From Chloroflexota bacterium (GTDB lineage Bacteria > Chloroflexota > Dehalococcoidia > Bin125), in assembly GCA_028873865.1 (NCBI GenBank), contig JAPPNI010000035.1, positions 1 through 45,373 of the forward strand: a stretch of DNA of 45,373 nucleotides, in the 5' to 3' direction. Position 1 is the stretch's first letter; every line of letters starts with the position of its first letter. This document shows positions 1 to 45,373 of this stretch, piece after piece. Both the position numbers and the translations under genes were made by a program. The notes beneath the pieces were generated by a model. It was not told the DNA's origin. It saw only the letters and a program-made list of their open reading frames with translations, and ran no database searches.

Positions 1-262
1 GTTCGCAGGAGTGATTGAGATGCATCATGCCGCGCTCGCGCTGCTCGGACGTGATGGGGCCGATGTGCAGGTCCTCGGTGATCTGGATCTCGGCCGGTCC
101 CAGCTCGAGGGCGACTTCGTCTCGTTGAGCCCTGGTCATGACGTAACCGCCCTTGACCACGACGACCTCTCCCCGGGTGATCGGCTCGCGGGCGAACAGG
201 CCTCGACCGTGAATCGCACTGACGCGCTTCTCAACCTTTGCCGAGAAGTAGGTCTGGTCCAT
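1..262 (-). CDS. SET-domain protein, 3'-truncated by the window edge
   Basis: The visible product is 87 residues from an ATG at 262 and runs off the left edge. SET domains transfer a methyl group from S-adenosylmethionine to protein lysines, and small stand-alone SET proteins occur in bacteria. Around residues 16-33 an HGRGLFAREPITRGEVV stretch matches the usual SET opening (glycine-rich turn, then an Ile-x-x-Gly-Glu strand). The last visible residues, HLNHSCE, match the conserved NHSC motif that forms part of the SAM site and pseudoknot. The rest of that motif and the catalytic tyrosine lie outside the window. The gene diverges from the isomerase at 307, leaving 44 bp for two promoters. The SET assignment is fairly sure; the substrate is unknown. 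Confidence 0.75.
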   Translation of the reverse strand, partial: MDQTYFSAKVEKRVSAIHGRGLFAREPITRGEVVVVKGGYVMTRAQRDEVALELGPAEIQITEDLHIGPITSEQRERGMMHLNHSCE

Positions 263-306
263 GAACGGGCTCCGTTGGTGTCCCCGACAGCCCTTAGTAT
301 GCCGCC

Positions 307-1065
307 ATGCCCGACCTTGCCGCGAGCGTGTCCTGGATGTTCAACGAAGTCGCGTTGACCGAGCGCTTTGCCCTCGCAGCGGCGGCTGGATTCCGCGCGG
401 TTGAAATCCAGACGCCGTACTCGGAGCCGGCGGACCTGCTGGCGGAGCGAGTCGATGCGGCCGGCGTACAGGTGGCGCTGATCAATATGCCTGTCGCCGT
501 CGCCGCCATTCCGGGGCAGGAGCAAGTCTTCCGCGAAGGACTCGCGAAAGCGTTGGCGTACGCGGAGGCGCTTGATTGCCGTCGGATTCACTGCCTGGCG
601 GGCCGCACTGACGATCCCGCGGCCGAATCGACGTTCATCGATAACGTGCGCTGGGCCGCCGACGAAGCGGCGACTCAGGGCGTAAGCATCATGCTTGAGC
701 CGCTGAACACGGTCGACAACCCGGGTTACTTCCTGACCGGCAGCGCGCAGGCTCGGCGAATCATTGAGTGGGTCGGACGCGGGAATGTGCGGATGCAGTA
801 CGACATCTATCACATGCAAATCATGGAGGGCCGCCTGGCGGAGAGCATCGCCGCGCACTTCGATGTGATCGGACACATCCAGATCAGCGGCGTTCCCGGA
901 CGGCATGAACCTGACGATCAGCAGGAAATCAACTATCCCTACCTGTTGTCGTTGATCGACGACATAGGCTACGACGGCTGGGTCGGCTGCGAATACCGAC
1001 CGCGCGCCGGAACACTTGAGGGGTTGAGATGGGCGCGGTCCTACGGCATCACAAATGAGGCATGA
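307..1065 (+). CDS. hyi: Hydroxypyruvate isomerase-like TIM-barrel protein
   Basis: This 252-residue protein has the length and motifs of the Hyi family, which interconverts hydroxypyruvate and tartronate semialdehyde in the cytoplasm. EPLNTVDNPGYF at residues 131-142, YDIYHMQIMEG at 165-175, GHIQISGVPGRHEP at 189-202 and GCEYRP at 227-232 are the family landmarks. Glu131, Asp166, Gln192 and Glu229 fit the expected metal-binding and catalytic set. The downstream SDR starts 23 bp after the stop on the same strand and could act on the product, as a tartronate semialdehyde or related reductase would. Some family members act on other keto-sugars, so the exact substrate is inferred. Confidence 0.8.
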   Translation: MPDLAASVSWMFNEVALTERFALAAAAGFRAVEIQTPYSEPADLLAERVDAAGVQVALINMPVAVAAIPGQEQVFREGLAKALAYAEALDCRRIHCLAGRTDDPAAESTFIDNVRWAADEAATQGVSIMLEPLNTVDNPGYFLTGSAQARRIIEWVGRGNVRMQYDIYHMQIMEGRLAESIAAHFDVIGHIQISGVPGRHEPDDQQEINYPYLLSLIDDIGYDGWVGCEYRPRAGTLEGLRWARSYGITNEA

Positions 1066-1088
1066 CGAAGGATTGAAGGGACTGGGCG

Positions 1089-1853
1089 ATGACTAACTCG
1101 GCAACTGGACGCATCGCAGTGATTACCGGAGCGGGGTCAGGCGTCGGGCGGGCGTCGGCGCTGGGTTTGCTCCGGCATGGCTGGACGGTAGTGCTCAACG
1201 GCAGGCGGATGGAACGACTCGAGGAGACCCAGGCGATGGCGGGCGAAGATGCGGCTCGGACCCTGGCGGTTGCCGCGGACGTGAGCAATGCGGATGGGGT
1301 GGCTTCTCTCTTCGCTCGGGTGCGTGAGACCTACGGACGCCTGGACATGCTGTTCAACAACGCTGGCGGCGGGTCGCCGCCGGTGCTGCTGGAGGACCTG
1401 TCGCTCGAGCAATGGCAACGGGTCGTCGATCTGAATCTGACCGGCACGTTCCTCTGCACCCAGGAGGCGTTCCGGATCATGAAGGATCAGGATCCCCGCG
1501 GCGGGCGGATCATCAACAACGGCTCGATTTCAGCTGACAGGCCGCGACCGAACTCGTCTCCGTACACCGCGACGAAGCACGCGCTGACGGGTCTGACCAA
1601 GTCGATCGCGTTGGACGGTCGCAAATACGACATCGCCGGCGGACAGATCGACATCGGCAATGCGTTGACCGAGATGACCGGAGGCATGGGCCGCGGCGTT
1701 CCGCAACCCAGCGGCGAGCGGATGGCCGAGCCGACGTTTGACGTGGAGCACGTCGCCGATGCGATCGTCTACATGGCCAATCTGCCGCTCGATGCCAACG
1801 TGCCGTTCATCACGGTCATGGCCACGAAGATGCCTCTGTACGGTCGGGGTTAG
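1089..1853 (+). CDS. SDR-family NAD(P)-dependent oxidoreductase
   Basis: A 254-residue classical short-chain dehydrogenase/reductase. The cofactor loop TGAGSGVG lies near residues 14-21, the structural NNAG near 90-93, and the catalytic Ser with the YTATK motif near 147-164. An Asn in the DLNLTG stretch completes the usual Asn-Ser-Tyr-Lys set. It probably oxidises or reduces a hydroxyl or carbonyl on a small molecule; the sequence does not reveal which. It follows the isomerase gene closely and is probably co-transcribed with it. Its stop overlaps the end of the convergent oxidoreductase gene by 4 bp. Confidence 0.85.
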
Positions 1854-2980
1854 GCCAAGTCCTTGTTCGGGTTGATCAAGTATTTCTCGCCCGTCGCTCG
1901 CCGGTTGTAGACGGCGATGTTGTCGAGGTCGAGCGCTTCGGCCAGTGAGATTTCCCTGGCGTAATCGCTCGCGAAAGTGGTCGTGACCTCGTCGGCGACT
2001 CGTTGGCGCAAGTGCTCGGCTGCTTCCGGGCCGACTCGCTCCAGAAACGGCGTCAGCAACCAGCCGCCCAGACCCCAGGCCAAGCCGTAGCTGCGGTGCA
2101 GCACGGTTGGTGAGGTGTCGAGGCCTCCATAGATGTAGACCTGCTTGTGGACGTTGGATCCATAGCGATTGAAGCCCGGATCCTTGGTCTTGGCGGCGAT
2201 CTCCATGCAGTTGAGGAGTTGATTGGCCAGCGGCCCGCCCCCCGTTGCGTCGAATGCGAGCGTCGCGCCGGTCTCGATCAGCGCCTCGACCAGATCGTCC
2301 TCGAAGGTGTCTGTGCTGGTGTCGCAGACGTAGCGGGCGCCGATGCCGCGCAGCAGAGCGACGTGTTCCGGGCGGCGGACGACGTTGACCAGATCGATGG
2401 CCTCGTCGTTGCAAACCTTCTGCAGCATCTGTCCCAGGTTTGAAGCGGCGGCGGTGTGGACGAGCGCCGTGTGACCTTCCATTCGCATCGTCTCGACCAT
2501 GCCCAGCACGGTCAGCGGATTGACGAAGCACGAGGCGCCCTCTCTGGATGTGGTGCCTTCGTGCAGCACCAGGCATTGGCCGACCTTGACCAATCGGTAT
2601 TGCGCATACATCTCACGCGCGATCGCGGCCACGGTCTTGCCCAGCAACGCCTGGGCGGCTGCGCCTGAGCCGGCTTCCACGACGACGCCCGCGCCCTCGT
2701 TGCCGGCCGGCAGCGACATGTCGAAGCGGTCGGACTGCGACGGCAACAATGCGGGCGGGATCGGCGCGCTGACGACGGGATTATCGGGCGTACCGGACAC
2801 TTGAGCCTGAGCCATGTCGGCCGGACCGATCAACAAGCCGAGGTCGGATGGATTGATCGGTGAGGCCTCGACGCGGACGACGACCTCGTCGGGGCCAGGC
2901 GATGGGACTTCGACGTCTTCGAGCGAGAGGATGAGTTGCCCGTCGCTGGTCACTGTCGAGCGAATCTGTCGTGACTTCAC
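1850..2980 (-). CDS. Zinc-binding-dehydrogenase family oxidoreductase (MDR superfamily)
   Basis: This 376-residue protein has a GroES-like N-terminal half ([19 protein letters not shown] at about residues 28-46) and a Rossmann half with [10 protein letters not shown] near 175-184, typical of quinone-oxidoreductase and enoyl-reductase type MDR enzymes. No catalytic or structural zinc cysteines are evident, so it is probably an NADPH-dependent, zinc-free member. FDATGGG near 244-250 is the usual second cofactor-domain landmark. The substrate is unknown. It lies 112 bp downstream of the FecCD permease, and an 18-bp palindrome sits in that gap. Its end overlaps the SDR gene in a convergent arrangement. 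Confidence 0.8.
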
Positions 2981-3007
2981 ACTGCACCGTGTTTCTCAGG
3001 TCCTGGG

Positions 3008-3025
3008 GGCGGAACGAGTTCCGCC
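3008..3025. promoter_or_regulatory. 18-bp near-perfect palindrome upstream of the MDR gene
   Basis: The arms GGCGGAAC and GTTCCGCC are perfect reverse complements separated by 2 bp. The element lies 28 bp upstream of the oxidoreductase start and 67 bp past the permease stop, both on the minus strand. It could be an operator for a dimeric regulator or a terminator stem for the permease transcript. No T-tract follows it, so an operator is slightly favoured. Confidence 0.3.
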
Positions 3026-3092
3026 GGACAGCCTATCGAACCACTAGGTGAGGCACGCGGCCGCTACGCGGAAGGTGCGGTCGACGCATTGG

Positions 3093-4196
3093 TCAGAATC
3101 CAGAGGCCAGGCTGCGGCGCGAGCGGTCGATCAGGAAGAGGAAGACCGGCGTGCCGATCATCGCCGTGAGGACTCCGAGCGGCAGCTCTGCCGGTTCGGC
3201 GATTGTCCTTGCAGCGAGGTCGGCGCCCAAGACCAGGATCGCTCCCGCCATGGCGCTGGCGGGCATCAGCCGGCGATGGTCGGGACCGACCGCGAGGCGG
3301 ACGATATGCGGCGCGATCAGACCGATGAAGCCGACGACGCCGGCGACCGCGACTCCGGCGCCGGTGGCCATCGCGGCGGCCGCGACGATCAGGAGCTGGG
3401 TGCGCTGCACGGGGACGCCCAGGTGTCTGGCCTCGGCGTCGCCCAGCGAGAGCAGATTGAGCGCGCCGGCCTGGCGAACCAACACCAGGATCGCGAAGAG
3501 GATCAATGGTCCGGCCGAATAGACGTACTCCCAGAGCGAACCGGCGAGGCTGCCCAGCAGCCAGAAGACGATGTCGCGCAGTTCTTCGTCGTCCGAGAAG
3601 GAGATGATGAAGCTGATCGCCGCGCCGAGCAGCGCGTTGACCGCGATCCCGACCAGCAACATCGTGGCCATCTGAGCCCGGCCGCCGCGTCGCGCGAATC
3701 CGTAGATCAGAAACGTCAGGGTCAGTCCGCCGATGAACGCGGCGAGCGGCAGCGCAAACAGTCCCCAGGCAGAGATGCCGACGACCACCGACACCGCAAT
3801 CGCGAAGGCAGCGCCGCTTGAGACGCCAATCAGTCCGGGATCGGCCAGCGGATTGCGAAACAGTCCCTGCAGCGCGGCTCCGGAGATGCCCAGACCGGCC
3901 CCGACTGCGGCAGCCATCAGCATGCGCGGCACCCGGATCACCCAAACAACGGCCTCCTCGCGGGTCGTGTAGTCGATGCCGAGATCGATCCCGACCTTGC
4001 CGAACAACACGCCGATGATCCGCGGCAACTCAACATCGAACGCGCCCAGGGCCAGATTGACCAGCACCAGCGCGATCAGGCCGGCAGTCAGGATCCCCCA
4101 GGCAACTGGCTCCAGCAGACGAGGCAACGTCGACTCGGCCGCGCCGGCCAGGTCGGGGCGGCGCTCTCTGAGTTGAGCAAGCGGACGGTTGGCCAT
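3093..4196 (-). CDS. FecCD-family ABC transporter permease (iron-siderophore/cobalamin type)
   Basis: A 367-residue polytopic inner-membrane protein, the usual length for BtuC/FhuB/FecD-type permeases, with about nine or ten hydrophobic segments. The clearest signature is at about residues 107-141, where RVPRMLMAAAVGAGLGISGA leads into LFRNPLADPGLIGVSSGAAF. Such permeases form dimers that move iron-siderophore, heme or cobalamin, taking substrate from a binding protein and energy from a FecE-like ATPase. Neither partner is encoded in this window, so it is an orphan here. It starts 43 bp after gcvPB on the same strand and may be read through from the glycine-cleavage operon. No clear Shine-Dalgarno sequence precedes the ATG. 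Confidence 0.88.
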   Translation of the reverse strand: MANRPLAQLRERRPDLAGAAESTLPRLLEPVAWGILTAGLIALVLVNLALGAFDVELPRIIGVLFGKVGIDLGIDYTTREEAVVWVIRVPRMLMAAAVGAGLGISGAALQGLFRNPLADPGLIGVSSGAAFAIAVSVVVGISAWGLFALPLAAFIGGLTLTFLIYGFARRGGRAQMATMLLVGIAVNALLGAAISFIISFSDDEELRDIVFWLLGSLAGSLWEYVYSAGPLILFAILVLVRQAGALNLLSLGDAEARHLGVPVQRTQLLIVAAAAMATGAGVAVAGVVGFIGLIAPHIVRLAVGPDHRRLMPASAMAGAILVLGADLAARTIAEPAELPLGVLTAMIGTPVFLFLIDRSRRSLASGF

Positions 4197-4239
4197 GGTG
4201 AATCGGCTACCACTTCATCCAGAAGTGAGCGTACTCGCC

Positions 4240-5748
4240 TTACCGAGACAACCGGGACACCGTCTCCGACACCTTGACGTCCTGCCAGCGCAACACGGGA
4301 CGCCGCGCGGCGGTGGTTTCGTCGAGCCGGCCGATCGGCGCGCTCCATGGGGCGCCGTGCAGCGTGTCCGGATCCTCGGCCGCCTCGTCGGCGATCGCAA
4401 TCAAGGCATCGGCGAGCGCCTCAATCGCCTCCGGCGGTTCTGTCTCCGTCGGCTCGATCATCAACGCTTCGGGAACAATCAGTGGGAAGTAGACCGTCGG
4501 CGGGTGGAATCCATGATCGATGAGGCGCTTGGCGATGTCGTAGGTGCGTACGTCGTGCTGGCGTCGTTGGCGTGAGCCGGAGAAGACCACTTCGTGCAGG
4601 ACCGGTCGGTCGTAGGGAAGGTCGTAGTGACCATGCAGCAGAGTCCGCAGATAGTTGGCGTTCAGCACCGCCTGGCCGGAGACGGCGCGCAGACCATCCA
4701 GTCCCAGGGCTCGCAGGTAGGCGTAGGCGCGCAGCAGCACACCGACGTTGCCGTGGAACTGCTGCAGTTGTCCGATGCTGCGCTCGGGCGCGAGCAACCG
4801 GACGATGCCGTCGGCGCACTCTTCGACGACCGGCGTCGGTAGATAGGGGGCCAATTCTTCGGTGCAGCAGACCGGTCCGGCGCCGGGTCCGCCGCCGCCA
4901 TGCGGCGTGCTGAAGCTCTTGTGCAGATTGAGATGCGCCACGTCAAAGCCCAGATCGCCGTAGCGCACGCGTCCCATGATTGCGTTCAGATTCGCTCCGT
5001 CCGCGTAGAGATAGGCCCCGGCGTCGTGGATCAGTCCGGCGACCTCCTCAATCCCCTGTTCCCAGAGTCCCAACGTGTTCGGCACCGTGACCATGACGGC
5101 CGCGACGGTCTCGTCTAGTTCCTGTTCGATGGTGGCGCGGTCGAGCGAGCCGTTTTCGGCGGTCGGCAGATGGGTCACGGTGTAACCGGCCATCGCCGCG
5201 GTGGCCGGATTGGTGCCGTGGGCCGAGTCGGGGACGAGGATGCGTCGCCTGGTAGCGAGCTCCCCACGCTCCTCCAGCGCAGCAGTGATCATCAGCACGC
5301 CGGCCAGCTCGCCCTGCGCTCCGGCCGCCGGGGCGAGGCTGACGTGGGGGAGTCCCGTCACTTCCGCCAGGCCGCGTCGAAGTTCGAGCAGGGTGCGCAG
5401 CGTTCCCTGCGCGTCTTCGGCTCGGGCTTGCGGATGTGCGTCAGCGAATCCTGGCTGCGAGGCGATCAGATCGTTGATCTTGGGGTTGTACTTCATCGTG
5501 CAGGAGCCGAGGGGATAGGTGCCCGAGTCGATGCCGTAGTTGCGCTCCGAGAGCGCGGTGTAGTAGCGAACCAGCTCGCCCTGGCTCATCTCCGGTAGAC
5601 GCAGGGAGTCGCGCAACAGCGATGAATCGGGAAGCGATGTCTTCGAGCCATGCCATGCCGGAACATCGACCGCGCGTCTGCCGGGCACGCTGCGATCGAT
5701 GCTCAGGCGCGCGCCAAAGTCCTCGCGTCGAGGCCCGGGCGCCGTCAT
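4240..5748 (-). CDS. gcvPB: Glycine dehydrogenase (decarboxylating) subunit 2, P-protein beta half
   Basis: This 502-residue protein is the C-terminal half of a split glycine decarboxylase. With GcvPA it decarboxylates glycine using pyridoxal phosphate and passes the aminomethyl group to the lipoyl arm of GcvH. HLNLHKSFSTPHGGGGPG at residues 272-289 contains the PLP lysine, Lys277; DSGTYPLGSCTMKYNP near 74-89 is another family landmark. Its ATG overlaps the TGA of gcvPA (ATGA), so the two subunits are probably translationally coupled. It is the last gene of the gcvT-H-PA-PB operon. The split form is common in Firmicutes, Thermus and Chloroflexota, whereas many proteobacteria and actinobacteria use a fused GcvP. 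Confidence 0.96.
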   Translation of the reverse strand: MTAPGPRREDFGARLSIDRSVPGRRAVDVPAWHGSKTSLPDSSLLRDSLRLPEMSQGELVRYYTALSERNYGIDSGTYPLGSCTMKYNPKINDLIASQPGFADAHPQARAEDAQGTLRTLLELRRGLAEVTGLPHVSLAPAAGAQGELAGVLMITAALEERGELATRRRILVPDSAHGTNPATAAMAGYTVTHLPTAENGSLDRATIEQELDETVAAVMVTVPNTLGLWEQGIEEVAGLIHDAGAYLYADGANLNAIMGRVRYGDLGFDVAHLNLHKSFSTPHGGGGPGAGPVCCTEELAPYLPTPVVEECADGIVRLLAPERSIGQLQQFHGNVGVLLRAYAYLRALGLDGLRAVSGQAVLNANYLRTLLHGHYDLPYDRPVLHEVVFSGSRQRRQHDVRTYDIAKRLIDHGFHPPTVYFPLIVPEALMIEPTETEPPEAIEALADALIAIADEAAEDPDTLHGAPWSAPIGRLDETTAARRPVLRWQDVKVSETVSRLSR

Positions 5749-7091
5749 ACCTCGTCTCCGATTTCCGCCAGCGCTTCGATCAGGGCCTCGATATGGGCAT
5801 CCGGGGTGGCCTCGGTAACGCAGAAGAGCAGGGCATCTCGCGCTTCAGGCTCGAGCCGATTGGACACGTCAAGCCCGCCTGTGATTTCGCGCTCGGACAA
5901 GGCGGCGCTCAGCTCAGGCGCCGACATCGGACCGCGCACGAGGAACTCCTGGAACCATGGCCCTCGTTCGGGAACGTCATAGGCAGGCAGCGCGGAGATG
6001 CGCCGCGCAGCGTCGTGCGCTCGTTGGTAGCAGAGTTCCGCGGACTGACGTAGTCCCTGCGGGCCCAAGGCCTGAACGGCGATCGTGAATCCGAGCGCGA
6101 TCAGCGCCTGCGCCGTTGAGACGTTGGACGTCGCCCGTTCACGCCGGATGAACTGCTCGCGCGCCTGAAGAGTCAGCACGTAGCCGGTGCGCGGCTCGCC
6201 GTCGTCCGGAGCGTGTAGTTCTTTGGTACGGCCGACAATGCGGCCCGGTATCTGTCGCAGGTAGGGCAAACCCGCAGCGAACAGGCCGAGCGACGGTCCG
6301 CCGAATGCGGGTGCGCCGGCCAGATCGCGACCTTCCCCCGTGACGATGTCGGCGCCCGCGTCGCCCGGGGCTTTCAAGATTCCCAATGCGAAGGGATCGG
6401 CGACGGCGACGAGGAGCGCGCCGACGTCGTGCGCCGCGTTCGCGAGCGGTTCGAGATCGACGATGGTTCCGAGGAAATCGGGCTGTTGCACGACCAAGCA
6501 GGCATGTTCGTCGCTCAGCTCGTCGGGACTGGCGACGACGTCGACGCGCAGGCCGGCTCCGCGGGCGTAGGTGTTAACCACGCCAGCGGTGCCGGGATGA
6601 ATCAGTTCGAGTAGGGCGGCGGCTTGCCGCTTCGTCGTGCGCGAGGCCATCAGACAAGCCTCGGCCGTAGCGCTGGCGACGTCATACAGGCCCACATTGG
6701 CGACGTCCATGCCGGTCAGCTCGCAGACGACCGACTGGAACTCGAAGCCCGATTGCAGCGTGCCCTGACTGATCTCCGGCTGATACGGCGTGTATGCCGT
6801 GGCGAACTCGGATCGACTGACCAGGTGAGAGACGATGGAGGGGACCGAACGTCGGTAGGCGCCGGCGCCGAGGAAGTTGGGGCGAGACGGAGCTGCGTTC
6901 TCGGCTGCGCGATCGGCGAGCAGCGCGATCAGCTCGGGTTCGGTCAGCGCGGGCGGCAGGTCGATTGCCGGATCGCGGAAGGCTGCGGGTAGGTCGGCGA
7001 ACAGGGCGTCCAGATCGTCGACGCCGATGCGCTCGAGCATTCGCGCCCGATCGGCCTCGGTGGCGGGAATGTACGGGTGCGGCGAGGCCAC
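5745..7091 (-). CDS. gcvPA: Glycine dehydrogenase (decarboxylating) subunit 1, P-protein alpha half
   Basis: A 448-residue GcvPA of normal length. The N-terminal PYIPATEADRARML, the IGVDDLDALFADLP stretch near residues 22-35 and the YTPYQPEISQGTLQ stretch near 99-112 are characteristic of the family. It forms the heteromeric P-protein with GcvPB; the PLP lysine sits in the partner. The start is GTG at 7091, 2 bp after the gcvH stop, with GGAGG about 7 bp upstream. The first residues of the product align with known GcvPA N-termini, which supports this start. The 4-bp overlap with gcvPB implies equal expression of the two subunits. Confidence 0.96.
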   Translation of the reverse strand: MASPHPYIPATEADRARMLERIGVDDLDALFADLPAAFRDPAIDLPPALTEPELIALLADRAAENAAPSRPNFLGAGAYRRSVPSIVSHLVSRSEFATAYTPYQPEISQGTLQSGFEFQSVVCELTGMDVANVGLYDVASATAEACLMASRTTKRQAAALLELIHPGTAGVVNTYARGAGLRVDVVASPDELSDEHACLVVQQPDFLGTIVDLEPLANAAHDVGALLVAVADPFALGILKAPGDAGADIVTGEGRDLAGAPAFGGPSLGLFAAGLPYLRQIPGRIVGRTKELHAPDDGEPRTGYVLTLQAREQFIRRERATSNVSTAQALIALGFTIAVQALGPQGLRQSAELCYQRAHDAARRISALPAYDVPERGPWFQEFLVRGPMSAPELSAALSEREITGGLDVSNRLEPEARDALLFCVTEATPDAHIEALIEALAEIGDEV

Positions 7092-7093
7092 CG

Positions 7094-7498
7094 CTAGTCC
7101 TCCGGAATCAACGCCCGGTAGGCGTCGGCGTCCAGCAGGTTGTCCAGTTCTGCGGCGTCGGAGACTCGCACGCGGACGATCCAGCCCTCGTCGAAGGGTG
7201 ATTCGTTGACGAGTTCGGGGCGGTCTTCCAACTCTCCGTTCACACCGATCAGCTCACCGCTGACCGGGGCGAACAGTTCGGCCACCGTCTTGGCGGATTC
7301 GATCTCGCCGAAGGGTGCGCCGGCCGTCAGCTCTGTCCCTTCGGCCGGCAGTTCGAGATAGACCACGTCGCCCAGTTGCTCCTGGGCGAACTCGGTAATG
7401 CCGATCGTGACTTCGTCCTGGCTGTCGGCATCGCGGCGCAGCCACTCGTGATCGGAGGTGTAGAGCAGGTCATCCGGTGCTTCGTATTCCATGTTCAT
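7094..7498 (-). CDS. gcvH: Glycine cleavage system H protein
   Basis: A 134-residue lipoyl carrier that shuttles the aminomethyl intermediate between the P- and T-proteins. GEIESAKTVAEL near residues 64-75 holds the lipoylated lysine, Lys70, and the following FAPVSGELIGVN is the standard hairpin. The C-terminal FDEGWIVRV is also conserved. Two ATGs are possible (7498 and 7492); AAGGA lies just before the first, and the first overlaps the gcvT stop as ATGA, so I prefer 7498. Lipoate attachment needs LipB/LipA or LplA, none of which is encoded here. Confidence 0.96.
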   Translation of the reverse strand: MNMEYEAPDDLLYTSDHEWLRRDADSQDEVTIGITEFAQEQLGDVVYLELPAEGTELTAGAPFGEIESAKTVAELFAPVSGELIGVNGELEDRPELVNESPFDEGWIVRVRVSDAAELDNLLDADAYRALIPED

Positions 7499-8622
7499 TC
7501 GTCCTTCGGCTTTCGATAAAACGGGCGGCGAACGACTTCGACCGGCAGCGCCCGACCCCTGACGTCAACCTCGAGCATTGTCCCGCGTTTGGCCTGCTCT
7601 GCGGGCAGATAAGCCATACCGATTCCGAGGCGCAAGCTCGGGCTGTATGCGCCGCTGGTCAAACAGCAGATTGTTTCGGTCCCGCCGGGCTCCCGAACTT
7701 CGAATCCCGCCCTGATCACTCCGCGAGCCCGAGCCGCCAGGTGCGCCAGGCGACGAGTTCGCGGCTGCGCCTTGAGTTCTGCGAGCGCTTCGCGGCCCGT
7801 GAACGGCGCGACGTCGTCGAGGCTGACGGCGAAACCCAATCCCGCTTCATAGGGATGCGTGGTGGCGTCGATGTCGTTGCCGTGCAGCGGCAGGGCCGCT
7901 TCCAACCGCAGGGTGTCGCGTGCGCCGAGTCCGGCCGGCGTCGCGCCAGCTTCCGTGAGCGCGTCCCACAATGCGCCGGCATGTTCGGTGTCGATGATGC
8001 ACTCGCCGCCGTCTTCACCTGTGTAGCCCGTCCGGGCGAACAGGACCGACGTGCCCTGCCAGTCGAGCTCGGCGCACTCCCTTGGCTGCATCGAAGGGAT
8101 GTCCTCGCTCAGGACGCTGCCCAGCAAAGCGATGGCCTCCGGTCCCTGGATTGCCAGCATCACGGTCTGGGGTGTGACCTCCGAAGCTGCGCTTCCGGCG
8201 ACGGCTTGCAGCCGCTCGAAGTCGCTGTCGGCGTTGGAGGCGTTGTGGATGACCAGCCAGCGATCGTCAGGCAGGTGATAGATGAACACGTCGTCTTCGA
8301 TGCCGCCGGCTTCGTTGCAGTAGAGCGAGTAGTGGGCCTGTCCCTCAGGCAAGGAAGTGACGTCGAACGTCGTCACCGAGCGCAGCATCTCTCCCGCCTC
8401 GGGACCCTCGACCCATGCCCGCGCCAAATGAGAGACGTCGAAGACGCCGACGCGTTCGCGCACGGCGAGGTGCTCGGCCACGATGCCCTCGTACTGGAGC
8501 GGCATCTCCCAGCCGGCAAAAGGAGCGAAGCGCGCTCCGCGGGCCACGTGCCGCTCGCGCAAAGCCAGTTGCGTGAGCGGGCCTCCGTTCTGTTGGTCGC
8601 TCATCCACCACACTGTACTCAT
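7495..8622 (-). CDS. gcvT: Aminomethyltransferase, glycine cleavage T protein
   Basis: This 375-residue protein transfers the methylene unit from GcvH to tetrahydrofolate and releases ammonia. [16 protein letters not shown] near residues 33-48 and [15 protein letters not shown] near 59-73 (with the conserved DVSH) are family signatures, as are [10 protein letters not shown] and the C-terminal GIGMAYLP. It is the first gene of the operon. Two in-frame ATGs exist (8622 and 8604) and neither has a strong Shine-Dalgarno sequence; starting at 8604 would remove six residues. No glycine-riboswitch core is apparent in the 131-bp leader. Glycine supply could also come from the L-threonine aldolase near 41-42 kb. 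Confidence 0.95.
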
Positions 8623-8694
8623 TGCTATTGAGTACGTCTTGCCTGCGCCATTGGAGTCTTCTATCGCAAAAGGCTCAATTATGAACGCCGATCC

Positions 8695-8720
8695 CCGAGT
8701 GTGTAGGGCTTGCCACTCGG
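8695..8720. terminator. Hairpin between the AlkD-like gene and gcvT
   Basis: CCGAGTG and CACTCGG form a perfect 7-bp stem around a 12-nt loop. The element lies 34 bp beyond the stop of the AlkD-like gene and about 73 bp before gcvT, both on the minus strand. There is no T-tract, so it could be a factor-assisted terminator or a structured leader. Confidence 0.3.
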
Positions 8721-8753
8721 TTGGCCTGCTTCACACCATGCAGGAATCGATGT

Positions 8754-9533
8754 TCAACGAGTGCGCCGATGATGAGCGGCCGCAACAGCTCGCGTCGGGT
8801 CGCGTTCAGCTTCTCCGGCGGCCGCTCTGGCTCTGGCCTTCTCCGCGCGTCTCGCGGCCAGTTCGGCCCGGCGAGCCAGGGTGCGTTCGATGTACGGCTC
8901 AACGTCCGGCGTCTTGCAGCCGGTTTCTCCGTGGTCGACCTCCACCGGGCAGACTGTTCGAGCGGTGTCCAGCACCGACTGGCGCAGGCTGTCGTCGCGC
9001 AGACCGATCGTGATCAGCGCTCCATTCATCTCGTGACGTACCCGATTCGGGCGCTCCGAGATCTGCGAGCCGATCTGTTCAACGAACGCGCTCAACTCTT
9101 GCGGCGACCACAGCTCCGGTTGCTCGGCAGTGCAGGCGATGATGAACCATCCCACCGATGCCGGCCACTCTTCGCCTGAATCCCTCAGCTCATCGCTGAG
9201 CTGTCGCACGATCGGAGACCGCGAGACCAGCCGGCCCAGTTCCTCGGCCAGGATGTAGTTGTCGACATCCTGCAGCCAGCGCTGAGCCAGCTCAACGGAC
9301 AGTTCTCCGGGGTCGGCGATGCGCAGGGCGAGCACGCGAGCGTCGTGGTAACCGCTCTCCCAGAGTTCGATGGCCAGTTGGTGCTCGCCGCGCAGCGGCT
9401 TGCCGATCCGGGTCAGTTCCTTGTAGCTGACGCCGAGGATGGGCTCGGCGGCGCCGTGGCGGGGATAGACCTTGCGGTTCTGGGCAGTGCCGGCCGCTTC
9501 CAGCTCGGTCAGGACCTCTGCCAGGGTGGCCAT
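8754..9533 (-). CDS. DNA alkylation repair (AlkD/AlkC HEAT-like) family protein
   Basis: This 259-residue protein starts at the ATG at 9533, preceded by GAAGGAG at good spacing. The order of features matches the DNA alkylation repair family: [16 protein letters not shown] near residues 32-47, then [20 protein letters not shown] near 53-72, followed by HEAT-like helical repeats. Family members bind DNA and excise alkylated bases such as 3-methyladenine and 7-methylguanine. The C-terminal 40 residues are rich in Arg and Ala and look like a flexible basic tail that may bind nucleic acid. It lies 14 bp after the metal-dependent hydrolase gene on the same strand. Many members of this broad family are untested, so repair activity is inferred. 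Confidence 0.75.
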
Positions 9534-9547
9534 CGATCGCTCCTTCG

Positions 9548-10393
9548 CTAGTCGCCGGGCGTCCAGCCGTAGATCTGCTGCAGCGACCCGCCCATGAGCG
9601 TTGTGCGCTCGTCGTCGGAGAGCGCGTCGGTGACTCTGAACGCCTCGACGCCCTGCTCGAACGTGAGCAAGTTGGTGGCTCGGGTCCAGTCGGTGCCCCA
9701 CATGCATCGGTCGAGACCGTAGGTCTCGAAGATGCGGCTGAGCGGTTGCCAGATGTCGAGATACGGAAAGGGCTCGTGCGAGAGCGTGCAGGCACCCGAA
9801 ATCTTGATCGCCACGTTGTCGAACTGGGCCAGTGACAACACCCCGTCGAGTTCCGCCCACGGCTCGTCCGGCGCTGGCGGAGCGAACGGCTGCTGCAAAC
9901 CGAGGTGGTCGATCACGAGCTGGGTCTGGGGATGCCGCCGCGCCAGCGCGGCCAGGACCGACAGCTGGTCCCAGCAGAGCACATTGATCGGCAGACCGGT
10001 CCGCGCTCCCGCTGCCAACACTTGGTCGAGGCCCGGATGATCCACCGTAACCCCCTCGAAGCTGAGCACGATCCGTGCCCCGACCACGCCCGGTCGCCCC
10101 GCCCAGGCATCGACCTCCGCCCCGAGATTCGCAGCGTTGAGGTCGAATGGCCTGATCAGTCCAAACCGGTCCGGATGCCGATCACGGACGCCCTCGCAAT
10201 AGCTCGAGTCGTAGCCGTAGATCGTGTACGGCGAGATCAACAGTGCGCCGTCGACGCCGACGGCGTCCATCGCCGCGACCATCTCGTCGCCGGTCACCGT
10301 CGCCGGGCCGGCCAGCACGGAGCGATAGTTGTCTTCGTTGTTGCGGTCGTAGGCGTGTACCTGGCAGTCGATCGTCGGCGTATCTGTCGGCAT
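9548..10393 (-). CDS. Amidohydrolase_2-type TIM-barrel hydrolase
   Basis: A 281-residue protein of the amidohydrolase-related family (the family of 2-pyrone-4,6-dicarboxylate lactonase and ACMSD-like enzymes). It shows LVIDHLGLQQPF near residues 159-170 and MWGTDWTRATN near 233-243, carrying the expected His and Asp at the ends of barrel strands. The usual N-terminal Asp-x-His-x-His is changed to D9-C-Q-V-H13, so one metal ligand is a Gln. The substrate is unknown. AGGA precedes the ATG by about 6 bp. It is probably co-transcribed with the AlkD-like gene. The enoyl-CoA hydratase gene diverges from it. Confidence 0.75.
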   Translation of the reverse strand: MPTDTPTIDCQVHAYDRNNEDNYRSVLAGPATVTGDEMVAAMDAVGVDGALLISPYTIYGYDSSYCEGVRDRHPDRFGLIRPFDLNAANLGAEVDAWAGRPGVVGARIVLSFEGVTVDHPGLDQVLAAGARTGLPINVLCWDQLSVLAALARRHPQTQLVIDHLGLQQPFAPPAPDEPWAELDGVLSLAQFDNVAIKISGACTLSHEPFPYLDIWQPLSRIFETYGLDRCMWGTDWTRATNLLTFEQGVEAFRVTDALSDDERTTLMGGSLQQIYGWTPGD

Positions 10394-10484
10394 TGGCGTC
10401 CTGCCCGTTCTTCATGGCTGGTTGTCGAGTCGGAGTCTAGGAGAGCGGCGTGATACTGTTCCGCCCGACGATGGAGGCGGCACG

Positions 10485-11372
10485 ATGACGAACGAACCGG
10501 ACACCTCAACCTGGAAGCAGACGCCCGACGGCATCCCGATCCCGCCGCCGTCGCCTGAGGACGTGCTCTATGAGGCCGCCGATGGCATCGCCAAGATTGT
10601 GCTCAATCGTCCCCTCGTGCTCAACGCGATCAACCGTAATCTGATGCGTCTGCTCGACGCCGCCCTGGATCGCGCCGAGGCGGACGACGATGTCCGCGCG
10701 GTGATTCTGACCGGCGCGGGGCGAGCGTTCTCTGCCGGTGGCGACTTGTGGGCTTCGCTGTATCCGGACGAGGAACCGGCGCCGGACTCGCTCGACGTGC
10801 TGATGCGGATCTGGTCGTTCGCCAAGCCGGTGATCGCGGCGGTGCGGGGACACGCGGTGGGACAGGGTTGCGAGCTGGCCGGCGTCTGCGACCTGACGAT
10901 CGCGTCAGAGAATGCGCGGCTCGGCGAGATCCAGATTCGGCACGGGTTCGGGATTCCCGTGCTGATCACTCCGTTCCTCGCGAGTCAGAAGCAGGCCAAG
11001 GAAGTGCTGTTGCTGGGCGAAGTGATCTCGGCCGAAGATGCGTTGCGCATGGGCCTCGTCAACCGAGTTGTGCCCGACGATCAACTCGACGAAGCAGCTA
11101 CTGAGATGGCAGGCAAGCTCGCGTCGCTGCCGCCGTCGGTGGTCCGACTGAACAAGCGCCTCGTCAACATGGTCTACGAGCAGATGGGCCTGATCGACGC
11201 CGTTCGCTATCGGGACAACGAGTCACTGCGGGATCTGCTTGAAGCCGAGGATGCGGTCGGAAGCGGTCGGCAGCGAGTTCGCGAAGAACAGGGTTGGGCT
11301 GCGTTCAAGCGCGAGCGTGACCAAGGCTATGCGGAAGCAGCGGGCTCCCCTGAGGATGCCTCTAGTCGGTGA
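10485..11372 (+). CDS. Enoyl-CoA hydratase/isomerase (crotonase) family protein
   Basis: This 295-residue crotonase-fold protein starts at the ATG at 10485, with GGAGG 6-8 bp upstream. GRAFSAGGDL at residues 79-88 and GHAVGQGCELAGVCDL at 122-137 form the two oxyanion-hole segments; Glu130 and Glu148 fall at the two positions used for acid-base catalysis in true hydratases. It would hydrate or isomerise an acyl-CoA, consistent with several CoA-transferases in the window. The first 25 residues, rich in Pro, are an unusual extension. The end overlaps the convergent VOC gene by 11 bp. Confidence 0.85.
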   Translation: MTNEPDTSTWKQTPDGIPIPPPSPEDVLYEAADGIAKIVLNRPLVLNAINRNLMRLLDAALDRAEADDDVRAVILTGAGRAFSAGGDLWASLYPDEEPAPDSLDVLMRIWSFAKPVIAAVRGHAVGQGCELAGVCDLTIASENARLGEIQIRHGFGIPVLITPFLASQKQAKEVLLLGEVISAEDALRMGLVNRVVPDDQLDEAATEMAGKLASLPPSVVRLNKRLVNMVYEQMGLIDAVRYRDNESLRDLLEAEDAVGSGRQRVREEQGWAAFKRERDQGYAEAAGSPEDASSR

Positions 11373-11739
11373 TGTAGGTGTGGGTGATCACCTCCCAGAC
11401 GTGGCCGTTCTCGCAGTCGAAGTAGAAGCCGCGGCCCTGGTGCCGGTGATTGATCCGGCCGTCGGTGCGTGAACCCGGTCCGCTGCCGAAGGTGATGCCT
11501 TCATCCTTGACGCGCTGCAGGATGTCATCGAACTCCTGGTCCGAGGCGAGGAACGCGTAGTGATTCGAGCCGGGATCGTCCGAGTGGTCGAAGTCCAGGG
11601 TCAGCGTGTCGTTGATCTTGACCGGCGCGAAGTGGCCCCAAGTGCCCTCGTAGCTGAGGCCGAAGATACGGGCGATGAACCTGGCCGAGCGCTCCTTGTC
11701 GTAGGCCGGCACGATGGTGTGATCGAGCTGCAATGGCAT
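11362..11739 (-). CDS. VOC (glyoxalase/bleomycin-resistance/dioxygenase) family protein
   Basis: A 125-residue single VOC domain opening with LDHTIVPAYDKERSARF at residues 5-21 and ending with GFYFDCENGHVWEVITH. The spacing of the first His and of the Glu in the VWEV strand fits metal ligands of this fold. Members of this length form dimers and include glyoxalases, dioxygenases and drug-binding proteins; the sequence does not decide which. An AGGGGG Shine-Dalgarno lies just before the ATG. Its 3' end overlaps the convergent hydratase gene. Confidence 0.82.
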   Translation of the reverse strand: MPLQLDHTIVPAYDKERSARFIARIFGLSYEGTWGHFAPVKINDTLTLDFDHSDDPGSNHYAFLASDQEFDDILQRVKDEGITFGSGPGSRTDGRINHRHQGRGFYFDCENGHVWEVITHTYITD

Positions 11740-11812
11740 GGTTTCCCCCTATTGCCGACGGGAGTGTCTTGCTCTGCTCTCAAATCTACCGATCTGGGCC
11801 ATCTCTGGGCCA

Positions 11813-12079
11813 TCAATCGCCGTCGACGTCTGCTCGGCCCGGCCGCCAGTCCATCTTCATGTAGACGTCTCCCCGCTCCAGCTCGGAAAGCATCTGTTGG
11901 AGTCGGCGTTCCTTCGTCTCCGGCCGCCTGGCCCGATTGATCCAGCCGAGATAGTCGTTGCGCTGGTACGGCGGTCGAGCACGGTAGGCCGCAATCAGGC
12001 CTTGTTCTTCCAATGCCTGCTCGACGGCGGGAGGCATCGGTTGGATCGGGCGCGACAGACGGGATTCCGGCTCAGCCAT
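11813..12079 (-). CDS. YdeI/OmpD-associated-type small protein
   Basis: This 88-residue protein matches the C-terminal domain of the YdeI/OmdA family: a hydrophobic-and-aromatic stretch with YQRNDYLGWINRARRPETKE near residues 43-62, then a helix with RRLQQMLSEL. In longer family members the same segment follows a beta domain that is absent here. I prefer the ATG at 12079, which has GGAG 8 bp upstream; an in-frame ATG at 12097 directly abuts the stop of the upstream gene. Proposed roles in the family include metal or peptide stress, but none is well established. Confidence 0.7.
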   Translation of the reverse strand: MAEPESRLSRPIQPMPPAVEQALEEQGLIAAYRARPPYQRNDYLGWINRARRPETKERRLQQMLSELERGDVYMKMDWRPGRADVDGD

Positions 12080-12097
12080 GCTCGACGCTCCGTTCAT

Positions 12098-13132
12098 TCA
12101 GGCAGGATCAGCGACGCTCGCGTGAACGTCCAGCAGCGCAGGAATCGACTCTGCCGGACGTCTGCCGAAGCCGCACTCGGTTGCGACTCCGAACTCAGGG
12201 ACGACTCTCTGAGCAGCCGCGATACGCTCGTTGGTCCCGTCGACGCCGTCGGTCAGATGCACGAGTCCGAGGTAGAGCTCGGTCTGGTCCTGCAGCCGGA
12301 GGTCGGTCAATGGGGCGTAGTACGAGTCGTCGCTGCGGTCGCGCGGGACGGGCATGTGCATCCAGTCGACTGAACGCCCAGCATCAGTGCAAACACCGTT
12401 GGCGATCGCGACGAGCCTGGAGGTATCGACCGGTTCGATGAAATGCTGATGCTCGACATCTCCATAGCAGAGGTGGAAGCCGGTCTCGACACCAGGCGGC
12501 ACGTGATCGGCCAGCCGCACCAGGCGCTCCACAATCTCAGTCTCAGGATCGCCGATGAACGAGCGCACCAGGCCTTCCAGGATCGCGAACTCGACGGCGG
12601 TGTCCCATTGGATGGCCAACTCCTCGCGGGGAATCACATCGAGCATGCCGTCCAACTCCTCGAGCAGCCGGCGTTCGTAGGCCAGTTCGACGGCTTCCTG
12701 GTCACGAGGGATGAAGCGAACATGGATCACCGCGAGTGGGGTCGGCAGGCAGACCTGGAATCTGACGTGCTCTCCGATTACTCCGTCTCGCTTCAACCGG
12801 GAGAACACTCCGTACGACTCGACCGCCGCCGCCTGATAGCCAAGTTCGGAAAAGGCGATGTCTTCGTCGGTTACGCCGCGGCGCAGTTGCAGCCTCGCCC
12901 CGAACGGGCCGGCCGGTTCATCCGCCATTTCGAACTCGGGAACTTCCAACAGGAGCGGAAACTGCCACTGTATCCAGTTGGTCCGGATCCCGGTCTCACC
13001 GTCGGGTAGGCGCCGCAGTCGGTCTCCCACCCTCGCGGAGACCTCTCGAAAGACCGCCTCGCTGTCGGCCAGCGGGACGCTGCCAACCAGATGTACGCCT
13101 CGAGGTCGGCCGGATGCAGTTGGATTCACCAT
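12098..13132 (-). CDS. MetE/UROD-superfamily zinc protein (methionine-synthase-like)
   Basis: A 344-residue protein with the layout of the cobalamin-independent methionine synthase catalytic barrel. It opens with HLVGSVP at residues 14-20, has GFHLCYGD at 218-225 and ATECGFGRRP at 317-326. His220, Cys222 and Cys320 line up with three zinc ligands of MetE (HxC and the late Cys), so a zinc-activated thiol substrate is plausible. It is far shorter than MetE (about 750 residues) and lacks the N-terminal half. The true substrate is unknown; a methyltransferase or a thiol-adduct lyase are both possible. It is the first gene of a two-gene unit with the YdeI-like protein. Confidence 0.65.
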   Translation of the reverse strand: MVNPTASGRPRGVHLVGSVPLADSEAVFREVSARVGDRLRRLPDGETGIRTNWIQWQFPLLLEVPEFEMADEPAGPFGARLQLRRGVTDEDIAFSELGYQAAAVESYGVFSRLKRDGVIGEHVRFQVCLPTPLAVIHVRFIPRDQEAVELAYERRLLEELDGMLDVIPREELAIQWDTAVEFAILEGLVRSFIGDPETEIVERLVRLADHVPPGVETGFHLCYGDVEHQHFIEPVDTSRLVAIANGVCTDAGRSVDWMHMPVPRDRSDDSYYAPLTDLRLQDQTELYLGLVHLTDGVDGTNERIAAAQRVVPEFGVATECGFGRRPAESIPALLDVHASVADPA

Positions 13133-13235
13133 TTCCAGAGTCTTCCGTCATTGCGCTGCGGGTCTGGCCGCGCTGGTCTGCCCCACATCATCACGTTCTC
13201 ATCGATAGCCTTCAAGTCAGGACTGGAGGACCGCC

Positions 13236-14948
13236 ATGAACGCCACTGTACGAGTGTGCTCGCTTGAGGAACTGCAGCGCGACGGGGTGCGTGTTGTCTC
13301 GACCGGTCAGCGCACGGCGGCCGTGTTCTGGCACCGCGAGCAGGTTTTCGCGGTCGATAATCGTTGCCCGCACATGGGCTTCCCGCTGAGCCAGGGGACC
13401 GTGGCCGACGGGATCCTCACCTGTCACTGGCACCACGCCAAGTTCGACCTCTCGGGCGGCTGCGCCTTCGATCTGTTCGCCGACGATGTCGCCTCCTTCC
13501 GAGCAGAAGTCCGCGACGGCGCAGTCTGGCTTGACCCTGAGCCTGTCGAGGAGGAGGCCGTCGCGCACTGCACTCGCAAACTGTCCGAGGGGCTTGAGCA
13601 GAATCTGCGGCTGGTGATTGCCAAGTCGGTGATCGGACTGTGCGAGGCCGGGCGCGAGGACCTGGTACTGGCTGAGGCCGCGCGTTTCGGGGTCAAGAAC
13701 CGTGCGGCGGGCTGGTCCAGCGGACTCTCGATCCTGACGGCGATGGCCAACGTGCTGCCGCATCTCACGCCGGAAGACCGTCCGCGCGCGCTCTACCACG
13801 GCGTCGTGCATGTCGCTCGGAGCGTGGAAGGGCAGCCGCCTGACTTCGACATCGCCGCGCTCGACACCGATGAAGACCGGCCCGAGCAGTTCCGAACCTG
13901 GTTCCGCCGCTTCGCCGAGGTGCGATCGAGGGACGCCGCCGAGCGCTGCCTGCGCACGGCGGCCGTTGCCGGGCTGGATGAGTCCCAGCTCGCCGACCTG
14001 CTGTTCTCCGCCTCGACCGATCACACCTTCATGGATGTCGGCCACACGCTGGACTTTGCGAACAAGGCCTGCGAGTTGCTCGATGTGGTCGGCTGGGAGA
14101 CCGCGCCGGACGTGCTCAGCTCGATCATTCCGACCATCACCGGCGCTCAGCGGATGGAAGAGACGTCGGCCTGGCAGCATCCGGTCGATCTGCCGCGACT
14201 GCTGGATGAAGCCGGCGAGGCGCTCGATGAAGCGCTGGCGGTCGGTGGCGAGCGGAACGAATCGTGGGACGAGTATCGGCCGGTGGCCGAATCGATTCTC
14301 GACGACCCGCCGGACCGTTCGCTGCGCAGGATCGTCGACGCGGTCCGTGCCGGAGCGCCACTGACGGAGCTCAGCGCGACGGTCGCCTACGCCGCTGCGC
14401 GGCGGCCGTTGCACTTCCACATCTCCAATGAATTCGGCGACTGGAACACCGTTCACCACACCTTCACTTATACGAACGCGGTCGACCGTGCGATGCGGCG
14501 CGCGCCGTCGCGGGAGCTGGCTCGCGGGATCCTCGACGGCGCAGCCTCGGTTTACCTCGAGCGCTTCCTCAATATGCCGCGCCAGCCACGACCGGAGCCG
14601 AACGGCGGCTCGACTTCCAGTGACGATCTGCTCGATCACTTCGACCGTCAGCAGCAGGTTGACGAAACGGCGCAGTCGGTCGCCGACCTGCTCGCGGGCG
14701 GCCAACAGGACGAAGTCGTGCGGACCCTGGGCACGGCCCTGCTCCGTGAGGACGCCGGGTTCCACTCGTTCCAGATCTATGACGCCGCACTGCGCCTGGT
14801 TGAACGATTTGACGGCCGGCCCGAAGCCGACGACGTGCTGATTGGCGCGAGCCGCTTCCTGACCGCGCACGCGCCGACGGTGCGGTCGATGGGTCAGACC
14901 TACGAGACCGCGGCGAGGCTGCATCGGGGGGAAGCGTTGCACGCCTAG
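13236..14948 (+). CDS. Rieske [2Fe-2S] protein fused to a large helical domain
   Basis: This 570-residue protein has an N-terminal Rieske domain (residues about 5-100) with the cluster ligands Cys44, His46, Cys63 and His66, in CPHMGFP and CHWHHAKFD. The remaining 470 residues are mostly helical and do not match a ring-hydroxylase catalytic domain that I know. They include HFHISNEFGDWNTVHHTF near 393-410, followed by ERFLNMPRQP, with many His and acidic residues that could bind metal or another cofactor. Electron transfer from the Rieske centre to that domain is inferred. GGAGG precedes the ATG by 6 bp. It is single in its strand, with the esterase gene 192 bp downstream. Confidence 0.75.
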   Translation: MNATVRVCSLEELQRDGVRVVSTGQRTAAVFWHREQVFAVDNRCPHMGFPLSQGTVADGILTCHWHHAKFDLSGGCAFDLFADDVASFRAEVRDGAVWLDPEPVEEEAVAHCTRKLSEGLEQNLRLVIAKSVIGLCEAGREDLVLAEAARFGVKNRAAGWSSGLSILTAMANVLPHLTPEDRPRALYHGVVHVARSVEGQPPDFDIAALDTDEDRPEQFRTWFRRFAEVRSRDAAERCLRTAAVAGLDESQLADLLFSASTDHTFMDVGHTLDFANKACELLDVVGWETAPDVLSSIIPTITGAQRMEETSAWQHPVDLPRLLDEAGEALDEALAVGGERNESWDEYRPVAESILDDPPDRSLRRIVDAVRAGAPLTELSATVAYAAARRPLHFHISNEFGDWNTVHHTFTYTNAVDRAMRRAPSRELARGILDGAASVYLERFLNMPRQPRPEPNGGSTSSDDLLDHFDRQQQVDETAQSVADLLAGGQQDEVVRTLGTALLREDAGFHSFQIYDAALRLVERFDGRPEADDVLIGASRFLTAHAPTVRSMGQTYETAARLHRGEALHA

Positions 14949-14968
14949 CTGTTCAGCGTTCCACTTTG

Positions 14969-15006
14969 GTCTCGACCCAGATTCGGCAGGTTCGCTGAGT
15001 CGAGAC
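14969..15006. terminator. Hairpin downstream of the Rieske-helical gene
   Basis: GTCTCGAC and GTCGAGAC form a perfect 8-bp stem, extended after one mismatch by CAG/CTG, around a 14-nt loop. It begins 21 bp after the stop codon of the Rieske gene. No T-tract follows, so the terminator call rests on position and stem strength only. Confidence 0.4.
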
Positions 15007-15140
15007 GGGCTGGTCGTCTCCAGAAGGCGAACGGTCCTGTTCCCGGTCCTTCGCGAAATTGCCGCTCCTATTACCCTTGCAGCGTCACCGGCTTTCAACG
15101 AGACAGAGAGCGATCGCCGAGCGGAATTCAGGAGCAGCGA

Positions 15141-16094
15141 ATGGCACTCGACCCTGCGACGACCATGTTCATTCAATCGATGGCCGAGGCGGCCGACGCC
15201 GACGCCAAGCCCTTGCACGAAATGACCCCTGAGGAGGCGCGGGGGTTCGGCGGGGCGATGGCCGAGATGGCCGGCCCGGCGCCGCCGATGGCTCGCGTGG
15301 AAGAGCACACGGTCGAGCAGGGGGACGGTTCGTTCAGTCTGCGCGTCCTGGTCCCGAACGACACCCCGCCGGGTGTAATCGTCTACTACCACGGCGGCGG
15401 CTGGGTGATCGGCTCGATCGACGAGACCGACACGATGGCGCGGAAGCTGGCCGAGCGGACCTCCTGCGCGGTGGTCAACGTGGAGTATCGGCTGGCGCCC
15501 GAGCATCGCTATCCCACGGCCGCCGACGACTGCTATGCGGCGCTGGAGTGGACGGCCGCGCATATCCGGGAGATCGCGGGGCGCGAGGTGCCGCTGTTCG
15601 TCGCCGGCGACTCGGCCGGAGGCAATTTGTCGGCCGTCGTCGCCCGACGATCGCGCGACCGGGGCGGACCGGAGATTGCGCTGCAGGTGCTGATCTATCC
15701 GGTCACCGACGCCGACTTCGAGCGGCCTTCCTACGTTGATCCCGCGAACGAACTGTTGCTGACCAAGGAGGCGATGGTCTGGTTCTGGGACCACTACGTG
15801 CCCGAGGCCGAGCGTCGCGCGGAGCCTGACGCTTCGCCGCTGCGGGCCGACGACCTCTCGGGTCTGCCGCCGGCAGTCGTGCTCACGGCCGAGCATGATG
15901 TGCTGCGCGACGAAGGTGAGGAATACGCCCGTCGGCTGGAGGAGGCCGGGGTGCCGGTCAACTTTCAGCGTCATCCGGGACAGATGCACGGCTTCTTCAC
16001 GTTGCTGATGCTGCCCGGCAGCGAGCGCGGGTTCCAGCACGTGGTCAAGGCGATCCGGTCCGTTGTGGTCAAGCAGGCGGCCGTGGCCAGGTAG
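15141..16094 (+). CDS. Alpha/beta hydrolase, hormone-sensitive-lipase (family IV) type
   Basis: This 317-residue esterase shows the full set of family IV features: HGGGW at residues 84-88 for the oxyanion hole, GDSAGGN at 156-162 with nucleophile Ser158, AEHDVLRDEG at 251-260 with Asp253, and GQMHGF with His283. Such enzymes are cytoplasmic and hydrolyse short- to medium-chain carboxylic esters. The flavin monooxygenase gene follows on the same strand; a Baeyer-Villiger enzyme makes esters or lactones that an esterase like this could open, so a two-step ketone degradation is a reasonable inference. AGGAGC precedes the ATG. Confidence 0.9.
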   Translation: MALDPATTMFIQSMAEAADADAKPLHEMTPEEARGFGGAMAEMAGPAPPMARVEEHTVEQGDGSFSLRVLVPNDTPPGVIVYYHGGGWVIGSIDETDTMARKLAERTSCAVVNVEYRLAPEHRYPTAADDCYAALEWTAAHIREIAGREVPLFVAGDSAGGNLSAVVARRSRDRGGPEIALQVLIYPVTDADFERPSYVDPANELLLTKEAMVWFWDHYVPEAERRAEPDASPLRADDLSGLPPAVVLTAEHDVLRDEGEEYARRLEEAGVPVNFQRHPGQMHGFFTLLMLPGSERGFQHVVKAIRSVVVKQAAVAR

Positions 16095-16184
16095 TAGACT
16101 TTCGCTGATCGGGGCATTTCGTCGGGACGAAACATGCCAGAGACTCGGACTGCGCACAGATCCGAAGCGGAGAGCAGAGCAAAG

Positions 16185-17840
16185 ATGACAGAGAGCACAG
16201 CAACCAGGGAAGCAACCCGGCACGTTGACGCCGTCGTGATTGGAGCCGGTTTCGCGGGCATGTACATGCTCAAGCGGCTGCGGGACGACCTCGGCATGAC
16301 GACCCAGGTCTTTGAGCGCGGCAGTGGTGTCGGCGGCACCTGGTTCTGGAACCGCTACCCCGGCGCGCGCTGCGACTCGGAGAGCTACATTTACTGCTTC
16401 TCCTTCGACGACGACCTGCTGCAGGAGTGGAACTGGAGCGGCAAGTACCCGGAGCAGCCCGAGATCCTCGAGTACCTCAATCACGTTGCCGACCGCTTCG
16501 ACCTGCGCAGCGGGATCCAGTTCAACACCAGCGTGACGGCCGCGCATTTCAACGACGACAGCGGCCTCTGGGAGGTCGAGACCGACCAGGGCGACCGGGT
16601 CACCGCGAAGTACCTGGTAACCGCGATCGGCTGCATCTCGACCGGGCAGATCCCGCAGATCCCGGGGCTCGATTCGTTCGAGGGCGACTGGCACCACACG
16701 GGCGCCTGGCCGCACGAGGGTGTCGACTTCGAGGGCAAGCGGGTGGCCGTGATCGGGACGGGCTCGAGCGGCGTGCAGTCGATCCCGGTGATCGCACGCG
16801 AGTCCAAGCATCTGACCGTCTTCCAGCGCACGCCGCAGTACACGATTCCGGCCCGGCACGGGAACGTTGACCAGGCGTTCCTCAAGGAAGTCAAGGCCAA
16901 CTACGCCGAGATCATGGAGAAGACGAAGGTCTCCTTTGCCGGCTTCCCCGTCGAGTTCACGGAGGAGTCGGCGCTTGAAGTCAGCGACGAGGAGCGACGG
17001 GCGAAGTTCGAGGAGCTCTGGGAGGTCGGCGGATTCCGCTTCCTCTTCGAGTCCTACGGCGACATCGCGGTTGACCGGCGCGCCAACGACACGGCTTCGG
17101 AGTTCATCCGCAGCAAGATCCGCGAGATCGTCAAGGACCCCGAGACGGCTGAGAAGCTGCTGCCGCGCGATCACCCGTTCGGCTCGAAGCGAGCGCTGAT
17201 CGACACGAACTACTTCGACACGTACAACCGCGACAACGTCGATCTGGTCGACATTCGCCACTTCCCAATCGAGGAGATCACTCCGACCGGTCTGCGGACG
17301 GCCGACGGCCAGGAGTACGAGTTCGACATCATCGTCTTCGCCACCGGCTACGACGCGATGACGGGCACGTTCTTCAACATCGACTTCACCGGCCGCGACG
17401 GCGTCGCGCTGAGGGACAAATGGAGCGAAGGCCCCAAGACCTACCTCGGGATCGCCACGACGGAGTTCCCCAACATGTTCATGATCACGGGACCGGGCTC
17501 GCCCTCGGTGCTGAGCAACATGCCGGTCTCGATCGAGCAGCATGTGGAGTGGGTCTCGGACTTCATCGAGTACCTGAACGAGCGCGATGTCGCCACGGTG
17601 GATGTGGAACCGGAGGCCGAGGTCGAGTGGGTCCAGCACGTCAACGAGGTTGCCGGACAAACGATGTACATGCTGGCCGACTCGTGGTACCTGGGCGCCA
17701 ACATCCCCGGCAAGCCGAGGGTCTTCATGCCCTACGCGGGCGGGGTTGGGGCCTACCGGGAGCGCTGCGAGGAGATCGCCAGCACGGATTACCCCGGCTT
17801 TGTCCAGAGTGAAGCCAAGGAGCCGGTCCTGGCGGACTAG
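16185..17840 (+). CDS. Flavin-containing Baeyer-Villiger-type monooxygenase
   Basis: A 551-residue FAD- and NADPH-dependent monooxygenase of the cyclohexanone/steroid monooxygenase type. GAGFAG at residues 20-25 binds FAD, GTGSSG at 191-196 binds NADPH, and FEGDWHHTGAWP at 165-176 matches the Baeyer-Villiger fingerprint (FxGxxxHTxxWP). ATGYDAMTG is the conserved late motif. These enzymes insert oxygen next to a ketone, including in cyclic and steroid ketones. I prefer the ATG at 16185, which gives a normal N-terminus; an in-frame ATG at 16134 would add 17 residues. Substrate is not predictable from sequence. The upstream esterase is a likely partner. Confidence 0.9.
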   Translation: MTESTATREATRHVDAVVIGAGFAGMYMLKRLRDDLGMTTQVFERGSGVGGTWFWNRYPGARCDSESYIYCFSFDDDLLQEWNWSGKYPEQPEILEYLNHVADRFDLRSGIQFNTSVTAAHFNDDSGLWEVETDQGDRVTAKYLVTAIGCISTGQIPQIPGLDSFEGDWHHTGAWPHEGVDFEGKRVAVIGTGSSGVQSIPVIARESKHLTVFQRTPQYTIPARHGNVDQAFLKEVKANYAEIMEKTKVSFAGFPVEFTEESALEVSDEERRAKFEELWEVGGFRFLFESYGDIAVDRRANDTASEFIRSKIREIVKDPETAEKLLPRDHPFGSKRALIDTNYFDTYNRDNVDLVDIRHFPIEEITPTGLRTADGQEYEFDIIVFATGYDAMTGTFFNIDFTGRDGVALRDKWSEGPKTYLGIATTEFPNMFMITGPGSPSVLSNMPVSIEQHVEWVSDFIEYLNERDVATVDVEPEAEVEWVQHVNEVAGQTMYMLADSWYLGANIPGKPRVFMPYAGGVGAYRERCEEIASTDYPGFVQSEAKEPVLAD

Positions 17841-17887
17841 GCCTTCACGCCGATCAGCAGGTGGGGGCGCTGCATCCTGCGGCGCCC

Positions 17888-17918
17888 CACAGGGGCGGCC
17901 CTCGCGGTCGCCCCTGTG
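17888..17918. terminator. Strong hairpin after the monooxygenase gene
   Basis: CACAGGGGCG and CGCCCCTGTG form a perfect 10-bp GC-rich stem around an 11-nt loop, 47 bp after the monooxygenase stop. It is the most stable simple hairpin I see in the window. No U-tract follows; it probably ends the esterase-monooxygenase transcript. Confidence 0.5.
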
Positions 17919-17956
17919 CTGTCTGTGGGCGAGCTTTGCGCCATGCAGCAGCGTGG

Positions 17957-17992
17957 GTTCGTGCGCGGGTTTGTGCGCGGGGACCTGCGCGG
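17957..17992. repeat. Three 12-bp tandem units upstream of a CoA-transferase gene
   Basis: The units GTTCGTGCGCGG, GTTTGTGCGCGG and GGACCTGCGCGG follow each other without gaps; the first two differ at one base. They end 34 bp before the start of the CoA-transferase gene, just upstream of TATATT at 17996-18001, a possible -10 box. They may be protein-binding sites or replication slippage products. Confidence 0.45.
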
Positions 17993-18026
17993 ACGTATAT
18001 TCAGCAGCATCAGCGGAGGATTGATC

Positions 18027-19226
18027 ATGACCAGACCATTGCTTGAGGGCATTCGCGTGCTCGACTTCACCCAGTTTCAGCAGGGGCCGTCGGCGACGGT
18101 GCTGATGTCCGACCTTGGGGCGGAGGTGATCAAGATTGAGCGGCTCGAGGTGGGCGATCCTTCTCGGCACGTGGGTCGGCGCGAGGACGGGTTTTCGCAG
18201 TACTTCCATACTCATCACCGAGGCAAGCGGAGCATCGCGGTCGACCTGCGTTCGGTGGAGGGCCGTGAGCTGATCCATGAGCTGGTCAAGCGGGTCGATG
18301 TGGTGACCGAGAACTTCAAGCCGGGCGTGATGGGGCGGCTGGGTCTTGGCTGGGACGATCTGAGGGCGCTCAACCCGCGGCTGGTGTACGCGAGCGCGAG
18401 CGGGTTTGGACCGAAGGGTCCGCGGGCGAATGCGACGTCCTGGGCGTCGGTGGCGGGGGCGGCCGGGGGCGGGATGTGGCCCAACGGCGTGCGGGGCGAG
18501 AACGGGGTGAAGCCGTACGGGAATGTGGCGGCGCCCGATCCGGACCAGACGGGCGGGATGATCTTCGCCTTTGCGATTGCCAGCGCGCTGGTTGCTCGGG
18601 AGCGGACGGGCGAGGGCCAGCTGGTGCAGACGTCGCTGTACGGCAGCCAGATCTGGGGCCGGGCTCCGGCGATCAATGCGATCGCCAACGGCAACATCGT
18701 GCCCTCGGCGCGGAACATGCCGATTTCCAACATGTTCACGCTGCAGGCACAGGGGTCGGACGGTGACTGGCTGTTCGTGGGGTACATCACCGACCGCTGG
18801 GTACCGATGTGCCGGGCGCTGGAGCGCGAGGACCTGGTGACGGACTCCCGGTTCAGTACGCTGGCCGACCGGAACGCCAACCTAGAGGAGTTGCGGGGCG
18901 AGGTGGCATCGACGATTGCGACTCGACCGGCGGCTGACTGGCCGTCGCGGTTCGACGTCGAAGAGGTGCCGAGCACGCTGATCCAGGACTACCCGATGAT
19001 CGCCCGAGACGAGCAGGCGGCGGCGAACGAGTACATCGTCCAGTACGAGGACGCGCGGTTCGGGACGCTGACCACGGTGGGTTCGCCGATCCGGGCGAAC
19101 GGCGTGCAGGGCCGGGTGCAGTGCCTGGGTCCGGAGCTGGGCCAGGACACGGACGCGCTGCTCGAAGAGATCGGCTGCGCTCCCGAGGCGATTGCTCGGC
19201 TGCGGGAGGCTGGCGTCGTTGGCTAG
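18027..19226 (+). CDS. Class III (CaiB/BaiF) CoA-transferase
   Basis: A 399-residue family III CoA-transferase, which moves CoA between carboxylic acids through an aspartyl-CoA thioester. GIRVLDFTQFQQGPSATVLM at residues 8-27 and LGAEVIKIER near 30-39 are the standard opening. Asp173 in PDPDQTGG is the best candidate for the catalytic aspartate. Donor and acceptor acids are unknown. I chose the ATG at 18027, preceded by CGGAGGA, rather than longer forms that would extend into repeat-like sequence. This is one of three paralogous CoA-transferases in the window; the other two begin at 23104 (minus) and 37099 (plus). Confidence 0.92.
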   Translation: MTRPLLEGIRVLDFTQFQQGPSATVLMSDLGAEVIKIERLEVGDPSRHVGRREDGFSQYFHTHHRGKRSIAVDLRSVEGRELIHELVKRVDVVTENFKPGVMGRLGLGWDDLRALNPRLVYASASGFGPKGPRANATSWASVAGAAGGGMWPNGVRGENGVKPYGNVAAPDPDQTGGMIFAFAIASALVARERTGEGQLVQTSLYGSQIWGRAPAINAIANGNIVPSARNMPISNMFTLQAQGSDGDWLFVGYITDRWVPMCRALEREDLVTDSRFSTLADRNANLEELRGEVASTIATRPAADWPSRFDVEEVPSTLIQDYPMIARDEQAAANEYIVQYEDARFGTLTTVGSPIRANGVQGRVQCLGPELGQDTDALLEEIGCAPEAIARLREAGVVG

Positions 19227-19233
19227 GGCGTGG

Positions 19234-20205
19234 TCAGGCTGCGGCTGGATCCTCCGAGGCTGAGGCGAGCTGGGCTAGCTGGGCGAGGAGGGCCTGCTTT
19301 TTCTCGACGAGACGCTGGGCGCGCTTGCGACTGGGGTGCCAAGGGTTGTGCTGGGGGTAGTCGTTGAGCCAGTCGCGGTGACTCAACGCCTGCTGGAGCT
19401 CGCGATCGACGTTATCGATGGCCTTCTGGATGGTCTGGACCTCCTGGTTGGATTGCGGCGGAGAATTTTGGCCGGAATCGGCGGAAACAGCGTCCTGAGC
19501 TGGGTCCGGGGCCGATTCCTGTTCGGTTTTGTTCGATTTTGTTCGGATCCGGTCGGTTTCGTCGGTCCGAGTCAGGGTCTCGTTCGATGCAGGCGGGGCG
19601 GCAGCAGCGACGGGAACGGGAGGCGCGGAGACTTGCGGGCGGGCGGCTTCCGCGGCCGCCGGCTGGGCGTCTTCACCGAGCACCGATTCGGGTTCCGGAA
19701 TGGGAACCGGTATTGGCGGGCAGTAGAGAACGACATCCGGGTTGGGGCGTCCGGCGGGTAGCTGCCGGGGCGGTTCCTGGCTCTGGCGTTGTTCGGCTTC
19801 GGTCGGTGGGAACCTGCGGTCGGGGACTGCATAGCGATTGCCGTAGCGGTCGATGTGGACGGAGCCGTCGGTGAGCTGTCCGATGCGCACGGCTTCGTCG
19901 TGCTGGAATCCCGGGAGCGCGGCCAGCAACAGGCGGAATTCACGCATGGAGGTGATCCGGCGAGGGTGGTCGTCGGCCTCGACATCGGCGAGGTGGATGG
20001 CGTGGGTGACGATCTGGTCGGCGGCGAGCTCGCGCATCAGGTCATAGCGGAAGAGCTCGTAGTCGCGGAGGTAGCCGGCGACGGTGGAGTGGGCACAGCC
20101 CATGATGCGAGCGATCTCGCGTAGGGTAAGTCCCTGTTGTCGGAGCTGATGGGCCTCGAGGATGCGGGCCCGCCGAGCCGGGTTCGGGAAGTGTGGATAG
20201 GACAT
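19234..20205 (-). CDS. Helix-turn-helix DNA-binding protein with low-complexity linker
   Basis: This 323-residue protein starts at 20205, with an ideal AAAGGAGTGA before the ATG. Residues about 11-50 form a resolvase/Tn3-like HTH: ARILEAHQLRQQGLTLREIA then MGCAHSTVAGYL. Residues 50-125 are a compact, unknown domain ending in DGSVHIDRYGNRYAVPDRRF. Residues about 135-250 are Pro-, Gln-, Thr- and Glu-rich low complexity, and the C-terminus is a coiled-coil-like helix (QKAIDNVDRELQQALSHRDW). I do not recognise the family. It may be a transcription factor or a phage- or plasmid-derived protein. The low-complexity DNA contains a 10-bp-phased repeat (19519-19546), and a GAAC-N5-GTTC palindrome overlaps its promoter. 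Confidence 0.7.
   Translation of the reverse strand: MSYPHFPNPARRARILEAHQLRQQGLTLREIARIMGCAHSTVAGYLRDYELFRYDLMRELAADQIVTHAIHLADVEADDHPRRITSMREFRLLLAALPGFQHDEAVRIGQLTDGSVHIDRYGNRYAVPDRRFPPTEAEQRQSQEPPRQLPAGRPNPDVVLYCPPIPVPIPEPESVLGEDAQPAAAEAARPQVSAPPVPVAAAAPPASNETLTRTDETDRIRTKSNKTEQESAPDPAQDAVSADSGQNSPPQSNQEVQTIQKAIDNVDRELQQALSHRDWLNDYPQHNPWHPSRKRAQRLVEKKQALLAQLAQLASASEDPAAA
19519..19546. repeat. 10-bp-phased TGTTC repeat, copy 1 (inside the HTH gene)
   Basis: Three units GTTCGGTTTT, GTTCGATTTT and GTTCGGATCC start at 19521, 19531 and 19541, exactly one helical turn apart; two weaker units follow to about 19570. Read on the other strand, 24 of 26 bases match the repeat at 40106-40131. It encodes part of the low-complexity linker of the HTH protein. 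Confidence 0.55.
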
Positions 20206-20239
20206 GAGAGTCACTCCTTTGTGCTGTTCTTGCTTTAGT

Positions 20240-20252
20240 GAACTATATGTTC
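20240..20252. promoter_or_regulatory. GAAC-N5-GTTC palindrome in the HTH gene promoter
   Basis: The arms GAAC and GTTC are separated by TATAT and lie 35-47 bp upstream of the HTH gene. A minus-strand TATAGT overlaps the element and could be a -10 box. Another TGTTC occurs at 20225-20229. A dimeric repressor, perhaps the HTH protein itself, could bind here; this is inference. Confidence 0.35.
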
Positions 20253-20454
20253 TGTTGGGACTTTTGGGTAGGGGGATGTGTTGCCCAGGTATCTTTTGGG
20301 ATTGGTACGGGAGGATTGGTGGATTGTTCAGGAGGGCTCTGGCATGGGCGGCTACTGGCGGAATTCGGTTCGCGGCTCTGAAGCCGGGGCAGCGCCCTTT
20401 CAGCCCCCGCATCACGCGCGGGCAGGCTTCGGCGGCTTCTCCCTATTGGGGGGC

Positions 20455-20934
20455 TCAGCAGGGCGTTGAGGCCGGTATCTCGTCGATGATGTCGTTGGCC
20501 AGCTGGAGTTCGCGCAGGTAGCAGATGACCTGATTGATCTCGTCCAGTGACAGACCTTCGACGGCGGGCATGTTGCCGAAGTCCCAGTGATGAGCGCGCA
20601 CGCCCCGGGCGACGGCGATGACGAAGCTGGCGTTGCCGTGATGACCCGGTTCGTAGATCTGGTGGACCAGCGGAGGACCTTGCGAGGTGCCGGAGGCGTT
20701 CGCTCCGTGACACATTGAGCAGTTAGCGCTGAACAGCTTCTCACCGGCGAGGCCGGTGGCGGAATGCTCGCTCCTGGTCAACGACGCCGGTTCAGCGTCC
20801 TGAGCTTCCTGCATCTGTGCCGCTTCGTATTCGTGCTCATCCTGACCGGCGCAGGCTGCGAAGGAGAGCGCGACGCAGATCGACAGCGCCGCGAGAGCGA
20901 GTAACCGCAGCATCCATTGGCGTTCGCGGGCCAT
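20455..20934 (-). CDS. Lipoprotein c-type cytochrome
   Basis: A 159-residue monoheme cytochrome c. Residues about 8-28 are a hydrophobic signal ending in SFAAC, a lipobox, so Cys28 is probably lipidated and the protein anchored on the outer face of the membrane. The heme site is CSMCH at 72-76 and Met122 in FGNMPAVEG is the likely sixth ligand. An acidic Gln/Glu-rich linker separates anchor and heme domain. It should carry single electrons, probably between a membrane complex and a dehydrogenase or oxidase, but no partner is adjacent. I chose the ATG at 20934, which has GGAGG 5 bp upstream, over a GTG 12 bp earlier. Confidence 0.88.
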   Translation of the reverse strand: MARERQWMLRLLALAALSICVALSFAACAGQDEHEYEAAQMQEAQDAEPASLTRSEHSATGLAGEKLFSANCSMCHGANASGTSQGPPLVHQIYEPGHHGNASFVIAVARGVRAHHWDFGNMPAVEGLSLDEINQVICYLRELQLANDIIDEIPASTPC

Positions 20935-20988
20935 CGCGACCTCCACCTGGTGACCACACTATCCAATGGCGCTCGCCGGGTCGGGGAC

Positions 20989-21870
20989 TCAGAGCGCGGG
21001 CAGGCGGTCTTCGACCTGGGCGAGGAGGCGGGCGGCGTTTTCTCCTAGCCAGGCTTCCTTGACATGGTCTTTGAGGGGGAGTTCCTGGAGTTCCTGGACG
21101 GCCCTCTGGTAGGGGATCATGTTGTCGGTGGCGAAGAGGACGCGGTCGCTGAGGAGGGAGGAGTTGCCGTACTGCATGAGGGTCTCCCAGCCGGTGCCGG
21201 GGGCGCCGATGTAGCGGGGCGCGACCGCTCCGATCTCGATGTAGACGTTGGCGTGCTTCCAGGCGATGGCGACGAGCTCGTTGACCCAGGGCCAGCCGCC
21301 GTGGTTGGCGACGATGGTGAGGTCGGGGAAGTCGCAGGCGATTTCGTCGAGGTAGAGCGGACGGCCGTATTCGATCGGGCGGTCGTTGGAGAAGTTGATC
21401 GAGGAATGGATGGTGACGGGAACGCCGAGTTCCTGGCACTTGGCGTAGAGCGGGTAGAAGCGCTTGTCGTTGGCGAGGACGCGGTAGGAGAAGGGCTGGA
21501 GGTTTACTCCTTTTGCGCCACGCTCACGGACTTCCTGCTCGACGACGACGGCCATGTTGTCGCCGGCGGCGGGATTGACGGTGACGTAGCCGGTGAGCAT
21601 GTCGGGATAGCCGGCGACGATGCGGTGGACGGCGTCGTTCATGGCGCGGTAGTCGCCGGCGCCCCACTCGGCCTGGAGGACGGCGCGGTCGATGCCGGCT
21701 TCGGCGATGGCGGCGACCATGGCCTGGGCGTCGGCGCCGCCGCCGCGCTCGCGAGTGTAGATGCGGTTGTAGTTGGAGAGGTAGCTGCGGTCGCTGAAGC
21801 GTTCGTCGCCGGAGGGAGCGGCGTACTCGCGCGGCGGCAGGGTGACCCGGAAGTCGATGATCTCTGGCAT
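20989..21870 (-). CDS. Amidohydrolase_2-type protein lacking the N-terminal HxH
   Basis: This 293-residue TIM-barrel protein belongs to the amidohydrolase-related family, with VTIHSSINFSND near residues 155-166, TIVANHGGWPWVNE near 189-202 and VLFATDNMIPYQR near 246-258 supplying the strand-end His, His and Asp. The expected first-strand Asp-x-His-x-His reads D6-F-R-V-T10, so both N-terminal metal-binding histidines are missing. It may bind metal differently or have lost hydrolase activity. GGAG lies 5 bp before the ATG at 21870. It follows the CoA-transferase gene on the same strand by 16 bp, which suggests a shared catabolic pathway. Confidence 0.72.
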   Translation of the reverse strand: MPEIIDFRVTLPPREYAAPSGDERFSDRSYLSNYNRIYTRERGGGADAQAMVAAIAEAGIDRAVLQAEWGAGDYRAMNDAVHRIVAGYPDMLTGYVTVNPAAGDNMAVVVEQEVRERGAKGVNLQPFSYRVLANDKRFYPLYAKCQELGVPVTIHSSINFSNDRPIEYGRPLYLDEIACDFPDLTIVANHGGWPWVNELVAIAWKHANVYIEIGAVAPRYIGAPGTGWETLMQYGNSSLLSDRVLFATDNMIPYQRAVQELQELPLKDHVKEAWLGENAARLLAQVEDRLPAL

Positions 21871-21886
21871 CACGTCTCCATCGTTG

Positions 21887-23104
21887 CTAGGGAATGGCGC
21901 CTGACTGCTTCATAGCGGCGATCTTGTCCCAGTCGTAGCCGAGTTCTTCCAACACCAGTTCGCTGTGCTCGCCGAGGTCGGGGGCGCTGGAGTAGTTGTC
22001 GTTGGAGGCCCGTTCGAGCTGGAAGGGCACGCCGAGAATCTTGAAGTCGCCGGCGGACTTGTGCTCCATGGTGCGTACGTAGCCGTTGGCCGCGGCCTGA
22101 GGATCGTTGGCGATTTCGACCGAGTCGGCGGCCGGGGCCCAGGGGAAGTCGTTGGCGTCGAAGATCGCGGCCCAGTGGTCGCGGGGATGCTCGGCGATTC
22201 GTTGCTCGATCACCTCGACGGCTTCGCGCATGTGCCGGCGGCGGTCGGCGGCCTCGGCGAACCGCGGGTCCCGGGTGAGGAGCGGCTGGTCGATGGCCTC
22301 GGCGAAGGGGCGCCAGAAGCGCTCTTCCTGGATCATGGCGAGCTGCATCCACTTGCCGTCGGCGGCGCGGTAGGAGTTGTAGAGCGGGTTGAAGGCGGCG
22401 TAGCGGTCGGAACGGGGGAAGTTCTGTCCGGTGGCGAGCGCGCCCTGGATCGCGAAGCCATTGGCCCAGATACCGCCGCCGTAGAGCGAACAGGTGACGA
22501 ACTGACCCTGGCCGGTCAGCCCGCGCTGGTAGAGGGCGGCGAAGATGGCGGTGGAGATGTTCATCGCGCTGGGGAGGTCGCCCATCGCGCCGACGAGGCG
22601 GACCGGCTCGCTGTCGGGCGGTCCGAGGGTCTCCATGAAGCCGCCGCGAGCCCAGTAGGCCAGTTCGTCGAAGGCGGGGCGGTCGATGTCGGGGCCCTCG
22701 GTGCCGTAGCCGGTCGCGTGGGCGTAGATCAGCCGGGGGTGGTCCTGCTTGAGGGAGGCGTAGTCGATGCCGAGGCGCTCGAGTGCGCCGCGTCTGAGGT
22801 TAACGAGGAAGACGTCGGCGTCCTCGAGGAGCCTGTGCAGGACCTCGTTGCCCTCGGGGGTGCGGACGTTGAGGGCGATGCTTCGCTTGTTGCGGTTGGC
22901 GATCTCGAAGACCCAGTCGACGCCGTCGTGGAGTCGGTGGATGAGGCCGCGCATGGGGTCGCCCTCGTGGGGCTCGATCTTGATGACGTCGGCGCCCATC
23001 TCGCCGAGGATGCAGGCGCTCATCGGGCCGAAGAGCCAGGTGGCCATCTCGACGACTTTGAGGTCCTTGAGCAGCGGTTTCGGTTGGATCTGGTCGTCGG
23101 ACAC
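21887..23104 (-). CDS. Class III (CaiB/BaiF) CoA-transferase
   Basis: A 405-residue family III CoA-transferase. LKVVEMATWLFGPMSACILG at residues 15-34 and MGADVIKIEPHEGDPMRG near 36-53 are typical, and Asp176 in GAMGDLPSAM is the expected catalytic aspartate. It likely transfers CoA to or from a carboxylic acid; the adjacent hydrolase-fold gene, 16 bp downstream, may process the product or precursor. The start is GTG at 23104, with GGAGGAGG about 10 bp upstream. It diverges clearly in sequence from the other two CoA-transferases in the window, so these are old paralogues, not recent copies. Confidence 0.92.
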   Translation of the reverse strand: MSDDQIQPKPLLKDLKVVEMATWLFGPMSACILGEMGADVIKIEPHEGDPMRGLIHRLHDGVDWVFEIANRNKRSIALNVRTPEGNEVLHRLLEDADVFLVNLRRGALERLGIDYASLKQDHPRLIYAHATGYGTEGPDIDRPAFDELAYWARGGFMETLGPPDSEPVRLVGAMGDLPSAMNISTAIFAALYQRGLTGQGQFVTCSLYGGGIWANGFAIQGALATGQNFPRSDRYAAFNPLYNSYRAADGKWMQLAMIQEERFWRPFAEAIDQPLLTRDPRFAEAADRRRHMREAVEVIEQRIAEHPRDHWAAIFDANDFPWAPAADSVEIANDPQAAANGYVRTMEHKSAGDFKILGVPFQLERASNDNYSSAPDLGEHSELVLEELGYDWDKIAAMKQSGAIP

Positions 23105-23188
23105 GGGCGCGGCCTCCTCCGGCGGGCGTTGGCCTTCAGAGGCTAACCGCTCGGCGGTTGGGAGTCGCGGCTCGGGGCAGGGGAACGG

Positions 23189-23620
23189 TCAGCGGAGGGC
23201 TTCTTCAATCTGGCTGATGTGCTCGTCGCGATGCGGGGCGCGGTCGATGGCGTAGGCCTTGCCGGAGGTCCGGAGGTCGTTGAGCTGGTCGGCGGTGAGG
23301 GTGGTGACGATCTGGTCGAGGTCCTGTGCTGCGTTGACGGCAGCCTCGCCGATGGTGGCCGGGTCGAATGCGGCCGCGATCAGTTCGAGGGCATCGTTGG
23401 TGGCGAGATCCTCGGCGGGGAACTGATCGCCTCGGGCGAAGCGCTTGAGTGCGGCGACCTGTCGGGCGTCCCAGAAGGCGAGGTGGGCGAGCGCGAAGGC
23501 GGTGGTCCAGCCGCCTCCGAGCGAGCGCTGCAGGTCATCGTCTGCGAGCCGTGCGACCAAGGCACGAAGGCGTTCGGTGGAATCGGCGTTGGTTGAGGAA
23601 TGGTTGTCGGTTGCGGGCAC
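23189..23620 (-). CDS. DinB-like/maleylpyruvate-isomerase-N-type protein
   Basis: A 143-residue four-helix-bundle protein of the DinB/MDMPI class. The three metal-binding histidines are His46 in FALAHLAFWD and His130 and His134 in HRDEHISQ near the C-terminus, the usual spacing for this fold. Members include thiol S-transferases and mycothiol- or bacillithiol-dependent isomerases, and many have no known function. No ATG fits; I chose GTG at 23620 because GGAG lies 5 bp upstream and the product then starts just before the first helix. It follows the CoA-transferase gene's promoter region and diverges from the DUF7002 gene. Confidence 0.75.
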   Translation of the reverse strand: MPATDNHSSTNADSTERLRALVARLADDDLQRSLGGGWTTAFALAHLAFWDARQVAALKRFARGDQFPAEDLATNDALELIAAAFDPATIGEAAVNAAQDLDQIVTTLTADQLNDLRTSGKAYAIDRAPHRDEHISQIEEALR

Positions 23621-23737
23621 GTTGGCTCCGAATCCAATGGGTGGTGAGATGTGCTCAACCGTATTCGAGTCGTCCGTTGTAGGGTGTCGGCGATCAGGCA
23701 GAGGCGCTCGAGCGCCGTGGCGCGATGGGAGAGGCGG

Positions 23738-24409
23738 ATGGTGGCGGGCGAGCTGGTGGAGCGATTTGCGGCGCGGTATCCGCGGCTGTACCACATGGCG
23801 GAGTCGGGCAGTTGGCGGAGCATCTGGGAGCGCGGGTTGCTGAGCACGACGGCGTTGCTGGATCTGTTCGAGGTGAATGGATTGACGCGGCGGGAGATCG
23901 AATCGGAGTGGCGTCCGACGAGCGTCGCGATCCGGCATCCGATCCAGGGGAGCGCCGTGGTCCGCGATCAGTGGCCGATGCCGCCGGAGCACCTGGCGTC
24001 CGGGTTGGAGGGGATTCGGCCTCAGCAGTGGTACGAGTTTCTGAATGGCAAGGCGTTCCTGTGGCTCTCCGAGGATCGTCTGAAGCGGATGCTGAACGCT
24101 GTCCCGTATCGCCAGCACTCGCATGACGTCCTGACCCTGGATACTCGGTCCTTCGTCGGCGAGTACATCGAACAGATCGCGGTGTGTCCGATCAATTCAG
24201 GCTTCGCGATGCCGATGTTCGGGAAGGTGACCAAGCGATCCTTCGAGTCGTTTCAGACGATCGAGCGGCGCGCGGCGACTCGGGGCCTGGGTGGTCTGGC
24301 CGAGCTGACGGTTGCCTATGCCGCGCCGGAGGCCTGGCGCTTCGTGGAGTCGGTGGAGTCGTGGCGCGGGAAGCGGCGGCTGGAGACGATCTGGCGGCGA
24401 TCGGACTAA
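23738..24409 (+). CDS. DUF7002-family protein
   Basis: A 223-residue protein of unknown function. The family landmarks are YPRLYHMAESGSWRSIWERG at residues 14-33, LLSTTALLDLF at 34-44, then SVAIRHPIQGSAVVRDQ near 62-78, FLNGKAFLWLSEDRL near 101-115 and VLTLDTRSFV near 131-140. The order His in the first strand, a Trp-x-x-Ile helix and then a GLLST turn resembles NAD-using ADP-ribosyltransferase or phosphotransferase folds such as DarT and Tpt1; that resemblance is my inference and could be coincidental. It has a GGAGAGG just before the ATG. The PhnB-like gene follows 12 bp later, probably in one transcript. Confidence 0.7.
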   Translation: MVAGELVERFAARYPRLYHMAESGSWRSIWERGLLSTTALLDLFEVNGLTRREIESEWRPTSVAIRHPIQGSAVVRDQWPMPPEHLASGLEGIRPQQWYEFLNGKAFLWLSEDRLKRMLNAVPYRQHSHDVLTLDTRSFVGEYIEQIAVCPINSGFAMPMFGKVTKRSFESFQTIERRAATRGLGGLAELTVAYAAPEAWRFVESVESWRGKRRLETIWRRSD

Positions 24410-24421
24410 GAAGAGAGCAGG

Positions 24422-24889
24422 ATGAGCGAGATTCAGAAGATCACTCCGTACCTCTGGTACGACAACACCGCTCGCGAGGCGGTTGGGCTGTACGTTTCCC
24501 TGTTTCCGAACTCCCGCATCCTCGACGTCCAGACGATTCCATCGGGTCCCGGGGCGGAGGGAGCGATCGTGGAGTTCGAGTTGGACGGCCAGCGCATGAC
24601 GGCTTTCGACGGCGGGCCGATGTTCAGGTTCACGGAGGCGCTGTCGTTCATGGTTTCCTGCGAGACGCAGGGCGAGATCGACCACTACTGGTACGGGCTC
24701 TCGGCGGGCGGAGAAGAGCAGCAATGTGGTTGGCTGAAGGACCCGTACGGCCTGTCCTGGCAGATTGTGCCGGCGGAACTGTCGGAGTTGATGGAGGCGG
24801 CGCCCGGTCCAGTGATGGATGAACTGCTCAAGATGGGCAAGATTGAGATCGAGCCGCTGCGTCGGGCGGCCAACGACTCGGCGCGCTAG
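24422..24889 (+). CDS. PhnB-like VOC protein (3-demethylubiquinone methyltransferase fold)
   Basis: A 155-residue protein of the PhnB/'3-demethylubiquinone-9 3-methyltransferase' VOC group, despite the family name not a confirmed methyltransferase. ITPYLWYDNTAREAVGLYVS at residues 7-26 and the late GWLKDPYGLSWQIVP near 103-117 are standard landmarks. An AGCAGG Shine-Dalgarno precedes the ATG. It follows the DUF7002 gene closely. Its stop overlaps the end of the convergent amidohydrolase gene by 4 bp. Confidence 0.85.
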   Translation: MSEIQKITPYLWYDNTAREAVGLYVSLFPNSRILDVQTIPSGPGAEGAIVEFELDGQRMTAFDGGPMFRFTEALSFMVSCETQGEIDHYWYGLSAGGEEQQCGWLKDPYGLSWQIVPAELSELMEAAPGPVMDELLKMGKIEIEPLRRAANDSAR

Positions 24890-26493
24890 AGGGAGTACAG
24901 CAACTCTCCATCGACGTAGGTCTGCTGCACCGAGATCTCACGAATCGACCCCGGATCGACCAGCGTCGGATCATGGCTCAGCACCACCAAGTCAGCTCGC
25001 TTGCCGACCTCGATTGAGCCGACCTCATGGTCTCGGAACATGGCGGCGGCGGAGTTGATCGTCTGGGTTCTGAGGGCTTCGAGCGGGGAGAGGGTCTCTT
25101 CCTCAGCGATCACGTCGCCCTCACGCGAGCGACGGGCGGTGAGGCCGTAGAGGCCGATCAGCGGCTCGACCGGGGCACAGGGGAAGTCGGAGCCGGATGC
25201 GACCGTTACGCCGGCGTCGAGGAATGAGCGGTAGGGCAGCGGCGGGATGGTCAGGCCGGCGTTGGCGATGAAGTCGACGAAGCCCTGTCCGACCGAGTAG
25301 AGGAAGGCCGGCTGGTGGGAGATGATCACGCCGAGCGAGGCGGCGCGCTCCATCTGGCCGGGGTCGGCGAAGAAGAAATGCTCGATCCGGTAGCGGGCGT
25401 CGCCGCGCGGGATTTCGCGCTGGACGCGCTCGTAGGTGTTGAGGGCCTGCTCGATGGCGCGGTTGCCGAGGCAGTGGATCGCCGTCTGCAGCCCATGCGA
25501 GGCCGCGTTGAGCACGAGCTGATCGACCTCGTCCTGGTTGTAGTAGGGCTCGCCCACGTCTTCGAACGTGCCGTCGGCGTGGCACTTGCGCAGGGCGTTG
25601 GAGGGATAGACGGGGTCCATGAACAGCTTGACGATGCCGCCGCGCAGGCGGTCGGAGACATCGTCCTGGAGAAAGGCGCCGTTGGCGGCGGCCTCGGGGG
25701 CGGCGAAGAAGCCGTTGCCGCCGCGCATCTGGTGAATGACAATCGGCAGCTTGCCGCGCTCGTCGGCGAGGCGGTACATCTCGGCGCTCTCGGGCATGAC
25801 AACGGCGTCGCCGACGCTGGTGACGCCGTGCGAGAGATGACGCAGCGCGTTCTGCTCGACGAGGTCGGCCACGATCTCCGGTCCGAGCGTGTCGATGTGC
25901 GAGCGCATCGAGGCGTGATGGACCAGATCGGAGGCTCGCTCGTAGAGCATGCCGGTCGCTTCGCCGCTCTCGTCGCGCAGGATCTGACCGCCGCGCGGGT
26001 CGGGGGTTTCGAAGTTGATCCCGGCGATCGACATCGCGGCCGAGTTGGCGTAGCTGGCGTGGTAGGAGTAGTCCATCACGCAGACGGGATTGTCGGGCGC
26101 CACGTCATCGAGCTCAGATCGGGTGAGCCAGCCGCCATTGGCGTGTCGGGCGCTGTAGCCGAGTCCCCAGACCCACTGTCCGGCGGGCGTGGCCTCGGCC
26201 GCCGCGGCGATAGCGTCGAGGACGGCCGGTTTGCCGGCCAGGGGCGGGATCCGGCAGTCGACCGAGACCGGCTCGAAGGTCGTCATCGAGAAGTGGTTGT
26301 GCGGATCGCAGAAGCCAGGAATCAGGGCGCGGCCGCGCAGGTCGACGTGGGCGGCGTCGGGGCCGACTGTTTGCCGCACCTCGCCGCTGTCGCCAACGGC
26401 GATGATCTTGCCGTCGCGCACCGCAACGCCCGACGCGATCCGGTCGAGCCCATCCATGGTCAAGACGCGTCCGCCGGTGAATAGCAGTTCCAT
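24886..26493 (-). CDS. YtcJ-type amidohydrolase, paralogue A
   Basis: A 535-residue metal-dependent hydrolase of the YtcJ/NfdA group (N-substituted formamide deformylase-like, amidohydrolase superfamily subtype III). DPHNHFS at residues 63-69 supplies the HxH metal ligands, AIHCLGNRA and RIEHFFF the next two histidines, and ASGSDFP the catalytic aspartate. It probably hydrolyses an amide, urethane or formamide in the cytoplasm. GAGGAGG lies 5 bp before the ATG. It is roughly 70% identical by eye to paralogue B (31007-32623), with the same orientation. The two bracket the permease/methyltransferase/Rieske cassette. Confidence 0.88.
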   Translation of the reverse strand: MELLFTGGRVLTMDGLDRIASGVAVRDGKIIAVGDSGEVRQTVGPDAAHVDLRGRALIPGFCDPHNHFSMTTFEPVSVDCRIPPLAGKPAVLDAIAAAAEATPAGQWVWGLGYSARHANGGWLTRSELDDVAPDNPVCVMDYSYHASYANSAAMSIAGINFETPDPRGGQILRDESGEATGMLYERASDLVHHASMRSHIDTLGPEIVADLVEQNALRHLSHGVTSVGDAVVMPESAEMYRLADERGKLPIVIHQMRGGNGFFAAPEAAANGAFLQDDVSDRLRGGIVKLFMDPVYPSNALRKCHADGTFEDVGEPYYNQDEVDQLVLNAASHGLQTAIHCLGNRAIEQALNTYERVQREIPRGDARYRIEHFFFADPGQMERAASLGVIISHQPAFLYSVGQGFVDFIANAGLTIPPLPYRSFLDAGVTVASGSDFPCAPVEPLIGLYGLTARRSREGDVIAEEETLSPLEALRTQTINSAAAMFRDHEVGSIEVGKRADLVVLSHDPTLVDPGSIREISVQQTYVDGELLYSL

Positions 26494-26688
26494 GTTCGCC
26501 TCCTCGTGGCACAGACCCTGGATCGGTCAGAGGCTAACGAACCCGTCTCGCGACGCCGTAGCTCCTGGCCCGAAGCCGTAGCCTGAGGCGGCGGTTCGGT
26601 TCTGCCGCACAAACCGCAATCGTTCGCAACGGATGCCAACGCTCGGATTGATTACCGCGGCCGAGGAAGTACTGGACAGTCGACGACA

Positions 26689-28425
26689 GTGGCCAACGAA
26701 CACATTCGTTATGAGCCCGACGAGCGTGTGCCGCCGCTCTTGACGCTCAACGTCGCGTTTCAGGGCATGGTTCTGATCGTCTCCAATGTGGTCACCTTCG
26801 TAGTCATTTTTTCGGCAGCGTTCAACGACGACGGCAGTTACATGGCCTGGGCCATCGTCGGCGCGCTGCTGATTGCCGGCGTTTCCACGGCGCTGCACGC
26901 ATCGAAGATCGGTCGCCTGGGACCGGGGCACGTTCTGCTCATGGGCTCCGGTGTTCCCTTTCTGGCTGCCTGCGTGCTGGCCGTCGAACAGGGCGGTCTG
27001 GCGTTGATGTCGAGCCTGGTGATCGCGTCCTCGCTGATTCAGTTCGTGGTTGCTGCTCGCCTCGCCCAGTTGCGGCGGTTGATCACTCCGGTCGTCTCCG
27101 GCGTTGCGTTCATGATGATCGCGCTGTCGGCCATGCCAATCGCGCTCGGGAGGCTGAGCGACGTGCCCGTCGGCGCGGGCGACGGGGCCGGCCCTGTGGT
27201 GGGACTGGCGACATTGGCGATCACTGCCCTGCTGATGTTGCTCGGAAGCGGCCTCTGGCGTCTCTGGGCCTTGCCCATCGCCCTGGTCGGCGGCTGCGCG
27301 ATCGCGGTGCCGCTCGGGGTGTACGACATCCAGCGAGCACTCGACGCGCCCTGGTTCGATCTGCCGGAGGTTGCCGGCTGGCCCGGGTTCGGTTCGGTGC
27401 TGGAAGAGGACTTCTGGGCGCTGCTGCTGGTCTTCCTGGTCGTCAGCGCCGTGGTCGCGGTGCGCTCCAGCAGTGAGGGAGCTGCGATTCAACAAGCCTC
27501 GCGACGCGAGCCGCGCAGCATCGACTTTCGCGGCGTGCAACGGACGCTGAACGTGGGCGGAATCGCGATCTTCCTCTCGGGGATCGCCGGCACGCCGCCC
27601 ACAATCGCCTATCTGCCGTCGACCATTTCGCTGTTCCAGTTCACCGGCGTCGCCGCTCGGCGGGTCGGAATCACTATCGGCGTGATGCTGATCGTGGCCG
27701 CGCTGCTGCCCAAGATCGTGGCCATGCTGCTCACGATTCCGCGACCGGTCAGCGGCGCGCTGTTGCTGGTGATCATGGGGCTGCTCTTCGTTGAAGGCAC
27801 GCGCACGGTCATGCGAGACGGACTTAACCGACAGCGCGCAGCGATTGTCGGGACGTCGCTCTCGATCGCGGTCGGGTTGCAGAGCCAGAACATCCTGGCG
27901 GAGGTGATTGGCGGCACCTGGGGAGCGACGCTGGGCAATGGGGTGGTCTTCGGCGTGTCGGCTGCGGTGCTGTTGACCGTGGTGCTCGAGCTGGCCGGTT
28001 CCCGTCCCCGGCCTCGGCGGATGGAAACCGAGCTGGATATCTCGGCCTTGCCCGAGATCGAGGCGTTCCTGCGCCAGCTCGGCGCCGACTTGCGCTGGAA
28101 CCGGGAGTCAATCGACCGTCTGCATGCGGCGGGCGAGGAGACGTTATCGGCCATGTTGAACCTGCGCGACGACTACGAATCGGACCAGCCGCCTCGCCTG
28201 GTGCTGATCGCGCGTCCGGCCGGCGGGACGATCGAGCTGGAGTTCCTGGCGCTGTTCTCGGAGGAGAACCTGGAGGACCGAATCGCATACCTGAGTGAAC
28301 AGGCCGAGGAGCCCGACGTGGGCGACATCTCCTTCCGCCTGCTGCGCTTCTACGCGTCGTCGGTGCGGCATCGGAAGTACTACGGTGTTGATATCGTGAC
28401 GGTCGAGGTCGACGGTTCGCGTTAG
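26689..28425 (+). CDS. NCS2-like purine/pyrimidine permease with C-terminal cytoplasmic domain
   Basis: This 578-residue protein has a membrane part (about residues 18-440, some 12-14 hydrophobic segments) resembling nucleobase:cation symporter 2 (uracil-xanthine permease) proteins: it opens with YEPDERVPPLLTLNVAFQGM and has the FLSGIAGTPPTIAYLPSTIS stretch where NCS2 proteins carry their conserved motif. Residues from about 445 form a soluble domain, with LHAAGEETLSAMLNLRDDY and a Ser/Phe-rich ending, that resembles a histidine-kinase-type ATPase (anti-sigma-factor) fold; I see no clear N-box, so ATP binding is uncertain. The start is GTG at 26689 with a weak Shine-Dalgarno. It heads the plus-strand cassette with the sterol-type genes. 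The substrate may not be a nucleobase. Confidence 0.75.
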   Translation: MANEHIRYEPDERVPPLLTLNVAFQGMVLIVSNVVTFVVIFSAAFNDDGSYMAWAIVGALLIAGVSTALHASKIGRLGPGHVLLMGSGVPFLAACVLAVEQGGLALMSSLVIASSLIQFVVAARLAQLRRLITPVVSGVAFMMIALSAMPIALGRLSDVPVGAGDGAGPVVGLATLAITALLMLLGSGLWRLWALPIALVGGCAIAVPLGVYDIQRALDAPWFDLPEVAGWPGFGSVLEEDFWALLLVFLVVSAVVAVRSSSEGAAIQQASRREPRSIDFRGVQRTLNVGGIAIFLSGIAGTPPTIAYLPSTISLFQFTGVAARRVGITIGVMLIVAALLPKIVAMLLTIPRPVSGALLLVIMGLLFVEGTRTVMRDGLNRQRAAIVGTSLSIAVGLQSQNILAEVIGGTWGATLGNGVVFGVSAAVLLTVVLELAGSRPRPRRMETELDISALPEIEAFLRQLGADLRWNRESIDRLHAAGEETLSAMLNLRDDYESDQPPRLVLIARPAGGTIELEFLALFSEENLEDRIAYLSEQAEEPDVGDISFRLLRFYASSVRHRKYYGVDIVTVEVDGSR

Positions 28426-28464
28426 TGAACGCGAACCGTTTGCGATCTCATCAGCTGAACACCG

Positions 28465-28483
28465 GGCAATGGGCCCCGTTGCC
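28465..28483. promoter_or_regulatory. Hairpin between the permease and DUF1330 genes
   Basis: GGCAATGG and CCGTTGCC pair over 8 bp with one G-U, around a 3-nt loop. It lies between the permease stop and the DUF1330 start, 20 bp before the latter. It could set different expression of the permease and the downstream genes by termination or RNA processing. Confidence 0.3.
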
Positions 28484-28502
28484 ACAGAGAGGATTTGCCG
28501 AG

Positions 28503-28796
28503 ATGAGCAGTTATCTGGTTATTGACACTGAGGTGATTGACGAGGACGCATTCGCGGAGTTCGTGGTGAAGATCTACGACGCTGCGATCGCGGAGGGCGG
28601 CACGTTCATCGTTCGTGGCAGCGATCTGGATGTGATCGAGGGCGACTGGACGCCGCAGCGGCTCGTGATCATGTCGTTCGACAGCGACGACGGCGCCGGC
28701 GAGTTTGTCCGCTCGACCGCGTACACAGCGCTCGAGGAACTTCGCTTGCGAGCGGTGCGATCGAAGGTCGTGGTGGCGGCCGGCTACAACGGCTGA
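28503..28796 (+). CDS. DUF1330-family protein
   Basis: A 97-residue ferredoxin-like (dimeric alpha-beta barrel) protein. It opens with SYLVIDTEVIDEDAFAEFVV, continues with GGTFIVRGSDLDVIEGDWTP near residues 37-56 and RLVIMSF near 58-64, which is the DUF1330 pattern. The family's function is not settled; related barrels act as small monooxygenases or substrate-binding proteins. I chose the ATG at 28503. It lies 46 bp upstream of the sterol-methyltransferase-like gene on the same strand and is probably co-transcribed with it, which makes it a candidate auxiliary of that pathway. Confidence 0.8.
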   Translation: MSSYLVIDTEVIDEDAFAEFVVKIYDAAIAEGGTFIVRGSDLDVIEGDWTPQRLVIMSFDSDDGAGEFVRSTAYTALEELRLRAVRSKVVVAAGYNG

Positions 28797-28842
28797 CACA
28801 GTTCGCAGATTCCGGGCGCCTTCTGAGAGGCCAGGTGACGCC

Positions 28843-29874
28843 GTGCCGACCGATGTAGACGAACAACGCAGCGGCAATCCTCGCGAGGCCCTGCGCGACT
28901 ACCACCAGATTCAGCAACTGAGCGAGTCGCAGGAGGACGCCGCGCGGATCGAAGAGCAACCGAAGCTGGTCAGTCGGTTCTACGACGCCGTCACCCGCTT
29001 TTACGTGTTCGGTTGGGGCACGACCTTCCACTTTTCGCCACGGCGTCCCGGAGAGAGCCTGGTCGAGTCCCAGCGGCGGCACGATGAGGAGGTCGGAGAG
29101 ATCCTGCAGCTCAAACCGGGGATGGAAGTGGCGGACCTCGGATGCGGGGTTGGCGGTCCGATGATCACGATCGGGAGGGCGAGTGGGGCCAACATCACCG
29201 GGATCAACTTCAGTCCCGAACAGATTTCGCGAGGCGAGCGGCTGGTGGCGAAGGCGGGTCTGAGCGATACCTGCCGCTTCCTCTACGCCAACTTCATGGA
29301 TGTGCCGCTGGAGGATGAGACGTTCGATGCGGTCTATTCCTTTGAGGCCGTCTGTCATGCGCCTAACAACCTGCTGCTGTTCCAGGAGCTGTACCGGCTC
29401 GTGAAGCCGGGGGGCGAGATCGCGATCGTCGATTGGTGCTTCACCGACAAGTTTGACCCCGCAAATCCCCGTCATCAGCAGATTCGCAGAGACATCGAGA
29501 CGAACAACGCGGTGCCGGATCTGCTCACCACGGAACGGCAGGTGGAGACGGTTGAGGAAGCCGGCTTCGAGATCATCCAGGCGATTGATCAACAGGCCGA
29601 GCACGGCAACGCGGAAACGCCCTGGTACATGGCGCTTCAGGGACGCGATTTCTCGTTCACATCGTGGGCCCGAACTCCGATCGGCCGCGGATTCACAGCG
29701 ACCGTGACCAAGTTCCTTGAGCTGGTGCGGATCGCTCCGGCGGGAACCAGCGAAACCGCCTCGTTCCTCAACGTCGCGGCGGACGCGCTGGTCGAGGGCG
29801 GCGAGCTGGAGATATTCACTCCGAGTTTCCTGGTGCACGCTCGCAAACCGGTTGGGGGTGGTGATGCGTCATGA
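28843..29874 (+). CDS. Sterol C-24 methyltransferase (SMT/Erg6-like)
   Basis: A 343-residue SAM-dependent methyltransferase that carries all four signature regions of eukaryotic sterol 24-C-methyltransferase. Region I is FYVFGWGTTFHF (residues 53-64; yeast has YEYGWGSSFHF), the SAM motif is DLGCGVGGP (98-106), region III is YSFEAVCHAP (165-174) and region IV is VDWCFTDKF (196-204). The last 70 residues (IGRGFTATV near 280, IAPAGTSETASFL near 297, LFTP-like IFTPSFLVHARKP near 324) match the sterol methyltransferase C-terminal domain. It would add a methyl group to C-24 of a sterol side chain. The start is GTG at 28843 with AGGTG 5 bp upstream. In region I the usual Glu is Val55. Other prenyl methyltransferases share the SAM part but lack the GWG-FHF element, so a sterol or close triterpenoid substrate is favoured. 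Confidence 0.85.
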   Translation: MPTDVDEQRSGNPREALRDYHQIQQLSESQEDAARIEEQPKLVSRFYDAVTRFYVFGWGTTFHFSPRRPGESLVESQRRHDEEVGEILQLKPGMEVADLGCGVGGPMITIGRASGANITGINFSPEQISRGERLVAKAGLSDTCRFLYANFMDVPLEDETFDAVYSFEAVCHAPNNLLLFQELYRLVKPGGEIAIVDWCFTDKFDPANPRHQQIRRDIETNNAVPDLLTTERQVETVEEAGFEIIQAIDQQAEHGNAETPWYMALQGRDFSFTSWARTPIGRGFTATVTKFLELVRIAPAGTSETASFLNVAADALVEGGELEIFTPSFLVHARKPVGGGDAS

Positions 29875-30998
29875 TGGGCTTCAGGTCAAGACGCGAGCGG
29901 CAGTCCTCGCTTCTTGAGGCGCGGCGAGCGGAGAGCTACCCCTATCCCTACCCCACGGGCTGGTACCGGCTGGCGTCGATCGACTCCCTCCGCCGGGGCG
30001 AGATTCGCTACCTAGAGTGCCTGGGCAAGCAGTTCGTGCTCTGGCGAGAGCGTGAGAGCGGCGAGGTCCTCTTGATGGACGCGTTCTGCCCGCATCTGGG
30101 CGCCAATCTCGCTCGGGGGCGTGTCCGCGGCGACTGCATCGAGTGTCCGTTTCACCAGTGGCAGTTCGCCGGCGATGGCAGCGTTGCGCACATTCCGTAC
30201 AGTGAGCGTCCTCCGGCCCGAGTCCTGGCGTCGACGTATCCGCTGAGCGATGTCCACGGCGACCTGTTCCTGTTTCATCGCAGCGAGGGATCGCAGGACG
30301 ACCGGGACGGCCCGCCTCCTTATGAGGTGCCCCGTCTTCCCGAGGTGGATAGCGGACGGTTCGTTCCACGCGGACGTCGCAGTGCCGGTCGAGTCGGGAT
30401 GCACATCTTCGAGATCGCTGAGAACGCGGTCGACACGGCTCACTTTCAGCCGCTCCATGGACGGTTTCGGGTGCCGTGGACGCAGATCCCCATACCGGGA
30501 GTCGAGATCGTGCATACGGCGGAGTGGATGCTCGATGCCGAGTATCCGTGGGTGATGCACTTCGACGACAGCGTGATCCTGCGCGCCTTCGGACGCCGAA
30601 TCGGGCGGACAGAATCCAAGGCGCGGGTTTCCTACTACGGACCGGGCAGCCTGTTGGTCTTTCGTTTCGATCTTGAGGGCCTAGGCGAGATCGTGATGTA
30701 TCAGACCTTTCTGCCCATCAGCCCGCTGGAGCAACAGGTGGACTTCCGTTGGTTCGCCGACCGAACGATACCGAGGCTGTTGGTCTGGTACGTGATCGGC
30801 AACTGGATGTCGCAGTTTCCCCAGGACATTGAAATCTGGGAGAACAAGGTCCACGTGCCTCAACCGAAGCTCTGCCGAGATGACGGTCCGGTCTACGAGA
30901 TGCGCCGTTGGTATCAGCAATTCCTGCCCAACGAGCCGACCTCGGCCGATGTGGTCAAGACAAGCTCGCCTCGTGAGCGCTCCACTCCAGCGGCTTAA
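29871..30998 (+). CDS. DAF-36/Neverland-like Rieske oxygenase (sterol 7-desaturase type)
   Basis: A 375-residue Rieske non-heme iron oxygenase. The [2Fe-2S] ligands are Cys73, His75, Cys92 and His95, in CPHLGANLARGRV and CIECPFHQWQF. The mononuclear iron site is ENAVDTAHFQPLH, with Asp188, His191 and His196, plus Asp319 in PQDIEIWENK. The opening YPYPYPTGWYRL and the ending QPKLCRDDGPVYEMRRWYQQ resemble DAF-36/Neverland, which introduces the C7-C8 double bond into cholesterol, and related KshA steroid hydroxylases. It should need a ferredoxin reductase, which is not in this window. Its ATG overlaps the SMT stop by 4 bp, strong evidence for a joint pathway. Regiochemistry is inferred, not shown. 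Confidence 0.82.
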   Translation: MMGFRSRRERQSSLLEARRAESYPYPYPTGWYRLASIDSLRRGEIRYLECLGKQFVLWRERESGEVLLMDAFCPHLGANLARGRVRGDCIECPFHQWQFAGDGSVAHIPYSERPPARVLASTYPLSDVHGDLFLFHRSEGSQDDRDGPPPYEVPRLPEVDSGRFVPRGRRSAGRVGMHIFEIAENAVDTAHFQPLHGRFRVPWTQIPIPGVEIVHTAEWMLDAEYPWVMHFDDSVILRAFGRRIGRTESKARVSYYGPGSLLVFRFDLEGLGEIVMYQTFLPISPLEQQVDFRWFADRTIPRLLVWYVIGNWMSQFPQDIEIWENKVHVPQPKLCRDDGPVYEMRRWYQQFLPNEPTSADVVKTSSPRERSTPAA

Positions 30999-31006
30999 CC
31001 GGCGGT

Positions 31007-32623
31007 CTACACCGAGTAGAGCAGGTCGCCGTCGACGTAGGTCTGCTGGACGGCCATCTCCTGGATGTAGGTGGGGTCGACCAAGGTCGGATCGTGGCTG
31101 AGAACGACCAGGTCGGCCCGCTTGCCAACTTCGATTGAGCCCACTTCATGCTCGCGGAACATCGCCGTCGCCGAGTTGAGCGTGTAGGTGCGCAGCGCCT
31201 CGAGCGGCGAGATGGCCTGATCGGCTGCCACCTGGCGGCCGTCGCGCGCGGTGCGTGAGACCAGGCCGTACAGGCCCAGCAACGGTTGCACCGGAGCGCA
31301 GGGGAAGTCGGACCCCGAGGCGACGAAGACACCGACGTCCAGCATGTCGCGGTATGGGATCGGCACGCTGTCGAGTCCGGCCTCGGCAATCCGGGTCTCG
31401 AAGAACTCGCCGATGGCGTTGAGGAAGGGCGGCTGATGCGAGACGATCACTCCGAGCGAGCGGGCCCGCTCGATCTGTTCCGGCGTGGCGAAGCTGAAGT
31501 GCTCGATCCGGTAGCGCGGGTCATCGCGTGGGATTTCCCGTTGCGCGCGTTCGAAGGCGTTCAGGCCCTGCTCGACGGCTCGGTTGCCGATGCAGTGGAT
31601 CGCGACCTGCAGGCCGTGTGAGGCGGCATCGAGGACGAGGTGATCGACCTCTTCCTGTCCGTAATAGGGATCGCCGACGGGCTCGGTCGTGCCGTCTTCG
31701 TGACAGACCGTCATGGCCGGGCTGGGCCAGACGGGGTCCATGAAGATCTTGACGATGCCGCCGCGCAGGCGGTCGGAGACGTCGTCCTCCATGAAGGCGC
31801 CACCGGCCGCGTCCTCCGGTGCGGCGAAGAAGCCGGGACCGCCGCGCATCTGGTGAATCACGATCGGCAGCTTGCCGCGCGCGTCGGTCAGACGGTAGAT
31901 CTCCGCGCTCTCAGGCATGACCAGCGCGTCGCCGACGCTGGTTATTCCGTGCGACAGGTGTCGCAGCGCGTTCTGTTGGACGAGGTCGGCGACGACGTCT
32001 TCACCGAACGTGTCGATGTAGGAGCGCATCGAGGCGTGATGTACGGGGTCCATTGCCCGTTCCCAAAGCACGCCGTTGGGCTCGCCGTAATCGTCCTTGC
32101 GGATCTCTCCACCCGGCGGATTAGGAGTGTCGCGATCGATGCCGACCAGCGCCATGGCCGCCGAGTTGGCGTAGCAGGCGTGATAGGAGGAGTCCATCAC
32201 GCAGACCGGGTTGTTCGGCGCGGCCTCGTCGAGCTCGCGGCGGTGCAGCAGGTCCTCGCCGGAGGGTTCGAAGTTACGCGCGGCGAAGCCCAGTCCCCAG
32301 ATCCACTGCCCATCGGGAGCGCCGGCGGCAGCGGCAGCGATGGCGTCGATGACCTGTTTCGGACCCGCCATCGGCGGCGTGCGGCAATCGACCGATCGCG
32401 GCTCAAACGTGGTCATGGAGAAGTGGTTGTGCGGGTCACAGAAGCCGGGCACGAGCGCTCGACCGCGGAGATCGACGTGGACGGCGTCGGGGCCGACCGC
32501 CGCCCGAGCCTCGGCGCTGTCGCCGACCGCGACGATTCTCCCGTCGCGCACAGCGACGCCGGAAGCGATGCGATCCATAGGATCGATGGTCAACACGCGC
32601 CCGCCGGTGAATAGCAGTTCCAT
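31007..32623 (-). CDS. YtcJ-type amidohydrolase, paralogue B
   Basis: A 538-residue paralogue of the gene at 24886-26493, sharing long identical blocks such as ALRHLSHG and KLPIVIHQMRGG. The HxH metal site DPHNHFS, the AIHCIGNRA and RIEHFSF histidines and ASGSDFP are all intact, so it should be active. It carries a short insertion near residues 113-121 relative to the other copy. AGGAGG lies about 5 bp before the ATG. It converges on the Rieske gene with only 8 bp between the stop codons. As with the other copy, the substrate is unknown. Confidence 0.88.
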   Translation of the reverse strand: MELLFTGGRVLTIDPMDRIASGVAVRDGRIVAVGDSAEARAAVGPDAVHVDLRGRALVPGFCDPHNHFSMTTFEPRSVDCRTPPMAGPKQVIDAIAAAAAGAPDGQWIWGLGFAARNFEPSGEDLLHRRELDEAAPNNPVCVMDSSYHACYANSAAMALVGIDRDTPNPPGGEIRKDDYGEPNGVLWERAMDPVHHASMRSYIDTFGEDVVADLVQQNALRHLSHGITSVGDALVMPESAEIYRLTDARGKLPIVIHQMRGGPGFFAAPEDAAGGAFMEDDVSDRLRGGIVKIFMDPVWPSPAMTVCHEDGTTEPVGDPYYGQEEVDHLVLDAASHGLQVAIHCIGNRAVEQGLNAFERAQREIPRDDPRYRIEHFSFATPEQIERARSLGVIVSHQPPFLNAIGEFFETRIAEAGLDSVPIPYRDMLDVGVFVASGSDFPCAPVQPLLGLYGLVSRTARDGRQVAADQAISPLEALRTYTLNSATAMFREHEVGSIEVGKRADLVVLSHDPTLVDPTYIQEMAVQQTYVDGDLLYSV

Positions 32624-32814
32624 CTTGGCCTCCTGATCAGCGCCGGATCGGCGTCGCAGTGAGGCTAGCGATTACTGCGGGGCGATGTCCGAAGCGGGAG
32701 TCGGCGCGGAGGGATGACCGCTATCCACACCATCCACAACGGACGCCAGACAGAACCATACCGATAGCCCATGGAAGCCAGTCACAGTATCGTCCTCATG
32801 CGGAGGTGGAAGAG

Positions 32815-33180
32815 GTGCTGACGACGGAATCGGTTCGGACCACTCTCAAGCAAACCGACCTGCACTCCGAGTATCCCGGCGACAGTCTGGGACGACTGGT
32901 ACAACTCGCCAATCGCGAACTGCGCGAGTGGGGTCACAGCGAGCATCAGGTCACGGTGGAACGAATCACGCCGTACTTCGGCGACCCGGACGTGTTGCGC
33001 TGGTCCTTCTGGTGCGAGACCTGTCATGTCTCGCATCACGCGTTGATGAATTCTTCGTTCAGTCGCTCACAGGCAGAGGCGGGAAGCGCGCCTGGCTCGA
33101 CGGATGCCGAGCCGCGATCCAAGCGCCGCTGGACGCTCGGCCCCGCGGCCCCGCGGCTGAAGCAGCGAATTCTGGGCTGA
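32815..33180 (+). CDS. Hypothetical protein with a CxxCHxxHH motif
   Basis: A 121-residue protein from a GTG at 32815 with GGAGG about 9 bp upstream; a longer in-frame reading has no good start. I do not recognise it. The middle (residues about 20-55) is predicted helix and strand with many charged residues. WCETCHVSHH near residues 66-75 could bind zinc or another metal; a c-type heme is unlikely because there is no signal peptide. The last 40 residues are Ser/Ala/Arg-rich and probably disordered. Codon use looks like that of its neighbours. It converges with the dioxygenase gene, 15 bp away. Confidence 0.5.
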   Translation: MLTTESVRTTLKQTDLHSEYPGDSLGRLVQLANRELREWGHSEHQVTVERITPYFGDPDVLRWSFWCETCHVSHHALMNSSFSRSQAEAGSAPGSTDAEPRSKRRWTLGPAAPRLKQRILG

Positions 33181-33195
33181 GCGGCGAACCGGCGG

Positions 33196-34092
33196 CTAGC
33201 GGCCCGCTCCGTTGTCACCGCCGCGCTGCTCCATGCTGACCGACGTGGGGTCGTCGCTGCCGTCCTTGATCGGGATCAGTTCGCCATTCGGTCGCGGATG
33301 ATGGGCCCAGTGACCGGTGGGCTCCTCGCCGCGACAGATGATCGAGTTCTCGTTCCAGCCGTTGTAGGCGCGAACGTCCTTCGACAGATAGCGCATCGCG
33401 AGGCCACAGCGGCGACGATTCGACTCGTTCGGATCCGAGCCGTGCAGCACCCAGTCGCTGTGCAAAGAGATCTGTCCGGCCTTGAGTTCGAGCGCGACCG
33501 GGGCATCGCCGTGTTCCTCCGGGTTCTCGACGGTCTGGTTGAGCACGTTGTGCTCGTCCTCGGCGCTGTCGCGGAACTCGACCTGGGCCTTGAGATGGGA
33601 CCCGGGAATCACCTGCATGGCTCCGTTGCCCAGGTCGGAATCGTCGATGGCGAGCCAGGCGGAGACGACCTTGCTTGGCGTGATCGGCCAGTAGGAGGCG
33701 TCCTGATGCCAGCTCACGCGCATCCCGTCTCCAGGGAGCTTGGCGAAGAAGTGGCTGTGACGCAGGATCACCGTTTCACCCAGCATGTCCTCCATGATGT
33801 CGATGATCCGACGATCGGTGACGATGTCCCAGACGCCCTGACAGTGCTTGTGCCAGTTGGTCAGCTGGTAACTGTTCCAGCCCGCCTCCAGCGCCCTGGG
33901 CAGCAGTTCGTCGAAGTAGCTGCGGATGGATTCGATCTCGGACTGCGTGAAGATGTCGATGGGAAAGACGTAGCCCTTGTCGTTGTATTGGCGGATCTGG
34001 TCCGTGGTCAGGTTGGAGGGCTCATCGACTCCGAGCGGAAAGAACCGCAGGTCGCGTTGCAGCTCCGGAAACGCGTCGGTCCGTTGTGTCAT
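33196..34092 (-). CDS. Phytanoyl-CoA dioxygenase (PhyH) family protein
   Basis: A 298-residue Fe(II)/2-oxoglutarate-dependent oxygenase. The iron ligands are His129 and Asp131 in SWHQDASYW and His217 in SDWVLHGSD, and Arg227 in ESNRRRCG is the likely 2-oxoglutarate anchor, the standard PhyH arrangement. Such enzymes hydroxylate or halogenate small molecules, acyl-CoAs or natural products. AIDDSDLGNGAMQVIPGSH near residues 148-166 is a further family landmark. It stands alone between convergent and co-directional genes. The substrate is not predictable, but isoprenoid-like or acyl substrates would fit the window. Confidence 0.88.
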   Translation of the reverse strand: MTQRTDAFPELQRDLRFFPLGVDEPSNLTTDQIRQYNDKGYVFPIDIFTQSEIESIRSYFDELLPRALEAGWNSYQLTNWHKHCQGVWDIVTDRRIIDIMEDMLGETVILRHSHFFAKLPGDGMRVSWHQDASYWPITPSKVVSAWLAIDDSDLGNGAMQVIPGSHLKAQVEFRDSAEDEHNVLNQTVENPEEHGDAPVALELKAGQISLHSDWVLHGSDPNESNRRRCGLAMRYLSKDVRAYNGWNENSIICRGEEPTGHWAHHPRPNGELIPIKDGSDDPTSVSMEQRGGDNGAGR

Positions 34093-34169
34093 CGGCTCAA
34101 TCTCTCACTTCGCGAACTGCCTGTCCGACCTCAGCAAGGTAGCCAATAACGCTGCAATGGTCGGCGCTC

Positions 34170-35087
34170 CTACCGGCTCAGATGCTCCTGAAGGAACTCA
34201 ATCTCCGCCTGCAGGTAGGCGTCGTCGCCGTCGCTCAACCGGAGCAGGTGCCAACCCTTGTCGACCGTGAACAGCTCGGCGCCGGGGATCGCCTGGGCGG
34301 CGTCTTCGGCGTGGCGATAGGGCACGTCACCATCATCGGTCCCGTGCACGATCAGGGCCGGACAGCGGACTTCCTCGAGCGGCAACCGATCGATCGTCGC
34401 GAACTGCTCCATGTCGTTGTCGAAGCCGGCCCGCAGCGAACCGAATGAGGGCCCATCGACCAGGCGTCGCAGCACGTCGAGCTTCTCGGGACTGGCGATC
34501 ACGTCGGCCGTGATTCGGGCGCGGTCGGCGGAATCCAGCGTGCTCTCCATCTTCACCATCTGACCGACGGCGATGCGGGGCGCGCGGCGCAGCAGCTGTC
34601 CCTGAATCCAGAAGGCGAGCGGGTTCATCGCCAGCGCGACGGTCAACGCGGACAACTCGGGCTCGTAGCGCTGCGAGATCGCCACTTCGAGAATCAGGCA
34701 CTTGATCCGATCGGGGTGTCGGGCCGCAAACTGGATGCTGCTGGGGCCGCCGCCGGAGACTCCGTAGGCGGCGACCTGGTCGACTCCCAGCTCATCGAGC
34801 AGAGCAGCGGCCGCGTCGGCCTGCTCGGCGAAGGTGCGGCCGGTCTTGAGCGGCGTACGCAGATAGCCCGGCCGTGACGGAGTGATCGTGCCGAATCCGG
34901 CTGCCTCGATGGGTTCACCCATGAAGCTGGCATGGTGTCCCTGTGGCGTGCCGTGGAAGATTAAGACGTATGGCGCGTCGCCGCGGAGAGCGAACTCCAC
35001 GGTTCCGTGCGAGGTCTCGGCCACTTGTGAAGCTGCATTGAGGGCGTCCATCTTTCTGGCGCCCGGAGTCTTGAGTCCGAACGGCAT
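34170..35087 (-). CDS. Alpha/beta hydrolase
   Basis: A 305-residue alpha/beta hydrolase if started at the ATG at 35087, which has GGGAG 6 bp upstream; a GTG at 35144 would add 19 residues. The oxyanion motif HGTPQGHH lies near residues 45-52, the nucleophile elbow is GVSGGG with Ser111, the acid is in HGTDDGDVP and the base in KGWHLL near the C-terminus. It resembles the broad group of esterases, epoxide hydrolases and haloperoxidase-like proteins. A cap region between about 150 and 215 suggests a defined small-molecule pocket. It follows the MFS gene on the same strand after 79-136 bp. Confidence 0.83.
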   Translation of the reverse strand: MPFGLKTPGARKMDALNAASQVAETSHGTVEFALRGDAPYVLIFHGTPQGHHASFMGEPIEAAGFGTITPSRPGYLRTPLKTGRTFAEQADAAAALLDELGVDQVAAYGVSGGGPSSIQFAARHPDRIKCLILEVAISQRYEPELSALTVALAMNPLAFWIQGQLLRRAPRIAVGQMVKMESTLDSADRARITADVIASPEKLDVLRRLVDGPSFGSLRAGFDNDMEQFATIDRLPLEEVRCPALIVHGTDDGDVPYRHAEDAAQAIPGAELFTVDKGWHLLRLSDGDDAYLQAEIEFLQEHLSR

Positions 35088-35223
35088 CGGCAACTCCCAG
35101 CCCGCCTTCGGCGTCGCACGCACGTCTCTAGGGCGTTTCACCACAGGCGAATCACCCCGATTCTCACGATGCGGAATCGGGAATACAACGAGCTCGGCAG
35201 GGTTCTCCGAGCGCGAACAGGCT

Positions 35224-36951
35224 CTAGGGAGCGCCGTTTCTGCCCGCTGGCGACCGCTGAGGTCGAATCCGGGCTACCGGCGCCGGATTGTTCGTCCACC
35301 CGCCGTCGGCTCCGTTGGTGGCGGCGACGGCGACCGCTGCACCGATATCGGGGGATGGTCCGAGCGCGCCTTCGGGCACGTCCGGCAGGTCGAGCTCGCC
35401 CGTGCGCAGTCGCTTTTCGCGCAGGGTCAGCACGGCGACGAAGGCGACCAGCCCGACTCCGACCGACAGCCAGAAGTTGCTCGTGATGGCGATGGCCAGC
35501 GCCTCGGGTAGGGTTTCGAGAATTCGCAGGAACCCCGCTTCGCCGATCTCGGCCAACAGGCCGCTGCTGGCCTCCTCGCTCAGGAGTTGCGTCGGGTCGG
35601 CGTGCGCAGCGAGGTCGGCGGGCAGGCGGGCCGCCAACTCGCTCGTGAGTCGTCCCGTCACCAGGGCGCCGACCAGGGTGACGCCGACGATCGCTCCCAT
35701 TTCCTCGAAGAACTGCGTCGCCCCGGAGACGGTCCCGAGCATGCTCTGCGGCAGCGCGTTCTGCGCCGCGGTCATGAGGGCGGGATAGAGGATGCCGAGT
35801 CCGGCGCCGAACAGGACCAGCCTCCAGATCACGTCGATTGCGCCGGTGCCGGTTCCCAACTGGGTCATGAGCCAGCCGCTGATCACGATGATCACCGTCG
35901 CCACCACGGACATCGCCTTGTAGCGGCCCGTTCGCGACACGATTTGGCCGCCGATCGTCGCCGCGATCACGAGCGAGACGATCTGGGTGCTGAGCAACAA
36001 CCCTGAAGCGGTCGGTGTGTAGCCGAGCACGCCTTGCATGAAGTAGGCGAGGAAGAACGACACCCCGAACAAGCCCCCGCCGATCACGGTCATGACGAGC
36101 GCCGCGACACGGAACGTGTGATTGGCGAACAACGCGCCGGGCAGGATCGGTTCCCTGGCTGCGCGCTCCGCGCCCACGAACGCCAGTACACCCACCGCCG
36201 ACACGCCGAACAGCGCCAGCGTCTTGAGATCCAGCCATGCCGTCCCCGTGGACACGAGACCCAGCGCCAGCATCGCCGGCATCAGCGCCAACAGCATCGC
36301 CCCGATGCCCAGCCAGTCGATTATGACCTTCCGCGGCGGCGGCCGCAGCCAGGGCATGATGAACGCGATCGACGCGAACGCCAGTGCCGCCAGCGGCAGG
36401 ATCGACCAGAAGACCCAGCGCCAGTTGAGCGCATCGACGATCAGTCCGCCCAGCAACGGCCCGACCAATCCGCCGACCCCGAAGACCGCCGCGAAGATGC
36501 CCATGTACTTGGCGCGTTCGGAGGGCGGAAAGAGGTCGCCCGAGATCGAGAAGGTGTTGCCCATCAGGATGCCGCCGCCGATGCCTTGCAGAGCGCGGAA
36601 ACCGATCAGCATCTCCATCGAGGTGGCGAATCCGGCCAACGCCGTGCCGCCGGCGAAGATCACCAGTCCCGCCAGCAGGAACGGCTTGCGGCCGTAGACA
36701 TCGGACAGGCGTCCGGCGATCGCCACAGCTGGCACGGAGGTCGCCATGAAGGCTGATTCCATGAACGCGATCAGGTCGATCCGGCCGAGGTCGGCCGCGA
36801 GGACAGGTGTCGCCGTCGCGACGATCGAATGCTGCACGGCGGAGAGGAACATGGCCACCACCGCGCTGCCGAGAATCAGCATCTTGGTGCGGTGAGGCAG
36901 CGCGAACCCAACCGTCGCGGCAGTCGGAGTTTGCGGTGGGGCTTGGCTCAT
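35224..36951 (-). CDS. DHA2-family (EmrB/QacA-type) MFS transporter
   Basis: A 575-residue integral membrane protein with about 14 hydrophobic segments, the size and pattern of drug:proton antiporters of the DHA2 family. GRLSDVYGRKPF near residues 100-111 is motif A between helices 2 and 3, and FRALQGIGGGILMGNTFSI near 133-151 corresponds to motif B. PLLGGLIVD near 183-191 matches motif C, typical of exporters. The C-terminal 50 residues are soluble and Pro/Ala/Gly-rich. It probably exports hydrophobic compounds. It diverges from the CoA-transferase gene at 37099. Confidence 0.9.
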   Translation of the reverse strand: MSQAPPQTPTAATVGFALPHRTKMLILGSAVVAMFLSAVQHSIVATATPVLAADLGRIDLIAFMESAFMATSVPAVAIAGRLSDVYGRKPFLLAGLVIFAGGTALAGFATSMEMLIGFRALQGIGGGILMGNTFSISGDLFPPSERAKYMGIFAAVFGVGGLVGPLLGGLIVDALNWRWVFWSILPLAALAFASIAFIMPWLRPPPRKVIIDWLGIGAMLLALMPAMLALGLVSTGTAWLDLKTLALFGVSAVGVLAFVGAERAAREPILPGALFANHTFRVAALVMTVIGGGLFGVSFFLAYFMQGVLGYTPTASGLLLSTQIVSLVIAATIGGQIVSRTGRYKAMSVVATVIIVISGWLMTQLGTGTGAIDVIWRLVLFGAGLGILYPALMTAAQNALPQSMLGTVSGATQFFEEMGAIVGVTLVGALVTGRLTSELAARLPADLAAHADPTQLLSEEASSGLLAEIGEAGFLRILETLPEALAIAITSNFWLSVGVGLVAFVAVLTLREKRLRTGELDLPDVPEGALGPSPDIGAAVAVAATNGADGGWTNNPAPVARIRPQRSPAGRNGAP

Positions 36952-37044
36952 CGAGGGTCCAACGAGAGGGCCTCCGGGCAGCCCAGACCAGACTTGAGCA
37001 TCTTACCAACGATTCCGGGACCGTCCCTATCGCGGCGCCATCAT

Positions 37045-37074
37045 CCGACAGCATCGGCCTGACGCCCCTATGAT
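37045..37074 (+). promoter_or_regulatory. Possible sigma-70-type promoter of the third CoA-transferase gene
   Basis: CCGACA (37045-37050) and TATGAT (37069-37074) are separated by 18 bp and match the -35 and -10 consensus at 4 and 5 of 6 positions. The start codon follows 25 bp after the -10 box, so the leader would be short. The call rests on consensus alone. Confidence 0.3.
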
Positions 37075-37098
37075 TGCGGCGAAGCAGAGAACCGCCCC

Positions 37099-38367
37099 AT
37101 GCCAGAACCGCTCGAAGGCCTGCGAGTTGTTGAGTTCGCGATCGCGATCCAGGGACCGCTGGTCGGCGGATTCCTCGCCGACATGGGCGCAGACGTGGTC
37201 AAGGTTGAACCGCCGGGCGGCGATCCCAACCGCTGGCACACGGGAGTCAACTGGACCGCGCCGCCCGGAACGCCGGGGGCGCAGTTCCTCTCGGTCTCCC
37301 ACGGCAAGCGTTCGATCGCACTCGATGTGCACACCGACATCGGTCGAGAGGTGCTGATGCGGCTGGTAGACCGCGCGGACATCTTCGTTAGCAACTTCCG
37401 CGAGGACTCGCTCGAGCGCATGGGACTTGGGTACGACGAACTGGCGCAGCGCAACGAGCGGCTGGTCTACGGCATCGCCAACGGATTCGGTCACGAAGGC
37501 CCTGACCGTAACAAGCGCATGACCGACCAGTACGCACAGGTCCGCAGCGGGATCGCCAACATGGTCGGAGACCCGGACTCGCAACCGATGATTGCCGGTT
37601 CGGTCATTGGCGACACCTCCGGCGCAATGGGCCTCACCCTCGCGATCATGGCCGCCCTCGCCGCCCGCGAGCTCCACGGCATCGGACAGAAGGTCCGCAC
37701 CTCCGCCTACGGAGTCATGGTCTGGATGCAGGCCTGGGAACTCAACCATTCCTCGATCTCGGGCACGCTGCTTTCGCGCGAGGGACCACATCATCCCAAC
37801 GTGCCCGGCAGCGCCGGCACCTATGTGACCGCCGACGGCGGCGCATTCCACGTCGATGTCCAGGGCGACGAAGCCTGGCAGGAGTTCTGCGAGTTCGGCG
37901 GTATCCCCGAGATCGGTACCGACCCACGCTGGGACGCCAGCCAGAAGCGCTCGCCCTTGAGCGACTTCCGCTGGGTCGAACAGGCCAAGCTCCTGCGCCC
38001 GCACATGGCGCGAGCGATGAAGAACCGGACCACTGACGAGTGGGAAGAGTTCTTCGACGAACGCCGCGAGCACATCATGTACCAGCGCGTCTTCGACTAC
38101 GAGGACGTGATCGCCGACCCGCAGGCACTGGAGAACGGCTACATCGTCGAGAAGGACGTGCCTGGCGTCGGCAAGCGGTCCATGGCCGGCAACTTCGCCC
38201 AGTTCAACAAGACGCCAGCCAGCGCCAAGCCCTGGTTCCCCGAACTCGGCCAACACACGACCGAGGTGATGTCGGAACTGGGCTTCAGCAGCGAAGAGAT
38301 CGCCGAGGTCGAGGCACAGAAGAACCCGCGCCAACCGATGTCACGCCGCAGGCGCCGCGATCGCTAG
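37099..38367 (+). CDS. Class III (CaiB/BaiF) CoA-transferase
   Basis: A 422-residue family III CoA-transferase. LRVVEFAIAIQGPLVGGFLA near residues 8-27 and MGADVVKVEPPGGDPNRW near 29-46 form the nucleotide-binding opening; Asp172 in SVIGDTSGAM is the catalytic aspartate. The C-terminus has a basic tail (SRRRRRDR) not present in the other two copies. It stands alone on the plus strand, divergent from the MFS gene. The acid substrates are unknown. Together with the other two, it suggests that the cell activates several carboxylic acids. Confidence 0.92.
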   Translation: MPEPLEGLRVVEFAIAIQGPLVGGFLADMGADVVKVEPPGGDPNRWHTGVNWTAPPGTPGAQFLSVSHGKRSIALDVHTDIGREVLMRLVDRADIFVSNFREDSLERMGLGYDELAQRNERLVYGIANGFGHEGPDRNKRMTDQYAQVRSGIANMVGDPDSQPMIAGSVIGDTSGAMGLTLAIMAALAARELHGIGQKVRTSAYGVMVWMQAWELNHSSISGTLLSREGPHHPNVPGSAGTYVTADGGAFHVDVQGDEAWQEFCEFGGIPEIGTDPRWDASQKRSPLSDFRWVEQAKLLRPHMARAMKNRTTDEWEEFFDERREHIMYQRVFDYEDVIADPQALENGYIVEKDVPGVGKRSMAGNFAQFNKTPASAKPWFPELGQHTTEVMSELGFSSEEIAEVEAQKNPRQPMSRRRRRDR

Positions 38368-38534
38368 CCCCCGGCAGGGGGCAGCCACATCTCTGGTCGC
38401 TTCTTGCTTGGACAGCCGTAGGCTTCGGCCAGGAGCTCTTCGAGAATGGCGTTGCACTGGTCGGGCAGCTCTCAGTAGACCGAGTGTCCGCCGGCCGGCA
38501 CTTCTACATATCGGGCGTACGCTCGCGGTAGGCC
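38364..38534 (-). pseudogene. Remnant of an alpha/beta-hydrolase C-terminus
   Basis: On the minus strand one frame reads ARYVEVPAGGHSVY, an in-frame TGA at 38472-38474, then ELPDQCNAILEELLAEAYG and a short tail ending at 38364. This is the usual end of an alpha/beta hydrolase, with the catalytic His in GGH; a Trp (TGG) would be expected where the TGA stands. No hydrolase N-terminus lies upstream, because the YqeC gene occupies that side. It is either a decayed gene fragment or a sequencing error in a short relic. Confidence 0.6.
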
Positions 38535-38598
38535 GACCCGACCATCCAGTTCTGCTGCAGCACAGCCGGTGCGTCAGCCGCCGGTGATGTCAAAAGTG

Positions 38599-39429
38599 TT
38601 AGGCATCGGCCTCTCCGTTCGTCTGCGCCTCGTGCTGAGAGCCTGGGCGCTTCTCCGACGACACTCCAGGTCCGCTCCGCTCCAACACCCCCGACCCCGC
38701 GTCCCACAACACCACCTTCCCACCCACCGCCGACGCCAACGCTCTCGACCCCTCCAGAGCTCGCCCCGCACCCGACACCAACACCACGAACTCCGCCGAC
38801 TTCGGCACTCCCTTCCGACCTCCCTCCGGCGACATCATCACTCTCGCCGCCAGCTCTGGCGTGACCTCATCCCCGATCTCCGCCCCGGCGATCTCCGCCA
38901 CGATCTCCGGTCGATGCACCGATCGCTCGTCCAAGGGCCGACCCAGCACACCGGCGCCGATCACCGCGGCCACGACATCGACCCCCTCAGGAATGATCGG
39001 TTCGTGCGGCGCCGGAGCCTTGAACGGCCGACCCCGCGAGCCGTCGGCTTCGACTCCGACCAGGCTGGCCAGCCCCGCGTCGACCACCTGACGCGGCCAG
39101 GACGGGTCGACGGCCAGGACTCGCTCGCGGTCGCCTCGGCCCGAGCCGACGACGGCTGAGGATCGGCCGCGCGAGCGGATGTCGTCCAGGGCGCCCGCGC
39201 GGAAGGCGTCGTCGCGGCCGATCGCGAGCGGCAGGGTGCGGCCCTCGCGCGGGATCGTCATCCTCGTCGTCGTGGTCAGCACCGTCAGACCCCCAACAGC
39301 ATCCATGCCGTCTGCCGCTTCCCACTCGGCGGCGAGCGCGAACAGCACCGTCGTCTTGCCGCCGCCGCCGACCGTGGCGAAGACCGCCGGCCTCGTGAGC
39401 CCCAGCGCTTCGTGCAAGGGAAGATCCAC
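38599..39429 (-). CDS. yqeC: YqeC-like selenium-dependent hydroxylase accessory protein
   Basis: A 276-residue P-loop protein. VGGGGKTTVLFALA at residues 20-33 is the Walker A region, LTVLTTTTRM near 48-57 the next strand, and VGVEADGSRGRPFKAPAPHE near 124-143 with VHRPE near 171-175 are typical of the putative selenium-dependent molybdenum hydroxylase accessory protein YqeC. The start is GTG at 39429 with GGAGG 6 bp upstream. It diverges from a MobA-like gene across 34 bp, in line with a shared role in molybdenum-cofactor enzyme maturation. No molybdenum hydroxylase is encoded in this window. The last 40 residues are low-complexity and hydrophilic. Confidence 0.8.
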   Translation of the reverse strand: MDLPLHEALGLTRPAVFATVGGGGKTTVLFALAAEWEAADGMDAVGGLTVLTTTTRMTIPREGRTLPLAIGRDDAFRAGALDDIRSRGRSSAVVGSGRGDRERVLAVDPSWPRQVVDAGLASLVGVEADGSRGRPFKAPAPHEPIIPEGVDVVAAVIGAGVLGRPLDERSVHRPEIVAEIAGAEIGDEVTPELAARVMMSPEGGRKGVPKSAEFVVLVSGAGRALEGSRALASAVGGKVVLWDAGSGVLERSGPGVSSEKRPGSQHEAQTNGEADA

Positions 39430-39463
39430 TGTGCGCCTCCAGCCCGCAGCCTAAACTCAACGC

Positions 39464-40087
39464 ATGAGTGAATCGTTCTCCGTCATCATCCTCGCCGGCG
39501 GGTTCGGCCGCCGCCTGGGCCTCGACAAGGCGACCGCCGGGGCCGGTGGACGTCCCTTGCTGCACTGGAGCGCCCTTGCCGCGTCCCGGGTGTCGGACGA
39601 CATCGTCGTTGCCAGGCGCCCCGACCAGCAGTTTCCGGCGCTGGACGGCGTCGACTGGCGCGAGGCCATCGACCACCGCCACGACCGAGGCCCGCTGGCC
39701 GGGCTTGAGGCGGCGCTGCCAATGATCGAGCACGACCTCGCTGTCGCCGTGGCCTGCGACATGCCCTTTCTCCGGCCGGGGCTGCTCCGCGCCGTTGCCG
39801 CGGCAAGCGAGGGCGTGGAAATCGCCATGCCGCGGATCGACGGCGTCGCCCAGCCGCTGCTGGCCGCGTACCGGCCATCGATCGTGCCCCGGGCGACGCA
39901 CCTGCTGGACGAGGGCGACGGCCGGATCCGGGCGCTGCTGCCGCTCGTTGAGCATCGCATCCTCGACGTCGAGGAGCTTCGCGCTCACGACGAGGACTTG
40001 GAGTCGTTCACCAACGTCAACCGGCCTGAGGACTTGAACGCGGTCGAACAAACCCTCAGGTTGAGAAACCCGGTGGAGCTGGTTTGA
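39464..40087 (+). CDS. mobA: Molybdenum cofactor guanylyltransferase (MobA-like NTP transferase)
   Basis: A 207-residue nucleotidyltransferase. LAGGFGRRLGLDKA at residues 10-23 is the NTP-binding signature loop, HDRGPLAGLEAAL near 73-85 the substrate-side motif, VACDMPFL near 95-102 the metal-binding Asp motif, and FTNVNRPEDL near 184-193 the conserved end. MobA links GMP to molybdopterin; the related MocA uses CTP for molybdenum hydroxylases. With YqeC alongside, a hydroxylase-directed nucleotidyltransferase is also possible. A repeat of phased GAACA boxes lies just after its stop codon. Confidence 0.85.
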   Translation: MSESFSVIILAGGFGRRLGLDKATAGAGGRPLLHWSALAASRVSDDIVVARRPDQQFPALDGVDWREAIDHRHDRGPLAGLEAALPMIEHDLAVAVACDMPFLRPGLLRAVAAASEGVEIAMPRIDGVAQPLLAAYRPSIVPRATHLLDEGDGRIRALLPLVEHRILDVEELRAHDEDLESFTNVNRPEDLNAVEQTLRLRNPVELV

Positions 40088-40105
40088 CCGTATCCAAGTG
40101 CAACT

Positions 40106-40131
40106 GAACAGAATCGAACAAGACCGAACAG
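40106..40131. repeat. 10-bp-phased GAACA repeat, copy 2 (intergenic)
   Basis: Three GAACA pentamers start at 40106, 40116 and 40126, exactly 10 bp apart, in the 59-bp gap between mobA and the next gene and just before its Shine-Dalgarno sequence. On the plus strand, 24 of 26 bases match the minus-strand sequence at 19520-19545. The position suggests a binding site or leader element for the downstream small-gene operon. Confidence 0.55.
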
Positions 40132-40146
40132 CGAAGGGACGATCCG

Positions 40147-40458
40147 ATGCCGATGTTCCGACGAGTCCTGACCGGCCGCGTGGCCCCGGGCAAGCATGGC
40201 GAATTCCTGCGTGCCGTCGAGGCGGCGCTCGACTACCAGTCGGCCCGCGGGATCGAGGCGCGATTCTCGGTCTGGGACGCAATCACCGGTCAGGCTTCGA
40301 CCGTGGAGATCGTGGCTGAATTCGAGGACCTGCGCGAACTCGAACAGTTTGAGGAACTGGCCGCTCAGGATCAAGAGTTCGCCACGCTCCGGCGCGCCGT
40401 CCGCGAGGCCATGGTTTTCGATTCGGCCGAGATCAACATCTACCGGAACCTGGTCTGA
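40147..40458 (+). CDS. Small dimeric alpha-beta-barrel-like protein of unknown function
   Basis: A 103-residue protein with the strand-helix-strand order of antibiotic-biosynthesis-monooxygenase-like or NIPSNAP-like barrels: FRRVLTGRVAPGKHGEFLRA at residues 4-23, RFSVWDAITGQASTVEIVAE near 39-58, then an amphipathic helix and a last strand ending in INIYRNLV. I cannot name the family with confidence. GAAGGG precedes the ATG. It starts 59 bp after mobA and begins a run of three small genes leading to L-threonine aldolase. Confidence 0.65.
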   Translation: MPMFRRVLTGRVAPGKHGEFLRAVEAALDYQSARGIEARFSVWDAITGQASTVEIVAEFEDLRELEQFEELAAQDQEFATLRRAVREAMVFDSAEINIYRNLV

Positions 40459-40486
40459 ATGTGATCTGATTGGGAACAGGACGAGC

Positions 40487-40777
40487 ATGGTCCGAGTCGA
40501 TCCGAACCGACAGGCCGAGTATCGCGAGGCCTATGACGCCTGGCAGAAGCAGCTCTCGCGCCTGCACGACGTTTTCCTCGACGGTGAGCTGCTGGAGCCA
40601 CCGCAACTCAAAGGGCTGCTGAACCGCGAAGCGCGCGCCAAACAACGTTACGACGCCGCTCGCGACGCGCTACTGGGAATCGGCGCTCTGCCGGCAGCGC
40701 CAACCAGCGGGCTCATTGGACGCTCTCCGACCGCGTCCATACACTCAGGGTCAGCGGACGGCTCGGACGAGCAATGA
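40487..40777 (+). CDS. Small helical hypothetical protein
   Basis: A 96-residue protein I do not recognise. Residues about 8-65 are charged amphipathic helix (YREAYDAWQKQLSRLHDVFL, then LKGLLNREARAKQRYDAARD), like a helical hairpin or coiled coil. The last 25 residues are Ser/Gly-rich. The ATG at 40487 has AGGA 6-7 bp upstream. Its stop lies 7 bp before the next start, so the three small genes probably form one transcript. Confidence 0.55.
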   Translation: MVRVDPNRQAEYREAYDAWQKQLSRLHDVFLDGELLEPPQLKGLLNREARAKQRYDAARDALLGIGALPAAPTSGLIGRSPTASIHSGSADGSDEQ

Positions 40778-40784
40778 GCGCCCC

Positions 40785-41228
40785 ATGAGCGACGACTATG
40801 GCGTCGACCTCGAGGAAATCCTGCGCGTGATTGATCGCGCGGCGGTCCTCATCGTGCGCTTTGACGTGCTCGAACCACGCCTTCTGGTCGACTTCCGCGC
40901 CGACCCTCCGGACACGCCGATCGTCCAGTTGGTTGACCGGGTCAACTCGGCCGAAGAGCGCTTCCGCCACCTCAAGTCGCTGCGTCCCAAGTTGCCGCTG
41001 CCGGAGCGGATCATGTCCTTTCCCTGGCCGCGGGCGGTCAGTGCGTTCGAGCAATCGGGCATCTGGGAGAAGATTGAGGCTCGCCTGGTCAGCCTGGGCG
41101 CCGAGCAGGAACATATCAACCGCATCCGACAGCAACTCCTCGATGGCGAGCGGGCGGTCACAATCGCCGCGATCACCGGCGGCGAAGGATTCCGCACCAT
41201 CTGGGAACGACAAGGATCCGACGCGTGA
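40785..41228 (+). CDS. Hypothetical protein cotranscribed with threonine aldolase
   Basis: A 147-residue cytoplasmic protein without a domain I can name. VLIVRFDVLEPRLLVDFRAD at about residues 21-40 forms beta strands, and SAEERFRHLKSLRPKLPLPE near 55-74 followed by FPWPRAV gives a conserved-looking core; the end is helical. Its stop overlaps the GTG of the L-threonine aldolase gene by 4 bp, so translation is probably coupled. The protein may be lineage-specific. Start choice is moderately sure, with no strong Shine-Dalgarno sequence. Confidence 0.62.
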   Translation: MSDDYGVDLEEILRVIDRAAVLIVRFDVLEPRLLVDFRADPPDTPIVQLVDRVNSAEERFRHLKSLRPKLPLPERIMSFPWPRAVSAFEQSGIWEKIEARLVSLGAEQEHINRIRQQLLDGERAVTIAAITGGEGFRTIWERQGSDA

Positions 41229-42298
41229 GCAACCAGCACAGCGAGATGCCACTGATCGACCTGCGTTCCGACACCGTGACCAAGCCGACGCCGGCGATGC
41301 GCAAGGCGATGTTCGAGGCCGAGGTCGGCGACGACGTCTTCGGCGAAGACCCGACGATCACGAAGCTGGAAGAGGCGGCCGCCGAGCGCACCGGCAAGGA
41401 AGCAGCGCTGTTCGTCTCCAGCGGCACGATGGCGAATCTCGTCTCGCTACTCTCGCAGACCCGCTCGGGTGATGAACTGCTGGTTGGCGACCGCGCTCAC
41501 ATCGTTCGCGCAGAGGCGGGCGGCGTCTCGCGGCTCGGCGGGGTGCTCGCGACGACCTTGCCCAATCAGCCGGACGGCGGCTTTGATCCGGAACTGATCC
41601 CCGGCGCCGTGCGGCCCGACGACATGCATCAGCCTCGGACGACGCTGCTCGCATTGGAGAACACGCACAACTTCTGCGGCGGATCGGTGGTCTCGCTGGA
41701 GCGGACCCAGGAGATCGCCGGCACGGCTCGCGACCTTGGGCTGCGCGTCCACCTCGACGGGGCGCGCATCTTCAACGCGGCGGCGGCCTCGGGACACAGT
41801 GTTGCCGAACTTGCCGGGCCCGCCGATAGCGTGACCTTTTGCCTGTCCAAGGGTCTGGGCGCTCCGGTCGGCTCCCTGATCTGCGGCGACGAGGCGTTCA
41901 TCTCCGAGGCACGGCGCACCCGCAAGCTGGTCGGTGGCGGGATGCGCCAGGCGGGGATCCTGGCGGCGGCCGGGCTGGTCGCGCTTGATCAGATGGTCGA
42001 TCGTCTGCACGACGACCACGCCAACGCGCGGCAGCTCGCCCGCGGTCTGGCGGAGCTCGGCTTCAACATCAACCCCGAGAGCGTGCAGACGAACATCGTT
42101 ATCGTCCAGCTCGATACCTCAGACGATCCAGCGCCTTCTCCGAAGCTGCAGGCGCAACTCAAGCAGATCGGCGTTCTCGTGACGACTCCGGATCGGACCA
42201 AGATTCGGCTCGTGACCCACGCCGACGTGACCGGCGACGACTGCGCCGAGGCGCTGCGCCGCATGGCCGAAGCCGAAATCGGTCCGCGCGCCTCGTGA
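41225..42298 (+). CDS. ltaE: Low-specificity L-threonine aldolase
   Basis: A 357-residue PLP enzyme that splits L-threonine or L-allo-threonine into glycine and acetaldehyde. DLRSDTVTKPTPAMR at residues 12-26 is the family opening, GDDVFGEDPT near 35-44 another landmark, HLDGARIFNAA near 176-186 holds the PLP-stacking Asp, and CLSKGLGAPVG at 206-216 contains the PLP lysine, Lys209. The glycine formed could feed the glycine-cleavage operon at 4.2-8.6 kb. The GTG start overlaps the stop of the upstream gene, and its stop overlaps the start of the lipoprotein gene. Confidence 0.95.
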   Translation: MSNQHSEMPLIDLRSDTVTKPTPAMRKAMFEAEVGDDVFGEDPTITKLEEAAAERTGKEAALFVSSGTMANLVSLLSQTRSGDELLVGDRAHIVRAEAGGVSRLGGVLATTLPNQPDGGFDPELIPGAVRPDDMHQPRTTLLALENTHNFCGGSVVSLERTQEIAGTARDLGLRVHLDGARIFNAAAASGHSVAELAGPADSVTFCLSKGLGAPVGSLICGDEAFISEARRTRKLVGGGMRQAGILAAAGLVALDQMVDRLHDDHANARQLARGLAELGFNINPESVQTNIVIVQLDTSDDPAPSPKLQAQLKQIGVLVTTPDRTKIRLVTHADVTGDDCAEALRRMAEAEIGPRAS

Positions 42299-43101
42299 TG
42301 CGAGAGCGGCCTTGTCTGCCTGTCCTCGTCCTCGGCTACCGGTGGGTGCCTATCCGTCTGCTCACCCTGCTTGCGGCCATCGGACTGGCGGCAGTGCTGG
42401 CGGTGGCCTGCGGTTCCGATACCACGTTCGATGACCCTGAGGATCCGGTGTCGCAGATTGCCTGGCCGGACTTTGAGCGGCTTCATTACGACATCCTCGA
42501 CCAGACCGACACGAAGCGCGGCACCCTGGCCCTGGAGACGATTCGGCAAGATGATGTCTACCAGCTCTCGCTGCGCTTCCGACTCGATACCACCGAGGGA
42601 GAAGTGACGGACGACGTGACCGTCTGGGTCGACGCCGAGTCGCTGCGGCCGATTCGCTATGAGCGTCGAGCGGTGTCGTCCGAGAAGACGGTGACTGCAG
42701 AGGCCGAGTATCGCGCCGACGGCGACGGCGAGGTCTCAGCGTACGTCGTTCTTGACGAGGATGGCGAGGTGACCGAGGAGACGGTGGAGGCGGGGGTGTT
42801 CGCGTTTGACAACGACTCGTCGGCCTGGCTCTGGCGGTCGCTGGCGTTCCGGCAGGACCTGGAGCTGACCTACCGATCGGTCAACGTCGTCCAGCAGCGC
42901 AGCCAGTTGGTGCAGGTGGCGGTTCGGGGACAGGACACGCTGCGGGGGCCGGAGGGGGATGTGGTGGTCTGGCAGGTGGTGGCGACGCCGGGCGTGGAGA
43001 TCTCGCGGGCCTGGTATGAGATTGAGCCACCGCATCGGCTGATTCGCTGGGACCAGCAGCCTCGGCGGTTCGTGCTGACGAAGATTGAGACTGAGCCGTA
43101 G
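42298..43101 (+). CDS. Lipoprotein, DUF3108-like beta-rich
   Basis: A 267-residue exported protein. Residues 20-38 are a hydrophobic signal ending in LAVAC, so Cys38 is the probable lipidated residue. The rest is beta-rich and acidic with alternating hydrophobic strands, and the order of features (RPIRYERR near 117, GVFAFDNDSSAWLWRSLAF near 161, then VVWQVVATPGVEISRAWYEI near 222) is similar to DUF3108 or outer-surface lipoprotein folds. The role is unknown. The ATG overlaps the ltaE stop by one base; a GTG at 42295 is an alternative. It converges with the ABC ATPase gene. Confidence 0.7.
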   Translation: MRERPCLPVLVLGYRWVPIRLLTLLAAIGLAAVLAVACGSDTTFDDPEDPVSQIAWPDFERLHYDILDQTDTKRGTLALETIRQDDVYQLSLRFRLDTTEGEVTDDVTVWVDAESLRPIRYERRAVSSEKTVTAEAEYRADGDGEVSAYVVLDEDGEVTEETVEAGVFAFDNDSSAWLWRSLAFRQDLELTYRSVNVVQQRSQLVQVAVRGQDTLRGPEGDVVVWQVVATPGVEISRAWYEIEPPHRLIRWDQQPRRFVLTKIETEP

Positions 43102-43113
43102 GGGCCGTAGGGT

Positions 43114-44220
43114 CTACTCTTCCCGCGGGCGGGCCCAGGTCGGGCGGTCGACGCCGGGCGGCGGGGCGAAGGTCGCCTCTTCCTCGCTGGGTTGTTCGGG
43201 CTCGGGAATCTGCGGCCGCCAGGCTTCCTCTTCGGCATCTTCCGACTCTGACGCCGCGGCGACCGGCGACGGCTCGGCCGGTTCGGGCTCACGATCGGCG
43301 CCGAAGACGTGGCGGGCCTGGTCTTCGGTGAGTCCGGGGTGCGCGGCAATCTCGGCGGCGACCCGCTCTTCGACCGTGGGCGCGAAGTCGGCGGCGTGGG
43401 TGCGAACGGCGGCGACTTCGTCCTGGACGTCGGTGGGCAGCTCGGCGGCGAAGCGGGAGCGTTCGTCGCGCACGGTGTAGCGGAAGAGTTCCTGCTCCTC
43501 TGGTTCGAGCAGGCGTCCGTCGCGCATCTCCTCGACCCTGGGCACGAGCTCCATCACGGTGCGGTCGTGAGTGGTGGTGATGATCGTGACGCCCTGTTCG
43601 ACAACGAGGTCGTGGAGGAGGCGGAAGATCGAGACCGCGGTGGTGGAGTCGAGCTCGCCGGTTGGCTCGTCGGCGAGGATCAGGGCGGGCGAGTTGGCCA
43701 GGGCCCGGGCGATGGCGACGCGCTGCTGCTCGCCGCCGGAGAGTTCGTAGGGTCGATGGCGAGCGCGTCCGGCGAGACCGACGGCTTCCAGCAGTTCGTC
43801 GGCCCGGCGGCGGCGTTCGCGGATGCCGGCGCCGGCGATGCGCAGCGAGAGCTCGACGTTTTCGTAGGCGGACAAGAGGGGCAGCAGGCCGAATGACTGG
43901 AAGACGAAGCCGACCCGATGCCGGCGCAGCTGGGTGAGCTGGCGCTCGTTGTACTCGGTGATGTTCTCGCCGTCGATCATCACGTGCCCGGAGGTGGGCG
44001 AGTCGAGCCCGGCGATCAGGTTGAGCAGCGTGGTCTTGCCCGAGCCGGACCGTCCGATCAGGGCGACGAACTCGCCCTGGGCGACCTGCAACGAGACGTC
44101 GCGGACGGCCCAGATGTCCTCGCCGCCGACCACGAACTTGCGCGAGACGTTGTGGACATCGACGACCAGGTCTTGCTGGCCCTGAGCGGCGATGCCGTTT
44201 GTTGTCAGTGGAGTGGTCAT
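43114..44220 (-). CDS. ABC transporter ATP-binding protein, LolD/MacB type, with C-terminal tail
   Basis: A 368-residue ATPase. Walker A is GRSGSGKTT at residues 56-64, the Q-loop is in [20 protein letters not shown], the signature is [15 protein letters not shown] and Walker B is [13 protein letters not shown]. The ATPase part ends at about 240; the last 125 residues are an acidic, Pro-rich tail not usual for LolD or MacB. Such ATPases drive FtsX-like permeases in lipoprotein or peptide export. No permease gene is seen; it may lie upstream of the window edge. Its ATG overlaps the upstream ATPase stop by 4 bp. Confidence 0.9.
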
Positions 44221-45164
44221 CGCTGCTCGGCCTCTTCGTCTCCGGCATCGGCCTCATGGGCCGGCGTGATCACGATGCGGCCGTCTCGCGAGTCGACATA
44301 GGCGCGGCGTCCGAGCGCGACCTGATCGAGCAGCGGCTTGGGAATCTGCAGCCGTCCGGCGCCGTCGACGACGGCGAACTCCTCGTGGACCACCTCGGCG
44401 ATCTCGGTGCCCTGGTTCTCGACCCGGCGCACGGTCTCGGTTGCGATGGTGCCGTCGCGAATCGCGACGACGCGGTCGACCCGGGCGGCGATCGCGGGAT
44501 CGTGGGTGACGATGATGACGGTCAGACCGAACTGGTTGGAGAGACTGCGGAAGAGGTGGAAGATCTCCTCGGAGGTGTGAGTGTCCAGTTCGCCGGTGGG
44601 CTCGTCGGCGAGGAGCAGGGGCGGGTCGTTGGCCAGGGCGACGCCGATTGAGACGCGTTGCTGTTCGCCGCCCGAGAGCTGGTCGGGGCGCTGCTTGCGC
44701 TTGTCCATGAGACCGACCGCCTGGAGCAGCTGCATCGAGCGTTCGCGCGCGTGCTTGCGCGAGCGGCCGGCGAGGATCATCGGCACTTCGATGTTCTGCT
44801 GCGCATTGAGGTAGGGGATCAAGTTGCGGCCGGTCTGCTGCCAGACGAAGCCGACCTCTTCGCGGCGGTAGTCGACCAGTTCCTGTTCGGTCAGGGCGAG
44901 CAGGTCGGACTGGTTGACGTAGGCCTGTCCGGCGGAGGGGACGTCGAGACCGGCGAGCACGTTGAGCAGGGTCGACTTGCCGGAGCCGGATGCGCCGACG
45001 ATGGCGAGGACTTCGCCGCGCCCGACGGTGAGGTCGAGGCCGCGCAGGGCGACGACCTCGAGGTCGGCGATCTTGTAGATCTTGAACAGATCGCGGCAGG
45101 TGACGTGTTGCTCGGCCAGCATCTCGTCGGGACGAATTGGCGGAAGCGCCGCATTGGTGGTCAT
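44217..45164 (-). CDS. ABC transporter ATP-binding protein with AbrB-like C-terminal domain
   Basis: A 315-residue ATPase with Walker [10 protein letters not shown], signature [15 protein letters not shown] and Walker [14 protein letters not shown]. After the ATPase core (to about residue 245) comes [20 protein letters not shown], then a strand ending DGRIVITP: the pattern of a SpoVT/AbrB swapped-hairpin domain, normally a DNA-binding or dimerisation unit. This fusion may aid dimer formation or sense a ligand. It forms a pair with the downstream ATPase gene, so the transporter may use two different ATPase subunits. A GGGG precedes the ATG. The permeases are not in the window. Confidence 0.88.
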
Positions 45165-45283
45165 CGGTTACCCCAAAGGATCGGCTGACGTCGAACGCAC
45201 AACACGAGCAGGATACCCCGAGTGTCGGCGGAGGGGCGAGGGGAGTTGGGCGCAGGAAAAAAAACGCGGGACGAGGCGGGGGA

Positions 45284-45373
45284 TTACAAGGGGTCGTCGT
45301 CCTCGTCGCCGAGTTCGTCTTCGTCGTCCTGGCGGGCGCAGTCGCACTGGACGGAGGCGATGCCGTCGCGGAC
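45284..45373 (-). CDS. 3' end of a gene with an acidic C-terminus, 5'-truncated
   Basis: The last 29 residues of a minus-strand gene that enters from the right edge. It begins VRDGIASVQCDCARQ and ends in a run of Asp and Glu (DEDELGDEDDDPL) before a TAA. The CxC pair could bind metal. I cannot assign it. It lies 119 bp upstream of the ABC ATPase pair and may belong to the same region of genes. An A8 tract at 45257-45264, read as T8 on the minus strand, follows its stop. Confidence 0.45.
   Translation of the reverse strand, partial: VRDGIASVQCDCARQDDEDELGDEDDDPL

Follow-up and report, generated by a model that had tools for sequence, protein, structure and literature searches.

The 45,373-nt stretch of a Chloroflexota contig analysed here (the window) carries two adjacent forward-strand genes, one encoding a sterol C-24-methyltransferase-like protein (SMT; positions 28843-29874, 343 aa, GTG start) and the other a Rieske non-heme iron oxygenase of the KshA_C family (29871-30998, 375 aa, ATG start), whose stop and start codons overlap by 4 bp in the sequence ATGA (29871-29874, forward strand). 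The pair is real and lies, overlap included, where a sequence-only reading of this DNA had placed it. We consider it probable that the two enzymes form a module combining 24-alkylation with ring oxidation, which finishes sterols that the bacterium itself makes.

An alternative, longer SMT frame starts at TTG 28705 and would give 389 aa. Upstream on the same strand lie a gene for a small DUF1330 protein (28425-28796, Pfam DUF1330), 46 bp before the SMT, and, overlapping it, a gene for a membrane protein of the xanthine/uracil permease family (26689-28425, Pfam Xan_ur_permease); each is possibly part of the same transcription unit as the SMT. The DUF1330 family also precedes the SMT at loci L014 and L016, and the permease family (F15) occurs near the SMT at six Chloroflexota loci besides the window. 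The window permease has a long C-terminal extension, and a look-alike of it, judged by eye, is found in a stretch of the same genome that holds hopene cyclase genes (L009:3528-5285). Two similar Amidohydro_3 (YtcJ-type) genes on the opposite strand (24886-26493 and 31007-32623) bracket the permease, DUF1330, SMT and Rieske genes, an arrangement that recurs at L012, L013 and L018. No obvious reductase gene adjoins the Rieske gene.

Sequence comparison supports the assignment of the first protein as a sterol-type SMT. The four signature regions and the sterol C-terminal domain claimed for it were both recovered: Sterol_MT_C matches residues 272-336 (Pfam, E = 3.7e-23, 81.9 bits, cut-off 21.7), the class I SAM methyltransferase domain scores 71.9 bits, also over its Pfam cut-off, and regions I-IV are all found in the window SMT, yeast ERG6 and Arabidopsis SMT1, with none of the four in the MitM segment. 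NCBIfam gave nothing over cut-off for either protein of the pair. Region I of the window SMT departs from the usual pattern at one position, with V in place of an E that is present in 110 of the 113 motif-bearing homologues (among 120 listed), a feature common to its relatives L012, L013 and L014; the acidic residue is catalytically relevant in yeast. Identity is 42% to Arabidopsis SMT1 (315 residues) and 35% to yeast ERG6 (320 residues), and 39% to the MitM segment over 156 residues. MitM is also the best PDB sequence match (108 bits), and no eukaryotic SMT is among the PDB matches. The predicted structure (pLDDT 86.0) retrieved generic class I methyltransferases, and no SMT, among the 50 PDB matches listed. 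In viral contigs, 20 pattern matches were obtained, none related to the window SMT.

In a careful tree of 71 rows, the window SMT falls in a bacterial clade of 40 rows (clade A, 100/100), within which the sister of a Chloroflexota branch (11 rows, window included) is a gammaproteobacterial branch of nine rows (99/97). Four of these nine sister rows (L028, L029, L035 and L056) have a squalene epoxidase-cyclase fusion at most 6.5 kb away; L029 and L035 additionally have neighbours of the P450 and SdmA-like families, and L029 one of the ERG24 family (family names come from Pfam matches of other members, chiefly those of L079). In the other half of the tree (clade B) are ERG6 and SMT1 together with many SMTs from sterol clusters, and the split between the halves is supported at only 88/54; L064, sorted by hand into clade B on a quick tree, stands beside clade A in the careful one (88/54). 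The careful tree was built without MitM, one copy of L088, both copies of L054, L080, L089 and 11 near-copies, and the quick tree without rows of 240 aa or less. The expectation that the protein would not group with other methyltransferases held on the quick tree, where MitM, the sole non-SMT outgroup in a set that contains no prenyl or tocopherol methyltransferases, lies outside the SMTs.

The second protein is supported by sequence as a steroid-type Rieske oxygenase of the KshA/Neverland family. Both Pfam domains are over cut-off (Rieske, 6e-20; KshA_C, 1.6e-25), and the cluster ligands C73, H75, C92 and H95 and the iron-site residues D188, H191, H196 and D319 are invariant in an alignment of 42 sequences that includes eight vertebrate Neverland proteins. 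The SdmA equivalog model, which describes a Rieske enzyme of bacterial sterol metabolism acting in C-4 demethylation with SdmB, gives 38.1 bits against a cut-off of 600. A 7-desaturase like DAF-36, as had been proposed, is a candidate function. The window protein shares with Neverland/DAF-36, the animal cholesterol 7-desaturases, the Rieske and KshA_C domains, the same ligands and 34-36% identity; it is, on the other hand, neither nested among them nor demonstrated as their sister, and it does not have the N-terminal extension of tens of residues seen in the vertebrate proteins. In the Rieske tree it belongs to a clade of its own, with 58 rows (98/97), apart from the eight Neverland rows (99/98), all of them vertebrate, with no arthropod or nematode sequence on our trees. 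The best tree puts this clade nearer to KshA (90/83), which is represented by two rows on long branches, than to Neverland; Neverland as its sister was not rejected (p-AU 0.187, on a tree that omits L088 and near-copies matching ten name prefixes), and trees with and without the long rows give no decision between the two. We take the name 'cholesterol 7-dehydrogenase', attached to some homologues in the source data, to be an automatic label, and we know of no activity for any protein of this clade.

The Rieske model finds its best structural matches in the steroid-ring hydroxylases KshA, well ahead of other Rieske families. No Neverland structure is among the matches listed for the sequence or the model, and its absence from the model's VIA-align list says nothing against kinship. 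Together with the weak preference for KshA as sister in the one tree above and a C-terminal motif, DGPVY..RRWY.QF, which by eye is shared with KshA (3-ketosteroid 9alpha-hydroxylase) and closer to it than to Neverland/DAF-36, this nearest solved fold could speak for a KshA-like catabolic hydroxylase and for a pair that takes part in sterol breakdown. We regard that as quite improbable: the gene is coupled to a methyltransferase that spends SAM, Rieske carriers of the class encode sterol synthesis (see below), no steroid-degradation genes, KshB-type reductase included, were noticed beside the pair, and identity to KshA, from which the clade is separate, is just 31-33%, as against about 60% among known KshAs in the available text of PMC4064121.

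The adjacency of the two genes is a recurrent feature. A scan of genome contigs yielded 273 SMT relatives, of which the best 80 were retained for locus analysis and sorted, with the window, into clades A and B by hand from the quick tree; an SMT was counted as paired when a Rieske gene of this type (HMM score over 150 bits) lay no more than 300 bp away in the same orientation. By this definition, an adjacent Rieske gene is present at 27 of the 52 clade-A loci, from four phyla (Acidobacteriota, 15/18; Chloroflexota, 6/11 plus the window; Pseudomonadota, 4/20, one of them a fragment, L061; Actinomycetota, 1/2), and absent from the other 25; the idea of a pair adjacent only in this genome thus clearly fails. 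The loci are not all independent genomes, L012, L020 and L023 being one MAG. In the other half of the tree only 1 of 29 loci has the pair, the myxococcote L065. Given 1012 SMT homologues and at least 336 Rieske homologues at E ≤ 0.001 (the latter from only the 7999 candidates sharing most words, which were scored), this recurrence makes the pair more than a product of chance.

Two enzymes of different pathways might still be neighbours incidentally. Mapped on the careful SMT tree, presence or absence of the pair requires 11 changes, and copies of the Rieske gene unlinked to an SMT exist in two genomes (G003 and G039; an ORF beside the G039 copy has a weak SMT match of 30 bits), while for one Rieske copy the neighbourhood is similar even where no SMT adjoins it. 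It is nevertheless very unlikely that adjacency is incidental, given its frequency in four phyla, the spacing of the genes (at 22 of the 27 paired loci they overlap by 4 bp or lie 6-18 bp apart), the reversed gene order in the actinomycete L060 and the separate pairing in the myxococcote L065. The copy with the conserved neighbourhood is a second Rieske gene at L018 (14176-15342), 2 kb downstream of the pair and between an amidohydrolase and a PhyH-type dioxygenase; its orthologues in G008, G047 and G048 have similar surroundings with no adjoining SMT.

The source genome encodes further proteins of both kinds. A second, divergent SMT (L011:8641-9663, 37-38% identical to the window SMT) is flanked by two genes identified by eye, a respiratory-complex-subunit-like ORF and one resembling glutamine synthetase, and its closest tree row is L091:4522-5556. 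A second KshA_C Rieske gene (L010:9436-10590, reverse strand) lies beside a gene that fuses a GPP34 (Golgi phosphoprotein 3) domain to a cytochrome P450 (L010:10821-12899, forward strand). The same fusion is found in a Nitrospirales genome (L091:2331-4400), beside an SMT-Rieske pair of a second type and a sterol cluster.

Where the sterol comes from is indicated by the rest of the genome and by its relatives. As the sequence-only reading had it, no squalene epoxidase or oxidosqualene cyclase is near the pair: no epoxidase-cyclase match was found anywhere in the window, and we dropped the notion that sterol synthesis is encoded beside the pair. On another contig of the same genome, though, are an ERG24-like gene (L103:12427-13524, Pfam, 238 bits, over cut-off), an SdmA-like gene (L103:13517-14626, SdmA model best at 400 bits) and an SdmB-like gene (L103:14672-15781, SdmB model best at 304 bits), the latter two below the strict cut-off of 600, together with the N-terminal 131 residues of a CYP51-like P450 (85% identical). 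The order of this block, SdmB-SdmA-ERG24-CYP51, is that which precedes the epoxidase-cyclase fusion in five relatives (L095-L099). A second reductase of the ERG4/ERG24 family, 31% identical to the ERG24-like protein of L079, is encoded near the block (L103:17109-18119, reverse strand); the bond that it reduces could be the 24(28) double bond or one in the rings. An epoxidase-cyclase was not found in the searched part of the genome, where the only matches were a squalene-hopene cyclase and, weakly, an FAD enzyme; since the search covered only part of the genome, this absence has no weight, and we dropped the argument that no cyclase means no synthesis. By analogy with its relatives, we infer that a cyclase is present.

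Genome-level searches for the epoxidase-cyclase and for unlinked Rieske copies covered 50 of the 80 loci. The epoxidase-cyclase fusion, at 74-82% identity, is present in eight of the nine Chloroflexota genomes with a clade-A SMT (G001-G008, with the cyclase part only in G004; G009 has none). Of 294 genomes sampled from the class, ten have the Rieske gene (E ≤ 1e-70) and nine a clade-A SMT, all from the genus of the source organism (Rieske gene in 10 of its 15 members); eight genomes have both, adjacent in six. The epoxidase-cyclase (E ≤ 1e-90) was detected in 17 of the 294, among them 9/9 other Rieske carriers and 8/8 other carriers of a clade-A SMT. As three of the five members of the genus without the Rieske gene also have the epoxidase-cyclase, the association partly reflects kinship and is weak evidence within the genus.

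These data bear on whether the pair instead modifies sterols acquired from the host or other symbionts, which had been proposed as the simplest reading. Besides the lack of a cyclase near the pair, import could draw support from the 15 of 26 pair-bearing genomes in which no epoxidase-cyclase was found, MAG completeness not being stated, and from a functional chlamydial SMT described, in the available text of PMC10070321, from a MAG with no other sterol genes. Among the pair-bearing genomes, the enzyme is found in 5/5 Chloroflexota, 3/15 Acidobacteriota, 2/4 Pseudomonadota, 0/1 Actinomycetota and 1/1 Myxococcota (at 37-41% identity in the last), 11 of 26 in all. Imported sterols are plausible for the Acidobacteriota carriers that show no cyclase. 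For the source organism, with its SdmB-, SdmA-, ERG24- and CYP51-like genes and cyclase-bearing relatives, we consider remodelling of foreign sterols unlikely and dropped import as the only source.

The substrate of the pair might also be a different triterpenoid, squalene or a hopanoid for example. Algal squalene methyltransferases are paralogues of SMTs, and a squalene-hopene cyclase of the source genome (765 bits with TIGR01507, cut-off 431) is encoded on the same contig as two genes of the squalene/phytoene synthase family. From these cyclase and synthase-family genes (L009:10541-12475 and 7610-9443), the organism likely makes hopanoids besides sterols. As the function of the pair, such a substrate seems very doubtful: hopene-cyclase-like matches occur in genomes both with and without the pair, the sister SMTs adjoin sterol genes, and the nearest characterised relatives of the Rieske protein act on steroid rings.

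The module for self-made sterols that we favour draws on the sister SMTs beside sterol genes, the sterol block of the source genome, the census of the class and the adjacency of the two genes, as well as on the KshA matches of the Rieske model and a precedent in Capsaspora: the available text of PMC4967820 describes joint upregulation of a Rieske C7-desaturase, an SMT and a C22-desaturase in this organism, which reworks cholesterol from serum. The SMT would transfer a methyl group from SAM onto the C-24 double bond in the side chain of a delta-24 sterol. Oxidation of the ring system, presumably after or before the methylation, would be the task of the Rieske oxygenase, with O2 and two electrons consumed. 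The most likely ring oxidation would be a 7,8-desaturation, giving delta-7 or delta-5,7 24-alkyl sterols; we put oxidation at C-7/C-8 at a little short of an even chance, the other outcome being a hydroxylation, such as at C-9 or C-7. A wider reading is more tentative and, in our view, rather on the improbable side: the Rieske protein would be a bacterial version of Neverland, with an evolutionary history separate from that of the animal enzyme, that is linked to an SMT in sponge-associated bacteria of at least four phyla, so that bacteria would make delta-5,7 24-alkyl (ergosterol-like, provitamin-D-type) sponge sterols, partly by full synthesis and partly by reworking sterols of the holobiont.

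The source bacterium is probably a sponge symbiont, a possibility already raised by the sequence-only reading and consistent with relatives that come partly from sponge MAGs. Among the best 80 of the 273 loci, the nearest named relatives are Chloroflexota/Dehalococcoidia MAGs. Isolate names such as RHO, IRC, COS and SB06 presumably denote sponges, and 13 of these 80 loci bear jk18x names, the MAG naming of a study of Ircinia sponges, going by the available part of PMC9531527.

In the fossil record, sterols with an alkylated side chain are taken as traces of eukaryotes, sponges above all. If the proposed module is real, bacterial alkylation combined with ring oxidation would widen the possible bacterial share in sponge sterols and sterane biomarkers, in organisms that also encode sterol synthesis, and the Rieske protein of the pair would be a bacterial relative, open to experiment, of the animal hormone enzyme Neverland.

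Among known systems, the closest for the methyltransferase are the functional bacterial SMTs of uncultured, partly sponge-associated bacteria, for which 24-alkylation has been described (Brown et al. 2023, PMC10070321, available text). Like the SMTs studied here, some of these lie in clusters with sdmAB and other sterol genes; compared by description, they differ in that no Rieske partner of the KshA/Neverland type is mentioned for them, and the main text of that paper uses neither 'Rieske' nor 'Chloroflex'. The steroid gene clusters of Ircinia symbionts (PMC9531527) and the msb cluster of a Melophlus symbiont (PMC7074536) are likewise known and, in the available text of both papers, resemble the present case in combining ERG24, CYP51 and a cyclase with an SMT in sponge bacteria, Dehalococcoidia included in the Ircinia study; they differ in that an SMT-Rieske pair is not described there, and the word 'desaturase' does not occur in the available text of PMC9531527. 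Nor was such a pair found in the available text of PMC4967820, PMC4064121, PMC6946804 or PMC10202945, and neither the pair nor a bacterial Neverland-type enzyme tied to sterol synthesis was found in the literature searched (full text, with few subscription papers). Functional bacterial SMTs, sterol clusters of sponge symbionts and Rieske steroid oxygenases were already known; what appears new against the literature searched is the pairing of an SMT with a Rieske oxygenase.
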